A stretch of DNA of 64,000 bases from an uncultured Bacteroidota bacterium (GTDB lineage Bacteria > Bacteroidota > Bacteroidia > Flavobacteriales > Flavobacteriaceae). Each line of letters begins with the position of its first letter. Positions within the stretch are counted from its first letter, which is position 1. Shown one piece after another: positions 1 through 64,000 of this stretch. The stretch lies in NCBI GenBank assembly GCA_902515395.1, contig CABXUL010000002.1, positions 1-64,000 of the forward strand, given 5' to 3'. A model generated the notes under the pieces. The model saw nothing but the letters and a program-made list of their open reading frames with translations. It made no database searches and was not told where the DNA came from. Position numbers and translations under genes: made by a program.

Positions 1-291
1 TGATAGAATAGATAAAATTAGAGTAACCCTTCTCATCTGATTGATGTCTAATTACAAACAATATAGTAAATTTATTAATTAATATAACCCAATTCCACAG
101 GCTTGGGACCAATCCAAATCCCTTCTAAACCACTATCATCATTAACCTAATAAACCTTTTAGTGATGCATTTAAAGGGGGTGCTTGTTTAGGCGTCGGTT
201 TTAAGTTGTCAACTCTTCGCTCTAGTAAAAAGTTGTTTTATATTTATATGAAGAACCACAGCCATTTTTTTTGGTAGCTGCAATAAAAGAA
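1..291. other. Intergenic leader before the acyltransferase gene
   Basis: No credible gene is seen here. Positions 79-180 hold the first copy of a diverged direct repeat whose partner is at 4157-4256. The rest is AT-rich and presumably carries the promoter of the gene starting at 292, but I cannot point to a convincing promoter. Read on the minus strand, the end of the repeat (about 79-140) could encode a short open tail ending in GPKPVELGYIN and a stop. It might therefore be the degraded 3' end of a lost gene. Confidence 0.5.
79..180. repeat. Direct repeat copy A
   Basis: This pairs with 4157-4256. A hand alignment over 102 columns gives about 17 differences including two single-base gaps, so roughly 83% identity. 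Invariant islands include CCAATCCAAATCC and AAACCTTTTA, and both copies end in a G run. Both copies sit in the same orientation upstream of plus-strand genes (292 and 4347). Weaker similarity continues for some tens of bases towards each gene. It could be a shared regulatory leader, a small RNA, or the decayed 3' end of a duplicated gene. Confidence 0.8.
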
Positions 292-1407
292 ATGAACAAA
301 ACAGAAAGGCTAATTACACTTGATGCATTTCGTGGAATTACCATTGCCATAATGATTATGGTAAATCAGCCTGGTAGTTGGAGTTATAAATACAGCCAAA
401 TGCGCCATGCACAATGGAACGGCTGTACCTTGACAGATATGGTTTTTCCTTTTTTTTTGTTCATTGTTGGTGTTGCTTGTTGGTTTGCTTTTCAGAAGTA
501 CAGGCAAACACTTTCTGCAGACTTAATCAGTAAAATAATTCGCCGTACTGTTCTTATTTTCCTGCTTGGGTTGGCGCTTAATTTTTGTAAACAATGGATT
601 AGTTCAGAAGAGTTAAACCTCTCCATGCTTCGCATTACAGGGGTGTTGCAACGAATTGCGTTTTGCTACGGCATAGGAGCGATTCTTTGCTTAGCATTAA
701 AGCCTAGGTGGCTTTTAATTTCGTCATTAGGAATTCTAGTTGTTTACTGGATAGTACTTTTTATGGCTGGAGGTTCACAACCTTATGCTGCAGAGAATAC
801 GATAGTCGGTAAAATTGATATTTTACTTCTGGGTGCAAATCATTTGCGTCAGGGGTATCCAGTTGATTCATCGGGACTTATTGCCTCAATCCCAGCAATA
901 GTAAATGTTATTTGGGGATATTTAATTGGTATGTTTATTTATAAAGTTAATGAGCGTAAGAAACAGATATTAATAATGTTCCTCATTGGTGTAATGGCTA
1001 TTTTAGTTGGTCAAGTATGGAATTTAGTCTTTCCAATAAATAAAACATTATGGACAAGCTCCTATGTGTTTTACACTAGTGGTTGGGCAATTATCGGATT
1101 GGCATTTCTGATTTGGATAATTGATATCCATAAAAAGTCAAAATATTTCAGACCTTTTTTGGTATTTGGTGTTAATCCATTGTTTGCTTACGTCTTCGCA
1201 GAACTTTGGGCAAGCATAATATCTGGACTTATAAAATTTCAATTTGAGGGAAGTATGTTTTCATTGAAAAGCTGGGTTTATTCAGAAATTTTTGTTCCCC
1301 TGTTTGGAAATATGAATGGATCACTTGTCTATTCAATATTTGTGATGTTCTTTTATTGGTCTATACTATGGCTAATGGATAAATATAAAATTTACATTAA
1401 AATTTAA
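292..1407 (+). CDS. Multi-pass membrane acyltransferase, HGSNAT/NagX-like (DUF5009-type)
   Basis: The protein opens with LITLDAFRGITIAIMIMVN, followed by a region with a conserved His and the segment FPFFLFIVGVACWF. This is the signature of the heparan-alpha-glucosaminide N-acetyltransferase-like family, which moves acetyl groups across a membrane to sugars. About ten hydrophobic segments fill the 371 residues, the normal size for bacterial members. I take the ATG at 292 because it directly precedes the conserved NKTERLITLDAFRG start. An in-frame TTG at 271 would add only seven residues and has no good ribosome site. It stands alone on the plus strand, convergent with the oxidoreductase genes. 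A role in acetylating or re-acetylating imported sugars is inference; the exact substrate cannot be read. Confidence 0.8.
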   Translation: MNKTERLITLDAFRGITIAIMIMVNQPGSWSYKYSQMRHAQWNGCTLTDMVFPFFLFIVGVACWFAFQKYRQTLSADLISKIIRRTVLIFLLGLALNFCKQWISSEELNLSMLRITGVLQRIAFCYGIGAILCLALKPRWLLISSLGILVVYWIVLFMAGGSQPYAAENTIVGKIDILLLGANHLRQGYPVDSSGLIASIPAIVNVIWGYLIGMFIYKVNERKKQILIMFLIGVMAILVGQVWNLVFPINKTLWTSSYVFYTSGWAIIGLAFLIWIIDIHKKSKYFRPFLVFGVNPLFAYVFAELWASIISGLIKFQFEGSMFSLKSWVYSEIFVPLFGNMNGSLVYSIFVMFFYWSILWLMDKYKIYIKI

Positions 1408-1680
1408 GTTTGAATATAATTGACTATATAAATCTCCATTATTCATATCTATATTCCAAGCAAGGATTGGTTGTATTATCCAGCAAAAGAAAAAATAATT
1501 AGGTCAAACTCTATTTCAAGTACATGGAATTAAACTTAGTTTAAATATCCGTTTCTATCATTGGAACAAAACGACTTTCAAATTGATAAAAATTGTTCTT
1601 ATTTAACTTAGCGGGTTTAAATATTTCTAAAATAGGCTATTATTACTGTTATTTGTTTTATCACTTCATAAATTTACACT

Positions 1681-2673
1681 TTATTTAATTACATCCTCCC
1701 ACTGACCGCTATTCACAGACCTTTCAAGTGATTCTAGAACTGAGACACCTCTTAAAATGCTGTTATAACTTCTTGGTTCAACACCAGTTTTAAACATTGT
1801 CACCATATCTAAATAATTCTTGGAAATTTTCCCTTTATAATCTTTAGTTGCTTTTAATTTCAAAATTCCATCTTTAGTTTCAATATGTGTTTCCCAACCG
1901 TAATTTTGCGTCGAAGAGATAAGTGTAGCTAACATTCCATTTTCATAAATCAAACTTGCACTACTATTTTTACCATTATCGTTAATTCTAACTTTTTTAA
2001 TATCATCGCCAAAAATATACATTAAAGGCTGAATCATGTGTGCCCCATAAAAAAACACCCCACCATATTCTGAATCTAATTTCATGGGCCCATATCTTAC
2101 AATCTGATTAATTTCTCCCATACTTGCCACCTGACGCTTAATATCAAATGTTTCATAACTATGGGCAATAGAACTAAAAGAAGTAACTGGAGTTCCTACT
2201 TCTTTAGCGAGTGCCAAAAACTTTTTTCCGGCTTCTAATCTATAACAAAAAGGTTTGTCTATAAATGTTGGAATTCCTCTTTTTATGAATGGTATTGCCG
2301 CATTTAGGTGAAATTTTCCATGTCTATGATCAACGATAAGAGCATCAATTTTATCCAACATTTCTCTTGGGTGTTTTACCATATTCGGAATTCCACCTCT
2401 TTTCATCGCATCTTTAGCAAACGCCTCTGTTTCTCCCCAAACATACTTAACTTCTACTCCTGGAAATTTCTTATCTATATTGAATATTTTTCCGAATCCT
2501 CGTGTATGTGAGTTTTCTGCACCAATAATTCCAATACGTACTATTCCATCTTTAGTTGATGTTGTCGGCTGGAAGGAAAACTCATGGGGTATTAAAAATG
2601 GCATCATAGATAATGCTCCTGTTTTACCCACTTTTTCTACAAAAGAACGTCTTGATATTTTAGCACCCATCAT
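1681..2673 (-). CDS. Exported Gfo/Idh/MocA-family oxidoreductase
   Basis: A twin-arginine motif, SRRSFVEK, near residue 7 precedes a hydrophobic stretch, so export by the Tat system is predicted. A Rossmann start, IGIIGAEN, follows at about residue 47. The family Lys motif appears as FIDKPF rather than the usual EKP, near residue 137, and a C-terminal substrate domain holds a GAHMIQP segment. At 330 residues it is slightly short for the family. The family oxidises or reduces sugar hydroxyls with NAD(P), and some exported members (for example GH109) cleave glycosides by a redox mechanism. It lies 12 bp downstream of the gene ending at 2686 on the same strand, so they are probably one operon. 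The substrate is unknown. Confidence 0.85.
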   Translation of the reverse strand: MMGAKISRRSFVEKVGKTGALSMMPFLIPHEFSFQPTTSTKDGIVRIGIIGAENSHTRGFGKIFNIDKKFPGVEVKYVWGETEAFAKDAMKRGGIPNMVKHPREMLDKIDALIVDHRHGKFHLNAAIPFIKRGIPTFIDKPFCYRLEAGKKFLALAKEVGTPVTSFSSIAHSYETFDIKRQVASMGEINQIVRYGPMKLDSEYGGVFFYGAHMIQPLMYIFGDDIKKVRINDNGKNSSASLIYENGMLATLISSTQNYGWETHIETKDGILKLKATKDYKGKISKNYLDMVTMFKTGVEPRSYNSILRGVSVLESLERSVNSGQWEDVIK

Positions 2674-2685
2674 TTTATGTATCTT

Positions 2686-4044
2686 TTATAATTTCATTTC
2701 CCATCCTTTTTCATAGGATCTTTGCCACAATTTATTAGCCTCTCTATCTTTTATGATATGTCCATTTTCTGGATTAATATTTAATGACCTTCCAGCACGT
2801 TGTGCTATATTTCCAAGCTGCATCAATAAAGTACTTTTATGCCCTGAAACGATATCTGCATTTAATTCTTCACCATTTTTAATTGCATCAAACATATTTC
2901 TAATGTGCAATACATCTAAATTCTGAGCTGGATTTACCGTGTTCATCGGATCGATATTCGTTGTGCTTTTTACTGATTTAACGATTTTATTTTTTAAATC
3001 GAAAATCGTATAATCATTGCCCCCATTCATTAAGATGCTCCCTTTTTCACCATAGAACATAACACCAACTGAACTCCCTTCTATATGTTTACCATTACAA
3101 CTTCTCCCTTCCCAAGTCATGGAAAGATTTTCTGCAAAATCTATATTAATAATTTGCGTGTCTGGCGTCTCCCAATCGTCATTATATCTAAATCGTCCCC
3201 CATTAGAACTAACTTTTGTTGGATAATCGACACCCATCCCCCATCTTAATAGATCAATCATATGAGTTCCATTATTCAGCGCTTCACCTGTTCCCCAATG
3301 CCAGTGCCAATGCCAATTGTAATGAATCAAATTGTCTTTATAATTTTTTCTTGGAGCAGGTCCTTGCCATAAATCCCAATTTAACCAATCTGGAACCACT
3401 GTATATTTACCAATACCAATAGATTCTCTATTATTGGCATACCATCCTTTTCCGAAATATACATTACCAATTGCCCCATTCTTTAAAGCGTTAATCCCTT
3501 CAATTACATTAGGCCAAGACCTGCGTTGGTTTCCCATTTGAATAACCTTGCCATAACGTTCTGCAGCTTTTATTAGAATTTCTCCCTCATTTGGGTTGTG
3601 ACTGCAGGGTTTTTCTACATACACATGTTTCCCTGCTTGCATCGAAAGCAATGAAGCAGGAGCATGCCAGTGATCTGGTGCCGCAATTACCATAATATCC
3701 AAATCCTTATTTTCTAAGGATTTTCTAAAATCTATGAATGATTCAGCTGTAAAACTTTGTTTATCTTTTAAAGAGATCAAACATTTTGTAATAGCTCTAG
3801 TATCTACATCACATACATGAATGACGTCGCAATTATTTTGAATAGCAAAATTTTGAGCCAAGGCATTACCTCTACTGTTTACTCCCATCACGGAAATATT
3901 AATTCGATCATTTGCTCCTTTAATTCGACTGTAACTTTTAGCATTGAACATCGGCAATACACCGCCAAATGCCATTGCAGAGGAAACGGTTGTTGTTTTT
4001 TTAATAAAATCCCTTCTGCTATTTAAAAGTCTAGTTTTTTTCAT
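2686..4044 (-). CDS. Exported Gfo/Idh/MocA-family oxidoreductase
   Basis: The N terminus carries a twin-arginine signal (NSRRDFIKK, then a hydrophobic AMAFGG region), giving a predicted periplasmic enzyme of 452 residues. The Rossmann segment ISVMGVNSRG starts near residue 50. The catalytic Lys motif is VYVEKPCSHN near residue 143. The C-terminal domain has an alternating Trp-His stretch followed by WGTGEALNNGTHMIDLL, where the GTH histidine is a likely active-site residue. It is first in a two-gene minus-strand operon with the gene at 1681-2673 and is read divergently from the esterase genes at 4347. It may act on a released sugar or as a redox glycosidase; this is inferred from export and context only. 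Confidence 0.88.
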   Translation of the reverse strand: MKKTRLLNSRRDFIKKTTTVSSAMAFGGVLPMFNAKSYSRIKGANDRINISVMGVNSRGNALAQNFAIQNNCDVIHVCDVDTRAITKCLISLKDKQSFTAESFIDFRKSLENKDLDIMVIAAPDHWHAPASLLSMQAGKHVYVEKPCSHNPNEGEILIKAAERYGKVIQMGNQRRSWPNVIEGINALKNGAIGNVYFGKGWYANNRESIGIGKYTVVPDWLNWDLWQGPAPRKNYKDNLIHYNWHWHWHWGTGEALNNGTHMIDLLRWGMGVDYPTKVSSNGGRFRYNDDWETPDTQIINIDFAENLSMTWEGRSCNGKHIEGSSVGVMFYGEKGSILMNGGNDYTIFDLKNKIVKSVKSTTNIDPMNTVNPAQNLDVLHIRNMFDAIKNGEELNADIVSGHKSTLLMQLGNIAQRAGRSLNINPENGHIIKDREANKLWQRSYEKGWEMKL

Positions 4045-4346
4045 TCTAATTTGTTTTTTCTATACCAATCTACAATTAGATGGTCTATATGTTATTACCT
4101 AATAATGAGTGCATTAAATATATGAAAATATAAGTAAAGCTATAAAGAGCTTGAAATTAATATAATCCAAATCCACAAGGTTTAGACCAATCCAAATCCA
4201 TTTTAAACTACTAAATCATTGACCTAACAAACCTTTTATTAATGCATTAAGGGGGGTTGTTGGTTTTAAAAATTGGTTTTACTGTTGGTTCAACTAAAAG
4301 TTAGCATTTAAATTATTGATTATATTAGAAAAATTTAAATAAAATC
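4045..4346. other. Divergent intergenic region with repeat copy B
   Basis: These 302 bases separate the minus-strand oxidoreductase operon from the plus-strand esterase-xylanase-sulfatase group, so both promoters must lie here. Positions 4157-4256 are the second copy of the direct repeat. On the minus strand, TATATTTA (complement of 4115-4122) resembles the Bacteroidota -7 element TAnnTTTG, with one mismatch, about 70 bases before the oxidoreductase start. No gene-like open frame is seen. Confidence 0.5.
4157..4256. repeat. Direct repeat copy B
   Basis: This is the partner of 79-180, about 83% identical by hand alignment. It ends about 90 bases before the start codon at 4347, and copy A ends about 110 bases before 292. 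Neither copy keeps an open frame through its whole length on either strand: copy B lacks one base in its CTACTA-AATC segment and one in ATT-AAGG relative to copy A. The 4 kb between the copies holds the acyltransferase and two oxidoreductase genes. Confidence 0.8.
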
Positions 4347-5315
4347 ATGAAGGAATTATTTTTAATACCAATTACACTATTTACAGTTTTAATAGCATTA
4401 TATCAAGACAACGTATCTCAAAGTTTAATACCCCCGATACAATATTCTGTTACAACGGAAATTAATTATGCAGGTAATAAGAATATGGCGCAGACCCTGG
4501 ATGTATATATACCCAAGAACAAGAAAAGAAAAAAACTACCAGTCATTGTTAATATTCACGGAGAAAATATTTTGTGGGGAAATGGAGATAAAATGTGGGG
4601 AGGAGACACACCTTTTCTTTCATACTTACTTGATGGTAATTACGCCTGTGTGAAAATTAATTATCGTTTAAGTTCAGAAGCAAAGTGGCCAGCCCAATTA
4701 TATGATTGCAAAGCCGCCATTAGATGGATTAAAGGAAACTCTGATAGGTTTGGCTTTGATAAAAATAAAATAGGGGTTCAGGGTGAACTCGCAGGAGGAC
4801 ACTTGGCTTTAATGCTAGGACTAACAAATAATGAAAAAACTATGGAGGGGGATCTAGGAAACTATTTAAATGAGGACAGTAAAATAAACTGTATTGTAAG
4901 TGGGTTTGCCCCATCTGACCTAAAGGAACTTGGTGGAAAAGAGGTTGAAACACTTTTGGGTGGGTCAATTGGAAAATTTATAAAAGAAGCTCAAGAGGCC
5001 TCTCCAATGAATTGGGTTTCAAATGAAACACAATTACCAATATATTTGTATCAAGGTAATGCTGAAAAAAAAGTACCTATGAATCAAACTAATTTATTAT
5101 TTAACCTTTTGAAAGATGCTAAATTTAAAGACATTTATTATCAAAAAATAACTAATGGCAGCAAAAGAAATTTACAAAGAGATTTAAAAGCAGATAAATT
5201 CATTAGTTCAACAATTGAGGATTTCTATAAAAAGTACTTACTAAAACAAGAAACAGAAATAAAAGTATCGGAATTATCTGTTAAATCAGCATTAGAAAGA
5301 GGACAAAGAAGGTAA
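4347..5315 (+). CDS. Catalytically degenerate alpha/beta-hydrolase (esterase-like pseudoenzyme)
   Basis: This 322-residue protein aligns end to end with the intact esterase encoded next to it (5318-6229), including shared segments such as LDVYIP, YDCKAAIRW and FGFDKNKIGV. Every catalytic position differs. The oxyanion motif HGGGW is HGENI (His71), the nucleophile elbow G-T-S-A-G-G-H is G-E-L-A-G-G-H (Leu148 for Ser), the acid Asp is Glu240, and the catalytic His is Lys273. The frame is intact and an N-terminal hydrophobic segment suggests export. It is probably a non-hydrolytic paralog, perhaps sugar-binding, made by tandem duplication. A C-terminal charged extension (about residues 295-322) is absent from its neighbour. 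The intergenic gap to the next gene is 2 bp. Confidence 0.85.
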   Translation: MKELFLIPITLFTVLIALYQDNVSQSLIPPIQYSVTTEINYAGNKNMAQTLDVYIPKNKKRKKLPVIVNIHGENILWGNGDKMWGGDTPFLSYLLDGNYACVKINYRLSSEAKWPAQLYDCKAAIRWIKGNSDRFGFDKNKIGVQGELAGGHLALMLGLTNNEKTMEGDLGNYLNEDSKINCIVSGFAPSDLKELGGKEVETLLGGSIGKFIKEAQEASPMNWVSNETQLPIYLYQGNAEKKVPMNQTNLLFNLLKDAKFKDIYYQKITNGSKRNLQRDLKADKFISSTIEDFYKKYLLKQETEIKVSELSVKSALERGQRR

Positions 5316-5317
5316 TC

Positions 5318-6229
5318 ATGAAAAAAATATTAATAATATTATTATTCTACCCAGTTCTCTTATTTGGGCAAAAATTAGATTACGCAGATGAGTTCGCTTA
5401 TGAAATTCATAGAAATCTTGATTATGCTGGAAATGGCAATATTCGTCAGGCATTAGATATTTATATACCACACAACCGAATTTCTGCAGAATTACCCCTG
5501 GTTATTTATATACACGGGGGTGGCTGGCAAAGAGGAAGTAAAAATTATGCTGGACGTGGGATGCCTTACCTACGGACAGGACGATACATCTTTGCTTCAA
5601 TTAATTATCGTTTATTGAATGAAGCTAATATTTTAGAAATGATTTACGATTGCAAAGCTGCCATTCGTTACCTAAAATCAAATGCAAAAAAATATGGTAT
5701 TGATAAGAACAAAATTGGTGTTTGGGGTACTTCAGCTGGTGGTCATTTGTCGGCAATGATTGGACTAACTTCCTCATCTAAAGAGCTTGAGGGAGATGTG
5801 GGGAATTATGAAAAAGAAAATGGCTCAGTAGCTTGTGCTGTAAATGCGTTTGGTCCTTCAAATTTTCTGACCCATTTTAAAAAATTTGAAGGGACTTTCG
5901 AAAAGTCTCCAAGATTTAAATCTTTTTTTAATAGTGATATGGAAATTGTAAAAATAACATCTCCAATTAATCATGCTGACGAATCATGCATTCCATTTTT
6001 TATATATCATGGTAGAAATGATAAAACAGTATTAATTGATGAGTCAGAAAATTTATATAGTAAACTAAAAGGATCTGGAGCAAAAGAAATTTACTTTCAA
6101 AGAATAACAGATGGTCCACATAGTGTTCGGCATGAGCGAATTACCCAGCAAATGCTCAACTTTTTTGACAAATACCTGCACAATGATAAAACAGTAATAG
6201 TTGATGATAGTGAATTCTCTTTAAACTAA
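5318..6229 (+). CDS. Secreted alpha/beta-hydrolase esterase (carbohydrate esterase-like)
   Basis: A Sec signal peptide (KKILIILLFYPVLLFGQ) leads into a 303-residue alpha/beta-hydrolase of the esterase/lipase (BD-FAE-like) type. The oxyanion motif is HGGGW (His66), the nucleophile is Ser139 in GTSAGGH, the acid is Asp235 in HGRNDKTV, and the base is His268 in DGPHSVRH. All are in the expected order. It follows the degenerate paralog by 2 bp and precedes a GH10 xylanase by 4 bp, so the three are almost certainly co-transcribed. The likely job is removal of acetyl or other ester groups from a xylan-like chain; ester specificity cannot be told from sequence. Confidence 0.9.
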   Translation: MKKILIILLFYPVLLFGQKLDYADEFAYEIHRNLDYAGNGNIRQALDIYIPHNRISAELPLVIYIHGGGWQRGSKNYAGRGMPYLRTGRYIFASINYRLLNEANILEMIYDCKAAIRYLKSNAKKYGIDKNKIGVWGTSAGGHLSAMIGLTSSSKELEGDVGNYEKENGSVACAVNAFGPSNFLTHFKKFEGTFEKSPRFKSFFNSDMEIVKITSPINHADESCIPFFIYHGRNDKTVLIDESENLYSKLKGSGAKEIYFQRITDGPHSVRHERITQQMLNFFDKYLHNDKTVIVDDSEFSLN

Positions 6230-6233
6230 GCTA

Positions 6234-7457
6234 GTGAAAAGTTATATAAAATTTTTTATTTTATTTTTTTTGGTTGTTAGGTGCTCTAAAAATTCGGAAA
6301 CAATCCAAACTGAAAACATTCAAAATTTAAATGACAATAATACTGAACAAAATCAAAATTCAAATGGTGATGATTCCGAACAAAATCAAAATCCTAATGA
6401 GAATAATGAAAATTTAAATAGTTTCAAAAAAATTGTTTCTGATAACTATGATAGTAACAATTTTAATTTTGGAGCTACACTGAATTACTACCAATTCAGT
6501 TCTAATGTAGAAAATTTATTTTTAAGAGAATTTAATTATTTAGTTGCTGAAAATTCTTTTAAACAATCAATAGTTCACCCAGAACCTAACGTTTGGAATT
6601 GGTCAAGAGTAGATGCCTTTATAGATTTTATGAATAAAAATAATCTTCAAATGAGAGTCCATGGCCCAATTGGGCCTCAATCATCAGGATGGGCAAAAAC
6701 GGATTCACGAACAAAAGAGGAACTCATTAAAAATTATGAGGAATTTCTGATTGAGCTTTGTAAGAAAATCAATCCTGAAAAAAATATAAAATGGATGGAT
6801 GTCGTTAATGAAACCATAGATAAGGATGCTAATTGGACTGACAGTAAGCCAGGAACTGACAAATGGGAAAATCCATGGAAGCAAATTGGAGATAATGAAG
6901 ATGGTATTCCTTTGTACATAATAAGGTCTTTTGAAATCGCAAAGCAATACGCATCTAATATTAGTCTAGTTTTTAATCAACATGCTGGAATGGAGACTAA
7001 AATGTGGGATAAAGTAAAAGAAACTATTATATATTTAAAAAATAAGGGATTAAGAGTAGATGGACTTGGCTGGCAGGCGCATTTAAGAGACAATGTAGTT
7101 CTCTCTTTAAATAAAGAAAAGCTCGACTATTTAATGTCATTAATTGATTGGGCACATCAGAATAATTTAGATTTTCATATAACGGAGATAGATTACAGAA
7201 TGGTTGGAGGTCCTCCCTCGAGTTTAGAATATGAGAGACAAGCTAATGGATATACTAATGTTTTAAAGGCTTTAATATCTAAAAGAAACAATGGAGTTGT
7301 TACATATAATACTTGGGGGGTATATGACAAAAATGAACCTTCGTCCCACGAATACAAATATATATATGATTCAAACCTGAATCCTAAAAAAGCTGTTGAA
7401 TTATTAAAAAATGCTTTAAGAAATAAAGATGTAACACTAAAGTTATATGATAATTAA
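6234..7457 (+). CDS. GH10 endo-1,4-beta-xylanase, probable lipoprotein
   Basis: The catalytic domain fills residues from about 68 to 400. Its GH10 landmarks are a buried substrate loop near VHGPIGPQSSGW, the acid/base Glu193 in VVNET, and the nucleophile Glu318 in HITEID. The start is the GTG at 6234, because the hydrophobic signal begins there; no upstream ATG is in frame. The probable lipid-bearing Cys17 follows LVVR, and Arg at -1 is atypical for a lipobox. Residues 20-62 form an Asn/Gln/Glu-rich spacer with repeated EQNQN units, likely a flexible tether at the cell surface. GH10 enzymes cut beta-1,4-xylan internally, so this gene is the main evidence for a xylose backbone in the substrate. 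Confidence 0.92.
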   Translation: MKSYIKFFILFFLVVRCSKNSETIQTENIQNLNDNNTEQNQNSNGDDSEQNQNPNENNENLNSFKKIVSDNYDSNNFNFGATLNYYQFSSNVENLFLREFNYLVAENSFKQSIVHPEPNVWNWSRVDAFIDFMNKNNLQMRVHGPIGPQSSGWAKTDSRTKEELIKNYEEFLIELCKKINPEKNIKWMDVVNETIDKDANWTDSKPGTDKWENPWKQIGDNEDGIPLYIIRSFEIAKQYASNISLVFNQHAGMETKMWDKVKETIIYLKNKGLRVDGLGWQAHLRDNVVLSLNKEKLDYLMSLIDWAHQNNLDFHITEIDYRMVGGPPSSLEYERQANGYTNVLKALISKRNNGVVTYNTWGVYDKNEPSSHEYKYIYDSNLNPKKAVELLKNALRNKDVTLKLYDN

Positions 7458-7531
7458 TGGAAGTTATTTTAATTTAATATCAATTAGATTTTAAATTAAA
7501 AATAGAATTTTAAGAATATTTTAAAAGTAAA

Positions 7532-8953
7532 ATGAAGCCAATCAATTATATTATTTGTCTTTTTATTTTGTCTCTTTTTTCATGCACTGAAAATGTAGAC
7601 GATGAATCTCCTAACATAATTTTAATAATGACTGATGATCAAGGCTGGGGTCAGACAGGCTATTACGATCATCCTGTTTTAGAAACACCCAACTTAGATG
7701 CAATGGCAGAAAACGGGCTTCGTTTTGAGCGCTTTTACGCAGCTGCACCGGTATGCTCACCGACTCGAGCAAGTATATTGACTGGCAGGACTAATGATCG
7801 TACTGGTGTAATGGATCATGGATATGCACTTAGAAAACAAGAAAAGACAATCGCAGTAGCCTTACAAAAAGCAGGTTATGCAACAGGGCACTTTGGGAAA
7901 TGGCATTTAAATGGACTTCGCGGACCAGGAGTCCCCATTTTAAAAGATGACAGTCACAGTCCAGGGAAATTTGGTTTTGATCATTGGTTGACAGTAACAA
8001 ATTTTTTTGACATAGATCCGTTAATGAGTGAAAACGGTTCTTTCATAGATCTAAAAGGTAACTCCTCTGAAATTATTGTCAAAAAAGCCTTGGAATTTAT
8101 TAAAGAAAAAACCAGTCAAAATTTGCCTTTTTTTGCTGTTATTTGGGATGGCTCTCCTCACGATCCTTTTCTTGCAAGTGAAAAGGACCGAGATAATTTC
8201 AAAGACTTAGACAAGCAGAGTCAGCACCACTACGGAGAATTAGTTGCTTTTGATAGAAGTTTAGGAGTGTTGAGAAAAACACTAAAGGATCTTGGTCTAG
8301 AAAAGAATACAATATTATGGTATTGTAGTGATAATGGAGGATTAAGAAACATTTCACCTCCTAGTGTTGGGGGTTTAAGAGGTTATAAAACTACAATTTG
8401 GGAGGGTGGACTAAGAGTCCCTGCAATAATAGAGTGGCCCAAAAAGATCAAACCAAAAGTAACCAACTATCCCGCATCTACAATGGATATTTTCCCTACT
8501 ATTGCTGATATTCTAAATTTACCAGATACAGATTTACTCAAACCAATTGACGGAATTACTCTTAAACCTATTTTCAAAAATGATTTGAGTAATAGAGAAA
8601 AAAGAATCCCTTTTCGATATAAAGACCAGGGAGCTCTAATAGATAATAATTTCAAATTAGTAGTTACTAGTATTGACAAAGAAAAATTCGAGTTATATGA
8701 TTTGGAAAAAGACTTTTCTGAAACTATCGATTTAACAAGTCAAAATCCATTAATTTTTAATCAAATGAAGACTGATTACTTAAAATGGAGTGAAAGTATT
8801 GACTATAGTCAGGCTGGTATGGACTACCCAGAGGGGAAAGTGTTAAATAATCCTGAACGTCACTTTTGGATGAATGATGATCGTTATAAACCTTATCTGA
8901 AAGAATGGATTAATCGTCCAGAGTACAGAGATCGTATTTTAAGATCCAGATAA
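7532..8953 (+). CDS. S1-family sulfatase, lipoprotein
   Basis: A lipoprotein signal ends at LFSC (Cys18). The metal-binding segment is IILIMTDDQG near residue 30. The formylglycine site is C75-S-P-T-R, followed by ASILTGR. A second metal site, CSDNGG, and a GKWHLNG segment complete the S1 pattern. At 473 residues it is normal length. It is last in the plus-strand group after the GH10 gene, with a 74 bp spacer containing an AT-only inverted repeat. It should hydrolyse sulfate esters from oligosaccharides in the periplasm or on the surface; the sugar and position are not readable. Confidence 0.95.
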   Translation: MKPINYIICLFILSLFSCTENVDDESPNIILIMTDDQGWGQTGYYDHPVLETPNLDAMAENGLRFERFYAAAPVCSPTRASILTGRTNDRTGVMDHGYALRKQEKTIAVALQKAGYATGHFGKWHLNGLRGPGVPILKDDSHSPGKFGFDHWLTVTNFFDIDPLMSENGSFIDLKGNSSEIIVKKALEFIKEKTSQNLPFFAVIWDGSPHDPFLASEKDRDNFKDLDKQSQHHYGELVAFDRSLGVLRKTLKDLGLEKNTILWYCSDNGGLRNISPPSVGGLRGYKTTIWEGGLRVPAIIEWPKKIKPKVTNYPASTMDIFPTIADILNLPDTDLLKPIDGITLKPIFKNDLSNREKRIPFRYKDQGALIDNNFKLVVTSIDKEKFELYDLEKDFSETIDLTSQNPLIFNQMKTDYLKWSESIDYSQAGMDYPEGKVLNNPERHFWMNDDRYKPYLKEWINRPEYRDRILRSR

Positions 8954-8983
8954 TGTAAGTTATAACTATATAATTTTTAAAAA

Positions 8984-10429
8984 TTAATTATCTAAATAAA
9001 GAAATCCCGAGGTTTGTATTTTTTTACTATTATTCCATCCATAAAAAATAAAAGCATTCTTTATTTGATTTCCGAATCTATCTTTTATGAATTGAATATT
9101 ATTAAACCTCCATTCTGAACTGGTATTATTTGGTACAATTTTTTTATAAAAATTCCAATTTACTCCGTCCTCAGAAACCCATTCCTCTATTTGTCCCCCT
9201 CCATGTTTATCCATATAACCACCATTTAATTCATTAATTTTTGTCCAATTTTTTAAACCATTTTGATTCAAAAATTTTTGAGCATCATCAAATCGAGTTT
9301 TAATTACTCTATCACCTGTTATCAGATAAGCATGATATTTATTTTTTTTTAATATTATATCAGCATTATTCCACTGGTGATTTGAACTCCTGATGGGAGA
9401 TTTGGTCCACTTTTTGTTTAAAAACTTAACAAAGTAATATTGTAATTTGTTTATAGATTCTTCAGTAATTACATGTAGAAAAGCAGGATTTCCATTCTTA
9501 TCTTCTATGATTTGTGGTGGAATACCTGATCCCCTTCCCTCTGTATTCCATATTATACAATCTTTATTAGCAGTATGAAGATCAATTGGAAGTTTCAAAG
9601 ACTTTCCTAAGAAATTATATGCCCTTTGAGTCTGTAAATCAATTTTTAAATAATATAAATTATACTTGTAATCGTTTGTAACTATACTATTGTATCTTTC
9701 ATTGAAGTATCTTCCTGGATTATTTTCTTTATTGTCATCATATGATATAAATGCTATGTGCATGAACTTTTTATCATCACTAAGGATATAGGAATGGTAT
9801 GAAGACCATTCAAACATTCCACTGATATCTAAATCAGTAGTCGGTATATCAATTGTTGTCCAGTACTTTTCATTCTCTTTTTTCTGAGCGTATCTCCAAT
9901 TAGTTGTATGACCTCCATTTCTAAAGTATATAATATCTCCAAAGGCAGAAGTTGAAAATGAAGGGTAAGAAACTGGAGTTTCCAAAAAGGTCCCTTTTTC
10001 CCAATCCTTAATTGATTTTCCTATTGATAGTTTATTTTTTGAAATTAGGTGAATCCCCTGTGAATTGTGAGCACCATAAAAAACATTTATTTTCATTTTT
10101 TTATCTGCCCAGATAATAGGACAATAGTGATGATCTGAAGATGCACTACCTAAATTATAAGAATTTCCAAAAGTTTTAGTTTTCAAATTAAAACTGGTGA
10201 TGATCGGCATTGTCTTTGGCTTTTCATCTTCATTAACTTTATTTCCATTATAAACTATGTAAATTTCATTTCCCTCTTTTAAAGCCTGTGGTCTTTGTCT
10301 TCTATCATAAAGCATTTTTAAGTTTCCACCTTCTCCAAATGAATAAATAGAAAATTTTTTATCTAACTCTAATTGAGCATTTAATTGAGAAGTAATTAAA
10401 ATTATAATTGCTATGAATTTATTTATCAT
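8984..10429 (-). CDS. Secreted BNR_4-type beta-propeller protein, possible polysaccharide lyase
   Basis: A short Sec signal (residues 1-18, ending LNAQ) precedes about 460 residues rich in beta-strand propeller-like repeats. The segment SDHHYCPIIWADKK followed by NVFYGAHNSQ and later WRYAQ, WSSYHSY and HVITEES is typical of the BNR_4 family. That family includes seven-bladed propeller lyases related to ulvan lyases PL24/PL25. The conserved His pair in SDHHY and the Tyr-rich blades are compatible with a lyase, but I cannot confirm family membership by eye. It is convergent with the sulfatase at 7532 and lies in the same direction as the sulfatase and GH2 genes to its right. A beta-propeller sugar-binding protein is the alternative. 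Confidence 0.65.
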   Translation of the reverse strand: MINKFIAIIILITSQLNAQLELDKKFSIYSFGEGGNLKMLYDRRQRPQALKEGNEIYIVYNGNKVNEDEKPKTMPIITSFNLKTKTFGNSYNLGSASSDHHYCPIIWADKKMKINVFYGAHNSQGIHLISKNKLSIGKSIKDWEKGTFLETPVSYPSFSTSAFGDIIYFRNGGHTTNWRYAQKKENEKYWTTIDIPTTDLDISGMFEWSSYHSYILSDDKKFMHIAFISYDDNKENNPGRYFNERYNSIVTNDYKYNLYYLKIDLQTQRAYNFLGKSLKLPIDLHTANKDCIIWNTEGRGSGIPPQIIEDKNGNPAFLHVITEESINKLQYYFVKFLNKKWTKSPIRSSNHQWNNADIILKKNKYHAYLITGDRVIKTRFDDAQKFLNQNGLKNWTKINELNGGYMDKHGGGQIEEWVSEDGVNWNFYKKIVPNNTSSEWRFNNIQFIKDRFGNQIKNAFIFYGWNNSKKIQTSGFLYLDN

Positions 10430-10481
10430 ATAATGTTAGTTAATGGAGTCTTCAGTATAAGCGGTTTGAATTTTATTAATA

Positions 10482-12020
10482 TTACATTGAAATAAGTCCC
10501 TTTGCAGGTGGATAACTTTCTAATTTTTTTAAAAGTTTTTTTACAACAGCCTCATTTTCACCAGCAATATTCACTCTTTCTTTAGGATCTTTTTTATAGT
10601 CATACAATTCGTAAACTATATTTTCTCGATCTTTTAGATTAGTCCAACGTATCATTCTATACCTTTTATCTCTAATTGCTTCACCGAGGTTACCTTGTCT
10701 AATAAAAGAATGATATATGTGGTCTTTAACAGGATAATTGGGGTCATTAAGAAGTGGAGTTAAATTTTTTCCATCCAGATTATGAGTAGGGCTTTTTCTA
10801 TCAAGATTTGCCAAAGCAGTTAATGTAGGGTAAAGATCAACTGTTTCAACAGTTTGATCACAATAAGTATTTTCTTTTGTAACTCCTGGTGCTTTGATGA
10901 TTAGTGGGATTCTAGTTGCCTGTTCATAATTAGTATGTTTGGTCCATATACCATGATCACCCAAATGCCAACCGTGATCACCCCATAATACAATAATAGT
11001 ATTTTCATCAAGTTTGAGTCTTTTAATTTCTCGCATAAGCCGTCCCATCTGTGCATCCATGTAGCTGATGCTAGCAAAATATCCGTGAATTAGATTCCGT
11101 TTGAGTTCATCACTGTATGGATTGTCACTGTTGGGATCAATTGGTTTAAAATTATTAATCTCACCACCTTTTTTTACAGCAAATTTTGGAGCTCCCTCAG
11201 GAGGCAACTCGAACTCGGGCAATGGAATTTCATCTTTGTTGTATAGGTCCCAATATTTTTTTGGTGCGCTAAAAGGAAGGTGAGGTCTAACAAATCCAAC
11301 AGCCAAGAAAAAGGGTTGAGTTTGATTTTCGCTTAGTATTCTTAAACGATTTATTGCCTGTCTTGCAACTCTTCCATCGGCATAGGCATTATCCAAGACA
11401 TCTGGTGATTCCCATGCGGCACCCCTTGGAAGGGTTTTAATATCTATTTTTTCTTTAGCATACAAGTTGTAATTCTCGAATAATGCCTCCTCTCTAGTAA
11501 GTTCTCGATTATTACTCTCTGGAACAAGGTACTCTATAACTTTATCATCGTAATGTGGGACACTCCAAGATTCTGTATCATTTGTATTTCCGTGCCCCAC
11601 ATGGTAAACTTTTCCAATTGATTCAGTGTGATAGCCATTATTTTTGAAAATTTGAGGCAGCGTTTCCATTGCTGGGTATATTGTTCTAAAATTTACACCA
11701 AACCTGTATAATCCTGTAGATGTTGATCTTTTTCCCAGCATTAAGTTATATCTAGAGGCAACACAAACAGCCTGATTTGCATAAGCTAAGTTGAATCGTA
11801 TTCCTTCTCGTGCGAGTTGATCAATATTTGGACTCTTTGAAAAATCATCTCCATAAATACCTAAATTTGGCTTGAGGTCATCTACAAGAATCAAAATTAC
11901 ATTTGGTTTTTGGTGATTTGATTGTATGCTTTGACAAAAAAAAGGCCAAATACTAAAGCATATCAATGATATTACCAGAATTTTTTGAAAGTACTTAAAG
12001 TTAATAAGTGTATAAGCCAT
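10482..12020 (-). CDS. S1-family sulfatase, iduronate-2-sulfatase-like
   Basis: Metal Asp residues 47-48 lie in VILILVDDLKPNLG, and the formylglycine site is C86-V-A-S-R, the Ala variant of CxPxR. The segments GKVYHVGHG, FFLAVGFVRPHLPF and LWGDHGWHLGDHG are characteristic of iduronate-2-sulfatase-like S1 enzymes. The protein has 512 residues with an N-terminal hydrophobic segment (residues 13-29). A Cys at 29 could be lipidated, though the motif is weak. Its start overlaps the end of the upstream GH2 gene by 20 bp, implying translational coupling. It probably desulfates a uronate or other 2-O-sulfated residue exposed by its partner; substrate is inference. Confidence 0.93.
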   Translation of the reverse strand: MAYTLINFKYFQKILVISLICFSIWPFFCQSIQSNHQKPNVILILVDDLKPNLGIYGDDFSKSPNIDQLAREGIRFNLAYANQAVCVASRYNLMLGKRSTSTGLYRFGVNFRTIYPAMETLPQIFKNNGYHTESIGKVYHVGHGNTNDTESWSVPHYDDKVIEYLVPESNNRELTREEALFENYNLYAKEKIDIKTLPRGAAWESPDVLDNAYADGRVARQAINRLRILSENQTQPFFLAVGFVRPHLPFSAPKKYWDLYNKDEIPLPEFELPPEGAPKFAVKKGGEINNFKPIDPNSDNPYSDELKRNLIHGYFASISYMDAQMGRLMREIKRLKLDENTIIVLWGDHGWHLGDHGIWTKHTNYEQATRIPLIIKAPGVTKENTYCDQTVETVDLYPTLTALANLDRKSPTHNLDGKNLTPLLNDPNYPVKDHIYHSFIRQGNLGEAIRDKRYRMIRWTNLKDRENIVYELYDYKKDPKERVNIAGENEAVVKKLLKKLESYPPAKGLISM

Positions 12021-14274
12021 AATCTAATTGACCATCTTCAGTCGGGTTATCAATTTGAAACGAAATATTATTGATTCCTTTATTTAAGGTGTAAAGGTAA
12101 TCACTCAGATTAATGTCATCGTAGTGTCTTTTAGTACGTAAATATTTATCTAGCACCTTTTGACCATTAATATAAATAGTTACATCACCGTTACCATAAA
12201 ACTTTAATGATAAATGCTTTGGGATTCTTTCTAGCCTGAATTCTTTAAATGAAAATGCAGCTTTACCAATTTTTAAAGGAACTGGAAATTCCTTTAATTT
12301 TAATTGTTTAAATTTTTTGGGTTTTAACTCCCAATTTAATGGTAGCGCTTGATAAGTAATTTTCTTACTCATTTTATTTATCTCAGAATCTTGAAATATA
12401 AACTCAGCCTTTTGATAGTCATTAAATAATTTATCGTGTATTGTTTTTGTTGCCTTAACAGGTAATTTAATTACTTTTCTATCATAAGTCAAAATTCCGT
12501 TTACCTCAATTTCTACGTCTGAGGTTTGTGTATATATTGCTGCAGCTAAACCCCTGGCTCTCTCACCATGAAGGTTATAAACAACTTCATTATAATCTTT
12601 TATATAGCTTTCTAAAGTTTCTGAAACCCTATAACCCCAGTTTTTTTTTGACTGATTCCACATGTGGTTCTCAACAGGTAAGCCGTAACCTCCAAATTCT
12701 CCCAATACAACAGCTCTTCCTTCATTTTGAGACGGAGGCTCCATCCCCGGGCCAGGATATTGATGAAGATCTATGAAATGTCCTACCCCTCTGTCTTGCC
12801 AGCCACTTATTCCATTAACCAATCTAGTTGGGTCATATTTCATGGTCCATTTGGTTATTTCTCTACTTTGAAACTGCCCCATACCCTCATTAAAGGGGAC
12901 CCAAACAACTACACTAGAGAAAAACTTTAAATGATCAATAATATTTTTCCACTCCTCTTTAAAAAGTTTTGCTGTCTTACTTGGTCTATCCCAATCATAT
13001 TTATCTCCAGGTCTAACATGCTGATCAGGATGGTGATTATGTAAAAATCCAGAGGGCATATCTTGCCATAATAAAAACCCTAATTTATCTGCCTCATAGT
13101 AAAAGATAGCTGGTTCTACTTTTAGATGTTTTCGAATTGTATTAAAGCCTAAATCCTTCAAAACTTTCATATCATAAACCATTGCTTCTTTAGAAGGGGG
13201 AGTTAAAAGTCCATCAGGCCACCATCCTTGATCTAAAGTTCCAAAGTGAAAGAGTTCTTGATTATTTAAAAATAGTTTTGTAAACCCATTTTTATCTTTA
13301 CCTAAAGCTATTTTTCTCATAGCAAAGTATGAGCTTATTTTATCTATTGATACACCATTTCTTGTAACATTTACCTCTACATCATATAAATGAGGTTGAT
13401 TAGGTGACCATAATTTTGGATTTGGGATTTCAATATTTAGGTGCTGATTTGAATCTAAAATTTGATTTACAATCGGAGCCCCACCTTGAGATATTTTAAT
13501 TGAAAATTTTTCATCTCCGTTAGCATTTTTTAGGTCTAAGTCAATATTAATTTTCTTTTGATCTATATCAGAGTTTATATTAATTTGTTTGATGTAAGTT
13601 TTTTCTACTGCTTCAAGCCAAACTGTCTGCCAGATTCCAGAAACAGCAGAGTACCAAATACCCCTTGGTCTAAGAGTCTGCTTTCCTCTAGGCTGAGTGC
13701 CAGTATCTGTCGGATCCCAAACTGAGAGTTCTAATTCTTGTAATTTTATTTCACCATTTAAAAATTGTGTAATGTTGTACGAGAAAGGATCGTTTCCTCC
13801 AATATGAGTCCCTACCTCTTGTCCATTAATATAAAGTGTTGATTTATAATCAACAGCTCCAAAATTCAGTATTACTTCTTTGTCTTTCCATTCCGAAACA
13901 TCAAACCTAGTTCTATACCATAATATCTCCACAGGTAGCAGTTCTTTTCCAACTCCTGAAAGACTTGATTCAATAGCAAATGGTACTAAAATTTTATCTT
14001 TGTACTTTATTGGTGAAACTCTTTCTCTTGGCATTCTATGCAAAATGGTGTAATCCCATAAACCATTTAGATTTTTCCAGTTCGACCTAACCATTTGTGG
14101 ACGAGGGTAATCAGACCAAACATTATCGGGTGTGATTTTGGATGCCCACTCAGTTTTGATCTTGTCACCAACTGGCGACCATAACTCATCTTTATTTGAA
14201 TTATTTACTATTAAATTTTGAGCAGAAATAAATGATACAGATAAAGCAAATATTGAGAGAATTGATTTTTTCAT
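12001..14274 (-). CDS. GH2-family glycoside hydrolase with extra C-terminal beta domain
   Basis: After a Sec signal (KKSILSIFALSVSFISAQ), the protein shows the GH2 order: an N-terminal jelly-roll (LNGLWDYTI, LVPFAIESSLSG, WYRTRF), an immunoglobulin-like domain, and a TIM barrel. The acid/base is Glu463 in VPFNEGMG and the nucleophile is Glu526 in VLGEFGG. The last 100 or so residues form another jelly-roll-like region (GDVTIYINGQKVLDKY), probably carbohydrate binding. Length is 757 residues. GH2 includes beta-galactosidases, beta-glucuronidases, mannosidases and arabinosidases; the specificity here is not clear. It is the first gene of a minus-strand operon with the sulfatase and the BNR_4 gene, and is divergent from the sulfatase at 14360. 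Confidence 0.92.
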   Translation of the reverse strand: MKKSILSIFALSVSFISAQNLIVNNSNKDELWSPVGDKIKTEWASKITPDNVWSDYPRPQMVRSNWKNLNGLWDYTILHRMPRERVSPIKYKDKILVPFAIESSLSGVGKELLPVEILWYRTRFDVSEWKDKEVILNFGAVDYKSTLYINGQEVGTHIGGNDPFSYNITQFLNGEIKLQELELSVWDPTDTGTQPRGKQTLRPRGIWYSAVSGIWQTVWLEAVEKTYIKQININSDIDQKKINIDLDLKNANGDEKFSIKISQGGAPIVNQILDSNQHLNIEIPNPKLWSPNQPHLYDVEVNVTRNGVSIDKISSYFAMRKIALGKDKNGFTKLFLNNQELFHFGTLDQGWWPDGLLTPPSKEAMVYDMKVLKDLGFNTIRKHLKVEPAIFYYEADKLGFLLWQDMPSGFLHNHHPDQHVRPGDKYDWDRPSKTAKLFKEEWKNIIDHLKFFSSVVVWVPFNEGMGQFQSREITKWTMKYDPTRLVNGISGWQDRGVGHFIDLHQYPGPGMEPPSQNEGRAVVLGEFGGYGLPVENHMWNQSKKNWGYRVSETLESYIKDYNEVVYNLHGERARGLAAAIYTQTSDVEIEVNGILTYDRKVIKLPVKATKTIHDKLFNDYQKAEFIFQDSEINKMSKKITYQALPLNWELKPKKFKQLKLKEFPVPLKIGKAAFSFKEFRLERIPKHLSLKFYGNGDVTIYINGQKVLDKYLRTKRHYDDINLSDYLYTLNKGINNISFQIDNPTEDGQLDYGLYTY

Positions 14275-14285
14275 TGTTTAAATTT

Positions 14286-14306
14286 AATTGATCATTTAAA
14301 TCAATT
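14286..14306. promoter_or_regulatory. Inverted repeat in divergent promoter region
   Basis: AATTGAT (14286-14292) and ATCAATT (14300-14306) are perfect inverted arms around a 7-base centre. They sit in the 85 bp between the GH2 gene (minus) and a sulfatase gene (plus). The motif TTGTTTAAATT also occurs on both sides of it. The position suits a repressor or activator site controlling both directions. In DNA this AT-rich such symmetry can arise by chance. Confidence 0.3.
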
Positions 14307-14359
14307 GTTTAAATTATTGAAATGTATTTATATATTGTAAATCTAAACTAATTTATAAA

Positions 14360-15832
14360 ATGAGATTAATATTTACTTTTTCAATTGTTCTATTATTTTG
14401 TTCATGTGGATTGAAATCGAATAATTCATTAAAACAAAAATTACCAAATATTTTAATTTTTGTAGGGGATGATATGAACTGGAATGATTGCGAACCCTAT
14501 GGAAGTGAAGTGGTTAAAACACCAAACATACAGAAACTAGCCAATGAAGGAATGAGTTTTGACAATATGTTTACCTCCACGGCAATGTGTGCTCCTACTC
14601 GTCAGCAACTAATGACAGGACTTTATCCGGTTAGAAGTGGTGCTTTTCCAAATCACTCTGTGGTGTATGATGGAGTAAAGAGTTTTGCTCATCATTTTGG
14701 AGAACTTGGTTATGAAGTTGCACTGATAGGTAAAAAACATTATGGTCCTGCTGATTCTTTTCCGATTAATTACATTGGAGGTGTTCAACATGACACTGGA
14801 TTTGGCGGCAAAGACATTGAACTTAGTAAAATTAAACCTGTTGTAAATGGCGACAAGCCATTTTTTTTAATAATCGCTCAAAATCAACCCCATTCACCTT
14901 GGAATAAAGGTGATTCAAGTCAGTATAAGCCTGATAACCTTGAAATTCCTGAATATATGGTTGATACACCCCTTACTCGGAAAGACCTTAGTAATTATTA
15001 TGCGGAAATAACCTATATGGATAGTCTTTTAGGGAAAACATTAAATTTTATTGATGAGGCAAATAAGACAAATAATACAATATCAATTTTCACAAGTGAA
15101 CAAGGTTATTCCTTTCCTTTTGGGAAATGGACTTGTTATGATCTGGGCCTAAAAACAGCTTTTATTGCTAAGTGGCCTGGGAATATCCAACCTAATACCA
15201 GAAATAATGCTACCACCCAATATGTTGATATAGTCCCTACCCTTTTGGAAGCAATTGGTAAAGATCCAAGTAAAATTGATGTTGGAATATCAGACCAAGT
15301 TGGTAATAGTGGTTTTGATGGAAAAAGTTTTTTTAAAGTATTAAAAGGTGAAACAGAAACTCATAGAGAATTTACTTTTGGTGTTCATACAACAAGGGGA
15401 GTAATAAATGGTTCTGAGTCTTATCCAATAAGATCAATTAGATCAAACCGATATAAGTACATTCAAAATTTAAGTCATGAAGAACTATTCTACAATGTTG
15501 TTACGGCAAAAGATAAGGGAAGACCAGGGTATTTGCTCTATGAATCCTGGCTAGAAAATGCAAAAAATCAAGAGGAATTAAGTTGGGTTAAACACTATAA
15601 AAAGCGTCCTTCTGAGGAATTTTATGATTTGAAAAGTGATCCTTATGAAAAAAATAATCTCGCACAAGATCCTAAATATTTTGATATAAAAGAAAATCTT
15701 AAAACTCAGCTAAAATCATGGATGAGTCAACAAGGTGACTTAGGGGTTGATACTGAAATGAAAGCGATAACTCGTCAACATAGAAAAGGAAAATGGCTTT
15801 CATATAAGGAGAAAATTAAATCAAAAAACTAA
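14360..15832 (+). CDS. S1-family sulfatase, heparan N-sulfatase-like, lipoprotein
   Basis: A lipoprotein signal ends in FCSC (Cys14 or Cys16). Metal Asp residues 37-38 lie in FVGDDMNW and the formylglycine site is C77-A-P-T-R. The second metal site reads FTSEQGYSFPFGKWTCYD, with Glu and Gln where many relatives have Asp and His/Asn. This SEQG...GKW pattern is typical of a sulfamidase-like S1 branch, so the enzyme is likely active. The gene has 490 residues and runs divergently from the GH2 operon. It is followed at 208 bp by a second sulfatase on the same strand, with a possible terminator between. Confidence 0.93.
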   Translation: MRLIFTFSIVLLFCSCGLKSNNSLKQKLPNILIFVGDDMNWNDCEPYGSEVVKTPNIQKLANEGMSFDNMFTSTAMCAPTRQQLMTGLYPVRSGAFPNHSVVYDGVKSFAHHFGELGYEVALIGKKHYGPADSFPINYIGGVQHDTGFGGKDIELSKIKPVVNGDKPFFLIIAQNQPHSPWNKGDSSQYKPDNLEIPEYMVDTPLTRKDLSNYYAEITYMDSLLGKTLNFIDEANKTNNTISIFTSEQGYSFPFGKWTCYDLGLKTAFIAKWPGNIQPNTRNNATTQYVDIVPTLLEAIGKDPSKIDVGISDQVGNSGFDGKSFFKVLKGETETHREFTFGVHTTRGVINGSESYPIRSIRSNRYKYIQNLSHEELFYNVVTAKDKGRPGYLLYESWLENAKNQEELSWVKHYKKRPSEEFYDLKSDPYEKNNLAQDPKYFDIKENLKTQLKSWMSQQGDLGVDTEMKAITRQHRKGKWLSYKEKIKSKN

Positions 15833-15985
15833 AAGCGTATTTTAAAATATTTATAATTTTATTGATCTGAATAACTGGAATAATATTGCCTCAAAAAAAT
15901 AAAATAAGAACATAATTAATTATTTAAAAAAGTTTATATTAAAGTTAATAGTGATCAGTTCAGATACTCAAGTATAAAAAGTTTG

Positions 15986-16010
15986 AAGAACAACTGTCAA
16001 GTTCTTTTTT
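15986..16010 (+). terminator. Possible rho-independent terminator
   Basis: AAGAAC (15986-15991) pairs with GTTCTT (16001-16006) across a 9-base loop and is followed by a T run to 16010. It lies about 150 bases after one sulfatase stop and 30 bases before the next start on the same strand. The stem is short and AT-rich, so this is a weak call. Confidence 0.4.
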
Positions 16011-16040
16011 AAATTTTAAAAACCAGAAAAACTAAGTGAA

Positions 16041-17573
16041 TTGAATATAAATTATAGTTTAAAGTTGTTAATATTATTGTTTTTAATTGGATGTAAAAAT
16101 TCTAATAAAAAGAATGAAAGGCCAAATATTTTATTTATTGCCATTGATGACATGAATGATTGGATTGGCCCACTAGGGGGAAATTCAATGTCAAAAACAC
16201 CCTACTTGGATAAACTCGCAAAAAAATCTGTAGTTTTTTCTAATGCACATTGCACTTCGCCAGCTTGCTCTCCCTCACGTTTATCAGTTATGACAGGTAT
16301 CTTACCTCATAAATCAAAAGTACTGGATAATCAATGGTATGATGGGCCAAAGTGGAGAGAGGTGCCTTCTTTAAGAAGTATTGAAACAATTGATCAGTTT
16401 TTTAAAAATAGAGGGTATAAAACATTAGGTGGTGGAAAAATATATCACTCATTAGCTCCTCCATGGACTTTAATGAATCAAGCTGATCCCAATGGATGGG
16501 ATTTTTATTATCCAAACATTAATGCGCCTATTCCTTATCAAATAAGGGGAAAAAAAGAAATAATCGATCCTGATTCATTCAAAGGAAAAAGACACAAGTA
16601 TTTTACATGGGGACCCCTTGAAGTTAATGACAAAAAAATGTCTGATTATCATGTGGTTGATTGGGTAATCTCCGAGTTAGAAAAAGAACATGATAAGCCA
16701 CTATTTCTTGCATGTGGTCTATTTCGTCCTCATATGCCTTGGGAAGTTCCAAAAAAATACTTCAAAATGTTTCCGCTAGATAGTATTAAGCCATTAAATA
16801 TTAAAGAAAATGATCTTGAAGATGCTTATGATCATGGAAGAAGAAAATGGCACAAGTTCGTCCAAGATAATAAACAATGGAAAAAAGTAATTCAAGCGTA
16901 TCTAGCTTCAATTGCCTTTGCTGACAATCAAATTGGTAGGGTTTTGAAAAGTCTTGAAAATTCTAAATACAACAAAAATACAATAATCATTTTATGGTCT
17001 GATCATGGGATGCATATTGGTGAAAAAGAAAACTGGGAAAAATTCACTCTTTGGGAAGAATCGACAAGGGTACCTCTCTTAATTAATTTTCCAAATATGA
17101 ATCAAAAAGGAATTCAATGTAATGAACCAGTATCACTTATTGATATATATCCAACCTTATCAGAGCTTGCAGGGTTTAATCCTCCTAAACATTGTGATGG
17201 TGAAAGCCTAATGCCTCAGCTGAAGAATGTTTATATTCAACGAAAAGAACCTTCCTTAACAAGTTTTAAATTTAGTTCAGGTGAAATAGGGCATACCTTA
17301 AGAAGTAAAAATTTCAGATATATTTATTATTTGTCAAGTAATTTTGAGGAACTTTATAATCATAAAATTGATCCGAACGAATTTGAAAATTTAGCCTATC
17401 AACCAAAATATAAGGAGAAAACAAAGGAATTTAGAAAACAACTATTTGAGAGGCTTGGATTAAATAATAGTTTAAATAAAAATATTTTTCCCCCAGAAGA
17501 ATACACTATTTATGATGGTAAGATAAAAAAAAACGGATTCAAAACTATTTGGAAAATAAAAAATGATCCTTAA
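16041..17573 (+). CDS. S1-family sulfatase, iduronate-2-sulfatase-like, lipoprotein
   Basis: I accept a TTG start at 16041 because the lipoprotein signal begins immediately (NYSLKLLILLFLIGC, Cys18) and the first in-frame ATG is already inside the catalytic domain. Metal Asp residues 36-37 lie in FIAIDDMNDW and the formylglycine site is C76-S-P-S-R. GGGKIYHS, FLACGLFRPHMPW and LWSDHGMHIGEKENW match the iduronate-2-sulfatase-like S1 group. It shares this type with the sulfatases at 10482 and 26052. Length is 510 residues. It ends 23 bp from the convergent GH43-like gene. Confidence 0.92.
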   Translation: MNINYSLKLLILLFLIGCKNSNKKNERPNILFIAIDDMNDWIGPLGGNSMSKTPYLDKLAKKSVVFSNAHCTSPACSPSRLSVMTGILPHKSKVLDNQWYDGPKWREVPSLRSIETIDQFFKNRGYKTLGGGKIYHSLAPPWTLMNQADPNGWDFYYPNINAPIPYQIRGKKEIIDPDSFKGKRHKYFTWGPLEVNDKKMSDYHVVDWVISELEKEHDKPLFLACGLFRPHMPWEVPKKYFKMFPLDSIKPLNIKENDLEDAYDHGRRKWHKFVQDNKQWKKVIQAYLASIAFADNQIGRVLKSLENSKYNKNTIIILWSDHGMHIGEKENWEKFTLWEESTRVPLLINFPNMNQKGIQCNEPVSLIDIYPTLSELAGFNPPKHCDGESLMPQLKNVYIQRKEPSLTSFKFSSGEIGHTLRSKNFRYIYYLSSNFEELYNHKIDPNEFENLAYQPKYKEKTKEFRKQLFERLGLNNSLNKNIFPPEEYTIYDGKIKKNGFKTIWKIKNDP

Positions 17574-17596
17574 TCTGTACTAAACCTTATTATAAA

Positions 17597-18958
17597 TCAA
17601 TTAAAACTTATTTCGCTTAGATCTGCCAAATCAATATTATCTCCAAGAAAAACCAAACAAAGATTTATAGTTTCTTCGGTTTGATTAAATTCAAATTCTC
17701 TTTCTTTTGTTATATCATGAGCAAAAATATCATAAATTCCAATCAATTTCCCATCAGGTGAATTTAATCTGGCCTCAATTTTAAAATCATGATTAAATAA
17801 TCCATTAAACTTGATATATTTTTTATCACTTAATCCTTTAATTTTATTAAATATTAAAAAGTCCTTATCCTCTATATTGGAAATTGAAAATGACCCATCA
17901 GAATTTTCAATTTTATTTACCCCATTAGATTTGAAATATTCTACTGCGTTAATATGTCCTTTATTAACATCAAAATTTCCTACCCCCTGGCCATCTACTC
18001 TAATTAGTGAGATTTCCCCGTTTTCCTTATAATTTATATAACTTATAAATGTATCTCTAAAATAACGATTACCCGTTTGACTCATGTCACAATAAGCGAA
18101 GTATGACTGATTATGCCAATTGAAAAAAGAACCGTGACGTCCCTGTTTAAATCCATTAGGCCAGGTTGGCGAATCATAACCATGAGCAAAACTTTCACTT
18201 TCTATTATTGATCCCTTGAAGTCATAAGGCCCATATAAGCTATCTGACATTGCATAAAAGCAACCCCAGGATAAGTAATATTTTTTATTGTAATAATGAA
18301 TAAATGGCTTGTCATCAGTAGTTTTTTCCTTCCTTGTTCCACAAAGGTTGTATGGACCCCTAGGATTATCAATATTAATTTTTTTAGGCTTTTCAGCTAA
18401 AGAGATCATATCTTCATTCAACTTAGCAATATAGTAATCCCATATCCCGAATACAATAAAAAAATCACCATTAATATCCTCAAAAATTCCGACATCATAT
18501 TCTTTGGTAGATGTCAATTTTTCCTCAATAAGAGGTGCACCTAATGGGTCTAACCATGGGCCTTTTGGATTTTCAGCAACTACAACTCCTATATTAATGT
18601 TTGCTTCCGAAAAATACCAGTAATATTTTCCATTTCTTTTTGCTATATCAGAAGCCCAACATTTTGTATATGGTTTTCCAATATATGTTTCCTCTGGAGA
18701 TAAAGTTTTTACTAACTCCCAATCAACAAGGTTTTCAGATGACCATAACCACCAATCATCCATCTCAAATGTTTTATTGCTCGCGCTTCTATCGTGAGAG
18801 GCAGCAAGAAAAGCTTTGTCATCCATTATTCTTATATGAGGATCATTTACTCCCATATTTGGAATTATTGGATTTTGAGAAAACAAAAGGCAAATATTTA
18901 AAAAAAATAAAAATATAAAAATCTTAATGTTAAGTTTGGTGTTAAAATTGATTTGCAT
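17597..18958 (-). CDS. GH43-like five-bladed propeller glycosidase
   Basis: A signal peptide (to about residue 28, LLFSQ) precedes GVNDPHIRIMDDK, where Asp39 matches the GH43 catalytic base. Asp155 in EYDVGIFEDINGDFF matches the pKa-modulating Asp. The region where GH43 enzymes usually have the acid Glu before G-x-H reads GFKQGRHGSFF, with Gln272. Downstream are YFAYCDMSQTGNRYFRDTF and a C-terminal beta domain of roughly 100 residues. GH43 members are mostly arabinofuranosidases and xylosidases, which fits the GH51 and ara genes that start 30 bp away on the opposite strand. The Gln may be a trait of this subfamily with the acid elsewhere, or mark a non-hydrolytic protein. Confidence 0.75.
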   Translation of the reverse strand: MQINFNTKLNIKIFIFLFFLNICLLFSQNPIIPNMGVNDPHIRIMDDKAFLAASHDRSASNKTFEMDDWWLWSSENLVDWELVKTLSPEETYIGKPYTKCWASDIAKRNGKYYWYFSEANINIGVVVAENPKGPWLDPLGAPLIEEKLTSTKEYDVGIFEDINGDFFIVFGIWDYYIAKLNEDMISLAEKPKKINIDNPRGPYNLCGTRKEKTTDDKPFIHYYNKKYYLSWGCFYAMSDSLYGPYDFKGSIIESESFAHGYDSPTWPNGFKQGRHGSFFNWHNQSYFAYCDMSQTGNRYFRDTFISYINYKENGEISLIRVDGQGVGNFDVNKGHINAVEYFKSNGVNKIENSDGSFSISNIEDKDFLIFNKIKGLSDKKYIKFNGLFNHDFKIEARLNSPDGKLIGIYDIFAHDITKEREFEFNQTEETINLCLVFLGDNIDLADLSEISFN

Positions 18959-18988
18959 TGTATATTAGAGAATTAAATAACAAGTATT

Positions 18989-20542
18989 ATGAGATTTTTC
19001 ATATTAATTCTTATTTGTTTATATGCTAATATTAGCATAGGTCAAACAATTTTCAATATACAAATTCCCGAGAAAAAAATAATTATTAGCAAACATATAT
19101 ATGGCCATTTTGCTGAACACCTTGGCAGGTGTATATATGACGGTATTTATGTGGGTGAAAATAGTAAAATTCCAAATATTAATGGTGTAAGAATAGATAT
19201 TATCAAAGCCCTTAAAGATTTAAAAATTCCAAACCTAAGATGGCCTGGAGGGTGCTTTGCTGATTATTATCATTGGAAAGACGGGATTGGACCAAAAAAA
19301 GAAAGACCCTCGATTGTTAATATTGCTTGGGGTGGTGAATCGGAGGATAATAGTTTTGGAACACATGATTTTTTAAACCTTTGCGAAGAATTGAAAACAG
19401 AACCATTTATTTCAGCAAATATAGGCACAGGTTCAGTTAAAGAGGTTATGGATTGGATCCAATATACCAAACATGAGGGAAATAGTCCAATGGCTGATTT
19501 AAGAAGAAAAAATGATCGTGAGCTTCCTTGGGATGTAAAATTTTGGGGAGTGGGAAATGAAACCTGGGGATGCGGAGGAATGATGACACCTGAGTTTTAT
19601 TCGAATAAATATCGATTGTATTCATCATTTATGACTAATAGACAAAATAATAATAAGATTTATAGGATCGCAGCTGGTGCTTATGGAGAAAATTATAATT
19701 GGACTGAAGTCTTATTAAAAAATATCCCAAAAAAACTAATTGAAGCGATTTCCTTGCACTATTATACCACTGCCTTTGGAGTTATTGGAGCTGAAAAAAA
19801 TCCACCGGGATCAGCAATAGATTTTAGTGAAAAAGATTATTTTATGACAATTAAGAGTGCAATTAAAATCGAAGAAATTATAAAAAAACATATCTCCATC
19901 ATGGATAAATATGATAAAGATCAAAAAATTGATTTAGTCGTCGATGAATGGGGATCTTGGTATGGTGAAGAAATAGGCACAAAACCAAGGTTTTTGTTTC
20001 AGCAAAATACTATCAGGGATGCAATGATTGCAGGGGCTACATTAAATATTTTTAATAACCATGCTAATAGAGTAAAAATAGCTAATCTTGCCCAAGCTGT
20101 GAATGTACTCCAAGCTTTAATTTTAACCAAGGATGAAAAAATTATACTGACACCAACCTACCATGTATTTAAACTCTATTCCATCCATCAAGATGCTCAA
20201 CTTTTAGACTTAAAATTTGACTCCCCAGTATATAAATATAAATCAGAAAGCATAAAAGCTATTAATGCATCTGCATCTCGAGACAAAGATGGTAATTATC
20301 ATGTTTCTCTTGTTAATCTTGATAATAAGAATTCCCATGAAACTTTATTTAAACTATCTAAGCATAGCATAAAAAATGTATCTATAAAAATTGTTACTTC
20401 AAAAAAACTGAATGATCATAATACTTTTGAGAGGAATGATCTAATTAAAACTACTTCATTCAAAGATTTTATTTTTTCAAATTCAAATCTTAGTTTTAAA
20501 ATTCCACCTCATTCATTGATGTTAATTAAATTGATTAAATAA
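18989..20542 (+). CDS. GH51 alpha-L-arabinofuranosidase, secreted
   Basis: A signal peptide (FFILILICLYANISIGQ) is followed by the GH51 opening ISKHIYGHFAEHLGRCIYDG and by LRWPGGCFADYYHW. The acid/base is Glu191 in GVGNETWGCGG and the nucleophile is Glu320 in LVVDEWGSWY. The C-terminal beta-sandwich follows. At 517 residues it is the usual length. It releases terminal L-arabinofuranose from arabinan or arabinoxylan oligomers. It leads the araB-araD-araA genes on the same strand (70 bp gap), which strongly supports arabinose as the product. The 30 bp divergent gap to the GH43-like gene is very short for two promoters. Confidence 0.95.
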   Translation: MRFFILILICLYANISIGQTIFNIQIPEKKIIISKHIYGHFAEHLGRCIYDGIYVGENSKIPNINGVRIDIIKALKDLKIPNLRWPGGCFADYYHWKDGIGPKKERPSIVNIAWGGESEDNSFGTHDFLNLCEELKTEPFISANIGTGSVKEVMDWIQYTKHEGNSPMADLRRKNDRELPWDVKFWGVGNETWGCGGMMTPEFYSNKYRLYSSFMTNRQNNNKIYRIAAGAYGENYNWTEVLLKNIPKKLIEAISLHYYTTAFGVIGAEKNPPGSAIDFSEKDYFMTIKSAIKIEEIIKKHISIMDKYDKDQKIDLVVDEWGSWYGEEIGTKPRFLFQQNTIRDAMIAGATLNIFNNHANRVKIANLAQAVNVLQALILTKDEKIILTPTYHVFKLYSIHQDAQLLDLKFDSPVYKYKSESIKAINASASRDKDGNYHVSLVNLDNKNSHETLFKLSKHSIKNVSIKIVTSKKLNDHNTFERNDLIKTTSFKDFIFSNSNLSFKIPPHSLMLIKLIK

Positions 20543-20611
20543 TACATGGTTTTGAACCTCTCACTGTCATTAATATCTAAATGTGATTTAAATTAGAAAC
20601 ACCAATAAGAG

Positions 20612-22279
20612 ATGAATTCGTATGTAATCGGTTTAGATTTTGGAACAGACTCTGTAAGAGCTATACTTGTCAATACTTTAAATGGAGAGGAAATTGCAAA
20701 TTCAGTATACAAATACGATAAGTGGTCTAAAGGTTTATTTTGTGAACCAAAACTAAATCAATATAGACAACATCCGTCAGATCATTTTATTGGTTTAGAA
20801 CATACGATCAAAGAGGTAATATTTAAGTCTAAAATTGAACCAAATAATATTAAAGCGATAAGTATCGATACCACAGGATCATCACCTATTGCTGTGACAA
20901 AAGATGGAACCGCACTTGCTTTTCATAAAGGTTTTGAAAATAATCCTAATGCAATGGTTGTCCTTTGGAAGGATCATACTGCTGTTGGTGAGGCTGAGGA
21001 AATTAATAATTTAGCTAATAAATACAATAAAATAAATTATTTAAAATTTTCAGGCGGTATTTATTCTTCTGAATGGTTTTGGGCTAAAATATTGCATATT
21101 ATAAGATTAGATAAAAATTTAAAGAAAAGTGCTTTCTCATGGATGGAGCATTGTGACTTCTTAACTTTTAGTATAATTGATGATTCAACTTTATCTAGCT
21201 TCAAAAGAAGTAGGTGTGCAGCTGGACATAAGGCAATGTGGCATGAGTCATGGGGTGGGTTACCTGATAAAAATTTTCTGAATTCACTAGATCCCTATTT
21301 ATCAAATTTAAGGGATCGTCTATACAAGAAAACATTCTCCTCTGATTATGCGGCGGGTAATTTAAGCTCTAAATGGGCTAGTATTCTTGGTCTTAGTACT
21401 AAAACAATTGTTGGGGTGGGAACTTTTGATGCTCATTCTGGTGCAATTGGTGCTAGAATTGAAAATGAAGCATTAGTCAAAGTTATGGGCACCTCTACAT
21501 GTGATATAATGATTGGAAGTTCAAAATATTTGAATAAAAAAGTAGTAAGTGGAATTTGTGGTCAAGTAGAAAATTCAGTTATTCCAGGTTACTATGGATT
21601 AGAAGCCGGTCAGTCTGCATTTGGTGATTATCTAGCATGGTTTAAAAAAATTATTGAGTGGCCTTTAAAAAATACTCTCCAAAAAACATCAAACATTAAT
21701 GAAGATCAAAAAAAAGAAATTATTTCAATATATGAGGATAACTTATTAGTAGATTTAACTGATGCTGCCTCCAAATTAGAAGGGGATTTCTCAGTGCCTG
21801 TAAGTCTTGATTGGATAAATGGTAGAAGGACTCCATATACGAATCAAAATTTAAAGGCGGTTTTTTCAAATTTGACACTTGGAAGTGGAGCACCTGAAAT
21901 ATTTCTCTCATTAATTTATGCTATTTGTTTTGGTTCAAAAAAAATTATTGAAAGGTTTTCTGAAGAAGGATTAAAAATTAAAAAAGTTATTGGAGTAGGT
22001 GGAATAGCTAAAAAATCACCATTTATAATGCAAACAATGGCAAATGTCTTAGATATACCTATATCTGTATGTTTATCAGAACAAACTCCTGCACTTGGAG
22101 CAGCTATATCTGCATCAGTGGCATCAGGAATTTATAAAACAATACCTGAAGCAATTGAAGTTATGGGCAGTGATTTTGAGAAGGTTTATCAACCTGAAAA
22201 AAATAAAGTTGAAAAATTAAAAAAAATGTATTTAAAGTATAACAAACTATCAATAGTTACTGAAAACGAATTAAAATGA
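20612..22279 (+). CDS. araB: Ribulokinase
   Basis: This is a FGGY-family sugar kinase. The N terminus is YVIGLDFGTDSVRAILVN, the ATP-binding phosphate-1 region. IDTTGSSPIAV and the ribulokinase-type GTFDAHSGAIGARI and VMGTSTCDIM segments follow, with GGIAKKSPFIMQTMANVL near the C terminus. At 555 residues it is ribulokinase-sized. It phosphorylates L-ribulose to L-ribulose-5-phosphate in the cytoplasm. It overlaps the araD start by 4 bp (ATGA), so the two are translationally coupled. It lies directly after the GH51 arabinofuranosidase gene. Confidence 0.95.
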   Translation: MNSYVIGLDFGTDSVRAILVNTLNGEEIANSVYKYDKWSKGLFCEPKLNQYRQHPSDHFIGLEHTIKEVIFKSKIEPNNIKAISIDTTGSSPIAVTKDGTALAFHKGFENNPNAMVVLWKDHTAVGEAEEINNLANKYNKINYLKFSGGIYSSEWFWAKILHIIRLDKNLKKSAFSWMEHCDFLTFSIIDDSTLSSFKRSRCAAGHKAMWHESWGGLPDKNFLNSLDPYLSNLRDRLYKKTFSSDYAAGNLSSKWASILGLSTKTIVGVGTFDAHSGAIGARIENEALVKVMGTSTCDIMIGSSKYLNKKVVSGICGQVENSVIPGYYGLEAGQSAFGDYLAWFKKIIEWPLKNTLQKTSNINEDQKKEIISIYEDNLLVDLTDAASKLEGDFSVPVSLDWINGRRTPYTNQNLKAVFSNLTLGSGAPEIFLSLIYAICFGSKKIIERFSEEGLKIKKVIGVGGIAKKSPFIMQTMANVLDIPISVCLSEQTPALGAAISASVASGIYKTIPEAIEVMGSDFEKVYQPEKNKVEKLKKMYLKYNKLSIVTENELK

Positions 22280-22974
22280 GCAATTTCATCGACTTAAAAA
22301 AAGAGTGCTATGATGCTAATATGGAGCTGAAAAGACTTGGTCTAATTTATCATACATTTGGAAATGTAAGTTCATCAGATCATGAAAGAGGAGTTTTTGC
22401 AATAAAACCAAGTGGTGTTCCATATGAAGAATTGACTCAGGATAATATTGTTATTGTGGACTTTGATAATCAAATTATCGAAGGTGATTTAAAACCATCT
22501 TCAGATACAAAAACCCATTCATACTTATATAAAAAATGGAATGGCATTGGAGGTATTTCTCATACACATGCATTATATTCTGTTGCATGGTCTCAATCAT
22601 TAAGAGATATCCCTGTATATGGAACAACTCACGCTGATCACCTTTCAAATGATATTCCCTGTACCCCTGTAATGACTGATGAGATGATAAAGGGAAACTA
22701 TGAGGAGAATACAGGAAAACAAATCATTGAATATTTTAACAAAAAAAACCTTAATTATAATGAAATAGAAATGGTTTTGGTTGGAAATCATGGCCCATTT
22801 TGTTGGGGAAAAAGTGCATCCCAGTCAGTTTTTAATTCTACAGTTCTGGAAGAAATAGCCAAAATGGCATTTTTAACTGAACAAATCAATCCTAACGCTG
22901 ATAAGTTAAAAAAAACACTTATTGAAAAGCACTATTATAGAAAACATGGTAAAAATAAATATTACGGACAGTAA
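22276..22974 (+). CDS. araD: L-ribulose-5-phosphate 4-epimerase
   Basis: A 232-residue class II aldolase/epimerase. FGNVSSSDHERGVFAIKPSGVPY at residues 29-51 and the zinc-binding GISHTHALYSVAWSQ (paired histidines) are diagnostic, together with GTTHADHLSNDIPC and LVGNHGPFCWG. It converts L-ribulose-5-phosphate to D-xylulose-5-phosphate, feeding the pentose phosphate pathway. It sits between araB (4 bp overlap) and araA (2 bp gap). Confidence 0.95.
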   Translation: MSNFIDLKKECYDANMELKRLGLIYHTFGNVSSSDHERGVFAIKPSGVPYEELTQDNIVIVDFDNQIIEGDLKPSSDTKTHSYLYKKWNGIGGISHTHALYSVAWSQSLRDIPVYGTTHADHLSNDIPCTPVMTDEMIKGNYEENTGKQIIEYFNKKNLNYNEIEMVLVGNHGPFCWGKSASQSVFNSTVLEEIAKMAFLTEQINPNADKLKKTLIEKHYYRKHGKNKYYGQ

Positions 22975-22976
22975 AA

Positions 22977-24405
22977 ATGAATTCTGAAAATATAAAAAAT
23001 ATTGCTTTTATATGTGGAAGTCAACATCTATATGGAAATGAAGTAATTGAAAGAATCGAAATAAATGTCAGAGAAATAATCAATAATCTGAATAAATCTA
23101 GTGAAATTCCAGTTTTAATCTATTTGAAAAAGGTATTGACTTCCTCAAAAGATATATCAAAAACCTGTTCAGAACTAAATAACGATGAGTCATGTATTGG
23201 AGTTCTGATTTGGATGCACACCTTTTCTCCTGCAAAAATGTGGATTTCAGGACTTAAAAAACTATCATTGCCAATTTGTCATTTGCACACTCAATTTAAT
23301 AAAGAGATTCCTTGGGATAATATCGATATGGATTTTATGAATATAAATCAATCTGCTCATGGTGATAGGGAATTTTCTCACTTATTGACTAGAATGAGGA
23401 TCCCTCGTAAAATTATTGTGGGCCATTGGTCGGATGATAATGTTTTACGTGAAATTGGAGTTTGGTCAAGGAGCGCCTTAGGGTGGAATGAAATGCAAAA
23501 CTTAAATATAGCTAGAATTGGTGACAACATGAGGAATGTAGCAGTTACTGATGGAGATAAATTAGAGGCTCAAATAAAATTTGGTTTTTCTGTTAACGGA
23601 TACGATACAGATGATATTCTTGATGAAATAAATTCTTTGGAATATGAAGATTTGAATTTGATTATAGAGGATTATCACAAAGAATATGAAATAGTAGATG
23701 AGCTAAAAAAAAGGAGGATACCTTCATCAAAGTTTAATTGATGCAGCAAAAATAGAACTTGGAATTGAAAATTTTTTAAAAAAAACTGGTTGTTTAGCAT
23801 TCACTTCAACTTTTGAAAATTTAGGGGGCCTAAAACAGCTACCGGGTATATCTGTTCAGCGACTAATGAATAAAGGATATGGGTTTGGAGCAGAGGGAGA
23901 TTGGAAAACTGCTGCACTTTTAAGAACTATGAAAGTTATGGCCTTTGACCAAGATAGAGGAACCTCTTTTATGGAAGATTATACATATCATTTTGAAAAT
24001 AAAGGAATATTTGTTTTAGGCTCGCATATGCTTGAAATATGCCCATCAATCTCAGATTCTCAACCAAGATGCGAAATTCATCCTCTTTCTATTGGTAATA
24101 GAGAGGATCCCGTCCGTTTGGTTTTTAACGCAAAAACTGGAAAAGGAATTAATGTTAGTATGGTAGATATGGGTGATAAATTTAGAATTCTTGTCAATGA
24201 GGTAGAGTCAGTAAAAATAAAAAATAAATTACCAAGACTCCCAGTCGCTAGAGTATTACTTAAAGTATTTCCTAATTTTAAAGACGCAACAAAATCTTGG
24301 ATGTTAGCAGGGGGGTCTCACCATACGGTTTTCTCACTTGATCTTAATTATAGTCATTTAAAAGATTTTTGTGAAATGGCGAAAGTAGAATATATTAGAA
24401 TATAA
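22977..24405 (+). pseudogene. araA: L-arabinose isomerase, reading frame broken by +1 in an A8 run
   Basis: The first frame (22977-23741) gives an AraA N-terminal half of 254 residues ending, after [10 protein letters not shown], in an off-family tail RRIPSSKFN and a stop. The correct continuation lies in another frame and runs without a stop to 24405: [17 protein letters not shown], then [33 protein letters not shown] and [12 protein letters not shown]. The switch occurs at eight A residues (23705-23712); seven would restore a 475-residue enzyme of normal length. The enzyme turns L-arabinose into L-ribulose. Because araB, araD and both halves are otherwise well conserved, this may be a recent mutation, an assembly or sequencing error, or slippage-corrected expression. 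Confidence 0.9.
23705..23712 (+). other. A8 homopolymer at the araA frame switch
   Basis: Eight A residues directly followed by GGAGGATAC. Removing one A joins ELKK to GGYLHQ in frame, exactly where the AraA family pattern resumes. Runs of this length are known substrates for RNA polymerase slippage and are also common sites of sequencing error. The purine-rich AGGAGG that follows resembles a ribosome-binding site, but I see no in-frame ATG, GTG or TTG at the right distance for internal restart of the C-terminal half. Confidence 0.85.
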
Positions 24406-26042
24406 TGAAATCATCAAAAGCAATTATTTTTCTTGTTTCAGGCTATATTTTTATCACCTGTTGCACATCAAAAAAAGATATGATATCAAATACTGAAAAA
24501 CCTAATATCATTCTTATACTATCAGACGACATGGGATATTCAGATATCGCCCCCTATGGAGGAGAAATAAATACCCCAAACTTATCAGATCTTGCAAAAA
24601 ATGGCTTGAAATTCACTCAGTTTTATAATGCTGCAAGATGTTGTCCTACCAGAGCATCATTGTTAACAGGAACATATCCTCACGAGGCCGGAATAGGTCA
24701 TATGACCAATCCTCCTAATGATCCTAAAGGTCGCAATTATGGTTTTCCACAATATCAAGGAAAATTAAATAATAATGTGATTACAATTGCTGAGGCACTA
24801 GGAGAGGCGGGTTATTCAACTTCAATGAGTGGTAAATGGCACTTAAGTTTTTTTGATAAAAACCAGTGGCCACTCCAAAGAGGATTTGATAATTTTTATG
24901 GTTTTATTGCAGGTGCAGGAAATTTCTTCAAGCCAGAGGCACCAAGATTTATCTTTGAGGGTAATGAAAAATTAAATATTGATGATGAAAATTATTACAC
25001 AACTGATGTATTTACAGATAAAGCAATAGAATATATAGATAAGGTTAAAAGTGAAGATAATGAGAAGCCATTTTTTTTATACCTGTCATATAACGCACCT
25101 CATTGGCCCCTTCAGGCGCCAAAAGAAGAAATTGATAAGTACAGAGGTAATTATCTCAAAGGCTGGGAAAACTTGCGAGAGGAACGTTACAAGAGAATGA
25201 TAGAAATGGGACTTATTGATTCTTCATGGGATTTAAGCTATGATGATATTGTTTCATGGGACTCATTATCAGAAGAAAAGCGCAAAGAAATGGATCTAAG
25301 AATGGCCATCTATGCAGCAATGATCGATAGAATGGATCAAAATATTGGAAGATTAATTAATGATCTGAAAAGCAAAGGATTATATGATAATACCATTATC
25401 ATGTTTTTGAATGATAATGGTGCATGTGCGGAAAATGATATGTTAGGTAGTGGTCCTAAAGAACAATTAGAAACAAAAGAGGGTTATTTACTTTCTTATG
25501 GAAAAGCATGGGCAAATGCATCAAATACTCCCTATAGATCCTATAAGCATTGGACTCACGAAGGTGGTATTGGAACCCCATTTATTATCCATTGGCCTAA
25601 TGGAATATCAAAAGATTCAAGAGGTTTAACGGTAAATCAATACGGATTTTTACCAGATATAATGGCAACATGTTTAGATCTAGCTAATACAAATATTCCA
25701 GAGGTGTTTAATGGAAATAAAATTAAAAAGCACTCAGGGAAAAGTCTTACTCCTATTTTTAGGGGATCAAAAGAGCAAATTCATAAAGAACCCATATTTT
25801 GGGAGCATGAGGGTAATAAAGCAGTAAGACTGGGAGATTATAAGCTTGTTCAAGATTGGGAGAAAGGAATTGATGATAATTGGGAATTATATGATATTTC
25901 AAAAGATAGGACTGAACAAAATAATTTAATTAAATTGTTACCAGATAAGTCAAAAGAAATGATTTCAATGTATAATGATTGGGCTAAAAAAATTGGAGTG
26001 ATTCCCTGGAGTGAAATTCAAAAAATAAGAGGAAAAAAATAA
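24405..26042 (+). CDS. S1-family arylsulfatase, lipoprotein
   Basis: The start codon shares one base with the araA stop (TAATG), so it is the last gene of the arabinose operon. A lipoprotein signal ends in FITCC (Cys19). Metal Asp residues 41-42 lie in ILSDDMGYSD, and the formylglycine site is C79-C-P-T-R in NAARCCPTRASLLTG. The latter is typical of an arylsulfatase A-like S1 group with GKWHLSF and FLNDNGACAE. At 545 residues it is long for the window. The second Cys next to the modified Cys is normal for this group. Coupling to araA suggests it desulfates an arabinose-containing fragment (inference). Confidence 0.94.
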   Translation: MKSSKAIIFLVSGYIFITCCTSKKDMISNTEKPNIILILSDDMGYSDIAPYGGEINTPNLSDLAKNGLKFTQFYNAARCCPTRASLLTGTYPHEAGIGHMTNPPNDPKGRNYGFPQYQGKLNNNVITIAEALGEAGYSTSMSGKWHLSFFDKNQWPLQRGFDNFYGFIAGAGNFFKPEAPRFIFEGNEKLNIDDENYYTTDVFTDKAIEYIDKVKSEDNEKPFFLYLSYNAPHWPLQAPKEEIDKYRGNYLKGWENLREERYKRMIEMGLIDSSWDLSYDDIVSWDSLSEEKRKEMDLRMAIYAAMIDRMDQNIGRLINDLKSKGLYDNTIIMFLNDNGACAENDMLGSGPKEQLETKEGYLLSYGKAWANASNTPYRSYKHWTHEGGIGTPFIIHWPNGISKDSRGLTVNQYGFLPDIMATCLDLANTNIPEVFNGNKIKKHSGKSLTPIFRGSKEQIHKEPIFWEHEGNKAVRLGDYKLVQDWEKGIDDNWELYDISKDRTEQNNLIKLLPDKSKEMISMYNDWAKKIGVIPWSEIQKIRGKK

Positions 26043-26051
26043 ACAATCATT

Positions 26052-27488
26052 CTACTTTTCCTTGACTGGTATTACCTTTTTTAATCTTTTAACAATCTCC
26101 TGAGAGTCTTCTTTATCTGATAAGTTACACCACTCGTTAGGATCATTTTGATGATTGTAAAGCTCACTTGAACCGTCTCTATACTCAATATATCGCCATT
26201 TTCCGGATCTTACGGCATGATTCCCCTTACCATAAGTTGAAAGAACGGGTCTATTCCATTCCATCGAAGGATTAACAAGAAGCTCTTTCAAACTTTTTCC
26301 GTCAAGACCCTCTTTTTTTGGAATACCGGCAAGATCGACAAGCGTTGGATAAATATCAATAAAACTAACAGGGGATTCACAAATTGAATTTTTTGCAATT
26401 ATTTTTGGATATGATATTATAAAGGGGACATGTGTGGTATCCTCCCAAAGTGCTTGTTTTCTCCAATGCTGTTTTTCACCTAAATGCCATCCATGATCTC
26501 CCCATAAAACAACTATTGTATTGTCTGCATACTTACTCTTATCTAAACCATCTAATAGTTCACCAACATAAGTGTCAACAAAACTTATTGATGCAAGATA
26601 AGCCTGAACACCTTTCTTCCACTGATCATATTTAATTACTAAATCATGGTCTCTTTCACCTTCATTGAGATCAGTTCCCCATGATGCAGAGTACCTCTCT
26701 CTTGCAAATCTTTTTCCGTATTCTGGAAGATCATCCAAGTCATCTAATTTAACCTCGGGTAATATTATTTCATCTAAAGGAAACTTGTCAAAATATTTCT
26801 TTGGTACAAACCAAGGTAAGTGAGGCCTGTAAAATCCACAAGCTAAGAAAAATGGTTTATCATGATTCTTTATCAATTCTGACTTTACCCAATTTGCTGT
26901 TCTGACATCCTGCATTTGTTCATCTGGAACATCAATCGGACCCCAATTAAACCATCCAGCACCAGTAGAAACTTTAGGTAAGTTTCGATCTCTTCCACTT
27001 TTTCTTGTGTGACCTTTTGAAACAAAATAATAATCCCAGGACAATGAATCTCCAGGCCTATTATTTCCATGGAATATTTTACCGCCTCCTTTAGTAGTAT
27101 AACCATTTGATTTTAAATATTGCATCAATGTTACCTTATTTGGAAGAGTTTTTCTAAAATTATTTCGGTTTCCATATACCCCGGTAGTGGATGGGTATAG
27201 ACCGGTCAATAGTGCAACTCTTGACGGATTACAAAGTGGGGCTATGGTATAAGCTTTACTAAAACCTACTCCTCTTTTAATAAGCCTATCAATATTTGGT
27301 GTTTTAGCTTGAGGGTGCCCACCAAGATAACCCACCCAATCGTTTAAATCATCAATTGCGATGAATAAAATATTTGGTCTTTCTTGCTCTACATTGGGAG
27401 AATCACACCCAAAAAAAATTGAAAAAAAAGTTATTAAAAAACACAAAGATTTGATCTTTATCATAATGAATGAAAAATTATAATTCAA
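26052..27488 (-). CDS. S1-family sulfatase, iduronate-2-sulfatase-like, lipoprotein
   Basis: Metal Asp residues 46-47 lie in FIAIDDLNDW and the formylglycine site is C86-N-P-S-R in PLCNPSRVALLTGLYPS. FLACGFYRPHLPW and LWGDHGWHLGEKQHW match the iduronate-2-sulfatase-like type, close in pattern to the gene at 16041. The lipoprotein Cys28 follows FFSIFFG. The ATG at 27488 lies inside the upstream sulfatase gene (11 bp overlap). An in-frame ATG at 27464 gives a cleaner signal (MIKIKSLCFLITFF) and may be the real start. It ends 9 bp from the convergent sulfatase of the ara operon. Confidence 0.93.
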   Translation of the reverse strand: MNYNFSFIMIKIKSLCFLITFFSIFFGCDSPNVEQERPNILFIAIDDLNDWVGYLGGHPQAKTPNIDRLIKRGVGFSKAYTIAPLCNPSRVALLTGLYPSTTGVYGNRNNFRKTLPNKVTLMQYLKSNGYTTKGGGKIFHGNNRPGDSLSWDYYFVSKGHTRKSGRDRNLPKVSTGAGWFNWGPIDVPDEQMQDVRTANWVKSELIKNHDKPFFLACGFYRPHLPWFVPKKYFDKFPLDEIILPEVKLDDLDDLPEYGKRFARERYSASWGTDLNEGERDHDLVIKYDQWKKGVQAYLASISFVDTYVGELLDGLDKSKYADNTIVVLWGDHGWHLGEKQHWRKQALWEDTTHVPFIISYPKIIAKNSICESPVSFIDIYPTLVDLAGIPKKEGLDGKSLKELLVNPSMEWNRPVLSTYGKGNHAVRSGKWRYIEYRDGSSELYNHQNDPNEWCNLSDKEDSQEIVKRLKKVIPVKEK

Positions 27489-28887
27489 AATCAGGATTCA
27501 ATTCTGTAGGAATTGGAGCATTAGTCTTTTCCCACCATGATTGCAAGTCACCAATTAATTCTGAAGCTTTTTCAGTTTCAGATTTGGATAAATCTTTTTT
27601 CTCACCAACATCATTTTTTAAATTATATAGCTCAATTTCTTCATTTTCAAAATAATAATGTAATTTCCAATCACCCTTTCTAATTATTGAACCAGGTCTT
27701 GTTCTAAAAAGGGAGTCCCTGTTTTCATTGTCTTTTATGTTATATCCCTGAAGATAAATTGGAAAATGCCAAAAAAGTGATCTTTCCTTAAATTCAGCTC
27801 CGTTTATTAATGAATTCAAGATTGAATTTCCGTCAAATTCATTATCCATTGAATGATCACCAATAGCATCCATAATGGTAGGAAAAATATCTAGATGTGA
27901 TATTGGAGATTTATCATTTATACCAGTTTTAATCTTACCTTTCCAATGAAATAAAAAGGGGACCCTGATTCCGCCCTCATAATAACTTCCTTTTCCTGCT
28001 CTAAGAGGTTTTTGCATTGTAATTTTACCATAGTATCCTCCATTATCTGAGGTAAATATTATTATTGAGTTATCAAATAAATTTTTCTCTTTTAATTTCT
28101 TAATCAGATCCCCGATATTACGATCCAAATTATCAATCATGGTAGCATAATTAGGATTTTTTTGCCCCTTATAAGCTGGCTTATTGATATACTTCTTCAT
28201 AAGTGAATCAACTTTATGAATTGGAGTATGAACCGCGTAAGGAGTATAGTGAAGGAAAAAAGGCTTATCAACTTTATCTAAAAAAGAAAGTGTTTCATCC
28301 ATTATAACGTCTGTCAAATATTTACCCGTTTCTGAACTTATATTTACTTTATATGGACTATTGTCCTTTCCATAGGGATGATAGAAACTAGCTGGATGAC
28401 CTATATGTCTTCCAGCAATATTTACATCAAAACCGTAATCTAATGGGTTTTCACTCAGGTGCCATTTACCTGAATGACATGTAGTGTAACCGGATTCTTT
28501 TAGCTTCTGTGCAATTACAGTAAACTTTTTATCTAAAGTAGTAGTATTTTTGATGGGTATTAATTTTCTATGCTTTGACTCCCCCCTATCTGAATTACTT
28601 ACAGTATAGATTTGATGTCTGGTAGTCCATTTACCGGTATTTATACATGCTCGACTTGGCGCACAATTAGCTGCAGCAGCATATCCTTGGGTAAATACCA
28701 TTCCATTTTCAGCAAGAGAATCAATATTTGGTGTTTCATAATATTCACTGCCCATAAAACTCACATCATTCCAACCCATATCATCAATATTTATAAAAAC
28801 AATATTAGGAGGGTGATTAGTATTTTTATTTTTTGTGCAGGAAAAAAATAATACTGTAATTGCTAAAAATTTAATGTATTTTATCAA
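27478..28887 (-). CDS. S1-family sulfatase, lipoprotein
   Basis: A lipoprotein signal ends LFFSC (Cys17). Metal Asp residues 35-36 lie in FINIDDMGWNDV and the formylglycine site is C75-A-P-S-R in ANCAPSRACINTG. GKWHLSENPLDYGFD and FTSDNGGYYGKITMQKPLRAGKGSYYEGG are S1 hallmarks of an arylsulfatase A-like group. Length is 469 residues. It lies directly downstream of the susC-susD pair on the same strand, after a strong terminator. It may therefore be expressed partly by read-through and partly from its own promoter. Confidence 0.94.
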   Translation of the reverse strand: MIKYIKFLAITVLFFSCTKNKNTNHPPNIVFINIDDMGWNDVSFMGSEYYETPNIDSLAENGMVFTQGYAAAANCAPSRACINTGKWTTRHQIYTVSNSDRGESKHRKLIPIKNTTTLDKKFTVIAQKLKESGYTTCHSGKWHLSENPLDYGFDVNIAGRHIGHPASFYHPYGKDNSPYKVNISSETGKYLTDVIMDETLSFLDKVDKPFFLHYTPYAVHTPIHKVDSLMKKYINKPAYKGQKNPNYATMIDNLDRNIGDLIKKLKEKNLFDNSIIIFTSDNGGYYGKITMQKPLRAGKGSYYEGGIRVPFLFHWKGKIKTGINDKSPISHLDIFPTIMDAIGDHSMDNEFDGNSILNSLINGAEFKERSLFWHFPIYLQGYNIKDNENRDSLFRTRPGSIIRKGDWKLHYYFENEEIELYNLKNDVGEKKDLSKSETEKASELIGDLQSWWEKTNAPIPTELNPDFEL

Positions 28888-28925
28888 TATAAAAATTTTT
28901 TCAAATCATAAATTTTGAAGAACAT

Positions 28926-28958
28926 AAAAAAACCAGTGCATTACTACACTGGTTTTTT
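28926..28958 (-). terminator. Rho-independent terminator after susD
   Basis: AACCAGTG (28931-28938) and CACTGGTT (28947-28954) form a perfect stem around an 8-base loop. A residues on the left and T residues on the right extend it, giving a U-tract in either direction. It lies 17 bases beyond the susD stop on the minus strand and 38 bases before the next sulfatase start. This is the clearest terminator in the window. It likely lowers sulfatase expression relative to the SusC/D pair. Confidence 0.85.
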
Positions 28959-28974
28959 AGATATAAATCAGTTT

Positions 28975-30537
28975 TTATCTGTATCCATTATTTGTAGGAT
29001 CAGTATTTAAAAGATTAGGATTCAACTGAATTTCAGAAAGTGGAATAGGCGCATACTGGTGTTTTTCTTGAACATTTTGTACAGCAGGCATGTTATGTTT
29101 TTGAAATTGAGTATTTCTTATACGATCTACATAAATACCCCACCTAACAAGATCAGGTTTTCTGTGACACTCTCCACACAATTCGTGTAATCTTTCCTCC
29201 CACATTTCTTCTCTAAACTGTTGCTGAGTCATATTACTCCAAGGCTGATCAGGCTCAAAAGCTCTTTCACGAACCTTATTTACATACTGGTATGCATTTC
29301 CAGGGCCATTAAGTTCATTCTCAGCCTCTCCAGCCATAAGATATATATCAGCAAGTCTAATCATTACAAAGTTTTCACTTTTATTATGTCTAGGAGAAAA
29401 GGTTTTGCTTAAATTCCATAACTTACTCATGTAAGCGAATTTAAGAGGTATCCCCTCATATTCTGTAGCAATAGTCACATCGTATCTTAAATCTCCGGCA
29501 TCCCAAGATGACCTATCAGCCAGAAGTGGAAGAGGTGATGCACCACCATAACCACCAAAATCATGATCGTTTGCAGCAAGAGCGGCTTTTAACTCACCTT
29601 GTCTTCCTTTTTTATCTTTGGGCTCATCTCTAATTCTCGGAACAAAATCGTGTCCTCTTTGATAACTATCCTCAGAATTAGTAGATAAACCTTTTGCAGG
29701 TAGACCAGTAAAATCAATCCACAAAATATGCTCAGGGTTTACTTTGTTTGAATAACCAGCATTACTCCAGTTATAAACATCACCAAAGTTCTCCATAAGT
29801 GAATGTGGAGAGTTATCAATAATATCTTTCGATGCTGTGAGCATTCCTTGCCAGTTCTCAGCGAACATATGGAATTTAGCTTCTAGAGCCCTTGCAGCCC
29901 ATTTAGACATTCTACCTAGATTAGATCCAGACCAGGAATCAGGTAACAAGCCATATGCAGTTTGAAGATCAGCTACCATAGCATCTCTAATTGTTTTAAC
30001 GGGTGTTCTCTCGAGTGAAGCTAACTCCTCAGGAGCAAGAATTTCAGTAAAAAACGGGACATCACCCCAAACACATGTTAAGTCATAATAAGCAAGTGCT
30101 CTAATCACGTAGAGCTGACCTAGAGACTGATCTATTGTAGTTTGAGATAATTTCTCATTTCCTTGAATGTTCGAAATAGCATCACTAGAATTTCTAATAG
30201 CCTCATAAAGTGTGTTCCAATAACGCTCTCCATCTGCCACTCCTTCATCCCAGGTAATATTATATGTTTCCTTAAAAATATTTCTGGTAGAGCTTATTTC
30301 ATCCGAAGGCATTTGCCACCAAGCTGGCCTGTCTCTGTGTTTGAACCAACCAGCATCAGTTAGCATCGAATAAGCTCCGTCTACTGCAATTTTAGCTTCA
30401 GCGTCACTGTTATAAAAAGTGGCAGGAGATAGACCATCTCTGAAGTCTTCAGCTAAATACTCTTCACAAGCTGATGGGATTATGATAAGGCATATTACCA
30501 TCAATAATTTCGTTAAATGTAATTTAATGTTTTTCAT
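28975..30537 (-). CDS. SusD/RagB-family outer-membrane glycan-binding lipoprotein
   Basis: The lipoprotein signal ends in PSAC (Cys24), followed by EEYLAEDFRDGLSPATFYN and AVDGAYSML, the usual start of SusD-like proteins. TPR-like segments follow (LGQLYVIRALAYYDL; MSKWAARALEAKFHMFAENW). The conserved C-terminal region includes FVMIRLADIYLMAGEAENE and EERLHELCGECHRKPDLVRWG. At 520 residues it is typical. It sits as the lid on the SusC porin and binds incoming oligosaccharides. It follows susC by 11 bp and ends at a strong terminator, so the pair forms a compact transcription unit. It is the only SusD in the window. Confidence 0.96.
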   Translation of the reverse strand: MKNIKLHLTKLLMVICLIIIPSACEEYLAEDFRDGLSPATFYNSDAEAKIAVDGAYSMLTDAGWFKHRDRPAWWQMPSDEISSTRNIFKETYNITWDEGVADGERYWNTLYEAIRNSSDAISNIQGNEKLSQTTIDQSLGQLYVIRALAYYDLTCVWGDVPFFTEILAPEELASLERTPVKTIRDAMVADLQTAYGLLPDSWSGSNLGRMSKWAARALEAKFHMFAENWQGMLTASKDIIDNSPHSLMENFGDVYNWSNAGYSNKVNPEHILWIDFTGLPAKGLSTNSEDSYQRGHDFVPRIRDEPKDKKGRQGELKAALAANDHDFGGYGGASPLPLLADRSSWDAGDLRYDVTIATEYEGIPLKFAYMSKLWNLSKTFSPRHNKSENFVMIRLADIYLMAGEAENELNGPGNAYQYVNKVRERAFEPDQPWSNMTQQQFREEMWEERLHELCGECHRKPDLVRWGIYVDRIRNTQFQKHNMPAVQNVQEKHQYAPIPLSEIQLNPNLLNTDPTNNGYR

Positions 30538-30548
30538 AATCTATATTA

Positions 30549-33500
30549 TTATAAGTTTAACCTAAATCCAATAGCTACAGAGGAAGCATAAGGGTACTGA
30601 TCGTCAGCAACTCCTTGAGCAACAGTACTAGATCCTCCATCACTAACCTCTGGATCTCCCCACTTGTAACCAGTTATTAAAAGTAAATTATTACCCGTAA
30701 GATAGACACTCGCTGTATCTACAAATGGAAGACCTGGAATTTCATCAAAATCATAATTAAGGGTAACATTTTTAAGACGGATAAATGATCCATCAACAAT
30801 ATTCAAACTACTGTTAGGTCTGAAACCACCAGCTGAGGTTCCTGCTCTTGGAATATCAGAGGTTGGATTTGAAGGAGTCCATCTATCTTCAACGATGGGT
30901 AACATGTTGGTCTCTGGACCACGACCATAATAATGCTCGTAAATAGAGGCATCAAACATTTCATGACCCTGCATACCCTGAATAAAAACATCCATAGTCC
31001 AATTTTTATAGGTTAATGTATTTCTAAATCCATAATAAAAATCTGGTTGAGGGCTTCCCAATGCTACAAAGTCATTTTGATTAATTGCGCCATCTCCATT
31101 TTGATCCACATAATTTGGAGCTCCAATACCATCAATACCTGCTCTTTGGTCTGCATCTATTTCAGCTGCAGATTTATATGTACCCTCATAAATGGCTCCA
31201 TAAAAAACTGGCATTACCTCACCTGGAACAAGTCTAAGAGCACCAGCTCCAGCTTGTGCGTGGTTTGGGTTTCTCAAAGGAATAAAAGGAGATCCTCCAA
31301 GGCTAATTACTTTATTTCTGTTAGCAGAAATTTGCAAATTAGAACTCCACACAAAGTCAGGTTTTTCTATGTTAACAGAATTCAATGTAAATTCAAAACC
31401 TTTATTTTCAACCTCACCAACGTTTTCAAGCCTTGTATCTCCAGCAGTTCCAGGAAGTGGTTTTGCTAATAATAAGTCTTTGGTTTGTTTATTGTAATAA
31501 TCAATTTCAACAGAATATCTATTATTTAAAAATCCTATTTCAAGACCAATATCAGTCTGATGAGTTTTTTCCCACTCTAAACCTGTACTTGGCAGTGAAG
31601 CCAAAATTACAGAAGGGGAAATTGATTGATTAAAAAAGATATTTCTAGGAACATATTTAGCGAGTGAATTATATGGACTGACTCCTTGTTCACCTACTAT
31701 ACCGTAACTAGCTCTTAACTTCAAACTACTAACAGCCTCAATATCTTGCATAAAATCTTCTTGACCAATTTTCCAAGCAGCTCCAACGGATGGGAAAAAT
31801 GCATATTTTTTACCTTCCTCAAAAACCGAAGATCCATCTCGTCTACCAACTAAAGTTAAGAGATATTTATCCCTAAAGCTATAATTTATCCTACCTAAAA
31901 TTGATTCAAAAGTTCTTTGATTATAGTCAGATCCTATTACATTTCTGGTAGCATCTGCTCCTAAGGAAAGATTATTAAAAGTTACAACGTCATTGGCGTA
32001 ACCTGCTCCTCCAGCGTTAACACCGCTAAATGTGTTTTTTTGCATGGTGTAACCTGCTAACACTTTAAGTGAATGGTCTCCAATATCTTTAGTATACGTA
32101 ACAGTATTTTCATTCAAAAGATCTGTCGTACGACCCATTGAAACATCAGCGTCACCTCCTGTTCCAGCATTTATTACTATAGGATCGAGGTTACCAACAT
32201 ATTGATTTCGTTTATTGAAAATTAGATTTGATCCAACAGAGCTTCTAAATGTGAAATCTTTAGCAATATCAAACTCCACATAAGCATTTGCGAGGACATT
32301 TGTTACAAAGCTATGATCTATTCTATGATTGACATCGTGAACGGGACTCCTATTAATAACACCAGATACTGGATTTGTACCATTGAAGGATCCATCATCG
32401 TTGTATACAGGTGTTGTTGGGAGCATTGAAAAGTAAACATTTCCAAGAATAACTTTATTATGTTCCTGTTTTCTATCAGTAATCATCATTCTTATTCCAG
32501 TTCTAATATTATCATTAACATTAACATCAAAATTTGCTCTTAAAGAATTTCTAACCATACCAGAAGCTTTGATAATACCTTCTTGGGCAAATCTATTGTA
32601 TGAAATAAAATAATTAGCTTTTCCAGAGTTACCACTTATATTGACATCAGTGTTATCTATTCTTCCATTTCTAGTAATTAGTCCTCTCCAATCAGTTGGA
32701 ACAATACTTTGCCAATTAGGCGCATGAATAGCATTTCCAGCCAATGATGGGTCATTTGTTCCATAATCTGTATCAACATAGGTTACACCTTCATTCCAAT
32801 ATTCAGCCCATACGCCAATACTTGCCATTTCAGGATAATTGTAAACTATTTGAGAAGAAGAATAATGATTTATAGAAACATCTACCTTTCCCTCTTGAGT
32901 GGATAGACCAGATTTAGTAGTAATTAAAATAACCCCTGCAGCACCACGAGTTCCATAAATTGCAAGTGAACTTGCGTCTTTAAGAACTTCGATTGATTCA
33001 ATGTCATTCACATTTAAATTTGAAAGGTTAAAATTAGTTCCAACAATAAAGCCATCAATCACAAATAATGGTTGGTTATTTCCATTAATCGAGCTCATAC
33101 CTCTAATTCTTATGGTGGAAGGGGCACCAGGCTCACCGCTTGTTGAAACAACGTTAACACCAGCTGCCCTACCTTGCAACATATTATCAACTCTTGCGAC
33201 AGGTTGATTTAAAAGTGCATCACCTTTAATTTGTGAAATTGAAGAAACGAGATCCTTTTTGGCAGTAGAACCATATCCGGTTATAATCACTTCATCAAGT
33301 TTAGCATAGTCTTCATCAAGAGAAATACTCAAATTACTCTCGGCTCCAACAACTACTTCTTGAGTTGTGAATCCAATAAAGGAGATTGTTAACACATCAC
33401 CATCATTTGCCTCCAAAGCAAAGTTTCCATCAAAATCAGTCACTACTCCTTTATTTGTGCCTTTTACAATTACATTTACACCTGGAAGTGGAACTGCATC

Positions 33501-33635
33501 GGCATCTGATATTACACCAGAAATAGTTTTTTGACCAATGGCTTGCATACTTATAAGTAAAGTAGCCAAAATCATCAGTAAAAATCTATTGGAACAATAA
33601 TCCAAAAGGTTTCTACCCTTTTTTAGTAAAATCAT
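30549..33635 (-). CDS. SusC/RagA-family TonB-dependent outer-membrane transporter
   Basis: After a signal (LLMILATLLISMQAIGQ) comes a CarboxypepD_reg-like domain (TISGVISDADAVPLPGVNVIVKG), a short linker with the TonB-box-like DEVIITGYG, and a plug domain with VDNMLQGRAAGVNV and VLKDASSLAIYGTRGAAGVI. A long beta-barrel follows to residue 1028, ending in a Phe-containing FRLNL. Both the SusC signature segments and the length are standard. A DQNGDGAINQNDF motif in the barrel may bind calcium. It imports oligosaccharides with the SusD encoded downstream, powered by TonB. The 188 bp divergent region towards the sulfatase at 33824 must hold its promoter. Confidence 0.96.
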   Translation of the reverse strand: MILLKKGRNLLDYCSNRFLLMILATLLISMQAIGQKTISGVISDADAVPLPGVNVIVKGTNKGVVTDFDGNFALEANDGDVLTISFIGFTTQEVVVGAESNLSISLDEDYAKLDEVIITGYGSTAKKDLVSSISQIKGDALLNQPVARVDNMLQGRAAGVNVVSTSGEPGAPSTIRIRGMSSINGNNQPLFVIDGFIVGTNFNLSNLNVNDIESIEVLKDASSLAIYGTRGAAGVILITTKSGLSTQEGKVDVSINHYSSSQIVYNYPEMASIGVWAEYWNEGVTYVDTDYGTNDPSLAGNAIHAPNWQSIVPTDWRGLITRNGRIDNTDVNISGNSGKANYFISYNRFAQEGIIKASGMVRNSLRANFDVNVNDNIRTGIRMMITDRKQEHNKVILGNVYFSMLPTTPVYNDDGSFNGTNPVSGVINRSPVHDVNHRIDHSFVTNVLANAYVEFDIAKDFTFRSSVGSNLIFNKRNQYVGNLDPIVINAGTGGDADVSMGRTTDLLNENTVTYTKDIGDHSLKVLAGYTMQKNTFSGVNAGGAGYANDVVTFNNLSLGADATRNVIGSDYNQRTFESILGRINYSFRDKYLLTLVGRRDGSSVFEEGKKYAFFPSVGAAWKIGQEDFMQDIEAVSSLKLRASYGIVGEQGVSPYNSLAKYVPRNIFFNQSISPSVILASLPSTGLEWEKTHQTDIGLEIGFLNNRYSVEIDYYNKQTKDLLLAKPLPGTAGDTRLENVGEVENKGFEFTLNSVNIEKPDFVWSSNLQISANRNKVISLGGSPFIPLRNPNHAQAGAGALRLVPGEVMPVFYGAIYEGTYKSAAEIDADQRAGIDGIGAPNYVDQNGDGAINQNDFVALGSPQPDFYYGFRNTLTYKNWTMDVFIQGMQGHEMFDASIYEHYYGRGPETNMLPIVEDRWTPSNPTSDIPRAGTSAGGFRPNSSLNIVDGSFIRLKNVTLNYDFDEIPGLPFVDTASVYLTGNNLLLITGYKWGDPEVSDGGSSTVAQGVADDQYPYASSVAIGFRLNL

Positions 33636-33823
33636 AGAATGTTTGTTTTAAGTTAAATTAATAAAAAAAAGCCGTAAACTACTACAAATCAAATGTTTAA
33701 AGTAAAAGAATTGATTTTTATTAATTAAAATTGTTTGTTTGAGGGCCTAATTTAATAATTTTTGTTAATAAAATCCCAAAAATTGTCTGGATTACTGGTT
33801 ATTTTAGGTACCTCAAATAAAAA

Positions 33824-35383
33824 ATGAAAAAACTATTTAATTATTTATTTTTTTTGATAATACTTCTTGGAGGATGTAATGCTAATAAAGATGTAAAACC
33901 TCCTAATATTCTATTTGTTATTTCAGATGATCAATCTTATCCCCATGCTAGTATTTATGGAACTAAATGGCTAAGCACTCCAGGGTTTGACCGCATTGCA
34001 AATGAGGGTCTATTATTTAATCATGCTTATACAACTAACGCTAAATGTTCACCTTCAAGATCCACGATTTTAACTGGTAGAGACAGTTGGCTTTTGGAGG
34101 AGGCTACGAATCACGTTCCTTTTTTTCCTGAAAAATTCACAACATTTCCCGAGGTTTTAAAAAATAGAGGTTACAAAACTGGGAAAACCGGGAAAGGATG
34201 GGCTCCTGGTGTAGCATTAAAAAATGGACAAAAAAGAAATTTGATTGGGGAAAATTACGGTATGGTAAAAATCGATCCTCCTGCCAAGTATATAAGTGAC
34301 AATGATTATAGTGGAAACTTCAAATATTTCCTTGATAATAAAAAAATTGATCAACCATTCTTTTTTTGGGTCGGAGGTTTAGAACCCCATAGACGTTATG
34401 AGTATAAAGCAGGAATAAATTTTGGTGGTAAAAATATTGAACAAATTGAAAAAGTTCCAAACTATTGGCCTGATTCAGATAATGTTAAAACTGATATGCT
34501 TGATTATGCTTTCGAAATTGAATATTTTGATTCTCACTTAGAAAGAATTATAAGTGAACTAGAGAAAAGAAATTTATTGGAAAACACCATAATAGTGGTT
34601 ACCTCAGACAATGGTATGCCTTTTCCTAGAGTAAAAGGACAGGTATTTCCGTACGATAATAGACTTCCTTTGGCGATCCGATGGGGTAAGGGAATAAAAA
34701 ATCCAGGAAGGATAATTAAGGATTATGTGAGTTTTTCAGACTTTGCCCCGACCTTTTTAGAACTTGCTGGTGTTGATTTAGCAAATCAAAACATGGAAGA
34801 ATTTTCCGGTACCAGTTTGAAAAATATTTTTAACGACGATCCGATTCAGAAAAAAAGAAATTATATGATCATTGGAAAAGAGCGGCATGATATTGGAAGA
34901 CAAAACGACAATGGCTATCCTGTTAGGGCAATAATAGCTGGTCATTATTTTTACAGCTTAAACTTTAAACCCAATCGGTGGCCTGCAGGAAATCCAGAAA
35001 CTGGATACCTTAATACAGATGGCAGTCCTACCAAAACGGAAATCCTGAATCTTAAAAGAGAGGGGTTAAATGAAGATTATTGGAACTTATCATTCGGGAA
35101 GAGACCTGAGGAAACATTATATGATTTAAGAAAAGACCCAGACTGCATTGAAAATATTGCACAAAACAATAAGTATAGTTTTATAAAAGATAGCCTAAGA
35201 AAAGTTTTAATCGAAGATTTGACAATAAACAAAGATCCTAGAATTCTTGGATATGGTGATTTATTTGATAATTACACCTATGCAGAAAAACGGACTAGAA
35301 ACTTTTACGAACGCTATATGAATGGAGAATCATTGGATTCAGATTGGGTAAACTCATCAGACTTTGAAAACCCTTCGGATTAA
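33824..35383 (+). CDS. S1-family sulfatase, heparan N-sulfatase-like, lipoprotein
   Basis: A lipoprotein signal ends LLGGC (Cys18). Metal Asp residues 35-36 lie in FVISDDQSYPHASIYG and the formylglycine site is C75-S-P-S-R in NAKCSPSRSTILTGR. GKTGKGWAPG replaces the more common GKWH, and VTSDNGMPFPRVKGQVFPYD matches the sulfamidase-like S1 branch. At 519 residues the length is normal. It is divergent from susC and convergent with the sulfatase gene at 35387 (3 bp apart). Confidence 0.93.
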   Translation: MKKLFNYLFFLIILLGGCNANKDVKPPNILFVISDDQSYPHASIYGTKWLSTPGFDRIANEGLLFNHAYTTNAKCSPSRSTILTGRDSWLLEEATNHVPFFPEKFTTFPEVLKNRGYKTGKTGKGWAPGVALKNGQKRNLIGENYGMVKIDPPAKYISDNDYSGNFKYFLDNKKIDQPFFFWVGGLEPHRRYEYKAGINFGGKNIEQIEKVPNYWPDSDNVKTDMLDYAFEIEYFDSHLERIISELEKRNLLENTIIVVTSDNGMPFPRVKGQVFPYDNRLPLAIRWGKGIKNPGRIIKDYVSFSDFAPTFLELAGVDLANQNMEEFSGTSLKNIFNDDPIQKKRNYMIIGKERHDIGRQNDNGYPVRAIIAGHYFYSLNFKPNRWPAGNPETGYLNTDGSPTKTEILNLKREGLNEDYWNLSFGKRPEETLYDLRKDPDCIENIAQNNKYSFIKDSLRKVLIEDLTINKDPRILGYGDLFDNYTYAEKRTRNFYERYMNGESLDSDWVNSSDFENPSD

Positions 35384-35386
35384 TAA

Positions 35387-36910
35387 TTAATACTGATCCA
35401 GAACTGGAATATTAAATTTTTCAATAGTTGCCTTAGTATGAGCAGATTTCATTAAGCTTTCCAACTTTTTAACAACATCTGGGTAATCCTCTGATAAATC
35501 ATTTAATTCCTTCGGGTCATCTTTAATATTAAATAATTTAAGTTTAGATGGACCTTCAAATAATTGCTTTTTATAACCTTTCCAATCATTTACTCTAATT
35601 GCCTGTTGACCAGTATAGGAGGGAAACTCCCAATACAAATAGTCATGTTTTTTTTGTTCTTCACCTAATAATACTGGCAAATAACTTTTTCCATCAATTT
35701 TAAAATCTGGCTTAGCACCAATTACATCACAAACCGTAGCAAAATAATCATAAAAAACACATGGGTGATCAGACTTAGAGCCTGCTTTAATTTTTTTTGG
35801 CCAAGAGGCAATCGTTGGTACTCTTATTCCTCCTTCATTAACATTTCCTTTTACGGTATTTTTTGAATTAACAAAAATTCCAGTGCTATTAAAAAAGTGT
35901 ATATCTACTTGTTCGTCTTTGTGTGTAGGGCCATTATCACTTGAAAATACAATTAGTGTATTTTCGTATTGACCATTTTCTTTAAGTTTCGCTACTAATT
36001 CTCCAACCTGTTCATCTAAATATGATATCATTGCTGCATATGTAGCTCTAGGAGAAAAGTTTGGAAAGTAACCTTTATTTCCAAGATAAGGCTCCTCTTT
36101 TCCAAATTTTTCTCTGTAATAATTTACCCATTTTTTTGGAGCCTGTAATGGTAAATGAGGAAGTGGACTAGCATAATAAAGAAAGAATTTTTGATTAATA
36201 TTTCGATCTAAAAATGCCATTGCCTCATTATGCATGAGTGTTGGAGCATAATCATTTTGGTGATATAATGCATAGCTTTCTTCATCCTTAGGATTAAGGT
36301 GATCGGGAAGTTTTCCTTTATCAACAACTGTGTTATTTAAAATATGCCGTTCGCTGTTTCGCCATAAATGGGTGGGAAATAGGTTATGAGCTTGTCGCTG
36401 ACAATTATAGCCATAAAAAAAATCAAACCCTTTTTTATTTGGAATACTGGTTGTATTAGGAGCCCCAAGACCCCATTTACCAACCATACCTGTTTTATAC
36501 CCATTAGATTTTAAAATATTTGCAATTGTCCGAATGGAATCTGGCATTGGGCGTTGACCCTCAAGGTTTGAATTTTCAAACATTGACTTAAAGCTCCAGA
36601 CGTCTCCACGTTCTCCCCACTCACTGTTTCCTCTAACTGGGTTATGACCTGCGTGAAGTCCAGTCATTAAAATTGCTCGAGCTGGAGCACAAACGGGAGC
36701 TCCGCTGTAATGATCTGTCAAAATCATACCAGATTTTGCTAATGCATCAAGGTTTGGGGTTTCAATTAATTGTTGTCCTAAAACTCCCAATTCACCATAT
36801 CCAAGATCATCAGCAAGAATAAAAATAAAATTAGGCAGATCTTTAACTGATTTTTTATTTAGAGAACAGGAGACTATAAATAGTATTATGCAAGTTATTA
36901 AATACTTCAT
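35387..36910 (-). CDS. S1-family sulfatase, lipoprotein
   Basis: A lipoprotein signal ends FIVSC (Cys15). Metal Asp residues 34-35 lie in FILADDLGYGELGVLG and the formylglycine site is C74-A-P-A-R in APVCAPARAILMTGLHAGH. GMVGKWGLGAP and FSSDNGPTHKDEQVDIHFFNS are S1 features of the group often annotated as arylsulfatase A. Length is 507 residues. It follows another sulfatase gene at 9 bp on the same strand, so the two are probably co-transcribed. The sugar specificity is unknown. Confidence 0.94.
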   Translation of the reverse strand: MKYLITCIILFIVSCSLNKKSVKDLPNFIFILADDLGYGELGVLGQQLIETPNLDALAKSGMILTDHYSGAPVCAPARAILMTGLHAGHNPVRGNSEWGERGDVWSFKSMFENSNLEGQRPMPDSIRTIANILKSNGYKTGMVGKWGLGAPNTTSIPNKKGFDFFYGYNCQRQAHNLFPTHLWRNSERHILNNTVVDKGKLPDHLNPKDEESYALYHQNDYAPTLMHNEAMAFLDRNINQKFFLYYASPLPHLPLQAPKKWVNYYREKFGKEEPYLGNKGYFPNFSPRATYAAMISYLDEQVGELVAKLKENGQYENTLIVFSSDNGPTHKDEQVDIHFFNSTGIFVNSKNTVKGNVNEGGIRVPTIASWPKKIKAGSKSDHPCVFYDYFATVCDVIGAKPDFKIDGKSYLPVLLGEEQKKHDYLYWEFPSYTGQQAIRVNDWKGYKKQLFEGPSKLKLFNIKDDPKELNDLSEDYPDVVKKLESLMKSAHTKATIEKFNIPVLDQY

Positions 36911-36919
36911 AAGATAAAA

Positions 36920-38428
36920 TTAAAAAGGACCTTTCTCATTAATTTTTGTGGCATCGTTTGCAAATCCTGGCATTTCACCACGTATTCTATAATTTTTAGC
37001 CTTATTACTAGTTTTTGTTTTCATTCCATTAGTATTTTTGACAGGTTCACGTAAATACCAATCTTTAGTCAAATTCTCTGGAAGATTATCACCAGTTGCA
37101 ATAGACCACTCTTCCAATTTTTGCTTCAAGGTGTAGTAGATTTTAGGTATTTCACTACCTAGCATCAAATTATTAAATTGATAAGGGTCATTAATCAGAT
37201 CATAAAGTTCTTCATTAGGGCGTGGAGCTAGAAATATATCTGCTTGGCGCTCTGTAATTAAGCCATCTTTCAAGGCTTTTTTAAGCTCAGTGTATGTTGG
37301 ACTATTTACTGCATCTAATGGACCTCGCTGAGCAAATTGTGGTCTTTCGTTTTTAATGTACATGTAATTCTTGTTACTAACCATTCGTTCATAAGCTTCA
37401 TAATCATGCCAATTGTGCTCTGCAAAAACGTAATTTCTAAACCTATCAGTTGCTCCCAAAAGTAATTTTTTAAAGCTCACGCCTTGGAATCGATCTATTG
37501 GATCAATTCCAGCCAAATCTGTTAATGTCGGAGCAATATCAACAGCACTAACCAAGCTTTCATTAACAGTATTTCGAGTAGCTATTGCTTTGGGGTAATG
37601 GACTATGAATGGTGTTTTGACACCCTGGTGATTAACCCTAGTTTTACTATGAGGAAATGGTCTACCATTATCTGCCATTATAACAATAACAGTATTTTCA
37701 TATACTCCTTTTTCTTTGAGCTTTTTAACAACCTCACCAATGTAATAATCAAAACGAGTAATTTCATCATAGTAGTTTACTAAGTCTAATCTTGTTTCTG
37801 GTCCATCAATTAGATATTCAGGTACTTTGATCTCATTAACATTGTGTGTTCCAGTGAATTGGTTTTCACCCCAAGTCCTGTGTGCATCATAGGAGGCAAA
37901 CCACATAAAAAAGGGTTGATCGTTTGGAGTATTTTCTAAAGCTTCCTCCCAATATTCTTCTCCGCCTTTACCATTGATTATTTTATCATCATGAACTTCA
38001 TCAAAGCCTCTTATAGCATAATCTCCCATATGAAACTTCCCTGCTTGAAGCGTAAAATAACCTTTGGATTTTAATATTTCAGGTAGTGAAATCATATCAA
38101 TAGGTGGCATTGAATGTAATTCAGCTGCACCAGTATTGTGAGGATATCGACCAGTTATAATAGAGTTTCGACTTGGGCTACAGGAGCTAGTAGTTAGATA
38201 TGCATTTTTAAAAACAATACCGTCTTTTGCTAACAAATCGATATTGGGACTTTGAACATATTCATTTCCATAGCACCCCAAATCATCCCAACTAACATCA
38301 TCGGCAATAAATACTATTAAATTTGGAGGAGATTTTTTGTTTTTATCTGTGGAACAAGAATAAGATTGTATAATTAGCAACGCAGTAAAAAAATAACTAA
38401 AAATATGTGGGGATCTGGTTTTCTTCAT
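36920..38428 (-). CDS. S1-family sulfatase, heparan N-sulfatase-like
   Basis: The N-terminal signal has a possible lipobox QSYSC (Cys25). Metal Asp residues 43-44 lie in FIADDVSWDDLGCYG and the formylglycine site is C83-S-P-S-R in SSCSPSRNSIITGRYPH. LQAGKFHMGD and IMADNGRPFPHSKTRVNHQG match the sulfamidase-like S1 pattern. A basic C-terminal extension after the catalytic domain (about residues 455-502) is unusual among its neighbours. Length is 502 residues. It is followed by the sulfatase at 35387 on the same strand (9 bp) and lies 44 bp downstream of the yjbQ gene. Confidence 0.93.
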   Translation of the reverse strand: MKKTRSPHIFSYFFTALLIIQSYSCSTDKNKKSPPNLIVFIADDVSWDDLGCYGNEYVQSPNIDLLAKDGIVFKNAYLTTSSCSPSRNSIITGRYPHNTGAAELHSMPPIDMISLPEILKSKGYFTLQAGKFHMGDYAIRGFDEVHDDKIINGKGGEEYWEEALENTPNDQPFFMWFASYDAHRTWGENQFTGTHNVNEIKVPEYLIDGPETRLDLVNYYDEITRFDYYIGEVVKKLKEKGVYENTVIVIMADNGRPFPHSKTRVNHQGVKTPFIVHYPKAIATRNTVNESLVSAVDIAPTLTDLAGIDPIDRFQGVSFKKLLLGATDRFRNYVFAEHNWHDYEAYERMVSNKNYMYIKNERPQFAQRGPLDAVNSPTYTELKKALKDGLITERQADIFLAPRPNEELYDLINDPYQFNNLMLGSEIPKIYYTLKQKLEEWSIATGDNLPENLTKDWYLREPVKNTNGMKTKTSNKAKNYRIRGEMPGFANDATKINEKGPF

Positions 38429-38472
38429 TGATTTAGTTTTATAGTCTAATTTGGCAATTTAATCTTATTTTT

Positions 38473-38883
38473 TTATTCATCACCATTTACAGTTATAACT
38501 ATTCGCCTTGATCCTGCTTTATTTCTATGTTCGCATAAATAGACACCTTGCCAGGTTCCTAACAATAGACTTCCATTTTTGATTGGGATATCCACACCGC
38601 TTCCAAGCAAGCTACTTTTAATATGTGAGGTCATATCATCTGAGCCTTCTAATGTGTGAAGAAAATGGTCAGCTGATTCAGGAACCATAAAATTAAAATG
38701 GGTTTCAAAATCAATCCTGACCGTAGGATCGGCATTCTCATTAATTGTCAAACTAGCCGATGTGTGTTTTATAAAAACGTTTACCATACCTGTCATTGGA
38801 GGTAATTCTTTCTGAATATAATTAGTTATAAGGTGAAAACCACGTGAAAATGAGGGGAGTATAATTTCTTTCTGAAAAACCAT
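38473..38883 (-). CDS. yjbQ: YjbQ/UPF0047-family protein
   Basis: The 136 residues match the UPF0047 family throughout: PSFSRGFHLITNYIQKEL, the conserved VFIKHTSASLTINENADPTVR, and LGTWQGVYLCEHRNKAGSRRI. Members are small cytoplasmic trimers, and some have weak thiamine-phosphate synthase activity; the true role is unsettled. It is a housekeeping-type gene at the junction between the sulfatase block and the glycerol genes, on the same strand as the sulfatases at 36920 and 35387. No PUL function is implied. Confidence 0.92.
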   Translation of the reverse strand: MVFQKEIILPSFSRGFHLITNYIQKELPPMTGMVNVFIKHTSASLTINENADPTVRIDFETHFNFMVPESADHFLHTLEGSDDMTSHIKSSLLGSGVDIPIKNGSLLLGTWQGVYLCEHRNKAGSRRIVITVNGDE

Positions 38884-38922
38884 ATTCTTAAATTTAAATA
38901 AATTTAGAGAAATAAAAGATTT

Positions 38923-39705
38923 ATGATTAAGACAATATCAATGAAAATCATATTGTTTTCAATTGTTGTGGTGTTCACTCTAATTAATTGTAATAATCCA
39001 ACTATTCCCCTAATCATTGGACATCGAGGTGCCAAAGGGCATATAGCAGAAAATACTTTAGAATCAATAGAAAAAGCAATGGAACTAGGGGTAGATGGTA
39101 TTGAAATAGATATATTCAAATGTAAATCAGGAGAACTAGTAGTTTTTCATGATAAAACTTTAAACCGTTTAACAGATGCTGAGGGATTAATTGAATCACT
39201 GGATATAGATTCAATTAGGAAAATCAAGATTTTTAATAGATATAAAATCCCAACTCTAATTGAAGTGCTAGATTTAATAGATGGAAAAGTTTTTTTAAAT
39301 ATTGAGCTTAAAGGAAGTGAAACAGCACTTCTCACAAATCAAATAATCAAAAATTATCTTGATAAGGGAAATTGGACAATAGAAAAATTTATAATTTCAA
39401 GTTTTAATTGGAAAGAATTAGAAATCTTTTATAAAAACAATAAACAAGTTCCCATTGCAGTATTGACAGATGCCGATCCCCTTGATGCACTTCCTGTTGC
39501 TAGAAAGTTAAAAGCCAAGGCTATCAATCCAAGTTATAAATCATTAAACTCTAAAAATGTAAAAAAAATCCATGAAGCTGGATATAAGATTTATCCATAT
39601 ACTGTAAACAAAAAAGAGAATATTTCAAAAGTAATTTCACTGAATGTAGACGGGATTATAACTGATTTCCCAGAACGGGTTCAGGAACTGATATTTAATT
39701 TTTAG
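38923..39705 (+). CDS. Glycerophosphodiester phosphodiesterase, lipoprotein
   Basis: The GDPD pattern is complete: GHRGAKGHIAENTLES, DGIEIDIFKC with the metal-binding acids, and VVFHDKTLNRLTD with the second catalytic His, followed by a TIM barrel ending in NVDGIITDFPERV. Length is 260 residues. A signal with FTLINC places the lipid on Cys23 (from the ATG at 38923), or Cys17 if the ATG at 38941 is used, so the enzyme works outside the cytoplasm. It releases glycerol-3-phosphate from glycerophosphodiesters. Its end overlaps the end of glpF by 4 bp, tail to tail. The link to the glycerol operon is suggestive but the genes are on opposite strands. Confidence 0.93.
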   Translation: MIKTISMKIILFSIVVVFTLINCNNPTIPLIIGHRGAKGHIAENTLESIEKAMELGVDGIEIDIFKCKSGELVVFHDKTLNRLTDAEGLIESLDIDSIRKIKIFNRYKIPTLIEVLDLIDGKVFLNIELKGSETALLTNQIIKNYLDKGNWTIEKFIISSFNWKELEIFYKNNKQVPIAVLTDADPLDALPVARKLKAKAINPSYKSLNSKNVKKIHEAGYKIYPYTVNKKENISKVISLNVDGIITDFPERVQELIFNF

Positions 39706-40448
39706 GCTGCTAAAATCAAATAGAAAATTCCAGCAATCGCTCCACCAGCGAAAGGACCAAAAACAGGTATCCAAGCATAAGACCAATCTGCATCTTTGTT
39801 TTTTCTTGGGATCAATTGATAAACTAATCTTGGTCCAAAATCTCTAGCAGGGTTAATTGCATAACCAGTAGTTCCTCCTAAAGATATACCAATTACCCAA
39901 ACAAGAATTCCCACTGGAAGTGCTTCTAACGCGCCTAAACCGAAATTGGAAACTTCAACACCCTCGATCTGAATATTTGGAATTGCAATGAACAATACAC
40001 CAAAAACTAAAACAAAGGTTCCTATCAGTTCACTGAAAAAATTATTTTTGAAATTTCTAATAGCAGGACCAGTGCAGAAAGTACTTCTAACGACAGTCTC
40101 GTCAGTAGTTTTTCTGTGATGATCAATGTAGGTAATATAACATATCCAACTTCCAAACATAGCACCGAGTAATTGAGCAATTAAATATCCCGGGACAAGA
40201 GTCCAAGAAAACTTTTCGGCTACTGCAAGACCAATAGTAACAGCAGGATTTAGGTGTGCACCACTAAACTGAGCGGTAATAAAAACGGCAACAAAAACTG
40301 AAAAACCCCATGCGCTAGTAATTAAGATCCATGGTGTTTGTCCCTGAGCAATTGTTTTTTTTAAGTTTACATTTGCAACAACTCCCTCTCCCAAGAGGAG
40401 AAGTATGAAAGTACCAATAAATTCTGCTAAGTAAGGATCAATATTCAT
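39702..40448 (-). CDS. glpF: Glycerol uptake facilitator, MIP family
   Basis: A 248-residue membrane channel with the two half-helix motifs GAHLNPAVTIG and YAINPARDFGPR. The Asp after the second NPAR is typical of glycerol-conducting aquaglyceroporins rather than water-only channels. Six hydrophobic segments are visible. It overlaps the end of glpD by 4 bp and so is translationally coupled to it. It admits glycerol, and possibly other small polyols, to be trapped by GlpK. Confidence 0.93.
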   Translation of the reverse strand: MNIDPYLAEFIGTFILLLLGEGVVANVNLKKTIAQGQTPWILITSAWGFSVFVAVFITAQFSGAHLNPAVTIGLAVAEKFSWTLVPGYLIAQLLGAMFGSWICYITYIDHHRKTTDETVVRSTFCTGPAIRNFKNNFFSELIGTFVLVFGVLFIAIPNIQIEGVEVSNFGLGALEALPVGILVWVIGISLGGTTGYAINPARDFGPRLVYQLIPRKNKDADWSYAWIPVFGPFAGGAIAGIFYLILAA

Positions 40449-41995
40449 AGAATATAATTTTTAATTATTTTATTAGTGTTGGTTAATTCTTTATTTATCC
40501 AAGATTCATTTTTATTTAAATATTCTGCCATTATTTTAGCAACAATAGGGGCAATTTTTTTTGTTTCCTCTGCATCCAAAAATAAACATCTTATCCTGCG
40601 AGCCAAAATATCATCTAAATGAATAGCCATTTCATTTTGAATAGACCAAAGAATTAAATTTTTAGTAATATAGAATTTACTTGATAGAGACTCATTATCC
40701 TTTGCTTCTCCATTTGCGGTAATTGTGCTTGCATCTGAACCATAAGCATGTAATGGATGATCAAAGTCAATATTTTCATCATATCCAGAGAGTTTTAGCT
40801 TATGGGTACGGCATTTAACATCTTTCAATCCGCCTACTATTGAAGCGGTGTTAATTCCATCTTCTGCCATTTTTCGATAAGTGGTCCATTTACCTCCCAG
40901 AAGACTAATTAAACCAGAAGTGGAGACATTAATCTTATGGTGACGAGAAATCTCCTTTGTCTGAGAGTCACTTCCTTGATTAGCAGCTAAGGGTCTTAAA
41001 CCAGCAAAAACACTCTTCACATCTTTTCTTTTGGGTTTTTTTGTCATGTACTTACCCGCATTTGCTAGGATAAAATCTATTTCTTCGTCCTGGGGTCTTG
41101 GTTCATCCAATGTCTCATCGATTGGAGTATCAGTTGTGCCAAGCACTACATGATTGTGCCAAGGAACAGCAAACAAAACCCTACCGTCAGTTGTATGTGG
41201 AATCATAATAGCATGTGGACCATCTAGAAACTCTTTTTCTAAAACTACGTGAACGCCTTGACTGGGACGAATCATTTGATTGGCTTCTGGTTTATCCATT
41301 TGAATTATGCGATCACTAAAAACACCAGTAGCATTTATAATCACTTTTCCTTTGATTACAAAATTTTGTCTTGTTTCATTTTCAATCGCCTCCAAACCAG
41401 AAATTAAATCATTTTCCTTAATTAATCGTTTTACTTCAATATAGTTTAGTATTGTGGCTCCTAGCTCGCAGGCTGTTCTTGCTAAACTGATCGCCATTCT
41501 AGAGTCATCAAACTGGCCATCATGATATATAACACCACCGCGAAGACCCTCATTTTTTACATTGTTAATCAAAGATATGGTTTGTTGTTTATCAAGTAAT
41601 TCGGATGGACCAAGTCCTAATTTTCCTGCCATCATATCATATACTTTAAGTCCCAAACCATAAAAAGGGCTATTCCACCAGTCGTAAAATGGAATAACAA
41701 AGCTCATATCTTTAACCATTTGAGGAGCATTTTTTTTCATAATCCCTCTTTCTTTAAGTGCTTCAATTACAAGAGATATGTCTCCATTTTGAAGATATCT
41801 AACCCCACCATGTACTAGTTTGGTACTTCTCGAGGAAGTTCCTTTTGCAAAATCATTCTTTTCAAGTAAAAGTGTTTTATATCCTCTTTGAGCTGAATCA
41901 ACTGCAGCTCCTAACCCACTTGCTCCTCCACCTATTATTATGACGTCCCAAATTTCAGTTGTGGCTAAATCCTCTAAAAATTTAGACCTATCCAT
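40445..41995 (-). CDS. glpD: FAD-dependent glycerol-3-phosphate dehydrogenase
   Basis: The FAD-binding fold begins at DVIIIGGGASGLGAAVDSAQRG, followed by KGTSSRSTKLVHGGVRYL and the substrate region PWHNHVVLGTTDTPID. LLGGKWTTYRKMAEDGI precedes the C-terminal cap domain. At 516 residues it is GlpD-sized. It oxidises glycerol-3-phosphate to dihydroxyacetone phosphate at the inner membrane and passes electrons to quinone. It sits 3 bp after glpK and overlaps glpF. Confidence 0.95.
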   Translation of the reverse strand: MDRSKFLEDLATTEIWDVIIIGGGASGLGAAVDSAQRGYKTLLLEKNDFAKGTSSRSTKLVHGGVRYLQNGDISLVIEALKERGIMKKNAPQMVKDMSFVIPFYDWWNSPFYGLGLKVYDMMAGKLGLGPSELLDKQQTISLINNVKNEGLRGGVIYHDGQFDDSRMAISLARTACELGATILNYIEVKRLIKENDLISGLEAIENETRQNFVIKGKVIINATGVFSDRIIQMDKPEANQMIRPSQGVHVVLEKEFLDGPHAIMIPHTTDGRVLFAVPWHNHVVLGTTDTPIDETLDEPRPQDEEIDFILANAGKYMTKKPKRKDVKSVFAGLRPLAANQGSDSQTKEISRHHKINVSTSGLISLLGGKWTTYRKMAEDGINTASIVGGLKDVKCRTHKLKLSGYDENIDFDHPLHAYGSDASTITANGEAKDNESLSSKFYITKNLILWSIQNEMAIHLDDILARRIRCLFLDAEETKKIAPIVAKIMAEYLNKNESWINKELTNTNKIIKNYIL

Positions 41996-41998
41996 AGT

Positions 41999-43477
41999 TT
42001 AAGAAATTATTCGGTAAACTCTGTCCTTCCATAGGTTAATTATACTTTCTGTTTTATCGTCAGGATTTGGTTCAAAAGACTGATCCTCTTTCCATAGTTT
42101 TTCCAAATCTTTAGTAGATTTCCAAAAACCAGTTGCAAGACCAGCTAAAAATGCAGCTCCTAATGCAGTTGTTTCAGTAATTTTTGGACGGATCACTTTA
42201 GAATTTAAAAGATCAGCTTGAATTTGCATTAATAAATTATTATTGCTAGCTCCACCGTCAACTTTTAGATTTGAAAATTCAACTCCTGCATCTTTTTGCA
42301 TTTCAATAATTATATCTCTTGAACGAAGTGCAATTGACTCGAGTCCAGCTCGAGCTATATGAGCCTTACTAGTCCCCCTAGTAATTCCCATAATGGCACC
42401 AGTAGCGTGAGGATCCCAATAAGGAGCTCCTAAACCAGAGAGAGCTGGAACAATAGTAACTCCTCCATTATCGTCTACTATATTTGCCAAATCCTCAATC
42501 TCAGGAGCAGAATCTATTATATTTATTTGATCTCTCATCCATTGAATCAGTGCACCTGCGGTAAAAATACTACCCTCGATTGCATAGGTAACTTTTCCTT
42601 TTATTTGCCATGCAATTGTGGTAAGCATTCTATTTTGAGATCTTACTGCATTACTTCCGGTGTTCATTATACAAAAACAACCAGTTCCATAGGTGTTTTT
42701 TACATCACCAGGCTTCAAACACATTTGTCCAAACAAAGCAGCTTGTTGGTCTCCAGCGATTCCACTAATTGGTATTTCTGAACCCAAAATTGATTCGTTC
42801 ACAGTTCCAACAATTTCAGAGGAATTTACAACCTCGGGTAGTAGTGATTTAGGAATATCCAAAACAGTTAACAATTCATCATCCCACTCTCCATTATGAA
42901 TATTATAAATAAGTGTTCTACTTGCATTTGTGGCATCTGTTACGTGCTTAACCCCTTTGGTCAGATTCCATATTAACCAGCTGTCCACAGTCCCAAATGC
43001 GACTTCACCATTAATGGCAAGATCTTTTAAACCTGGAATATTATCAAGAATCCATTTAATTTTAGTTCCGGAGAAATATGCATCAATCAATAAACCAGTT
43101 TTTGATGAAAATATACCTTCTTTACCTTCATCAAGAAGGTATTCACAAGTTTTAGCAGTCCTCCTGTCTTGCCAGACAATTGCATTGTAAACCGGTTTAC
43201 CAGTATTTTTATTCCAAACTATAGTTGTCTCCCGCTGGTTAGTTATACCTATTGAATCAATTTCCTGAGGATTAATAAACGCTTTTTTTACAACACTCTT
43301 TATTGCATTTAACTGAGTTTTCCAAATTTCAATAGGATCATGTTCTACCCAGCCTTTTTTTGGAAAAAACTGGGTAAACTCTTCTTGGGCAACTGCAACC
43401 TGATTTCCACTTTTATCAAAAAGTATTGCTCTAGAGCTCGTTGTACCTGCATCTAGGGACAAAACATATTTTTTCAT
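41999..43477 (-). CDS. glpK: Glycerol kinase
   Basis: A 492-residue FGGY kinase with the glycerol-kinase start YVLSLDAGTTSSRAILFD and the region KKGWVEHDPIEIW. SIGITNQRETTIVWN and AIVWQDRRT contact glycerol; SGIAGDQQAALFGQ, NTYGTGCF and VDGGASNNNLLMQIQADLL complete the family pattern. It phosphorylates glycerol to glycerol-3-phosphate. It lies 17 bp downstream of the symporter gene and 3 bp upstream of glpD, in one minus-strand operon. Confidence 0.96.
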   Translation of the reverse strand: MKKYVLSLDAGTTSSRAILFDKSGNQVAVAQEEFTQFFPKKGWVEHDPIEIWKTQLNAIKSVVKKAFINPQEIDSIGITNQRETTIVWNKNTGKPVYNAIVWQDRRTAKTCEYLLDEGKEGIFSSKTGLLIDAYFSGTKIKWILDNIPGLKDLAINGEVAFGTVDSWLIWNLTKGVKHVTDATNASRTLIYNIHNGEWDDELLTVLDIPKSLLPEVVNSSEIVGTVNESILGSEIPISGIAGDQQAALFGQMCLKPGDVKNTYGTGCFCIMNTGSNAVRSQNRMLTTIAWQIKGKVTYAIEGSIFTAGALIQWMRDQINIIDSAPEIEDLANIVDDNGGVTIVPALSGLGAPYWDPHATGAIMGITRGTSKAHIARAGLESIALRSRDIIIEMQKDAGVEFSNLKVDGGASNNNLLMQIQADLLNSKVIRPKITETTALGAAFLAGLATGFWKSTKDLEKLWKEDQSFEPNPDDKTESIINLWKDRVYRIIS

Positions 43478-43494
43478 CGGTAAGAAAATTAATA

Positions 43495-45147
43495 TTAACC
43501 TGTAAAGTACAATAAAATTGAAATAACTATTCCAACAAGGATTGCTGATAATACTAAATCAGTTGTATTAAAGGATTCTCTAAACTCCTGCTTCATTTTA
43601 GCAGTCATTGTTCCAAACGATAAACCTTCAATTCTAGCATAATCAGGTACTGCTGAAGCCATACTAACTCCAACACATAGAAATACTGAGAAAATAAACA
43701 TGAAAATTGCCATGTGTGCAAAGTTTATAGTAGCAAAAGCAAATGCAATTCCAGAAACTTCGATACCTGAGGTAATTTCTTCCTGGAAGTAAATTTCAGT
43801 GCCTAGCCTTAAAATAAGTAATATCAATCCACTGATTAAAGTTGTAATGGCAGCATCTGAAGTTACTCTCTTCCATATAATTCCCAATAAAAATACTGCT
43901 GTTACAGGAGGTGCAATGTATGATTGAACATTTTGAAGGTATTGATACATAACTCCTCCACCAATTTTTTCCATTATTGGTATCCAAATTATTCCTAACA
44001 CAACAATAATAGCCGTAGCAATTTTCCCAATTCTAATCAGTGATTCTTCTGACTTATCTGGTCTTATTTTTTTGTAAATATCAATTGTGAATATTGTAGA
44101 ACAAGAGTTAAAAACAGAAGCCAAGGAGCTCATTAAGGCAGCCATCAAACCACCTGCAACTAAACCTTTTAAGCCCACTGGCAAGAGAGTTTTAACTAGC
44201 ATCGGAAATGCACGATCGGCTTTTGTAACCTGAAAAACTTCAGGCTGTTGAAGTGTAAGAGCAAATGCAATTATACCTGGAACTAAAAAAATTAAGATTG
44301 GTAATAATTTTAAGTAAGCCCCAAAAATAGCTCCTCTTCTAGCAATGGTAATGTTATTTGCTGCTAAAGTTCTCTGAACAATATATTGATCAGTACACCA
44401 ATACCAAATACCAACTATTGTTCCACCAATTAACAACCCAGTCCAAGGAAATTGGGGGTCATTCATTGGACGCCACATGTTAAAATGATCTGGGCTAACT
44501 GCAGTTACCGTTTCTCGAAGTTGGGACCAGCCTCCAACTTCCTGTAAACCCAAATATGTTATGACAACAGAACCAAAAATCAAAACGACGGTTTGCAAAG
44601 TTTCAGTATAAATAACAGCTTTTAATCCTCCAATGACAGTATAAATTCCCGTAAAAACTACTATACCAATAGCACCGTACCAAAAAGGTATACCAAGAAG
44701 TTCAGAAACTACAATACCCCCTGCATAAATAGTAATAGAGACCTTTGTTAGCACATAGGCTAGAAGCGAAAAGACCGAAAGGAACCAACGTGAACGACTA
44801 TCAAATCTTTTTTCTAAAAACTCAGGCATGGTAAAGGCTCCACTTCTAATATAAAAAGGTAAAAATAGCCAACCCAGAAGCAAGACAATCCAAGCATGTA
44901 ATTCATAGTGTGCCATTGGAGTTCCAGACTCAAATCCTGTACCTGCTAAACCTACTACATGTTCTGATCCAATATTTGAGGCAAAGATTGAGGCGCCGAT
45001 TACAAACCAGCCTACGTTTCTTCCAGCAAGAAAATAATCTTCTGTATTACTATTTTTTTGAATGAAAACCCAAACGGCAACAGCTATTAAGGCAAGAAAA
45101 TAAATCCCTAGAACTATCCAGTCCAATTGTTGAAGTACTGATGTCAT
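43495..45147 (-). CDS. Sodium/solute symporter (SSS family, SGLT-like)
   Basis: About fourteen hydrophobic helices span 550 residues. NTEDYFLAGRNVGWFVIGASIFASNIGSEH is the SSS core region near residues 34-63, and GGLKAVIYTETLQTVVLI and YWCTDQYIVQRTLAA are typical of the SGLT-like sugar branch. It is the first gene of the operon with glpK, glpD and glpF, which suggests it imports glycerol, a glycosylglycerol or a monosaccharide with sodium. This is inference from position. A divergent promoter region of 140 bp separates it from the oxidoreductase gene at 45288. Confidence 0.92.
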   Translation of the reverse strand: MTSVLQQLDWIVLGIYFLALIAVAVWVFIQKNSNTEDYFLAGRNVGWFVIGASIFASNIGSEHVVGLAGTGFESGTPMAHYELHAWIVLLLGWLFLPFYIRSGAFTMPEFLEKRFDSRSRWFLSVFSLLAYVLTKVSITIYAGGIVVSELLGIPFWYGAIGIVVFTGIYTVIGGLKAVIYTETLQTVVLIFGSVVITYLGLQEVGGWSQLRETVTAVSPDHFNMWRPMNDPQFPWTGLLIGGTIVGIWYWCTDQYIVQRTLAANNITIARRGAIFGAYLKLLPILIFLVPGIIAFALTLQQPEVFQVTKADRAFPMLVKTLLPVGLKGLVAGGLMAALMSSLASVFNSCSTIFTIDIYKKIRPDKSEESLIRIGKIATAIIVVLGIIWIPIMEKIGGGVMYQYLQNVQSYIAPPVTAVFLLGIIWKRVTSDAAITTLISGLILLILRLGTEIYFQEEITSGIEVSGIAFAFATINFAHMAIFMFIFSVFLCVGVSMASAVPDYARIEGLSFGTMTAKMKQEFRESFNTTDLVLSAILVGIVISILLYFTG

Positions 45148-45287
45148 AATTAATCTAAATATTTAATTGTTTTAAAATTTCCTTCCTAATATAAAACAAA
45201 TCTTGATGTAAAGTTCTTATTATTCCATATGTGCTAGAAATAGTGCTGTGTTGAATTAATTGTTATATTTAAAAAAATAAAAAAAGC

Positions 45288-46649
45288 ATGCAAAATTTAT
45301 CAAGACGTTCATTTTTAAAATCAACAGCTGCTGCCACTTCAGGTCTTTTATTTATCCCTGGTTGCATAAGCAACTCTCCCAATAACCGATTAAATATTGC
45401 CGTAATCGGAGTCGGTGGTCGTGGTAAAGCCAATTGGTCAAAAGTTCCAAGAGAAAACATTATTGCAATGTGTGATGTTGACGATAATAGAGCTTCGGCT
45501 GGTTATAATATGTTTCCCAAAGCCAGAAAATTTAAAGATTTTAGGGTGATGTTCGATAAAATGGCAAAAGATATTGACGCTGTTATTATTTCTACCCCAG
45601 ACCATACTCACTTTGCAGCAACCATGATAGCAATGGAGCTGGGAATGCATGTATATGTTGAAAAGCCATTAGCGCATAACATTTGGCAGCTAAGAACACT
45701 CAAAAAAGCTGCTAAATATTACAATATTGTTTCCCAAATGGGAAATCAAGGGCATACCACCGATGGTATAAGGTCGATAAAAGAGTGGTACGAACAAGGC
45801 CATTTAGGACAAGTCACGGAGGTGCATGCGTGGCATGGAAAAATAAATTTCGGTCCTGGAAAATATTTTACTATGCCCGATACTTTTCCTCCACCAATTG
45901 ATCCAGTTCCTAATTATCTAGATTGGGACCTTTGGCAAGGACCTGCTAAGTTTAAGCCATTTAATTCTACCTATGCACCTAGATCATGGAGAGGTTATTA
46001 TGATTATGGAAATGGACTTCTAGGAGATTGGTCTTGTCATACACTTGACGGACCCTTTTGGGCGTTAGATCTTGGAATGCCTCATACTGTAACTGCTGAT
46101 GTTATTAATCCACGAACCGAACATAATTTTGTAGGTGATCAGTCTGTCGTCACCATGGAGTTCTCTGCAAGAGGAAGTAAAGCACCAGTAACTCTAAAAT
46201 GGTATGAAGGTCCCCTTCCAGAGATGATGCCAAACAATAATCCTGATTGGAAAATTAAAAAATTTGATAAGTCGGGGATGATGATGATAGGCGATAAAAA
46301 TACTCTACTTACTGGTTCTAGACCAAATTTTGGTCCTAGACTGGCCATTGAAAACGAAGCTTGGGAAGAATTTAAAAAGTCACCTCCTGAAAAGACTATT
46401 CCTAGAACTCATGAAGAAAATCCTGTCAAAGAGTGGACCGATGCAATTAAAGAAAATACTCTTCCAGGATCTAATTTTGATTATTCAGCAGATTTAACTG
46501 AAATGGCTCTTGTTGGTGTACTTGCTCAACGCTTCGCTACAAAGATTAATTATGATGCTGAAAATATGAAAGTAACGAATCGCTCTGATCTTGATGATTA
46601 CATAAAAGAGCCCACTAGAGAAGGATGGTCATTTGGTGAAAATTCATAA
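45288..46649 (+). CDS. Exported Gfo/Idh/MocA-family oxidoreductase
   Basis: A twin-arginine signal (SRRSFLKSTAAATSGLLFIPGC) suggests Tat export, and the Cys after IPG could be lipidated. The Rossmann segment NIAVIGVGGRGKANW starts near residue 36. The Lys motif VYVEKPLAHN lies near residue 122, followed by a GDWSCHTLDGPFWALDLG region in the C-terminal domain. At 453 residues it is the same size as the protein encoded at 2686. It heads the plus-strand group leading to the fucose pathway. NAD(P)-linked sugar oxidation or redox glycoside cleavage in the periplasm is possible; the substrate is unknown. Confidence 0.88.
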   Translation: MQNLSRRSFLKSTAAATSGLLFIPGCISNSPNNRLNIAVIGVGGRGKANWSKVPRENIIAMCDVDDNRASAGYNMFPKARKFKDFRVMFDKMAKDIDAVIISTPDHTHFAATMIAMELGMHVYVEKPLAHNIWQLRTLKKAAKYYNIVSQMGNQGHTTDGIRSIKEWYEQGHLGQVTEVHAWHGKINFGPGKYFTMPDTFPPPIDPVPNYLDWDLWQGPAKFKPFNSTYAPRSWRGYYDYGNGLLGDWSCHTLDGPFWALDLGMPHTVTADVINPRTEHNFVGDQSVVTMEFSARGSKAPVTLKWYEGPLPEMMPNNNPDWKIKKFDKSGMMMIGDKNTLLTGSRPNFGPRLAIENEAWEEFKKSPPEKTIPRTHEENPVKEWTDAIKENTLPGSNFDYSADLTEMALVGVLAQRFATKINYDAENMKVTNRSDLDDYIKEPTREGWSFGENS

Positions 46650-47229
46650 AGCCAATCCCTTGATAAGAATATTTTTAACATTACTCATTTGCTCCAAATT
46701 AGTTATGGCTCAAACTGAAATGCAGCCCTACAAAATCATCGAAAATATTGCTGATAGTGAAATAAGATATTATCCAGCGGTTATGATGGCTAAACATAAA
46801 TCTAAAAATCCTGGGGCAGGGTTTGGAAAGCTTTTTAACTATATTTCAGGAAACAATAATACAGAAACTAAAATTGCAATGACTACTCCAGTCCATATTA
46901 AAAAAAGTCAAGCTGAAAATTCCATGTCATTTGTTTTGCCTAAAAAATTTAATATTGATAATGCTCCTTTACCAAACGATAATTCTTTAGAAGTTGTTGA
47001 GGGAGATAGTGGATATTTTGCCGCTATTAAATATTCAGGTTACACCAATGAATCAAAAGAAAAAGTATTTATTAAAAAATTGCAAATTATTTTGAAAGAG
47101 GCTGAAATAAAGGTCTCTGGTGAGCCAGTAATATTAGTATACAATAGCCCTTATAAGTTAATTAATAGAAGAAACGAAATTATAATTCCAGTAATTTATA
47201 ATAGTTCTAATAATAATGAAGGATTGTAA
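46636..47229 (+). CDS. SOUL-family heme-binding-like protein, secreted
   Basis: The core is a SOUL/HBP domain: MQPYKIIENIADSEIRYYPAVMMA, GFGKLFNYISGNN, KIAMTTPVHIK and FVLPKKFNIDNAPLPND. A signal peptide ends in VMAQ. I prefer the GTG at 46636 over the adjacent TTG at 46633; either lies inside the preceding gene's end (14-17 bp overlap). Its own end overlaps the fuconate dehydratase start by 14 bp, so it is locked into the fucose operon. SOUL proteins bind heme or other hydrophobic ligands, but their bacterial role is poorly known. Its presence here is odd. Confidence 0.88.
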   Translation: MKIHKANPLIRIFLTLLICSKLVMAQTEMQPYKIIENIADSEIRYYPAVMMAKHKSKNPGAGFGKLFNYISGNNNTETKIAMTTPVHIKKSQAENSMSFVLPKKFNIDNAPLPNDNSLEVVEGDSGYFAAIKYSGYTNESKEKVFIKKLQIILKEAEIKVSGEPVILVYNSPYKLINRRNEIIIPVIYNSSNNNEGL

Positions 47230-48535
47230 AATTACAAGTTTAGAAATCAGAGATATTCGTTTTCCTACTAGTGATAATTTAGATGGATCAGACGCCATGA
47301 ATCCAGATCCAGATTACTCAGCTGCATATGTTATATTAAAAACTGATCATCCAAGAAAACTTGAAGGACACGGGCTCACTTTTACAATTGGTCGTGGGAA
47401 CGAAATTTGTGTTAAAGCAATTGAATCTCTATCATACTTATTAATTGGTAAATCAATAAGTGATTTTACCAATGATATGGGACAATTTTGGAAAACCATA
47501 ACCGGGGACAGTCAACTAAGATGGCTGGGGCCTGAGAAAGGAGTAATTCACCTGGCTACTGGCGCACTAGTTAATGCTGTCTGGGATCTTTACGGGAAAT
47601 TAGAGCAAAAACCATTATGGCAGCTTATATCGGAGATGACCCCTGAACAACTTGTTAAGTGTATTGACTTTACCTACATAACCGATGCTATTACTGAAAA
47701 AGAGGCATTGGATCTTTTAAAAGAAAAAGAGATCGGAAAAGAAGAACGCATCAACTATTTGCTTAAAAATGGCTATCCAGCCTATACAACCTCCGCCGGG
47801 TGGTTGGGTTATTCAGATGAAAAAATAAGAAGGCTTTGTAGAGAGGCGAAAAAAGAGGGGTTTAGCCATATCAAAATGAAAGTAGGGTCAGATCTTCAAG
47901 ATGATATTAGAAGAAGTAGGATTATTCGAGAAGAAATTGGATTTGATTTAAAGTTAATGATGGATGCAAACCAAAAATGGGATGTAAATGAAGCCATTGA
48001 AAACATGAAACATTTATCTAGATTTAGACCTTGGTGGATCGAAGAGCCAACATCTCCAGATGATGTATTGGGACATCAGAAAATTGCTAGATCCGTTCAT
48101 CCTATTTATGTAGCTACGGGGGAACACTGCCAAAATAGAGTTGTATTTAAGCAATTAATGCAGGCGGGAGCAATTGGGATATGCCAAATTGATAGCTGCC
48201 GAGTCGGTGGAGTTAATGAAATACTCGCTATTTTATTAATGGCAGCAAAATTCAATATTCCTGTTTGTCCGCATGCTGGTGGTGTTGGACTCTGTGAGCA
48301 CGTCCAGCATCTTTCGATGATTGACTATATTTCTATTAGTGGATCAATGGAAAATCGAATAATCGAATATGTAGATCATTTACATGAACACTTCGTTGAT
48401 CCAGTTGTAATTCAAAACGGTAATTATATGCCTCCAAAAATTCCTGGATACAGTATTGAAATGAAAAAAAAATCAATTGATGAATTCGATTTTCAAACAG
48501 GGCCTATATGGTTTAAAAGAAAATCAAAATCTTAA
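47216..48535 (+). CDS. L-fuconate dehydratase (enolase superfamily)
   Basis: The protein matches the FucD/ENOSF1 type along its whole 439 residues. Examples are the opening ITSLEIRDIRFPTSDNLDG, DPDYSAAYVILKTD, QLRWLGPEKGVIHLATGAL, and SAGWLGYSDEKI. The catalytic HIKMKVGSDLQDD lysines and the metal ligands in MMDANQKW, WIEEPTSPDD and ATGEHCQNR are all present. It dehydrates L-fuconate to 2-keto-3-deoxy-L-fuconate. The ATG at 47216 overlaps the SOUL gene by 14 bp. It is the central step of the non-phosphorylating fucose route encoded here. Confidence 0.95.
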   Translation: MKDCKITSLEIRDIRFPTSDNLDGSDAMNPDPDYSAAYVILKTDHPRKLEGHGLTFTIGRGNEICVKAIESLSYLLIGKSISDFTNDMGQFWKTITGDSQLRWLGPEKGVIHLATGALVNAVWDLYGKLEQKPLWQLISEMTPEQLVKCIDFTYITDAITEKEALDLLKEKEIGKEERINYLLKNGYPAYTTSAGWLGYSDEKIRRLCREAKKEGFSHIKMKVGSDLQDDIRRSRIIREEIGFDLKLMMDANQKWDVNEAIENMKHLSRFRPWWIEEPTSPDDVLGHQKIARSVHPIYVATGEHCQNRVVFKQLMQAGAIGICQIDSCRVGGVNEILAILLMAAKFNIPVCPHAGGVGLCEHVQHLSMIDYISISGSMENRIIEYVDHLHEHFVDPVVIQNGNYMPPKIPGYSIEMKKKSIDEFDFQTGPIWFKRKSKS

Positions 48536-48545
48536 AATTAAGATT

Positions 48546-49694
48546 ATGAAAAAAATTCTATTATTTATATTTTTTTCTCAACTTACGATTAGTCAAAACC
48601 AATGGATGTCCAAGTCAATTTCTGAAGAGCCAATATTTGAGACAAAACAACTTTTCTTTGGAGAAAGAATGCCAAATATAGTAGTTTCAACTGATGGTTC
48701 AATCATTGCTAGCTTTGGTAAAACAAAATTTATGGTAAGAAGAAGTGAGGATGGAGGAAATACATGGGGTCCAACAATTAAGGTTGCTGACGGAATTCAT
48801 GGAGGTGGTTTAACAGTTGATGAAAAAAGTGGAGATATTATTGCTTTTATTGAACAGGAGCACCCTCCCTCAAAGCTAATAACATATAGAAGTAGAGACA
48901 ATGGGAAATCATGGAAATTTAGTCAAATTAAAATTTTACCTGATAAAAATGGTAAAATTCCCTCAATGCACATGAATGAACATGGAATTACATTACTGAG
49001 GGGAAAATACAGGGGAAGGTTAATTAGGCCCACAAGGTATTACAATGCTAAAAATAGCTCTGAGAGAAAATTAATGTATAAATCAAAAAAAATGTGGGAA
49101 GGTCAATTCTCCAATGCAATTTATAGTGATGATGGAGGCCACAATTGGTCAACAAGTAATCCATTTCCAGCAAATGGAACAGGAGAAGCAGCCATTGTTG
49201 AATTAAATGATGGCTCTCTTTATTATAATTCTCGCAGACATTTTTATAATGATGGAAATAATCATAGAATGAGACTAATTGCTTCTAGCACTGATGGAGG
49301 ACAAACATGGGATGACATATATATAAGTGATGAATTACCAGATGGTCCAAAAAATTTAGATTACGGTTTAATGGCAGGCCTAGACCGATTGCCATACAAC
49401 GAACAGGATATTCTAATTTTCAGTAATGTAGATTCAAAAAAGGAAAGAGAAAATGGAATGATTTGGATGAGTTTTGATAGCGGAAAAACATGGCCATTAA
49501 AAAAATCGATTGATCAGGGGAGATTTAAATACTCATCTCTGGCAATTGGGAGAGAAAATACACCTAGTGAGGGTTTTATATATTTACTTTATGAATTTGG
49601 CGATTTTCAAAATGATTATGCTGGGGCTAAAATTGCAAAATTTAATTTGTCCTGGTTGTTTCACGGAAAAGATATTGATCAATACCTTAAATAA
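48546..49694 (+). CDS. Secreted sialidase-fold (BNR/Asp-box) protein, exo-alpha-sialidase-like
   Basis: The frame is open upstream to 48477, but the signal peptide (KKILLFIFFSQLTISQ) begins at the ATG at 48546, so I use that start (382 residues). Five Asp-box-like motifs are visible: SEDGGNTWG, SRDNGKSWK, SDDGGHNWS, STDGGQTWD and SFDSGKTWP, spaced as in a six-bladed sialidase propeller. The segment GRLIRPTRYY may hold part of an arginine triad. GH33 enzymes cleave sialic or related ulosonic acids, but relatives in PULs act on other sugars. Its place within the fucose gene group suggests a role on the same substrate. Confidence 0.8.
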   Translation: MKKILLFIFFSQLTISQNQWMSKSISEEPIFETKQLFFGERMPNIVVSTDGSIIASFGKTKFMVRRSEDGGNTWGPTIKVADGIHGGGLTVDEKSGDIIAFIEQEHPPSKLITYRSRDNGKSWKFSQIKILPDKNGKIPSMHMNEHGITLLRGKYRGRLIRPTRYYNAKNSSERKLMYKSKKMWEGQFSNAIYSDDGGHNWSTSNPFPANGTGEAAIVELNDGSLYYNSRRHFYNDGNNHRMRLIASSTDGGQTWDDIYISDELPDGPKNLDYGLMAGLDRLPYNEQDILIFSNVDSKKERENGMIWMSFDSGKTWPLKKSIDQGRFKYSSLAIGRENTPSEGFIYLLYEFGDFQNDYAGAKIAKFNLSWLFHGKDIDQYLK

Positions 49695-49699
49695 TTGTA

Positions 49700-50446
49700 A
49701 TGAAATTCGATTTAAGTAATAAAAATGCTTTGGTAACTGGTGGAAGTAGTGGAATAGGTAAGGCCATTGCAGAAACACTTAAAAGTCAAGGAGCAAATGT
49801 ATATGTTATCGATTTGAATGAAATTGAATCGAATACTTCACAAGGAATTAATACTATCAAAACTGACATAACCAGTTTAAATAATTTAAAAGACGTTTTA
49901 AAAAAAGTTCCTGATAGGATTGATTTGTTGATTAACAATGCTGGAGTTGGATTGGTTGGAAATATAGAAAACACTGAAGAAGAAGATTTTGATCGTCTAT
50001 ATAAAGTAAATGTGAAGGGAGTTTATAACTGTATCAAAACTTTTATACCAAATATGAAAGCCAATGGAGGAGCAATTATAAATATGGCATCGATTGTATC
50101 GCATGTAGCGGTCAATAATCGATTTGCCTACACAATGACAAAAGGGGCAGTTCATGCAATGACCTTTTCTATTGCTAAAGACTACATTCATGAGGGTATT
50201 CGTTGTAATAGCGTTTCACCAGCAAGGGTACATACCCCATTTGTAGATGAGTATCTAAGTAAAAATTATCCTGGTAAAGAAAAGGAAATGTTTAAAAATC
50301 TTTCTAAAACCCAACCTCTTGGCAGAATGGGTAAACCAGAGGAAATTGCAAACTTAGTTTTATATTTATGTAGCGACGAGGCGTCATTTATAACTGGATC
50401 AGACTTCTCAATTGATGGTGGATTCGTAAAATTAAATGGAAATTAA
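49700..50446 (+). CDS. SDR dehydrogenase, probable 2-keto-3-deoxy-L-fuconate dehydrogenase
   Basis: A classical short-chain dehydrogenase of 248 residues: NALVTGGSSGIGKAIAE for NAD(P) binding, LINNAGVG, MASIVSHVAV with the catalytic Ser, and the intact YTMTKG active site. It ends SDEASFITGSDFSIDGGF. The flanking fuconate dehydratase and FAH hydrolase indicate oxidation of 2-keto-3-deoxy-L-fuconate to the 2,4-diketo acid. An alternative is L-fucose dehydrogenase, but the gene at 52189 fits that step better. Confidence 0.85.
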   Translation: MKFDLSNKNALVTGGSSGIGKAIAETLKSQGANVYVIDLNEIESNTSQGINTIKTDITSLNNLKDVLKKVPDRIDLLINNAGVGLVGNIENTEEEDFDRLYKVNVKGVYNCIKTFIPNMKANGGAIINMASIVSHVAVNNRFAYTMTKGAVHAMTFSIAKDYIHEGIRCNSVSPARVHTPFVDEYLSKNYPGKEKEMFKNLSKTQPLGRMGKPEEIANLVLYLCSDEASFITGSDFSIDGGFVKLNGN

Positions 50447-50458
50447 CAAATATGGCTT

Positions 50459-51313
50459 ATGAAATTAATTAGATTTGGTAGAAATGGACAAGAAAAACCT
50501 GGTTTAGAATTAGCTGATGGATCGAGGATAGACGTTTCCGCTTTTGAAGAGGATTACAATGAGCTTTTTTTTGGATCAGATGGTATAAATAGACTCGCTG
50601 AGTGGCTTGACCATAATCAGACACAATGCCCAAAAATAGGTGAGGATATTCGCCTAGGGCCTCCCATTGTTAGGCCTTCAAAAATTGTTTGCGTTGGATT
50701 AAATTATGCAAAACACGCTAAGGAAAGTGGAATGGAAGTGCCAAGTGAACCAGTACTTTTCTTTAAAGCAAGTTCAGCAATTGTAGGACCCAACGACGAT
50801 GTCATCTTGCCTAAAAACAGTCAAAAATCAGATTGGGAGGTAGAGTTAGCAATTGTAATTGGTGAAAGAGCCTCCTACGTTTCAGTGGGAGAGGCAATGA
50901 AGCACGTTGCAGGGTATGTACTTCACAACGATATTAGTGAGCGTGAATATCAATTAGAACGATTAGGACAATGGGTCAAGGGTAAGAGTTGTGATACTTT
51001 TGCTCCTTTAGGACCATTTGTGGCTACAACTGATGAAATACAAAATCCACATAATCTGAGACTTTGGTTAAAGCTCAATGGAAAAACAATGCAAGACAGC
51101 AATACTTCGGATTTGATTTTTAGTATTCCAAAACTAGTAAGTTACATTAGTGAATTTATGACATTGCTACCTGGTGATGTAATTTCGACAGGAACACCGT
51201 TTGGAGTAGGTCTTGGGCTTGACCCGCAAAAGTACCTTAAAGATGGAGATATAATGGAATTAGGAATTGATGGGCTCGGAGTTTCCAAACAATCCGTTAA
51301 AGGATTTAAATAA
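50459..51313 (+). CDS. FAH-family hydrolase, probable 2,4-diketo-3-deoxy-L-fuconate hydrolase
   Basis: A 284-residue fumarylacetoacetate hydrolase-fold protein. KIVCVGLNYAKHAKESG, PVLFFKASSAIVGPNDDV, DWEVELAIVIGERA and DVISTGTPFGVGLG are the family signatures, and the Glu and Asp residues in them bind the metal. In this pathway it cleaves 2,4-diketo-3-deoxy-L-fuconate to pyruvate and lactate. It lies 12 bp after the SDR gene, within the fucose operon. The assignment rests on gene order as well as sequence. Confidence 0.9.
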   Translation: MKLIRFGRNGQEKPGLELADGSRIDVSAFEEDYNELFFGSDGINRLAEWLDHNQTQCPKIGEDIRLGPPIVRPSKIVCVGLNYAKHAKESGMEVPSEPVLFFKASSAIVGPNDDVILPKNSQKSDWEVELAIVIGERASYVSVGEAMKHVAGYVLHNDISEREYQLERLGQWVKGKSCDTFAPLGPFVATTDEIQNPHNLRLWLKLNGKTMQDSNTSDLIFSIPKLVSYISEFMTLLPGDVISTGTPFGVGLGLDPQKYLKDGDIMELGIDGLGVSKQSVKGFK

Positions 51314-51357
51314 TATAAAATAGAAGATGAGAATCAAACTATTTCCAAAATTGAATT

Positions 51358-52182
51358 GTGAGAATTGATTCCCATCAGCATTTTTGGGAGTTCGATCCTA
51401 TTCGAGATTCATGGATAAATAATTCCATGACTAAAATTAGAAAGGATTTTTTACCAGAGGACCTAATTGGTGTTTTAGCTAACAATAAAATTGATGGCTG
51501 CATTGCTATTCAAGCTGATCAGTCAACACAGGAGACCAAATTTCTTTTAGATCATGCAGCTAAAAATAGTTTTATAAAAGGTGTTGTAGGATGGGTTGAT
51601 CTATGTGACGGGAATGTAAAACATACTCTTGAGTACTATACTAAAAATCCACTTTTTAAAGGAGTTAGACATATCGTACAGGCTGAGCCAAAGGGGTTTA
51701 TGCTTAAAGAAAATTTTCAAAATGGCATTAGTAAGCTTAAGGATTTCAATCTAACCTATGATATTTTAATCTATCCTAAACAGTTAAAAGAAGCCATTGA
51801 ATTAGTGAAAAAAAATCCAGATCAAGACTTTGTTTTAGATCATATTGCTAAGCCTTTAATTAAGAATAAAGAAATTGCTGACTGGTCTAAGGGAATTTTA
51901 GAGATCGGTGGTTTTAAAAATGTTTATTGTAAATTGTCAGGACTAGTTACGGAAGCGGATTGGAAAAATTGGAGTAAATCAGATTTTAAAGACTATTTAG
52001 AATTGGTTTTAAACGCTTTTGGAATTGATCGATTGATGTTTGGATCTGATTGGCCAGTATGTCTATTGGCTGCAAATTATAGTCAGGTATTAAGTATTAT
52101 TGAAAACTTTATAGAACCCCTATCAAGTGAGGAAAAAAGAAAAATAATGGGAGGTAATACCTGCGAGTTTTATAGGATCTAA
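51358..52182 (+). CDS. L-fuconolactonase-like amidohydrolase
   Basis: This amidohydrolase-2 TIM-barrel protein (274 residues) begins at a GTG, because the conserved opening RIDSHQHFWEFDP starts at residue 2. The HQH metal motif, GVRHIVQAEP, FVLDHIAKP, YCKLSGLVTEAD and FGSDWPVC follow in family order. It opens L-fucono-lactone to L-fuconate. It sits between the FAH hydrolase and the SDR that would make the lactone. Lactonases of this group overlap in sugar specificity, so L-rhamnono- or L-galactonolactone is possible. Confidence 0.9.
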   Translation: MRIDSHQHFWEFDPIRDSWINNSMTKIRKDFLPEDLIGVLANNKIDGCIAIQADQSTQETKFLLDHAAKNSFIKGVVGWVDLCDGNVKHTLEYYTKNPLFKGVRHIVQAEPKGFMLKENFQNGISKLKDFNLTYDILIYPKQLKEAIELVKKNPDQDFVLDHIAKPLIKNKEIADWSKGILEIGGFKNVYCKLSGLVTEADWKNWSKSDFKDYLELVLNAFGIDRLMFGSDWPVCLLAANYSQVLSIIENFIEPLSSEEKRKIMGGNTCEFYRI

Positions 52183-52188
52183 TTAAAT

Positions 52189-52974
52189 ATGGATTTAAAT
52201 TTAAAAGATAAAGTAGTTATAGTCACTGGAGGATCAAAAGGTATTGGTTATGCCATAAGTCGTGTCATAGCAGCTGAAGGAGGTATCCCATTTATTGTTA
52301 GTAGAAATGAAAAAAGTATTTTAGAAACCGTTAAAGAAATCAGTGAAAAAGGTGGTAAATGTTCCTTTGCTGTTGCAGAACTAACAGATCCAGACCAATG
52401 TAAAGCATCAGTTCAAAAGGCAATTAGTGAATTCGGAACAATTCATGGCTTGGTAAATAATGCTGGAGTAAATGATAGTATTGGTCTAGAAAATGGAGAT
52501 GAGGATACATTTATTTTATCACTAAAAAAAAATGTAGTCCATTTTTTTGTTATGGCTCAAGCTTGTCTTCCCTATTTGAAAAAGAACAAAGGAGCTATAG
52601 TAAATATTGGCTCAAAGGTTTCATTGACCGGTCAAGGTGGAACCTCTGCTTATGCAGCAGCATGTGGAGGAAGAAATGCACTGACTCGAGAGTGGGCAGT
52701 TGAATTACTTCCCCACTCTATTCGCGTAAATGGAATAATTGTGGCGGAAAGCTATACCCCACTATATGAAAAATGGATAAATACTTTCCCTAATCCTAAG
52801 GAAAAACTCAATCAAATTGAAAAAAAAATACCATTGGAAAACCGAATGACTACTCCCGAGGAAATAGCTAATACTGTTGCATTTTTACTATCTGATAAAT
52901 CGAGTCACACCACTGGTGAACTTATTTTTATAGATGGTGGATATACTCATTTAGATAGGGCAATTTCAAAATAA
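52189..52974 (+). CDS. SDR dehydrogenase, probable L-fucose dehydrogenase, with Cys in place of catalytic Lys
   Basis: The dinucleotide site VIVTGGSKGIGYAI, LVNNAGVND, IVNIGSKVS (Ser) and Tyr155 place it in the SDR family (261 residues). The usual Y-x-x-x-K active site reads Y-A-A-A-C, with Cys159 for Lys, in SAYAAACGGRNALTREWAVELLPH. The rest is well conserved, ending GGYTHLDRA. In this operon it would oxidise L-fucose to the lactone. The altered residue may be normal for this SDR branch, with another base assisting, or it may mean altered chemistry. It lies 6 bp after the lactonase gene. Confidence 0.82.
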   Translation: MDLNLKDKVVIVTGGSKGIGYAISRVIAAEGGIPFIVSRNEKSILETVKEISEKGGKCSFAVAELTDPDQCKASVQKAISEFGTIHGLVNNAGVNDSIGLENGDEDTFILSLKKNVVHFFVMAQACLPYLKKNKGAIVNIGSKVSLTGQGGTSAYAAACGGRNALTREWAVELLPHSIRVNGIIVAESYTPLYEKWINTFPNPKEKLNQIEKKIPLENRMTTPEEIANTVAFLLSDKSSHTTGELIFIDGGYTHLDRAISK

Positions 52975-53067
52975 GATGTTAAAAAATATAATAAAAAATA
53001 GTTTGTATTCTCACCAACAATAAATTAAAATTATATTTCCAAATTGAATAATAAATAAAATTAACAA

Positions 53068-54360
53068 ATGAGAAAAACCGTTGTTTCAAAAGAAATAATA
53101 ATTCCTTTTATTTTAATCACTTCATTATTTTCTCTTTGGGGATTTGCAAATGCAGTTACAGACCCAATGGTTCAAGCTTTTAAAAAAGTTTTAGAATTAT
53201 CAAATTCTCAAGCGGCTTGGGTTCAAATGGCTTTTTACGGAGGATATTTTTGTATGGCGCTACCTGCTGCATTATTTGTTAGGAAATATTCATATAAAGT
53301 TGGGGTTCTAATTGGCCTAGCACTTTATGCTTTGGGGGCTTTGCTTTTTTATCCTGCCGCAATTACTGAGCAGTTTTGGTTTTTTTGTTTGGGATTATAC
53401 ATACTAACTTTTGGATTAGCTTTTTTAGAAACCACTGCCAATCCATACATACTTGCAATGGGAGATAAATCAACTGCAACTCAAAGATTAAATCTTGCCC
53501 AAGCTTTTAATCCATTAGGGCTTATCCTTGGATTGCTTGTTGCCCAACAATTCGTTTTAAAAAATTTACAATCTGATGATATTCAAGATTTCAGTTCTTT
53601 AGAGGCTGGCGAAAAAGTAATGATAAGAACTGCAGACCTAATGGTAATTCGTGATCCATATGTTATTCTGGGCTTAGTGGTTCTTTTAGTTTTTATTTTA
53701 ATTGCAATATCTAAAATGCCTCAAGCTAAGGATGATGATCAGATCGCACCACTTAGTAAAACCTTTAGGAGTTTATTTGAGAATAAGAATTATCGTAATG
53801 GAGTCATTTCGCAAGTTTGTTGTGTTGGTGCTCAAATCATGTGTTGGACATACATTTACCAATATGCTGAAGCAATTGGAATTTCAAGTAAAACAGCTGC
53901 TAGTTATCAATTTATGAGCTTTATTTTATTTCTTTGTGGAAGAGCATTTGGAACTTATCTTTTAAGGTATGTAAATTCAGGGAAACTATTATTTCAGTTT
54001 TCTTCAATGGCAGCAGTTTTTTGCATTGGTGCAATATTTATTAGTGGAACTTTCGGCTTATATGCTTTGGTTGGCACTTCATTTTTTATGTCTTTGATGT
54101 TTCCAACTATATACGGAATAGCATTGGAAGATTTGGATGAAAAAGAATCTAAGATTGGAGCTGCAGGATTAGTTATGGCAATTGTTGGTGGTGCTTTTAT
54201 GCCTCTATTACAGGGTAAAATAATTGATTTGGGAGGAATTGGTGTCGATGATCTAAATATTCTTGGAGTTTCTGAAGTCAACTTTTCTTTTATACTTCCT
54301 ATTATTTGCTTCATTTATATTGCTTATTACGGTCGGGATATTTTTAAACAAGCTTCCTAA
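53068..54360 (+). CDS. fucP: L-fucose permease, major facilitator superfamily
   Basis: Twelve hydrophobic helices in 430 residues. LWGFANAVTDPMVQAFKKVL in the first helix region, with its conserved Asn and Asp, and GLAFLETTANPYIL are FucP hallmarks, as is QAFNPLGLILGLLV. It imports L-fucose with a proton. It follows the dehydrogenase by 93 bp, with possible promoter bases upstream: TTTG at 53002 and TATATTTC at 53032, though the spacing is longer than ideal. The mutarotase gene begins 1 bp after its stop. Confidence 0.93.
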   Translation: MRKTVVSKEIIIPFILITSLFSLWGFANAVTDPMVQAFKKVLELSNSQAAWVQMAFYGGYFCMALPAALFVRKYSYKVGVLIGLALYALGALLFYPAAITEQFWFFCLGLYILTFGLAFLETTANPYILAMGDKSTATQRLNLAQAFNPLGLILGLLVAQQFVLKNLQSDDIQDFSSLEAGEKVMIRTADLMVIRDPYVILGLVVLLVFILIAISKMPQAKDDDQIAPLSKTFRSLFENKNYRNGVISQVCCVGAQIMCWTYIYQYAEAIGISSKTAASYQFMSFILFLCGRAFGTYLLRYVNSGKLLFQFSSMAAVFCIGAIFISGTFGLYALVGTSFFMSLMFPTIYGIALEDLDEKESKIGAAGLVMAIVGGAFMPLLQGKIIDLGGIGVDDLNILGVSEVNFSFILPIICFIYIAYYGRDIFKQAS

Positions 54361-54361
54361 A

Positions 54362-54697
54362 ATGAAAAGGTACTGTCTTGCCCTAGATTTGAAGAATGAT
54401 CCATTACTTATAAATAAGTACATTGATTATCATAAAGAAGTTTGGCCTGAAATATCTTCGAGTATTAGAGAAAATGGAATTATTGATATGCAGATATATA
54501 ATTTTGCTGACCGTTTGTTTATGATTATCGAGACTGAAGATGATTTTAGTTTTGAAGAGAAAAATAAAAGGGATAGTCATAATCCGTTTGTAATTAAGTG
54601 GGAAGAAATAATGTCTAAATTTCAAAAGCCAATTTCTATAAGTGATAGTGGCGAAAAGTGGATGTTGATGGAAAAAATATATGAACTAGAAAAATAG
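54362..54697 (+). CDS. RhaM-type sugar mutarotase, probably for L-fucose
   Basis: The protein belongs to the L-rhamnose mutarotase (DUF718) family, which interconverts alpha and beta sugar anomers: KRYCLALDLKNDPLLINKYIDYHKEVWPEI with the His of the HxxVWP motif, IYNFADRLFMIIET and the C-terminal WMLMEKIYEL. I start it at the ATG at 54362, which gives 111 residues, the usual size; the longer open frame from 54263 reads through the end of fucP. Its position directly after fucP argues for L-fucose as substrate rather than rhamnose. Confidence 0.88.
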   Translation: MKRYCLALDLKNDPLLINKYIDYHKEVWPEISSSIRENGIIDMQIYNFADRLFMIIETEDDFSFEEKNKRDSHNPFVIKWEEIMSKFQKPISISDSGEKWMLMEKIYELEK

Positions 54698-54705
54698 TAT
54701 TAAAT

Positions 54706-56187
54706 ATGTCTAAAATCAGAAATGTTGCTATAATTTTTGGATTGTTATTTCTTTTAGGATGTGATTCGATATCTAAAAAAGAGGAAGAAAAAGAACTACC
54801 TAATATTTTATTTTTATTCGCAGACGACTATACATACGATGCGATTCATGCGCTGGGAAATGAAGTAATTAACACTCCCAACTTAGATTTACTGGTGAAT
54901 GAAGGAACTAGCTTTACTAATGCTTTTAATATGGGAGGATGGCAAGGAGCTGTATGTGTAGCGTCTCGTTCGATGATAATAACTGGAAGAAGCATATGGA
55001 ATGCAAAGCAGATAAATGACAAATGGAAGAAAAAAGAAAATTTTGAACTTGCTGAACAGTCATGGGGTAAATTAATGGAGAGAAAGGGTTATAATACATA
55101 TATGAGTGGAAAGTGGCATGTTAGCATTGATCCCAAAAAAGTTTTCCAAAACATAAAAAATTTAAGGGCTGGTGGAATGCCTAAAGATCATAGAAAAAAA
55201 GATGCTTTAGGAAATTGGATTGGTAAAGGTTACAACCGTCCTAAAAGTGAGGAAGATAAATCTTGGATACCGTACGATACGATTAATGGTGGATTTTGGG
55301 AAGGTGGTAAACACTGGAGTGAGGTTCTCAAAGATGATGCGTTAGATTTTATAGATGATGCTAGCAATTCTGATGATCCCTTTTTTATGTATTTATCTTT
55401 TAATGCACCGCATGACCCAAGGCAATCCCCTAAATCTTTCTTAGATCAATACCCGATTGAAAATATTCCACTTCCAGAGAACTGGTTACCGGAATACCCG
55501 AATATGAACGAAATTGGTTTAGAATCCCATAGAGATGAGTCATTAGCACCATTACCAAGAACTCCATATGCTATTAAAACTCATATAAGGGAATACTATG
55601 CTATAATTACACATCTTGATCAACAAATCGGTGAAATTCTAGCAGCTCTAAAAAAATCAGGAAAAGACAAAAACACATATATTTTTTTTACTGGAGATCA
55701 TGGTTTATCTGTTGGTCGACATGGTTTATTAGGCAAACAAAATATGTTTGATCACAGTATACGGGTACCACTACTTATGGTGGGACCAGATATACCTAAA
55801 AAGCATAAAATTGAACAGGAGGTATATCTTCAAGATATAATGGCTACAAGTTTGGAGTTGGGTAATGTTAAACCTCCAAATTCATTAGAATTCAATAGTT
55901 TACTTAGCATCGCTAAGGGAAAAAGCGAAGAGAAAATTTATAAAAATGGAATTTATGGAGCCTATATTGATTATCAACGAATGATAAGAAAAGACGGGTT
56001 CAAACTTATTGTTTATCCAAAAATCAAAAAAACAGTTTTGTTTGATCTAAAAAATGATCCACTTGAAATAAATGATCTATCTACCAATGTTAGTTATTTA
56101 AAAAAGAAAACAGATTTATTTACTGGTTTATTATCACTTCAAAAGAAATTTGGCGATCCACTGGATTTATCCTCCTTAGTTCCCTAA
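54706..56187 (+). CDS. S1-family sulfatase, lipoprotein
   Basis: A lipoprotein signal ends FLLGC (Cys19). Metal Asp residues 40-41 lie in FLFADDYTYDAIHALG and the formylglycine site is C84-V-A-S-R in GAVCVASRSMIITGRS, the Ala variant shared with the sulfatase at 10482. MSGKWHVSIDP, FNAPHDPRQSP and FTGDHGLSVGRHGLLGKQNMFDH complete the S1 pattern. Length is 493 residues. It follows the mutarotase by 8 bp and so probably ends the fucose operon, suggesting action on sulfated fucose (inference). Confidence 0.93.
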   Translation: MSKIRNVAIIFGLLFLLGCDSISKKEEEKELPNILFLFADDYTYDAIHALGNEVINTPNLDLLVNEGTSFTNAFNMGGWQGAVCVASRSMIITGRSIWNAKQINDKWKKKENFELAEQSWGKLMERKGYNTYMSGKWHVSIDPKKVFQNIKNLRAGGMPKDHRKKDALGNWIGKGYNRPKSEEDKSWIPYDTINGGFWEGGKHWSEVLKDDALDFIDDASNSDDPFFMYLSFNAPHDPRQSPKSFLDQYPIENIPLPENWLPEYPNMNEIGLESHRDESLAPLPRTPYAIKTHIREYYAIITHLDQQIGEILAALKKSGKDKNTYIFFTGDHGLSVGRHGLLGKQNMFDHSIRVPLLMVGPDIPKKHKIEQEVYLQDIMATSLELGNVKPPNSLEFNSLLSIAKGKSEEKIYKNGIYGAYIDYQRMIRKDGFKLIVYPKIKKTVLFDLKNDPLEINDLSTNVSYLKKKTDLFTGLLSLQKKFGDPLDLSSLVP

Positions 56188-56253
56188 TATTTTATTATTT
56201 AGTTTAAATTTTGACTATTAATCTCAACCTAAGATGCTATGATATAAATTGGC

Positions 56254-56261
56254 TATATTTG
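56254..56261 (+). promoter_or_regulatory. Putative -7 promoter element (TATATTTG)
   Basis: A perfect match to the Bacteroidota -7 consensus TAnnTTTG in the 110 bp gap before the giant surface-protein gene. A TTTG lies at 56210-56213, but about 40 bases separates the two, roughly twice the usual spacing, so no clear -33 partner is assigned. Confidence 0.35.
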
Positions 56262-56297
56262 TAGCTAACAGCCTATTAAGAGATCAAAAAAAACACA

Positions 56298-59200
56298 ATG
56301 CCCTCTAGCAACTTAAATTATCGATATAATTTAAAATTTATGCTTATGGATCACTTTTGGCGGAAGTTTTTATTTCTTTTATTTATCCCGATATATCTGT
56401 TTGGACAGTCTTCAACTTACTCTACAACATTAGATTTTAATGGATCAGATTCTTACATTACTATACCTTCGGGGATTAATGATCTTTCATTTTCTTCCGA
56501 TAAGTTTACTCTCGAAGCATGGATTAAGATTGAGAATGCTCCACCTTCTGGCTCTTCCTCTGGAAACAATACTGCGTCCAATAGAGAATATATTTTTTCC
56601 AAAAAAAATGACTGGAGTTTTTATGTTTTAAATATAAATGGCTCTTTATATCTTGAAGGAAGGTTTAGAAGAGACTATAGTGGAAATTGGCCTCAGGTAA
56701 GATCATCCTCCACAATTTCAACAGATACATGGTATCATGTTGCATTCACAAACTCAAAATCCGATGAAAGGATAAGGATTTATATTAATGGAAATCTAGA
56801 CAACTCAGAAAATTGGACTTCAGGGGGTTATGGCCTTACATCCACTACAAACCCAATTGGCATAGGAGCAAGTGTTTGGAATGGAATTGATAATCCTACT
56901 AATTTTTTTGATGGTGAAATGAGCGATATTCGTTTTTGGGACTCTGAAAGAACTCAAAGTGCAATAAATAGTTATAAAAATTCAACTCTCAATACAAATT
57001 CAACTCTTAAATTATATTACAAATTAAATGAAGGAAGTGGTTCAACAATTAATGATTTAAGTGGTAATTCAATAGCGGGAACCGCAAGAGGGAGTTATCA
57101 ATGGATGCCTCTTCAGACAAGTGCAAGGTCAACCCCAACTGGTGAGGTCCTTGATCAAGAAAATACTAGTTTAAATGCGGGTGCAGGAGGAACAGCTCAA
57201 TGGCAATCATTTACTGTATCAAATACCGGTCAGCTTTCTGCAGTGTCATGGAGAATGGCATGTCCAGTTATTGACGGCAACGCCCAACCTGTTCAGTTGA
57301 GTGTTTACAGAGGTGAGGGAACTGGAGGTGCTTTGGTTGCACAAAGTCAAAACTTGACCACTCCTGCCTACAGAGATAGTAGTGGCAATTATATCTCAGG
57401 AGAATATGTTTTATTTGATATGAGTTCAAATAATGTGTCTGTTTCCTCTAATGAGGTCATGACAGTTAAATTAGAACTGACCTCGGGTAATCAAGATGTT
57501 GGTTTTTTAAGTCTTCATACTGGAAATCCTTACCCTAGAGGTAGGGGCTCAAATAATGTAAGTTGGGATTATCTTTTTAAAGCCTATGTTATACCGGGAT
57601 CGCAATCCACCACTCCTACAGTTTATTTTGAAAATGGAACCTGTAAGTGTCCAAACGCCTCAGCAGGGGATACTGCTACAATTAGCGGTACAACATATAC
57701 TGTTGTCAATAACTCTAGCATAGCTGGTCAAATTTCAAGCGGAAATTATAATTTGTGTACTTCACTTGTTACCGATATGAGTGAACTTTTTAAAAATAAA
57801 GGTTCATTCAACTTTGATATTGGTTTTTGGGATACTTCAAATGTGACAACAATGAAAAGAATGTTTCAACAGGCTAATGTTTTTAATCAAGACATAGGCT
57901 CTTGGAATACTGCAGCAGTTACAAATATGCAAGAAATGTTTTATCTAGCAAGAGCATTCAATCAAGACATAGGGAATTGGGATACTTCTAGTGTGACCAC
58001 TATGCATGTCATGTTTAGGGAGGCAGTAGCATTCAATCAAGATATAGGCAGTTGGAATACTTCTAATGTGTCCCATATGAATTATATGTTTCTTGGAACA
58101 TCATTCAATCAAGATATATCGGGTTGGTGCGTTGGAAATATTTCTTCCCAACCATCTAACTTCAAAAATTTTTCACAATTAAGTGATAATAATACTCCTA
58201 ACTGGGGGTCATGTCCGGCTCCCATCGTTTTTGATTCGGGTACCTGTAAGTGTCCAAACGCCTCAGCAGGTGATACTGCTACAATTAGCGGTACAACATA
58301 TACTGTTGTTAATAACTCTAGCATAGCTGGTCAAATTTCAAGTGGAAATTATAATTTGTGTACAACTTTGGTAACTGATATGGAAGGCTTATTTAATGGT
58401 AATACCGATAACCCTAACATTTCTTTTTGGGATACTAGTTCAGTTACTAATTTTAGGGCAATGTTCTGGGGTTCTAATTTTAATCAAGATATAAGCTCTT
58501 GGGATACTAGTTCAGCAACATCATTTGAGGTAATGTTTTATAATGCAGGATCATTTAATAAAAATATAGGTACTTGGAATACCTCTTCAGTTACAACTAT
58601 GAAGGGAATGTTTTGGAACGGAGCTAATCAATTTAATAATGGCGGAAATAGCTCGATAGGTAATTGGGATACCTCCTCAGTTACTGATTTTAGTTACATG
58701 TTCGCTAATGCAGGTTCATTTAACCAAGATATAGGAAATTGGGATGTTTCGGCAGCTACAGATATGAATGTTATGTTTAATAATGCATCTTCGTTCAATC
58801 AAGATATTTCTTCTTGGTGCGTTGGAAATATTTCTTCCCTGCCATCCAATTTTAAAACTAATTCACCATTAAGTAATAATAATACTCCTAACTGGGGGTC
58901 ATGTCCGTCTCCCATCGTTTTTGATTCGGGCATCTGTAAATGTCCTGGTGCATCTGTAGGAGATACTGCTACAATTAGCGGTACAACATATACTGTTGTC
59001 AACAACTCAACTATAGCAGGTCAAATTTCAAGTGGAAATTATAATTTGTGTACAACATTGGTAACTAGCATGGCTGGCCTTTTTACAGATAATTCAAACT
59101 TTAATGCAAATATTGGGTTCTGGGATACATCCAATGTTACAAGCATGAACCGTATGTTTTGGTTGGCGAGTAGCTTTAATCAAAATATTGGAAATTGGGA

Positions 59201-62200
59201 TGTATCTAGTGTTACTGATATGGAACAAATGTTCAACCAAACAATATTTAACCAAGATATTGGTAATTGGGATGTTTCAAAAGTAACTAATATGCATGCT
59301 ATGTTTCGTGCTAACAGTCAGTTTAATCAAGATATATCCTCTTGGAATACATCCAGTGTAACCAGTATGATTGGAACATTTGAGAATGCTTCCTCATTCA
59401 ACCAAAATATAAGCAGTTGGAACACATCCTCTATTATAAATATGAATTATATGTTTGTTGGTGCAACTGCATTTAATCAACCCATTGGAAGCTGGAATGT
59501 ATCAAGTACAACCCAGATGAATGGAGTCTTTAAAAATGCGAGTGCTTTTAATCAACCGCTTGGCAATTGGAATACCTCAAATGTTACTTCCATGAATGAG
59601 ATGTTTAGCGGTGCGAGTGCTTTTAACCAAAATATTTCCTCTTGGTGCGTTGGAAATATTTCTTCCCAACCAACTAACTTTAAAGCTAATGCACCCTTGA
59701 GTAATAATAATACCCCTAACTGGGGAACATGTCCCCCTCCCCCTGGCCAAATTGTTTTTGATTCAGGAACTTGTAGATGCCCTGGAGTCGCTGTTGGACA
59801 GACAGCAACAATAAGCGGAACAACATATACTGTTGTAAATAATTCAACTATAGCCGCGCAGATCTCCGCTGGCAATTATAACCTCTGTACCACCCTTGTT
59901 ACTGACATGAATAGCCTTTTTAAAAATAAAGGTTCATTCAACTCCAATATTAGTTTTTGGGATACCTCAAATGTGGATAATATGAGTTGGATGTTTCACA
60001 ATGCCTATGCTTTTAACCAAAATATTGGGAATTGGGATGTTTCCTCCCTTCATCATATGAATGGTATGTTTAAAAATGCTGATAGTTTCAATCAAAATAT
60101 TGGAGGATGGAATACTTCCTCAGTTAGAAACATGGAGGAGACACTTTTTAGTATGAGAGATTTTAATAACGGTGAAGCACAAGGCTTATCAAATAATCCA
60201 CTTGGTTGGAATACATCAAACGTTACCAACATGAAAAATCTCTTACGTGGCTCGGAAAAATTCAATCAAAATATTGGTTCTTGGGACACATCTAATGTTA
60301 CAGATATGAGTGGATTATTTCTTTCTGCCTCACGATTCAATCGCCCTATTGGAAGTTGGAATACAACTAAAGTAACAAATATGAATGGGATGTTTGAGAG
60401 TGCAAGTTTATTTAACCAAGCAATTGGAAATTGGAATACATCAAGTGTAACTGACATGGGTAACATGTTTAAGTATGCTTCAGTTTTTAATCAAGCGATC
60501 GGAAGCTGGAATACAGGCGATGTAACATCATTTAGTGCTACATTTATGGGTGCTAATAGATTTAATCAAGATATTTCTGGATGGAATACTTCATCTGTAA
60601 CGAATATGTATAGTATGTTTCGTGATGCATCAAACTTCAATCAAAACATTCCTAATTGGAATACATTAAATGTCACGCATATGGGTTCAATGTTCTACAA
60701 TGCAAGTGCTTTCAATGGGAATATAGGTAATTGGAACACTTCTAATGTGACTAATATGTCACATATGTTAAACGATGCTAGAGCTTTTACTCAAGATATT
60801 GGAAATTGGGATGTTTCAAATGTAACAAACATGAATGCTATGTTTGCGAATAATACCTCCTTTAATAAGGATATTGGAAGCTGGAATACTTCATCAGTAA
60901 CAGATATGGCTGATATGTTCAATGCAGCATCTGCATTCAATCAAAATATTTCTTCTTGGTGTGTAGGAAATATTTCTTCCCTACCCGCTGACTTTAAAAC
61001 TAATTCACCATTAAGTAATAATAATACTCCTAACTGGGGAACATGTCCAAATCCAGTATGTTCAATATCTATTAATCTTACTAGCAATGCGCCAACTCAA
61101 ACCCAATCAGTTACTCTTGGAGCAGGTATTACACCTGTGACTTTTTCAGTGACCTCGTCGCTTTGCACCAGTACTTTAACAGTTAGTGCCACCAACCTTC
61201 CTCCAGGTATTTCGATGGTATTTAATAATAACGTCGCTTCAATTAGTGGTACGCCTACTAATCAAGCCACCGGTACATATAATTATCTAATCACTGCTTC
61301 TAGCAGCTCAACGGTTACTTCAGTTACTGGTTATATATCGATTGTCTCGACTCCAACAACAGTAACAGATACTAGTTCAGGTTGTTCAATCAACGCCGAT
61401 CTTCAAGGAACAGGTCTTCAGATATCTACCATTTCAATTGGTTCACCCACGATATCAATTCCATTTACAACAACATGTTCTGGAACACTTACTGTTACTT
61501 CCACTGGTATACCCCTGGGTATGCAAATGGTTTTTGTCAATAATATTGCTACCATATCGGGAACTCCAACGGGATCTGTAACTGGCACTTATGATTATAC
61601 TATACTTGCATCAGTTGGCGGAACAGCCTCGTTAACAATTAATGGTAGATTATTACTCAAGCCTGACGCTGACAATGATGGTGTTGATGATCAATATGAT
61701 AAATGCCCTGAAACAAATCCAGGAGATACTGTTGATGAAAATGGTTGTTCTGAAATTCAATTAGATGCCGATTTGGATGGTATTTTAAATATAGACGACA
61801 TTTGTCCTAACACGTCTCCCAGCGAAACAGCTAATGCAGAGGGTTGTGGAGAAACTCAAGTAGATACTGATAAAGACGGATTCCCCGATGTTATTGATAA
61901 TTGTCATACTAGTTATAATCCTAATCAAAAAGATTATGATAATGATGGTCAAGGTGATGTCTGTGATCCTGACCCAATTGTTGAATTTAATGTATCACTT
62001 ATTAAAGAAAATGCTGAACTTGGAGTAATGACTGGAGATGTTAGTTCAACTAGCCTAATGGGCAGTAAAATTACCTCCATAGAATTTAATTCCAATGGCT
62101 ATTTTACGCTTTCAAATAATCTCAAAATTGAATTAGCAAATGAATTAGATTACGAGGAAAAAACTTCGCATTCTTTTACCTTAACTGTTAAAACTGCTAA

Positions 62201-63650
62201 TGGTGGTCAAACTACTGTTGAAGGGGAAATTCCTGTGGAGGATATTCCTAATCCGCAATACACTGCACCATTTTTCATTTCGGTTTTTGATATTGGACCT
62301 GGAACGTTCCCATTGTCTCAAGATATAAGTGGAACTACCTATTTGCGATTGAATCGTGAGACAGTTGGTAGGTATCATAATCCATTTAATCGTGGTGTTG
62401 GTAAATGGAAAGTAAGAAAAAATATAAGTGGTGGTGCTGATGCTCATCTTTTTGCCATTAAAAGTGAGCCTCCAAAAACTAGAAAATCAGATGAGGAAAG
62501 TGAGGGCTATCTTGCTTTTATTAATCCTCCTGATTTTAATAATCCACAAGACCACAATCAAGATAATATTTATGAGGTTGAAGTAACCTTTATTAACCTT
62601 GAGGATGGAGCTGTTGAGGTGCCTGTCCCTGTCACACAATTCCAACTGCAAGTCCCAGAAGGAGCCACCAGCGCACTTGAGCTTCAATCCAGACTTGCAC
62701 TTCCAGATGATGACTCTGATGGCGATGGCGTTCCTGATATTATTGACAACAGCCCTGTGGTATTTAACCCAGACCAGGCAGATGAAGACGGAGATGGTGT
62801 TGGTGATGTTTCTGATGATTCTGACCATGATGGGGTTTGGAATCCCGAGGATGAATGTCCTGACACTCCACTTGGTGTTAAAGTCGATGCATTTGGTTGT
62901 GAGATATTCTATCTACCTTCTGATAATTTCAATGTATATAAAACTGAAAGGTGTGTTGATAATCATTCCATTGGAATTGAGTTTGAGAACATATCACATT
63001 CCTATACTATTAATATCTCTGGTGCTATGGATTACTCTGAGATTTTTAGTGAAAAACAGTGGATTATTACCAACCTATCCAGTGGACAATATAATATCTG
63101 CCTTGGTGTCAATGGAATAAATAGTAATGAGTTTGAAAGGTGTTTCGAGATTAGGCTTAATGACCCCACTCCTCTTTCGGTATATACTAACGATACAGAT
63201 TTAACTGCTTTAGCGGATGATACCCTTGATTCGGTTAATTTTGAAATGGCTGGCGGATCAGTTTACAATATCGAGCATAATGGCATAACAACACAGACCT
63301 CCCGATCCAGTCACTCCTTGGCCCTTAGAAAAGGTCTAAACACTGTTAGGATAACTACTGATCAAGAATGTCAAGGTGTTTTCGAAAAACAATATTTCAA
63401 CTCTGAAACCATTGCCTACACACCAAATCCTTTTGAAGATGAATTGCTAATTTACGTAGGTGGGCAGGATGAAAATATTTTAGTTGAAATATTTACTACA
63501 GCTGGAAAACTCATTAGTTCTGATTATTATAAGCTCAATGAGTCTGATAGAAATATTTCAGTAAATACTTCTAATTATAAAATGGGAAGTTATTTATTCA
63601 AGGTTAATGCAAATACGGTGAAAAAATCTTTTATGGCTATAAAAAAATAA
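56298..63650 (+). CDS. Giant T9SS-secreted repeat protein: LamG, DUF285 repeats, Ig-like, thrombospondin type 3, sorting tail
   Basis: This 2450-residue protein has a signal ending YLFGQ; in-frame ATGs at 56340 and 56346 sit closer to it than the ATG at 56298. Order: LamG-like lectin domain (about 33-265, with [12 protein letters not shown] and [14 protein letters not shown]); a beta region (about 280-435); four blocks starting with a CKCP-type cysteine motif at residues 449, 650, 880 and 1159. Each block has a [13 protein letters not shown] head, DUF285/BspA-like units (F-N-Q-D-I-G-x-W-D-T-S-x-V-T-x-M-x-x-M-F) and a WCVGNISS tail. Then come two Ig-like domains (1586-1784), calcium-binding thrombospondin type 3 repeats (1788-1894, 2134-2204) around a cadherin-like region, and a type A sorting domain ([15 protein letters not shown] to the end). 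It is probably a cell-surface adhesin or glycan-binding scaffold. Confidence 0.9.
57642..61040 (+). repeat. Coding tandem repeats (DUF285-type units in four blocks)
   Basis: The blocks start at 57642, 58245, 58935 and 59772 and contain about 5, 6, 8 and 14 W-x-x-S-type units, counting the closing WCVGN unit of each. Head segments of blocks 1 and 2 (57642-57760 and 58245-58363) differ at only three of 119 bases by hand count. Blocks 3 and 4 are more diverged. The pattern indicates repeated duplication, with the first two heads very recently copied or gene-converted. Confidence 0.9.
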
Positions 63651-63654
63651 CAAC

Positions 63655-64000
63655 ATGAAATATCTTCTTTACTTGACGGTTTTTTGTTTGTTGGCTTGTT
63701 CATCAAATGATGAAACAGTAGCTTTATCTGACCTTTACCCTGGGTCTTTTAACTTAGAATATCCTGAAAATGAACAAGCTTGTCTTGACGGAAGTGTTTT
63801 GAATGATTTACAAAGTAAAGTCAATCTTAGATGGACCTCTAGTAAAAATTCATCAAAGTACCAGATAAGTATTAAAAACCTAAATGATAATAGCAATTTG
63901 ATATTCGAGAGTAACTCCAACAGTCAAGAAGTTATTTTAAAGCACGGAGAACCCTATGCATGGAAAGTTACCGCTGAAGTACCTGAAAGTAGTTCCTCTT
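63655..64000 (+). CDS. Lipoprotein of unknown function, truncated by window edge
   Basis: The ATG at 63655 lies 4 bp after the giant-protein stop. The frame is open to the window end. It starts MKYLLYLTVFCLLAC, a clear lipobox with Cys15, then SSNDETV and a region with NLRWTSSKNSSKYQISI, reminiscent of a fibronectin type III or similar beta-sandwich domain (weak). Tight spacing suggests co-transcription with the giant protein and perhaps a surface partner role. I do not recognise a family. Confidence 0.75.
   Translation, partial: MKYLLYLTVFCLLACSSNDETVALSDLYPGSFNLEYPENEQACLDGSVLNDLQSKVNLRWTSSKNSSKYQISIKNLNDNSNLIFESNSNSQEVILKHGEPYAWKVTAEVPESSSS

Follow-up and report, generated by a model that had tools for sequence, protein, structure and literature searches.

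A predicted pseudoesterase of the BD-FAE family encoded directly upstream of an active-looking relative in a flavobacterial glycan locus

BD-FAE (PDB 6TKX/6XYC) is a bifunctional feruloyl and acetyl-xylan esterase whose closest homologues are located in xylan-type loci, according to the accessible part of PMC8165983. Its catalytic triad consists of Ser128, Asp237 and His269, the oxyanion hole is formed by Gly53 and Ser128, and crystal packing of the protein gives an open-ended oligomer whose interface measures 1055 Å2; that part of the article describes no inactive paralogue. Two other systems are close in principle, as presented in the accessible parts of the respective articles. The C-terminal CE4-like pseudoesterase domain of PgaB, a dead relative of carbohydrate esterases lying beside an active one, takes part in polymer binding (PMC7828330), and the AdoMetDC prozyme of trypanosomes is a dead paralogue activating its partner by heterodimerisation (PMC5201418). 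Natural pseudoesterases derived from carbohydrate esterases seem to be little described, PgaB being the single example named in the accessible part of PMC7828330. Among the literature matches listed, judged by titles and the beginnings of abstracts, no BD-FAE-family pseudoesterase was recognised. Pseudoenzymes as such are already known; what is new at the locus described here is that a pseudoesterase of the BD-FAE family is paired with a relative that looks active.

The pair lies on the forward strand of the window (the whole analysed stretch of 64,000 nucleotides, taken from an assembly of 1.67 Mb that is 68% complete). The first gene (4347..5315) encodes a protein of 322 aa in which Ser and His are lost and the oxyanion loop is rebuilt; the second (5318..6229) encodes the active-looking partner of 303 aa. 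Both belong to the BD-FAE family (PF20434), the profile matching the first protein with E 1.4e-51 and 175.5 bits against a cut-off of 26.8 (profile positions 1-213 of 215) and the partner with E 3e-55 (1-215 of 215). The two proteins are alignable along their length with 37% identity (alignment A2), share the top three PDB sequence matches (6TKX and 6XYC, both BD-FAE, and 6NKF) and start with a hydrophobic, signal-sequence-like stretch, as judged by eye. A sequence-only reading of this DNA had described a tandem esterase pair aligning throughout, with an open full-length frame in the first copy. Both points were confirmed: the two ORFs are in place and match PF20434 over nearly the whole profile, and the 322-aa frame is open, as in all three full-length orthologues. 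The stop-start junction TAA-TC-ATG (5313..5320, forward strand) leaves a spacing of 2 bp, which suggests translational coupling.

The serine-esterase route, established for enzymes of the alpha/beta-hydrolase fold, requires a nucleophile, a base and an oxyanion hole. Residue mapping finds all the necessary elements in the partner (HGGGW from His66, Ser139, Asp235 and His268), which should be an ordinary esterase. In the first protein, Leu148 replaces Ser in the nucleophile elbow (GELAGG, codons 146-151, 4782..4799). The oxyanion loop (HGENILW, codons 71-77, 4557..4577) contains Glu73 instead of Gly and also, beyond what had been observed earlier, a two-residue insertion in comparison with HGGG--W. 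The site of the catalytic His in relatives is taken by Lys273-Arg274 (codons 273-274, 5163..5168, within NGSKRN); the residue standing opposite the old His depends on the alignment, being Lys273 in one and Arg274 in the other. His occurs only twice in the whole protein, at 71 and 152, and neither residue is at the base site. The acid position (codon 240, 5064..5066, in GNAEKK) is occupied by Glu240, which could still be usable as acid. Where BD-FAE has Ser128, Asp237, His269 and its oxyanion loop, the first protein thus has Leu, Glu, Lys or Arg and a rebuilt loop. With Leu148, no base His and Glu73 in place of Gly, it does not have the make-up of an active serine esterase, and without a nucleophile, a base and an intact oxyanion hole it should no longer form the acyl-enzyme. 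If pseudoenzymes are defined by missing conserved catalytic residues, the loss of Ser and His places the first protein among them.

The catalytic columns were compared across relatives in two sets. The genus-centred alignment includes 65 rows, 62 of them from the genus together with L010, L026 and one distant row of 233 aa; two of the 64 genus matches are unrepresented, and rows sharing the last 150 residues were filtered out. The family-level census comprises 64 rows from 60 regions, namely matches beyond those already in the genus set, down to E 1.6e-38, and four tandem pairs. Ser occupies the nucleophile column in 62 of the 65 genus-centred rows, the exceptions being the first protein and its two orthologues, and in 63 of the 64 family-level rows, with Asp in the lone exception (L130). 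His is found at the base column in 58/65 genus-centred rows (the remainder being the three dead rows plus four with a gap) and in 63/64 family-level rows. Glu73 is confined to the three dead orthologues among the genus-centred rows and does not occur in any of the 64 family-level rows. A Glu directly before the nucleophile, such as Glu147, is also present in four family-level rows.

The acid column behaves differently. It holds Asp in 37, Glu in 23, Asn in 4 and Gln in 1 of the genus-centred rows, and apart from the three dead orthologues all of the Glu rows (20) have Ser and His. The family-level rows carry 48 Asp, 11 Pro, 3 Ser, 2 Ala and no Glu; with such mixed residues the column is loose. 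The change of Asp to Glu240 is therefore conservative and no clear loss in this genus. Accordingly, the earlier statement that all four sites were lost holds for the nucleophile, the base and the oxyanion hole, which are clearly gone, but not for the acid.

Six other tandem BD-FAE pairs, chosen by eye from match coordinates (G119, G082, G117, G161, G005:C4 and G019:C15), carry Ser and His in each of the two copies, and a dead pairing is therefore not the rule; among the tandem pairs examined, the present pair type is the only one in which a dead copy adjoins an active one. In the tandem pair represented in the genus by G005:C4:44657-46364 and G019:C15:6210-7980, HGGG is replaced by YGSA in one member and by HGSG in the other, both members retaining Ser and His. 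The BD-FAE-like protein L130 (genome G127:C45:62845-63396; ORF L154:8621-9574), from a different genus, has GADSGG at the elbow and Pro at the His column and is likely another pseudoesterase. Since it too has lost Ser and His, loss of catalytic residues has occurred in the BD-FAE family more than once. Unlike the first protein, L130 has no esterase beside it that could be recognised by eye among the ORFs with 200 aa or more in the surrounding 18 kb, and its neighbours are housekeeping-like genes, also by eye.

Orthologous pairs, for which a search in other flavobacteria had been proposed, were found in two other genomes of the genus. The dead copy is 96% identical in G006 (the record uncultured Bacteroidetes AG-914-G02) and 73% identical in G005 (a metagenome-assembled Flavobacteriaceae genome). 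All three genomes, even at 73% protein identity, share Glu73, Glu147, Leu148, Glu240, Lys273 and Arg274, and the recurrence in two other genomes shows that an error in a single assembly is not the cause. Synonymous differences occur among the orthologues at codons 147 and 148 (Leu148 is CTC/CTT/CTC), and loop residues 74-75 vary (HGENI, HGESV). Overall, the three dead orthologues agree at 228 of 322 positions. In a fourth genome, G013, the contig starts inside the 3' end of the dead gene, directly before the partner. The partner clade is thus present in 4 of the 22 genus genomes, most of which are incomplete, and the dead gene lies directly upstream in each, whole in three and known from its 3' end at the contig start in G013. 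Stop and start codons are 2 bp apart in the window, G006 and G005, and they overlap in G013 (TAATG).

The surroundings of the pair are not constant. In the window, G006 and G013 (the last by eye), a GH10-type gene comes after the pair and a sulfatase gene lies farther along. The neighbours of the G005 pair are a 7TM-HD gene on one side and an ADP-ribosylglycohydrolase-like gene on the other, and sulfatases and a GH127 gene lie farther out; no GH10 adjoins this pair, so the xylan setting is not constant either. Fifteen window genes were tested against the 29-kb G005 contig, and orthologue-level matches were obtained for the pair only, the other matches being sulfatases at 24-32% and one dehydrogenase at 28%. 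Joint retention of the two genes in differing surroundings makes a shared function likely.

Beyond these genomes, profile A1 detected hits in the own genome, G023 and G079 among 397 family genomes (E 1e-40), and the G023 and G079 hits keep Ser and His. No dead orthologue beyond the own genome was found in 395 genomes drawn at the order level (profile, E 1e-45). A scan of genome contigs gave five loci: those of the two orthologues and of G013, plus two distant hits. The first three were identified as contigs G006:C9, G005:C20 and G013:C63 by their equal lengths and agreeing coordinates. Two scans of viral contigs for further relatives yielded none. Within the searches made, the pair occurs in one genus only, the named records of which are labelled as an uncultured Bacteroidetes and as uncultured Flavobacteriaceae; from these labels and from the locus itself, the genus is probably marine.

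A tree built from 36 of the 65 rows unites the dead and partner clades with the active sequences L010 and L026 from other genera in one clade (support 98/96). Sisterhood of the dead and partner clades has support 86/49, at a node where, as the tree tool warns, long branches meet; the stems measure 1.11 changes per site for the dead clade and 0.93 for the partner clade. A tandem duplication followed by fast change is a plausible origin of the pair.

The dN/dS ratio of the dead gene is 0.206 for window-G005 (bootstrap 0.136-0.307), 0.203 for window-G006 (0.093-0.48) and 0.211 for G006-G005 (0.142-0.313), and four estimators give 0.12-0.28. A crude uniform-substitution null, with 209/966 changes as observed, produced about 10 stops per copy and left none of 2000 frames open. 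It could still be supposed that the first gene is a decaying duplicate, a pseudogene in progress that happens to be open. Its constraint is weaker than that of the partner (dN/dS 0.20 versus 0.07-0.13), its stem is long, and the window copy lost a Cys present in both orthologues. However, dN/dS is well below 1 in all three comparisons, the frames are open in three genomes, and the dead-site residues are identical in spite of the synonymous codon changes at 147 and 148. Decay is largely refuted and is given a very small probability; the dead gene is not decaying. The frameshifts or neutral drift that would have spoken against the sequence-only reading did not appear in the orthologues, and a dN/dS of about 0.2 indicates purifying selection. 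This reading had gone further and proposed selection for a non-hydrolytic function, naming glycan binding and partnering of the active enzyme as candidates. What is well supported by dN/dS, the orthologous pairs, the open frames and the retained dead sites is selection for a role other than serine-esterase catalysis, with glycan binding and partnering as putative roles. Retention by selection, used here as an additional criterion for a pseudoenzyme, is likewise seen in the dN/dS of about 0.2 and the conservation in orthologues.

The window contains GH10, GH2 and GH43 genes, an arabinofuranosidase domain, arabinose-catabolism genes and eleven sulfatases (PF00884), the latter spread over positions 7532-56187 and interspersed with GH2, GH43 and the arabinofuranosidase-domain gene. 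Polysaccharide utilization loci are characterised by a SusC/SusD pair together with linked carbohydrate-active enzymes. In the window, a SusD-like gene (28975-30537) and a SusC-like gene (30549-33635, assigned by eye) are located about 23 kb from the esterase pair, with GH10, GH2, GH43, the arabinofuranosidase domain and sulfatases between. The glycoside hydrolase, arabinose and sulfatase genes suggest that the substrate may be a sulfated glycan containing arabinose and xylose.

There is about an even chance that the product of the first gene is a secreted pseudoesterase which purifying selection maintains as a non-catalytic partner of the active-looking esterase 2 bp downstream. A partner-subunit role is favoured because of the gene coupling and the pairing, the orthologue sample behind it being three full sequences from one genus. 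Both proteins would be co-produced and would cooperate, most likely by forming a mixed oligomer of dead and active subunits. The dead subunit would hold the partner, the decorated glycan or both, and the active subunit would remove the acyl group; this glycan would be acylated, perhaps sulfated, and contain arabinose and xylose. A mixed assembly is conceivable in view of the BD-FAE oligomer in crystals presented in the accessible part of PMC8165983, although that oligomer may be mere packing. The AlphaFold2 model built on the seven-row alignment A2 has a mean pLDDT of 46, too low for mapping an interface or a pocket. The AdoMetDC prozyme, in the accessible part of PMC5201418, is similarly a separate dead paralogue tied to an active one and works in the way proposed here; it is an unrelated enzyme, and for the esterase pair activation is a proposal. 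A stronger version, according to which the dead esterase is an obligate heteromeric subunit of the active one (a prozyme-like activator or scaffold) and the pair is a two-gene module fitting different marine flavobacterial glycan loci, is rather doubtful. If true, it would provide a regulatory or scaffolding pseudoesterase for glycan deacylation.

Alternatively, the pseudoesterase could be an independent glycan binder with a kept furrow, which concentrates the decorated glycan without touching the partner, the operon merely providing co-expression. Binders derived from carbohydrate-active enzymes have precedents, including the CE4-like PgaB domain, and a CtCE2 mutant without activity bound cello-oligosaccharides more tightly, both in the accessible part of PMC7828330. 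PgaB differs from the first protein in belonging to the CE4 family, in being fused in one chain and in serving the formation of a biofilm polymer rather than degradation. The glycan locus with its GH10, GH2, GH43, arabinofuranosidase domain and 11 sulfatases fits a binder as well. The pI of the dead protein (9.0/9.2/7.2) is more basic than that of the partner (7.8/7.2/5.6) in three genomes, as might be expected of an anionic-glycan binder, but this is not distinctive, ranking 5 of 40 among the window ORFs. The G005 orthologue has a plausible lipobox, LTAAC, whereas residue 19 is Cys in G006 and G005 but Tyr in the window, and the surroundings of the G006 Cys are not a canonical lipobox (all by eye). 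Surface lipoprotein anchoring is therefore not conserved, and the conserved lipobox Cys of a surface glycan-binding lipoprotein was not found by this inspection. Conservation around the former active site is not significant either (58/68 residues versus 162/213 elsewhere, p 0.07 with linear windows; of five window sizes, the narrowest alone gives p 0.024). Such a free-standing binder is possible but tentative. Another explanation, according to which the site was rebuilt for another reaction and Glu73, Glu147, Glu240 and Lys273/Arg274 now make up a different catalytic centre or bind a metal, is improbable. These residues are invariant in the three orthologues, and Glu73 with the loop insertion is limited to the dead clade among the 65 genus-centred rows; but with 228/322 positions invariant anyway, invariance is weak evidence, and Glu before the nucleophile (4/64 family-level rows) and Glu at the acid column (20 other genus rows) occur elsewhere.

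At the level of sequence, the first protein appears to be a real, well-preserved pseudoenzyme, with the partner-subunit role as its putative function; the case is clean and testable, but narrow. It comes from a degradative, probably marine locus, has orthologues and bears signs of selection, and the active-looking relative encoded two bases further on offers an internal control. As both genes match the same esterase family, the pair is also a warning to annotation pipelines.

Several further features were observed in the window. At codon 19 of the dead gene (4401-4403), the window copy encodes Tyr where G006 and G005 have a Cys, near the end of the hydrophobic N-terminus; the localisation may have changed recently. 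The L-arabinose isomerase gene (AraA, 22977-24405) is divided into two ORFs in different frames, one for the N-terminal and central parts and one for the C-terminal part, so that either the genome carries a frameshift here or the assembly is wrong; upstream of it, the genes for an FGGY kinase and a class II aldolase have open frames. Positions 56298-63650 encode a protein of 2450 aa with many similar repeats, recognised by eye.
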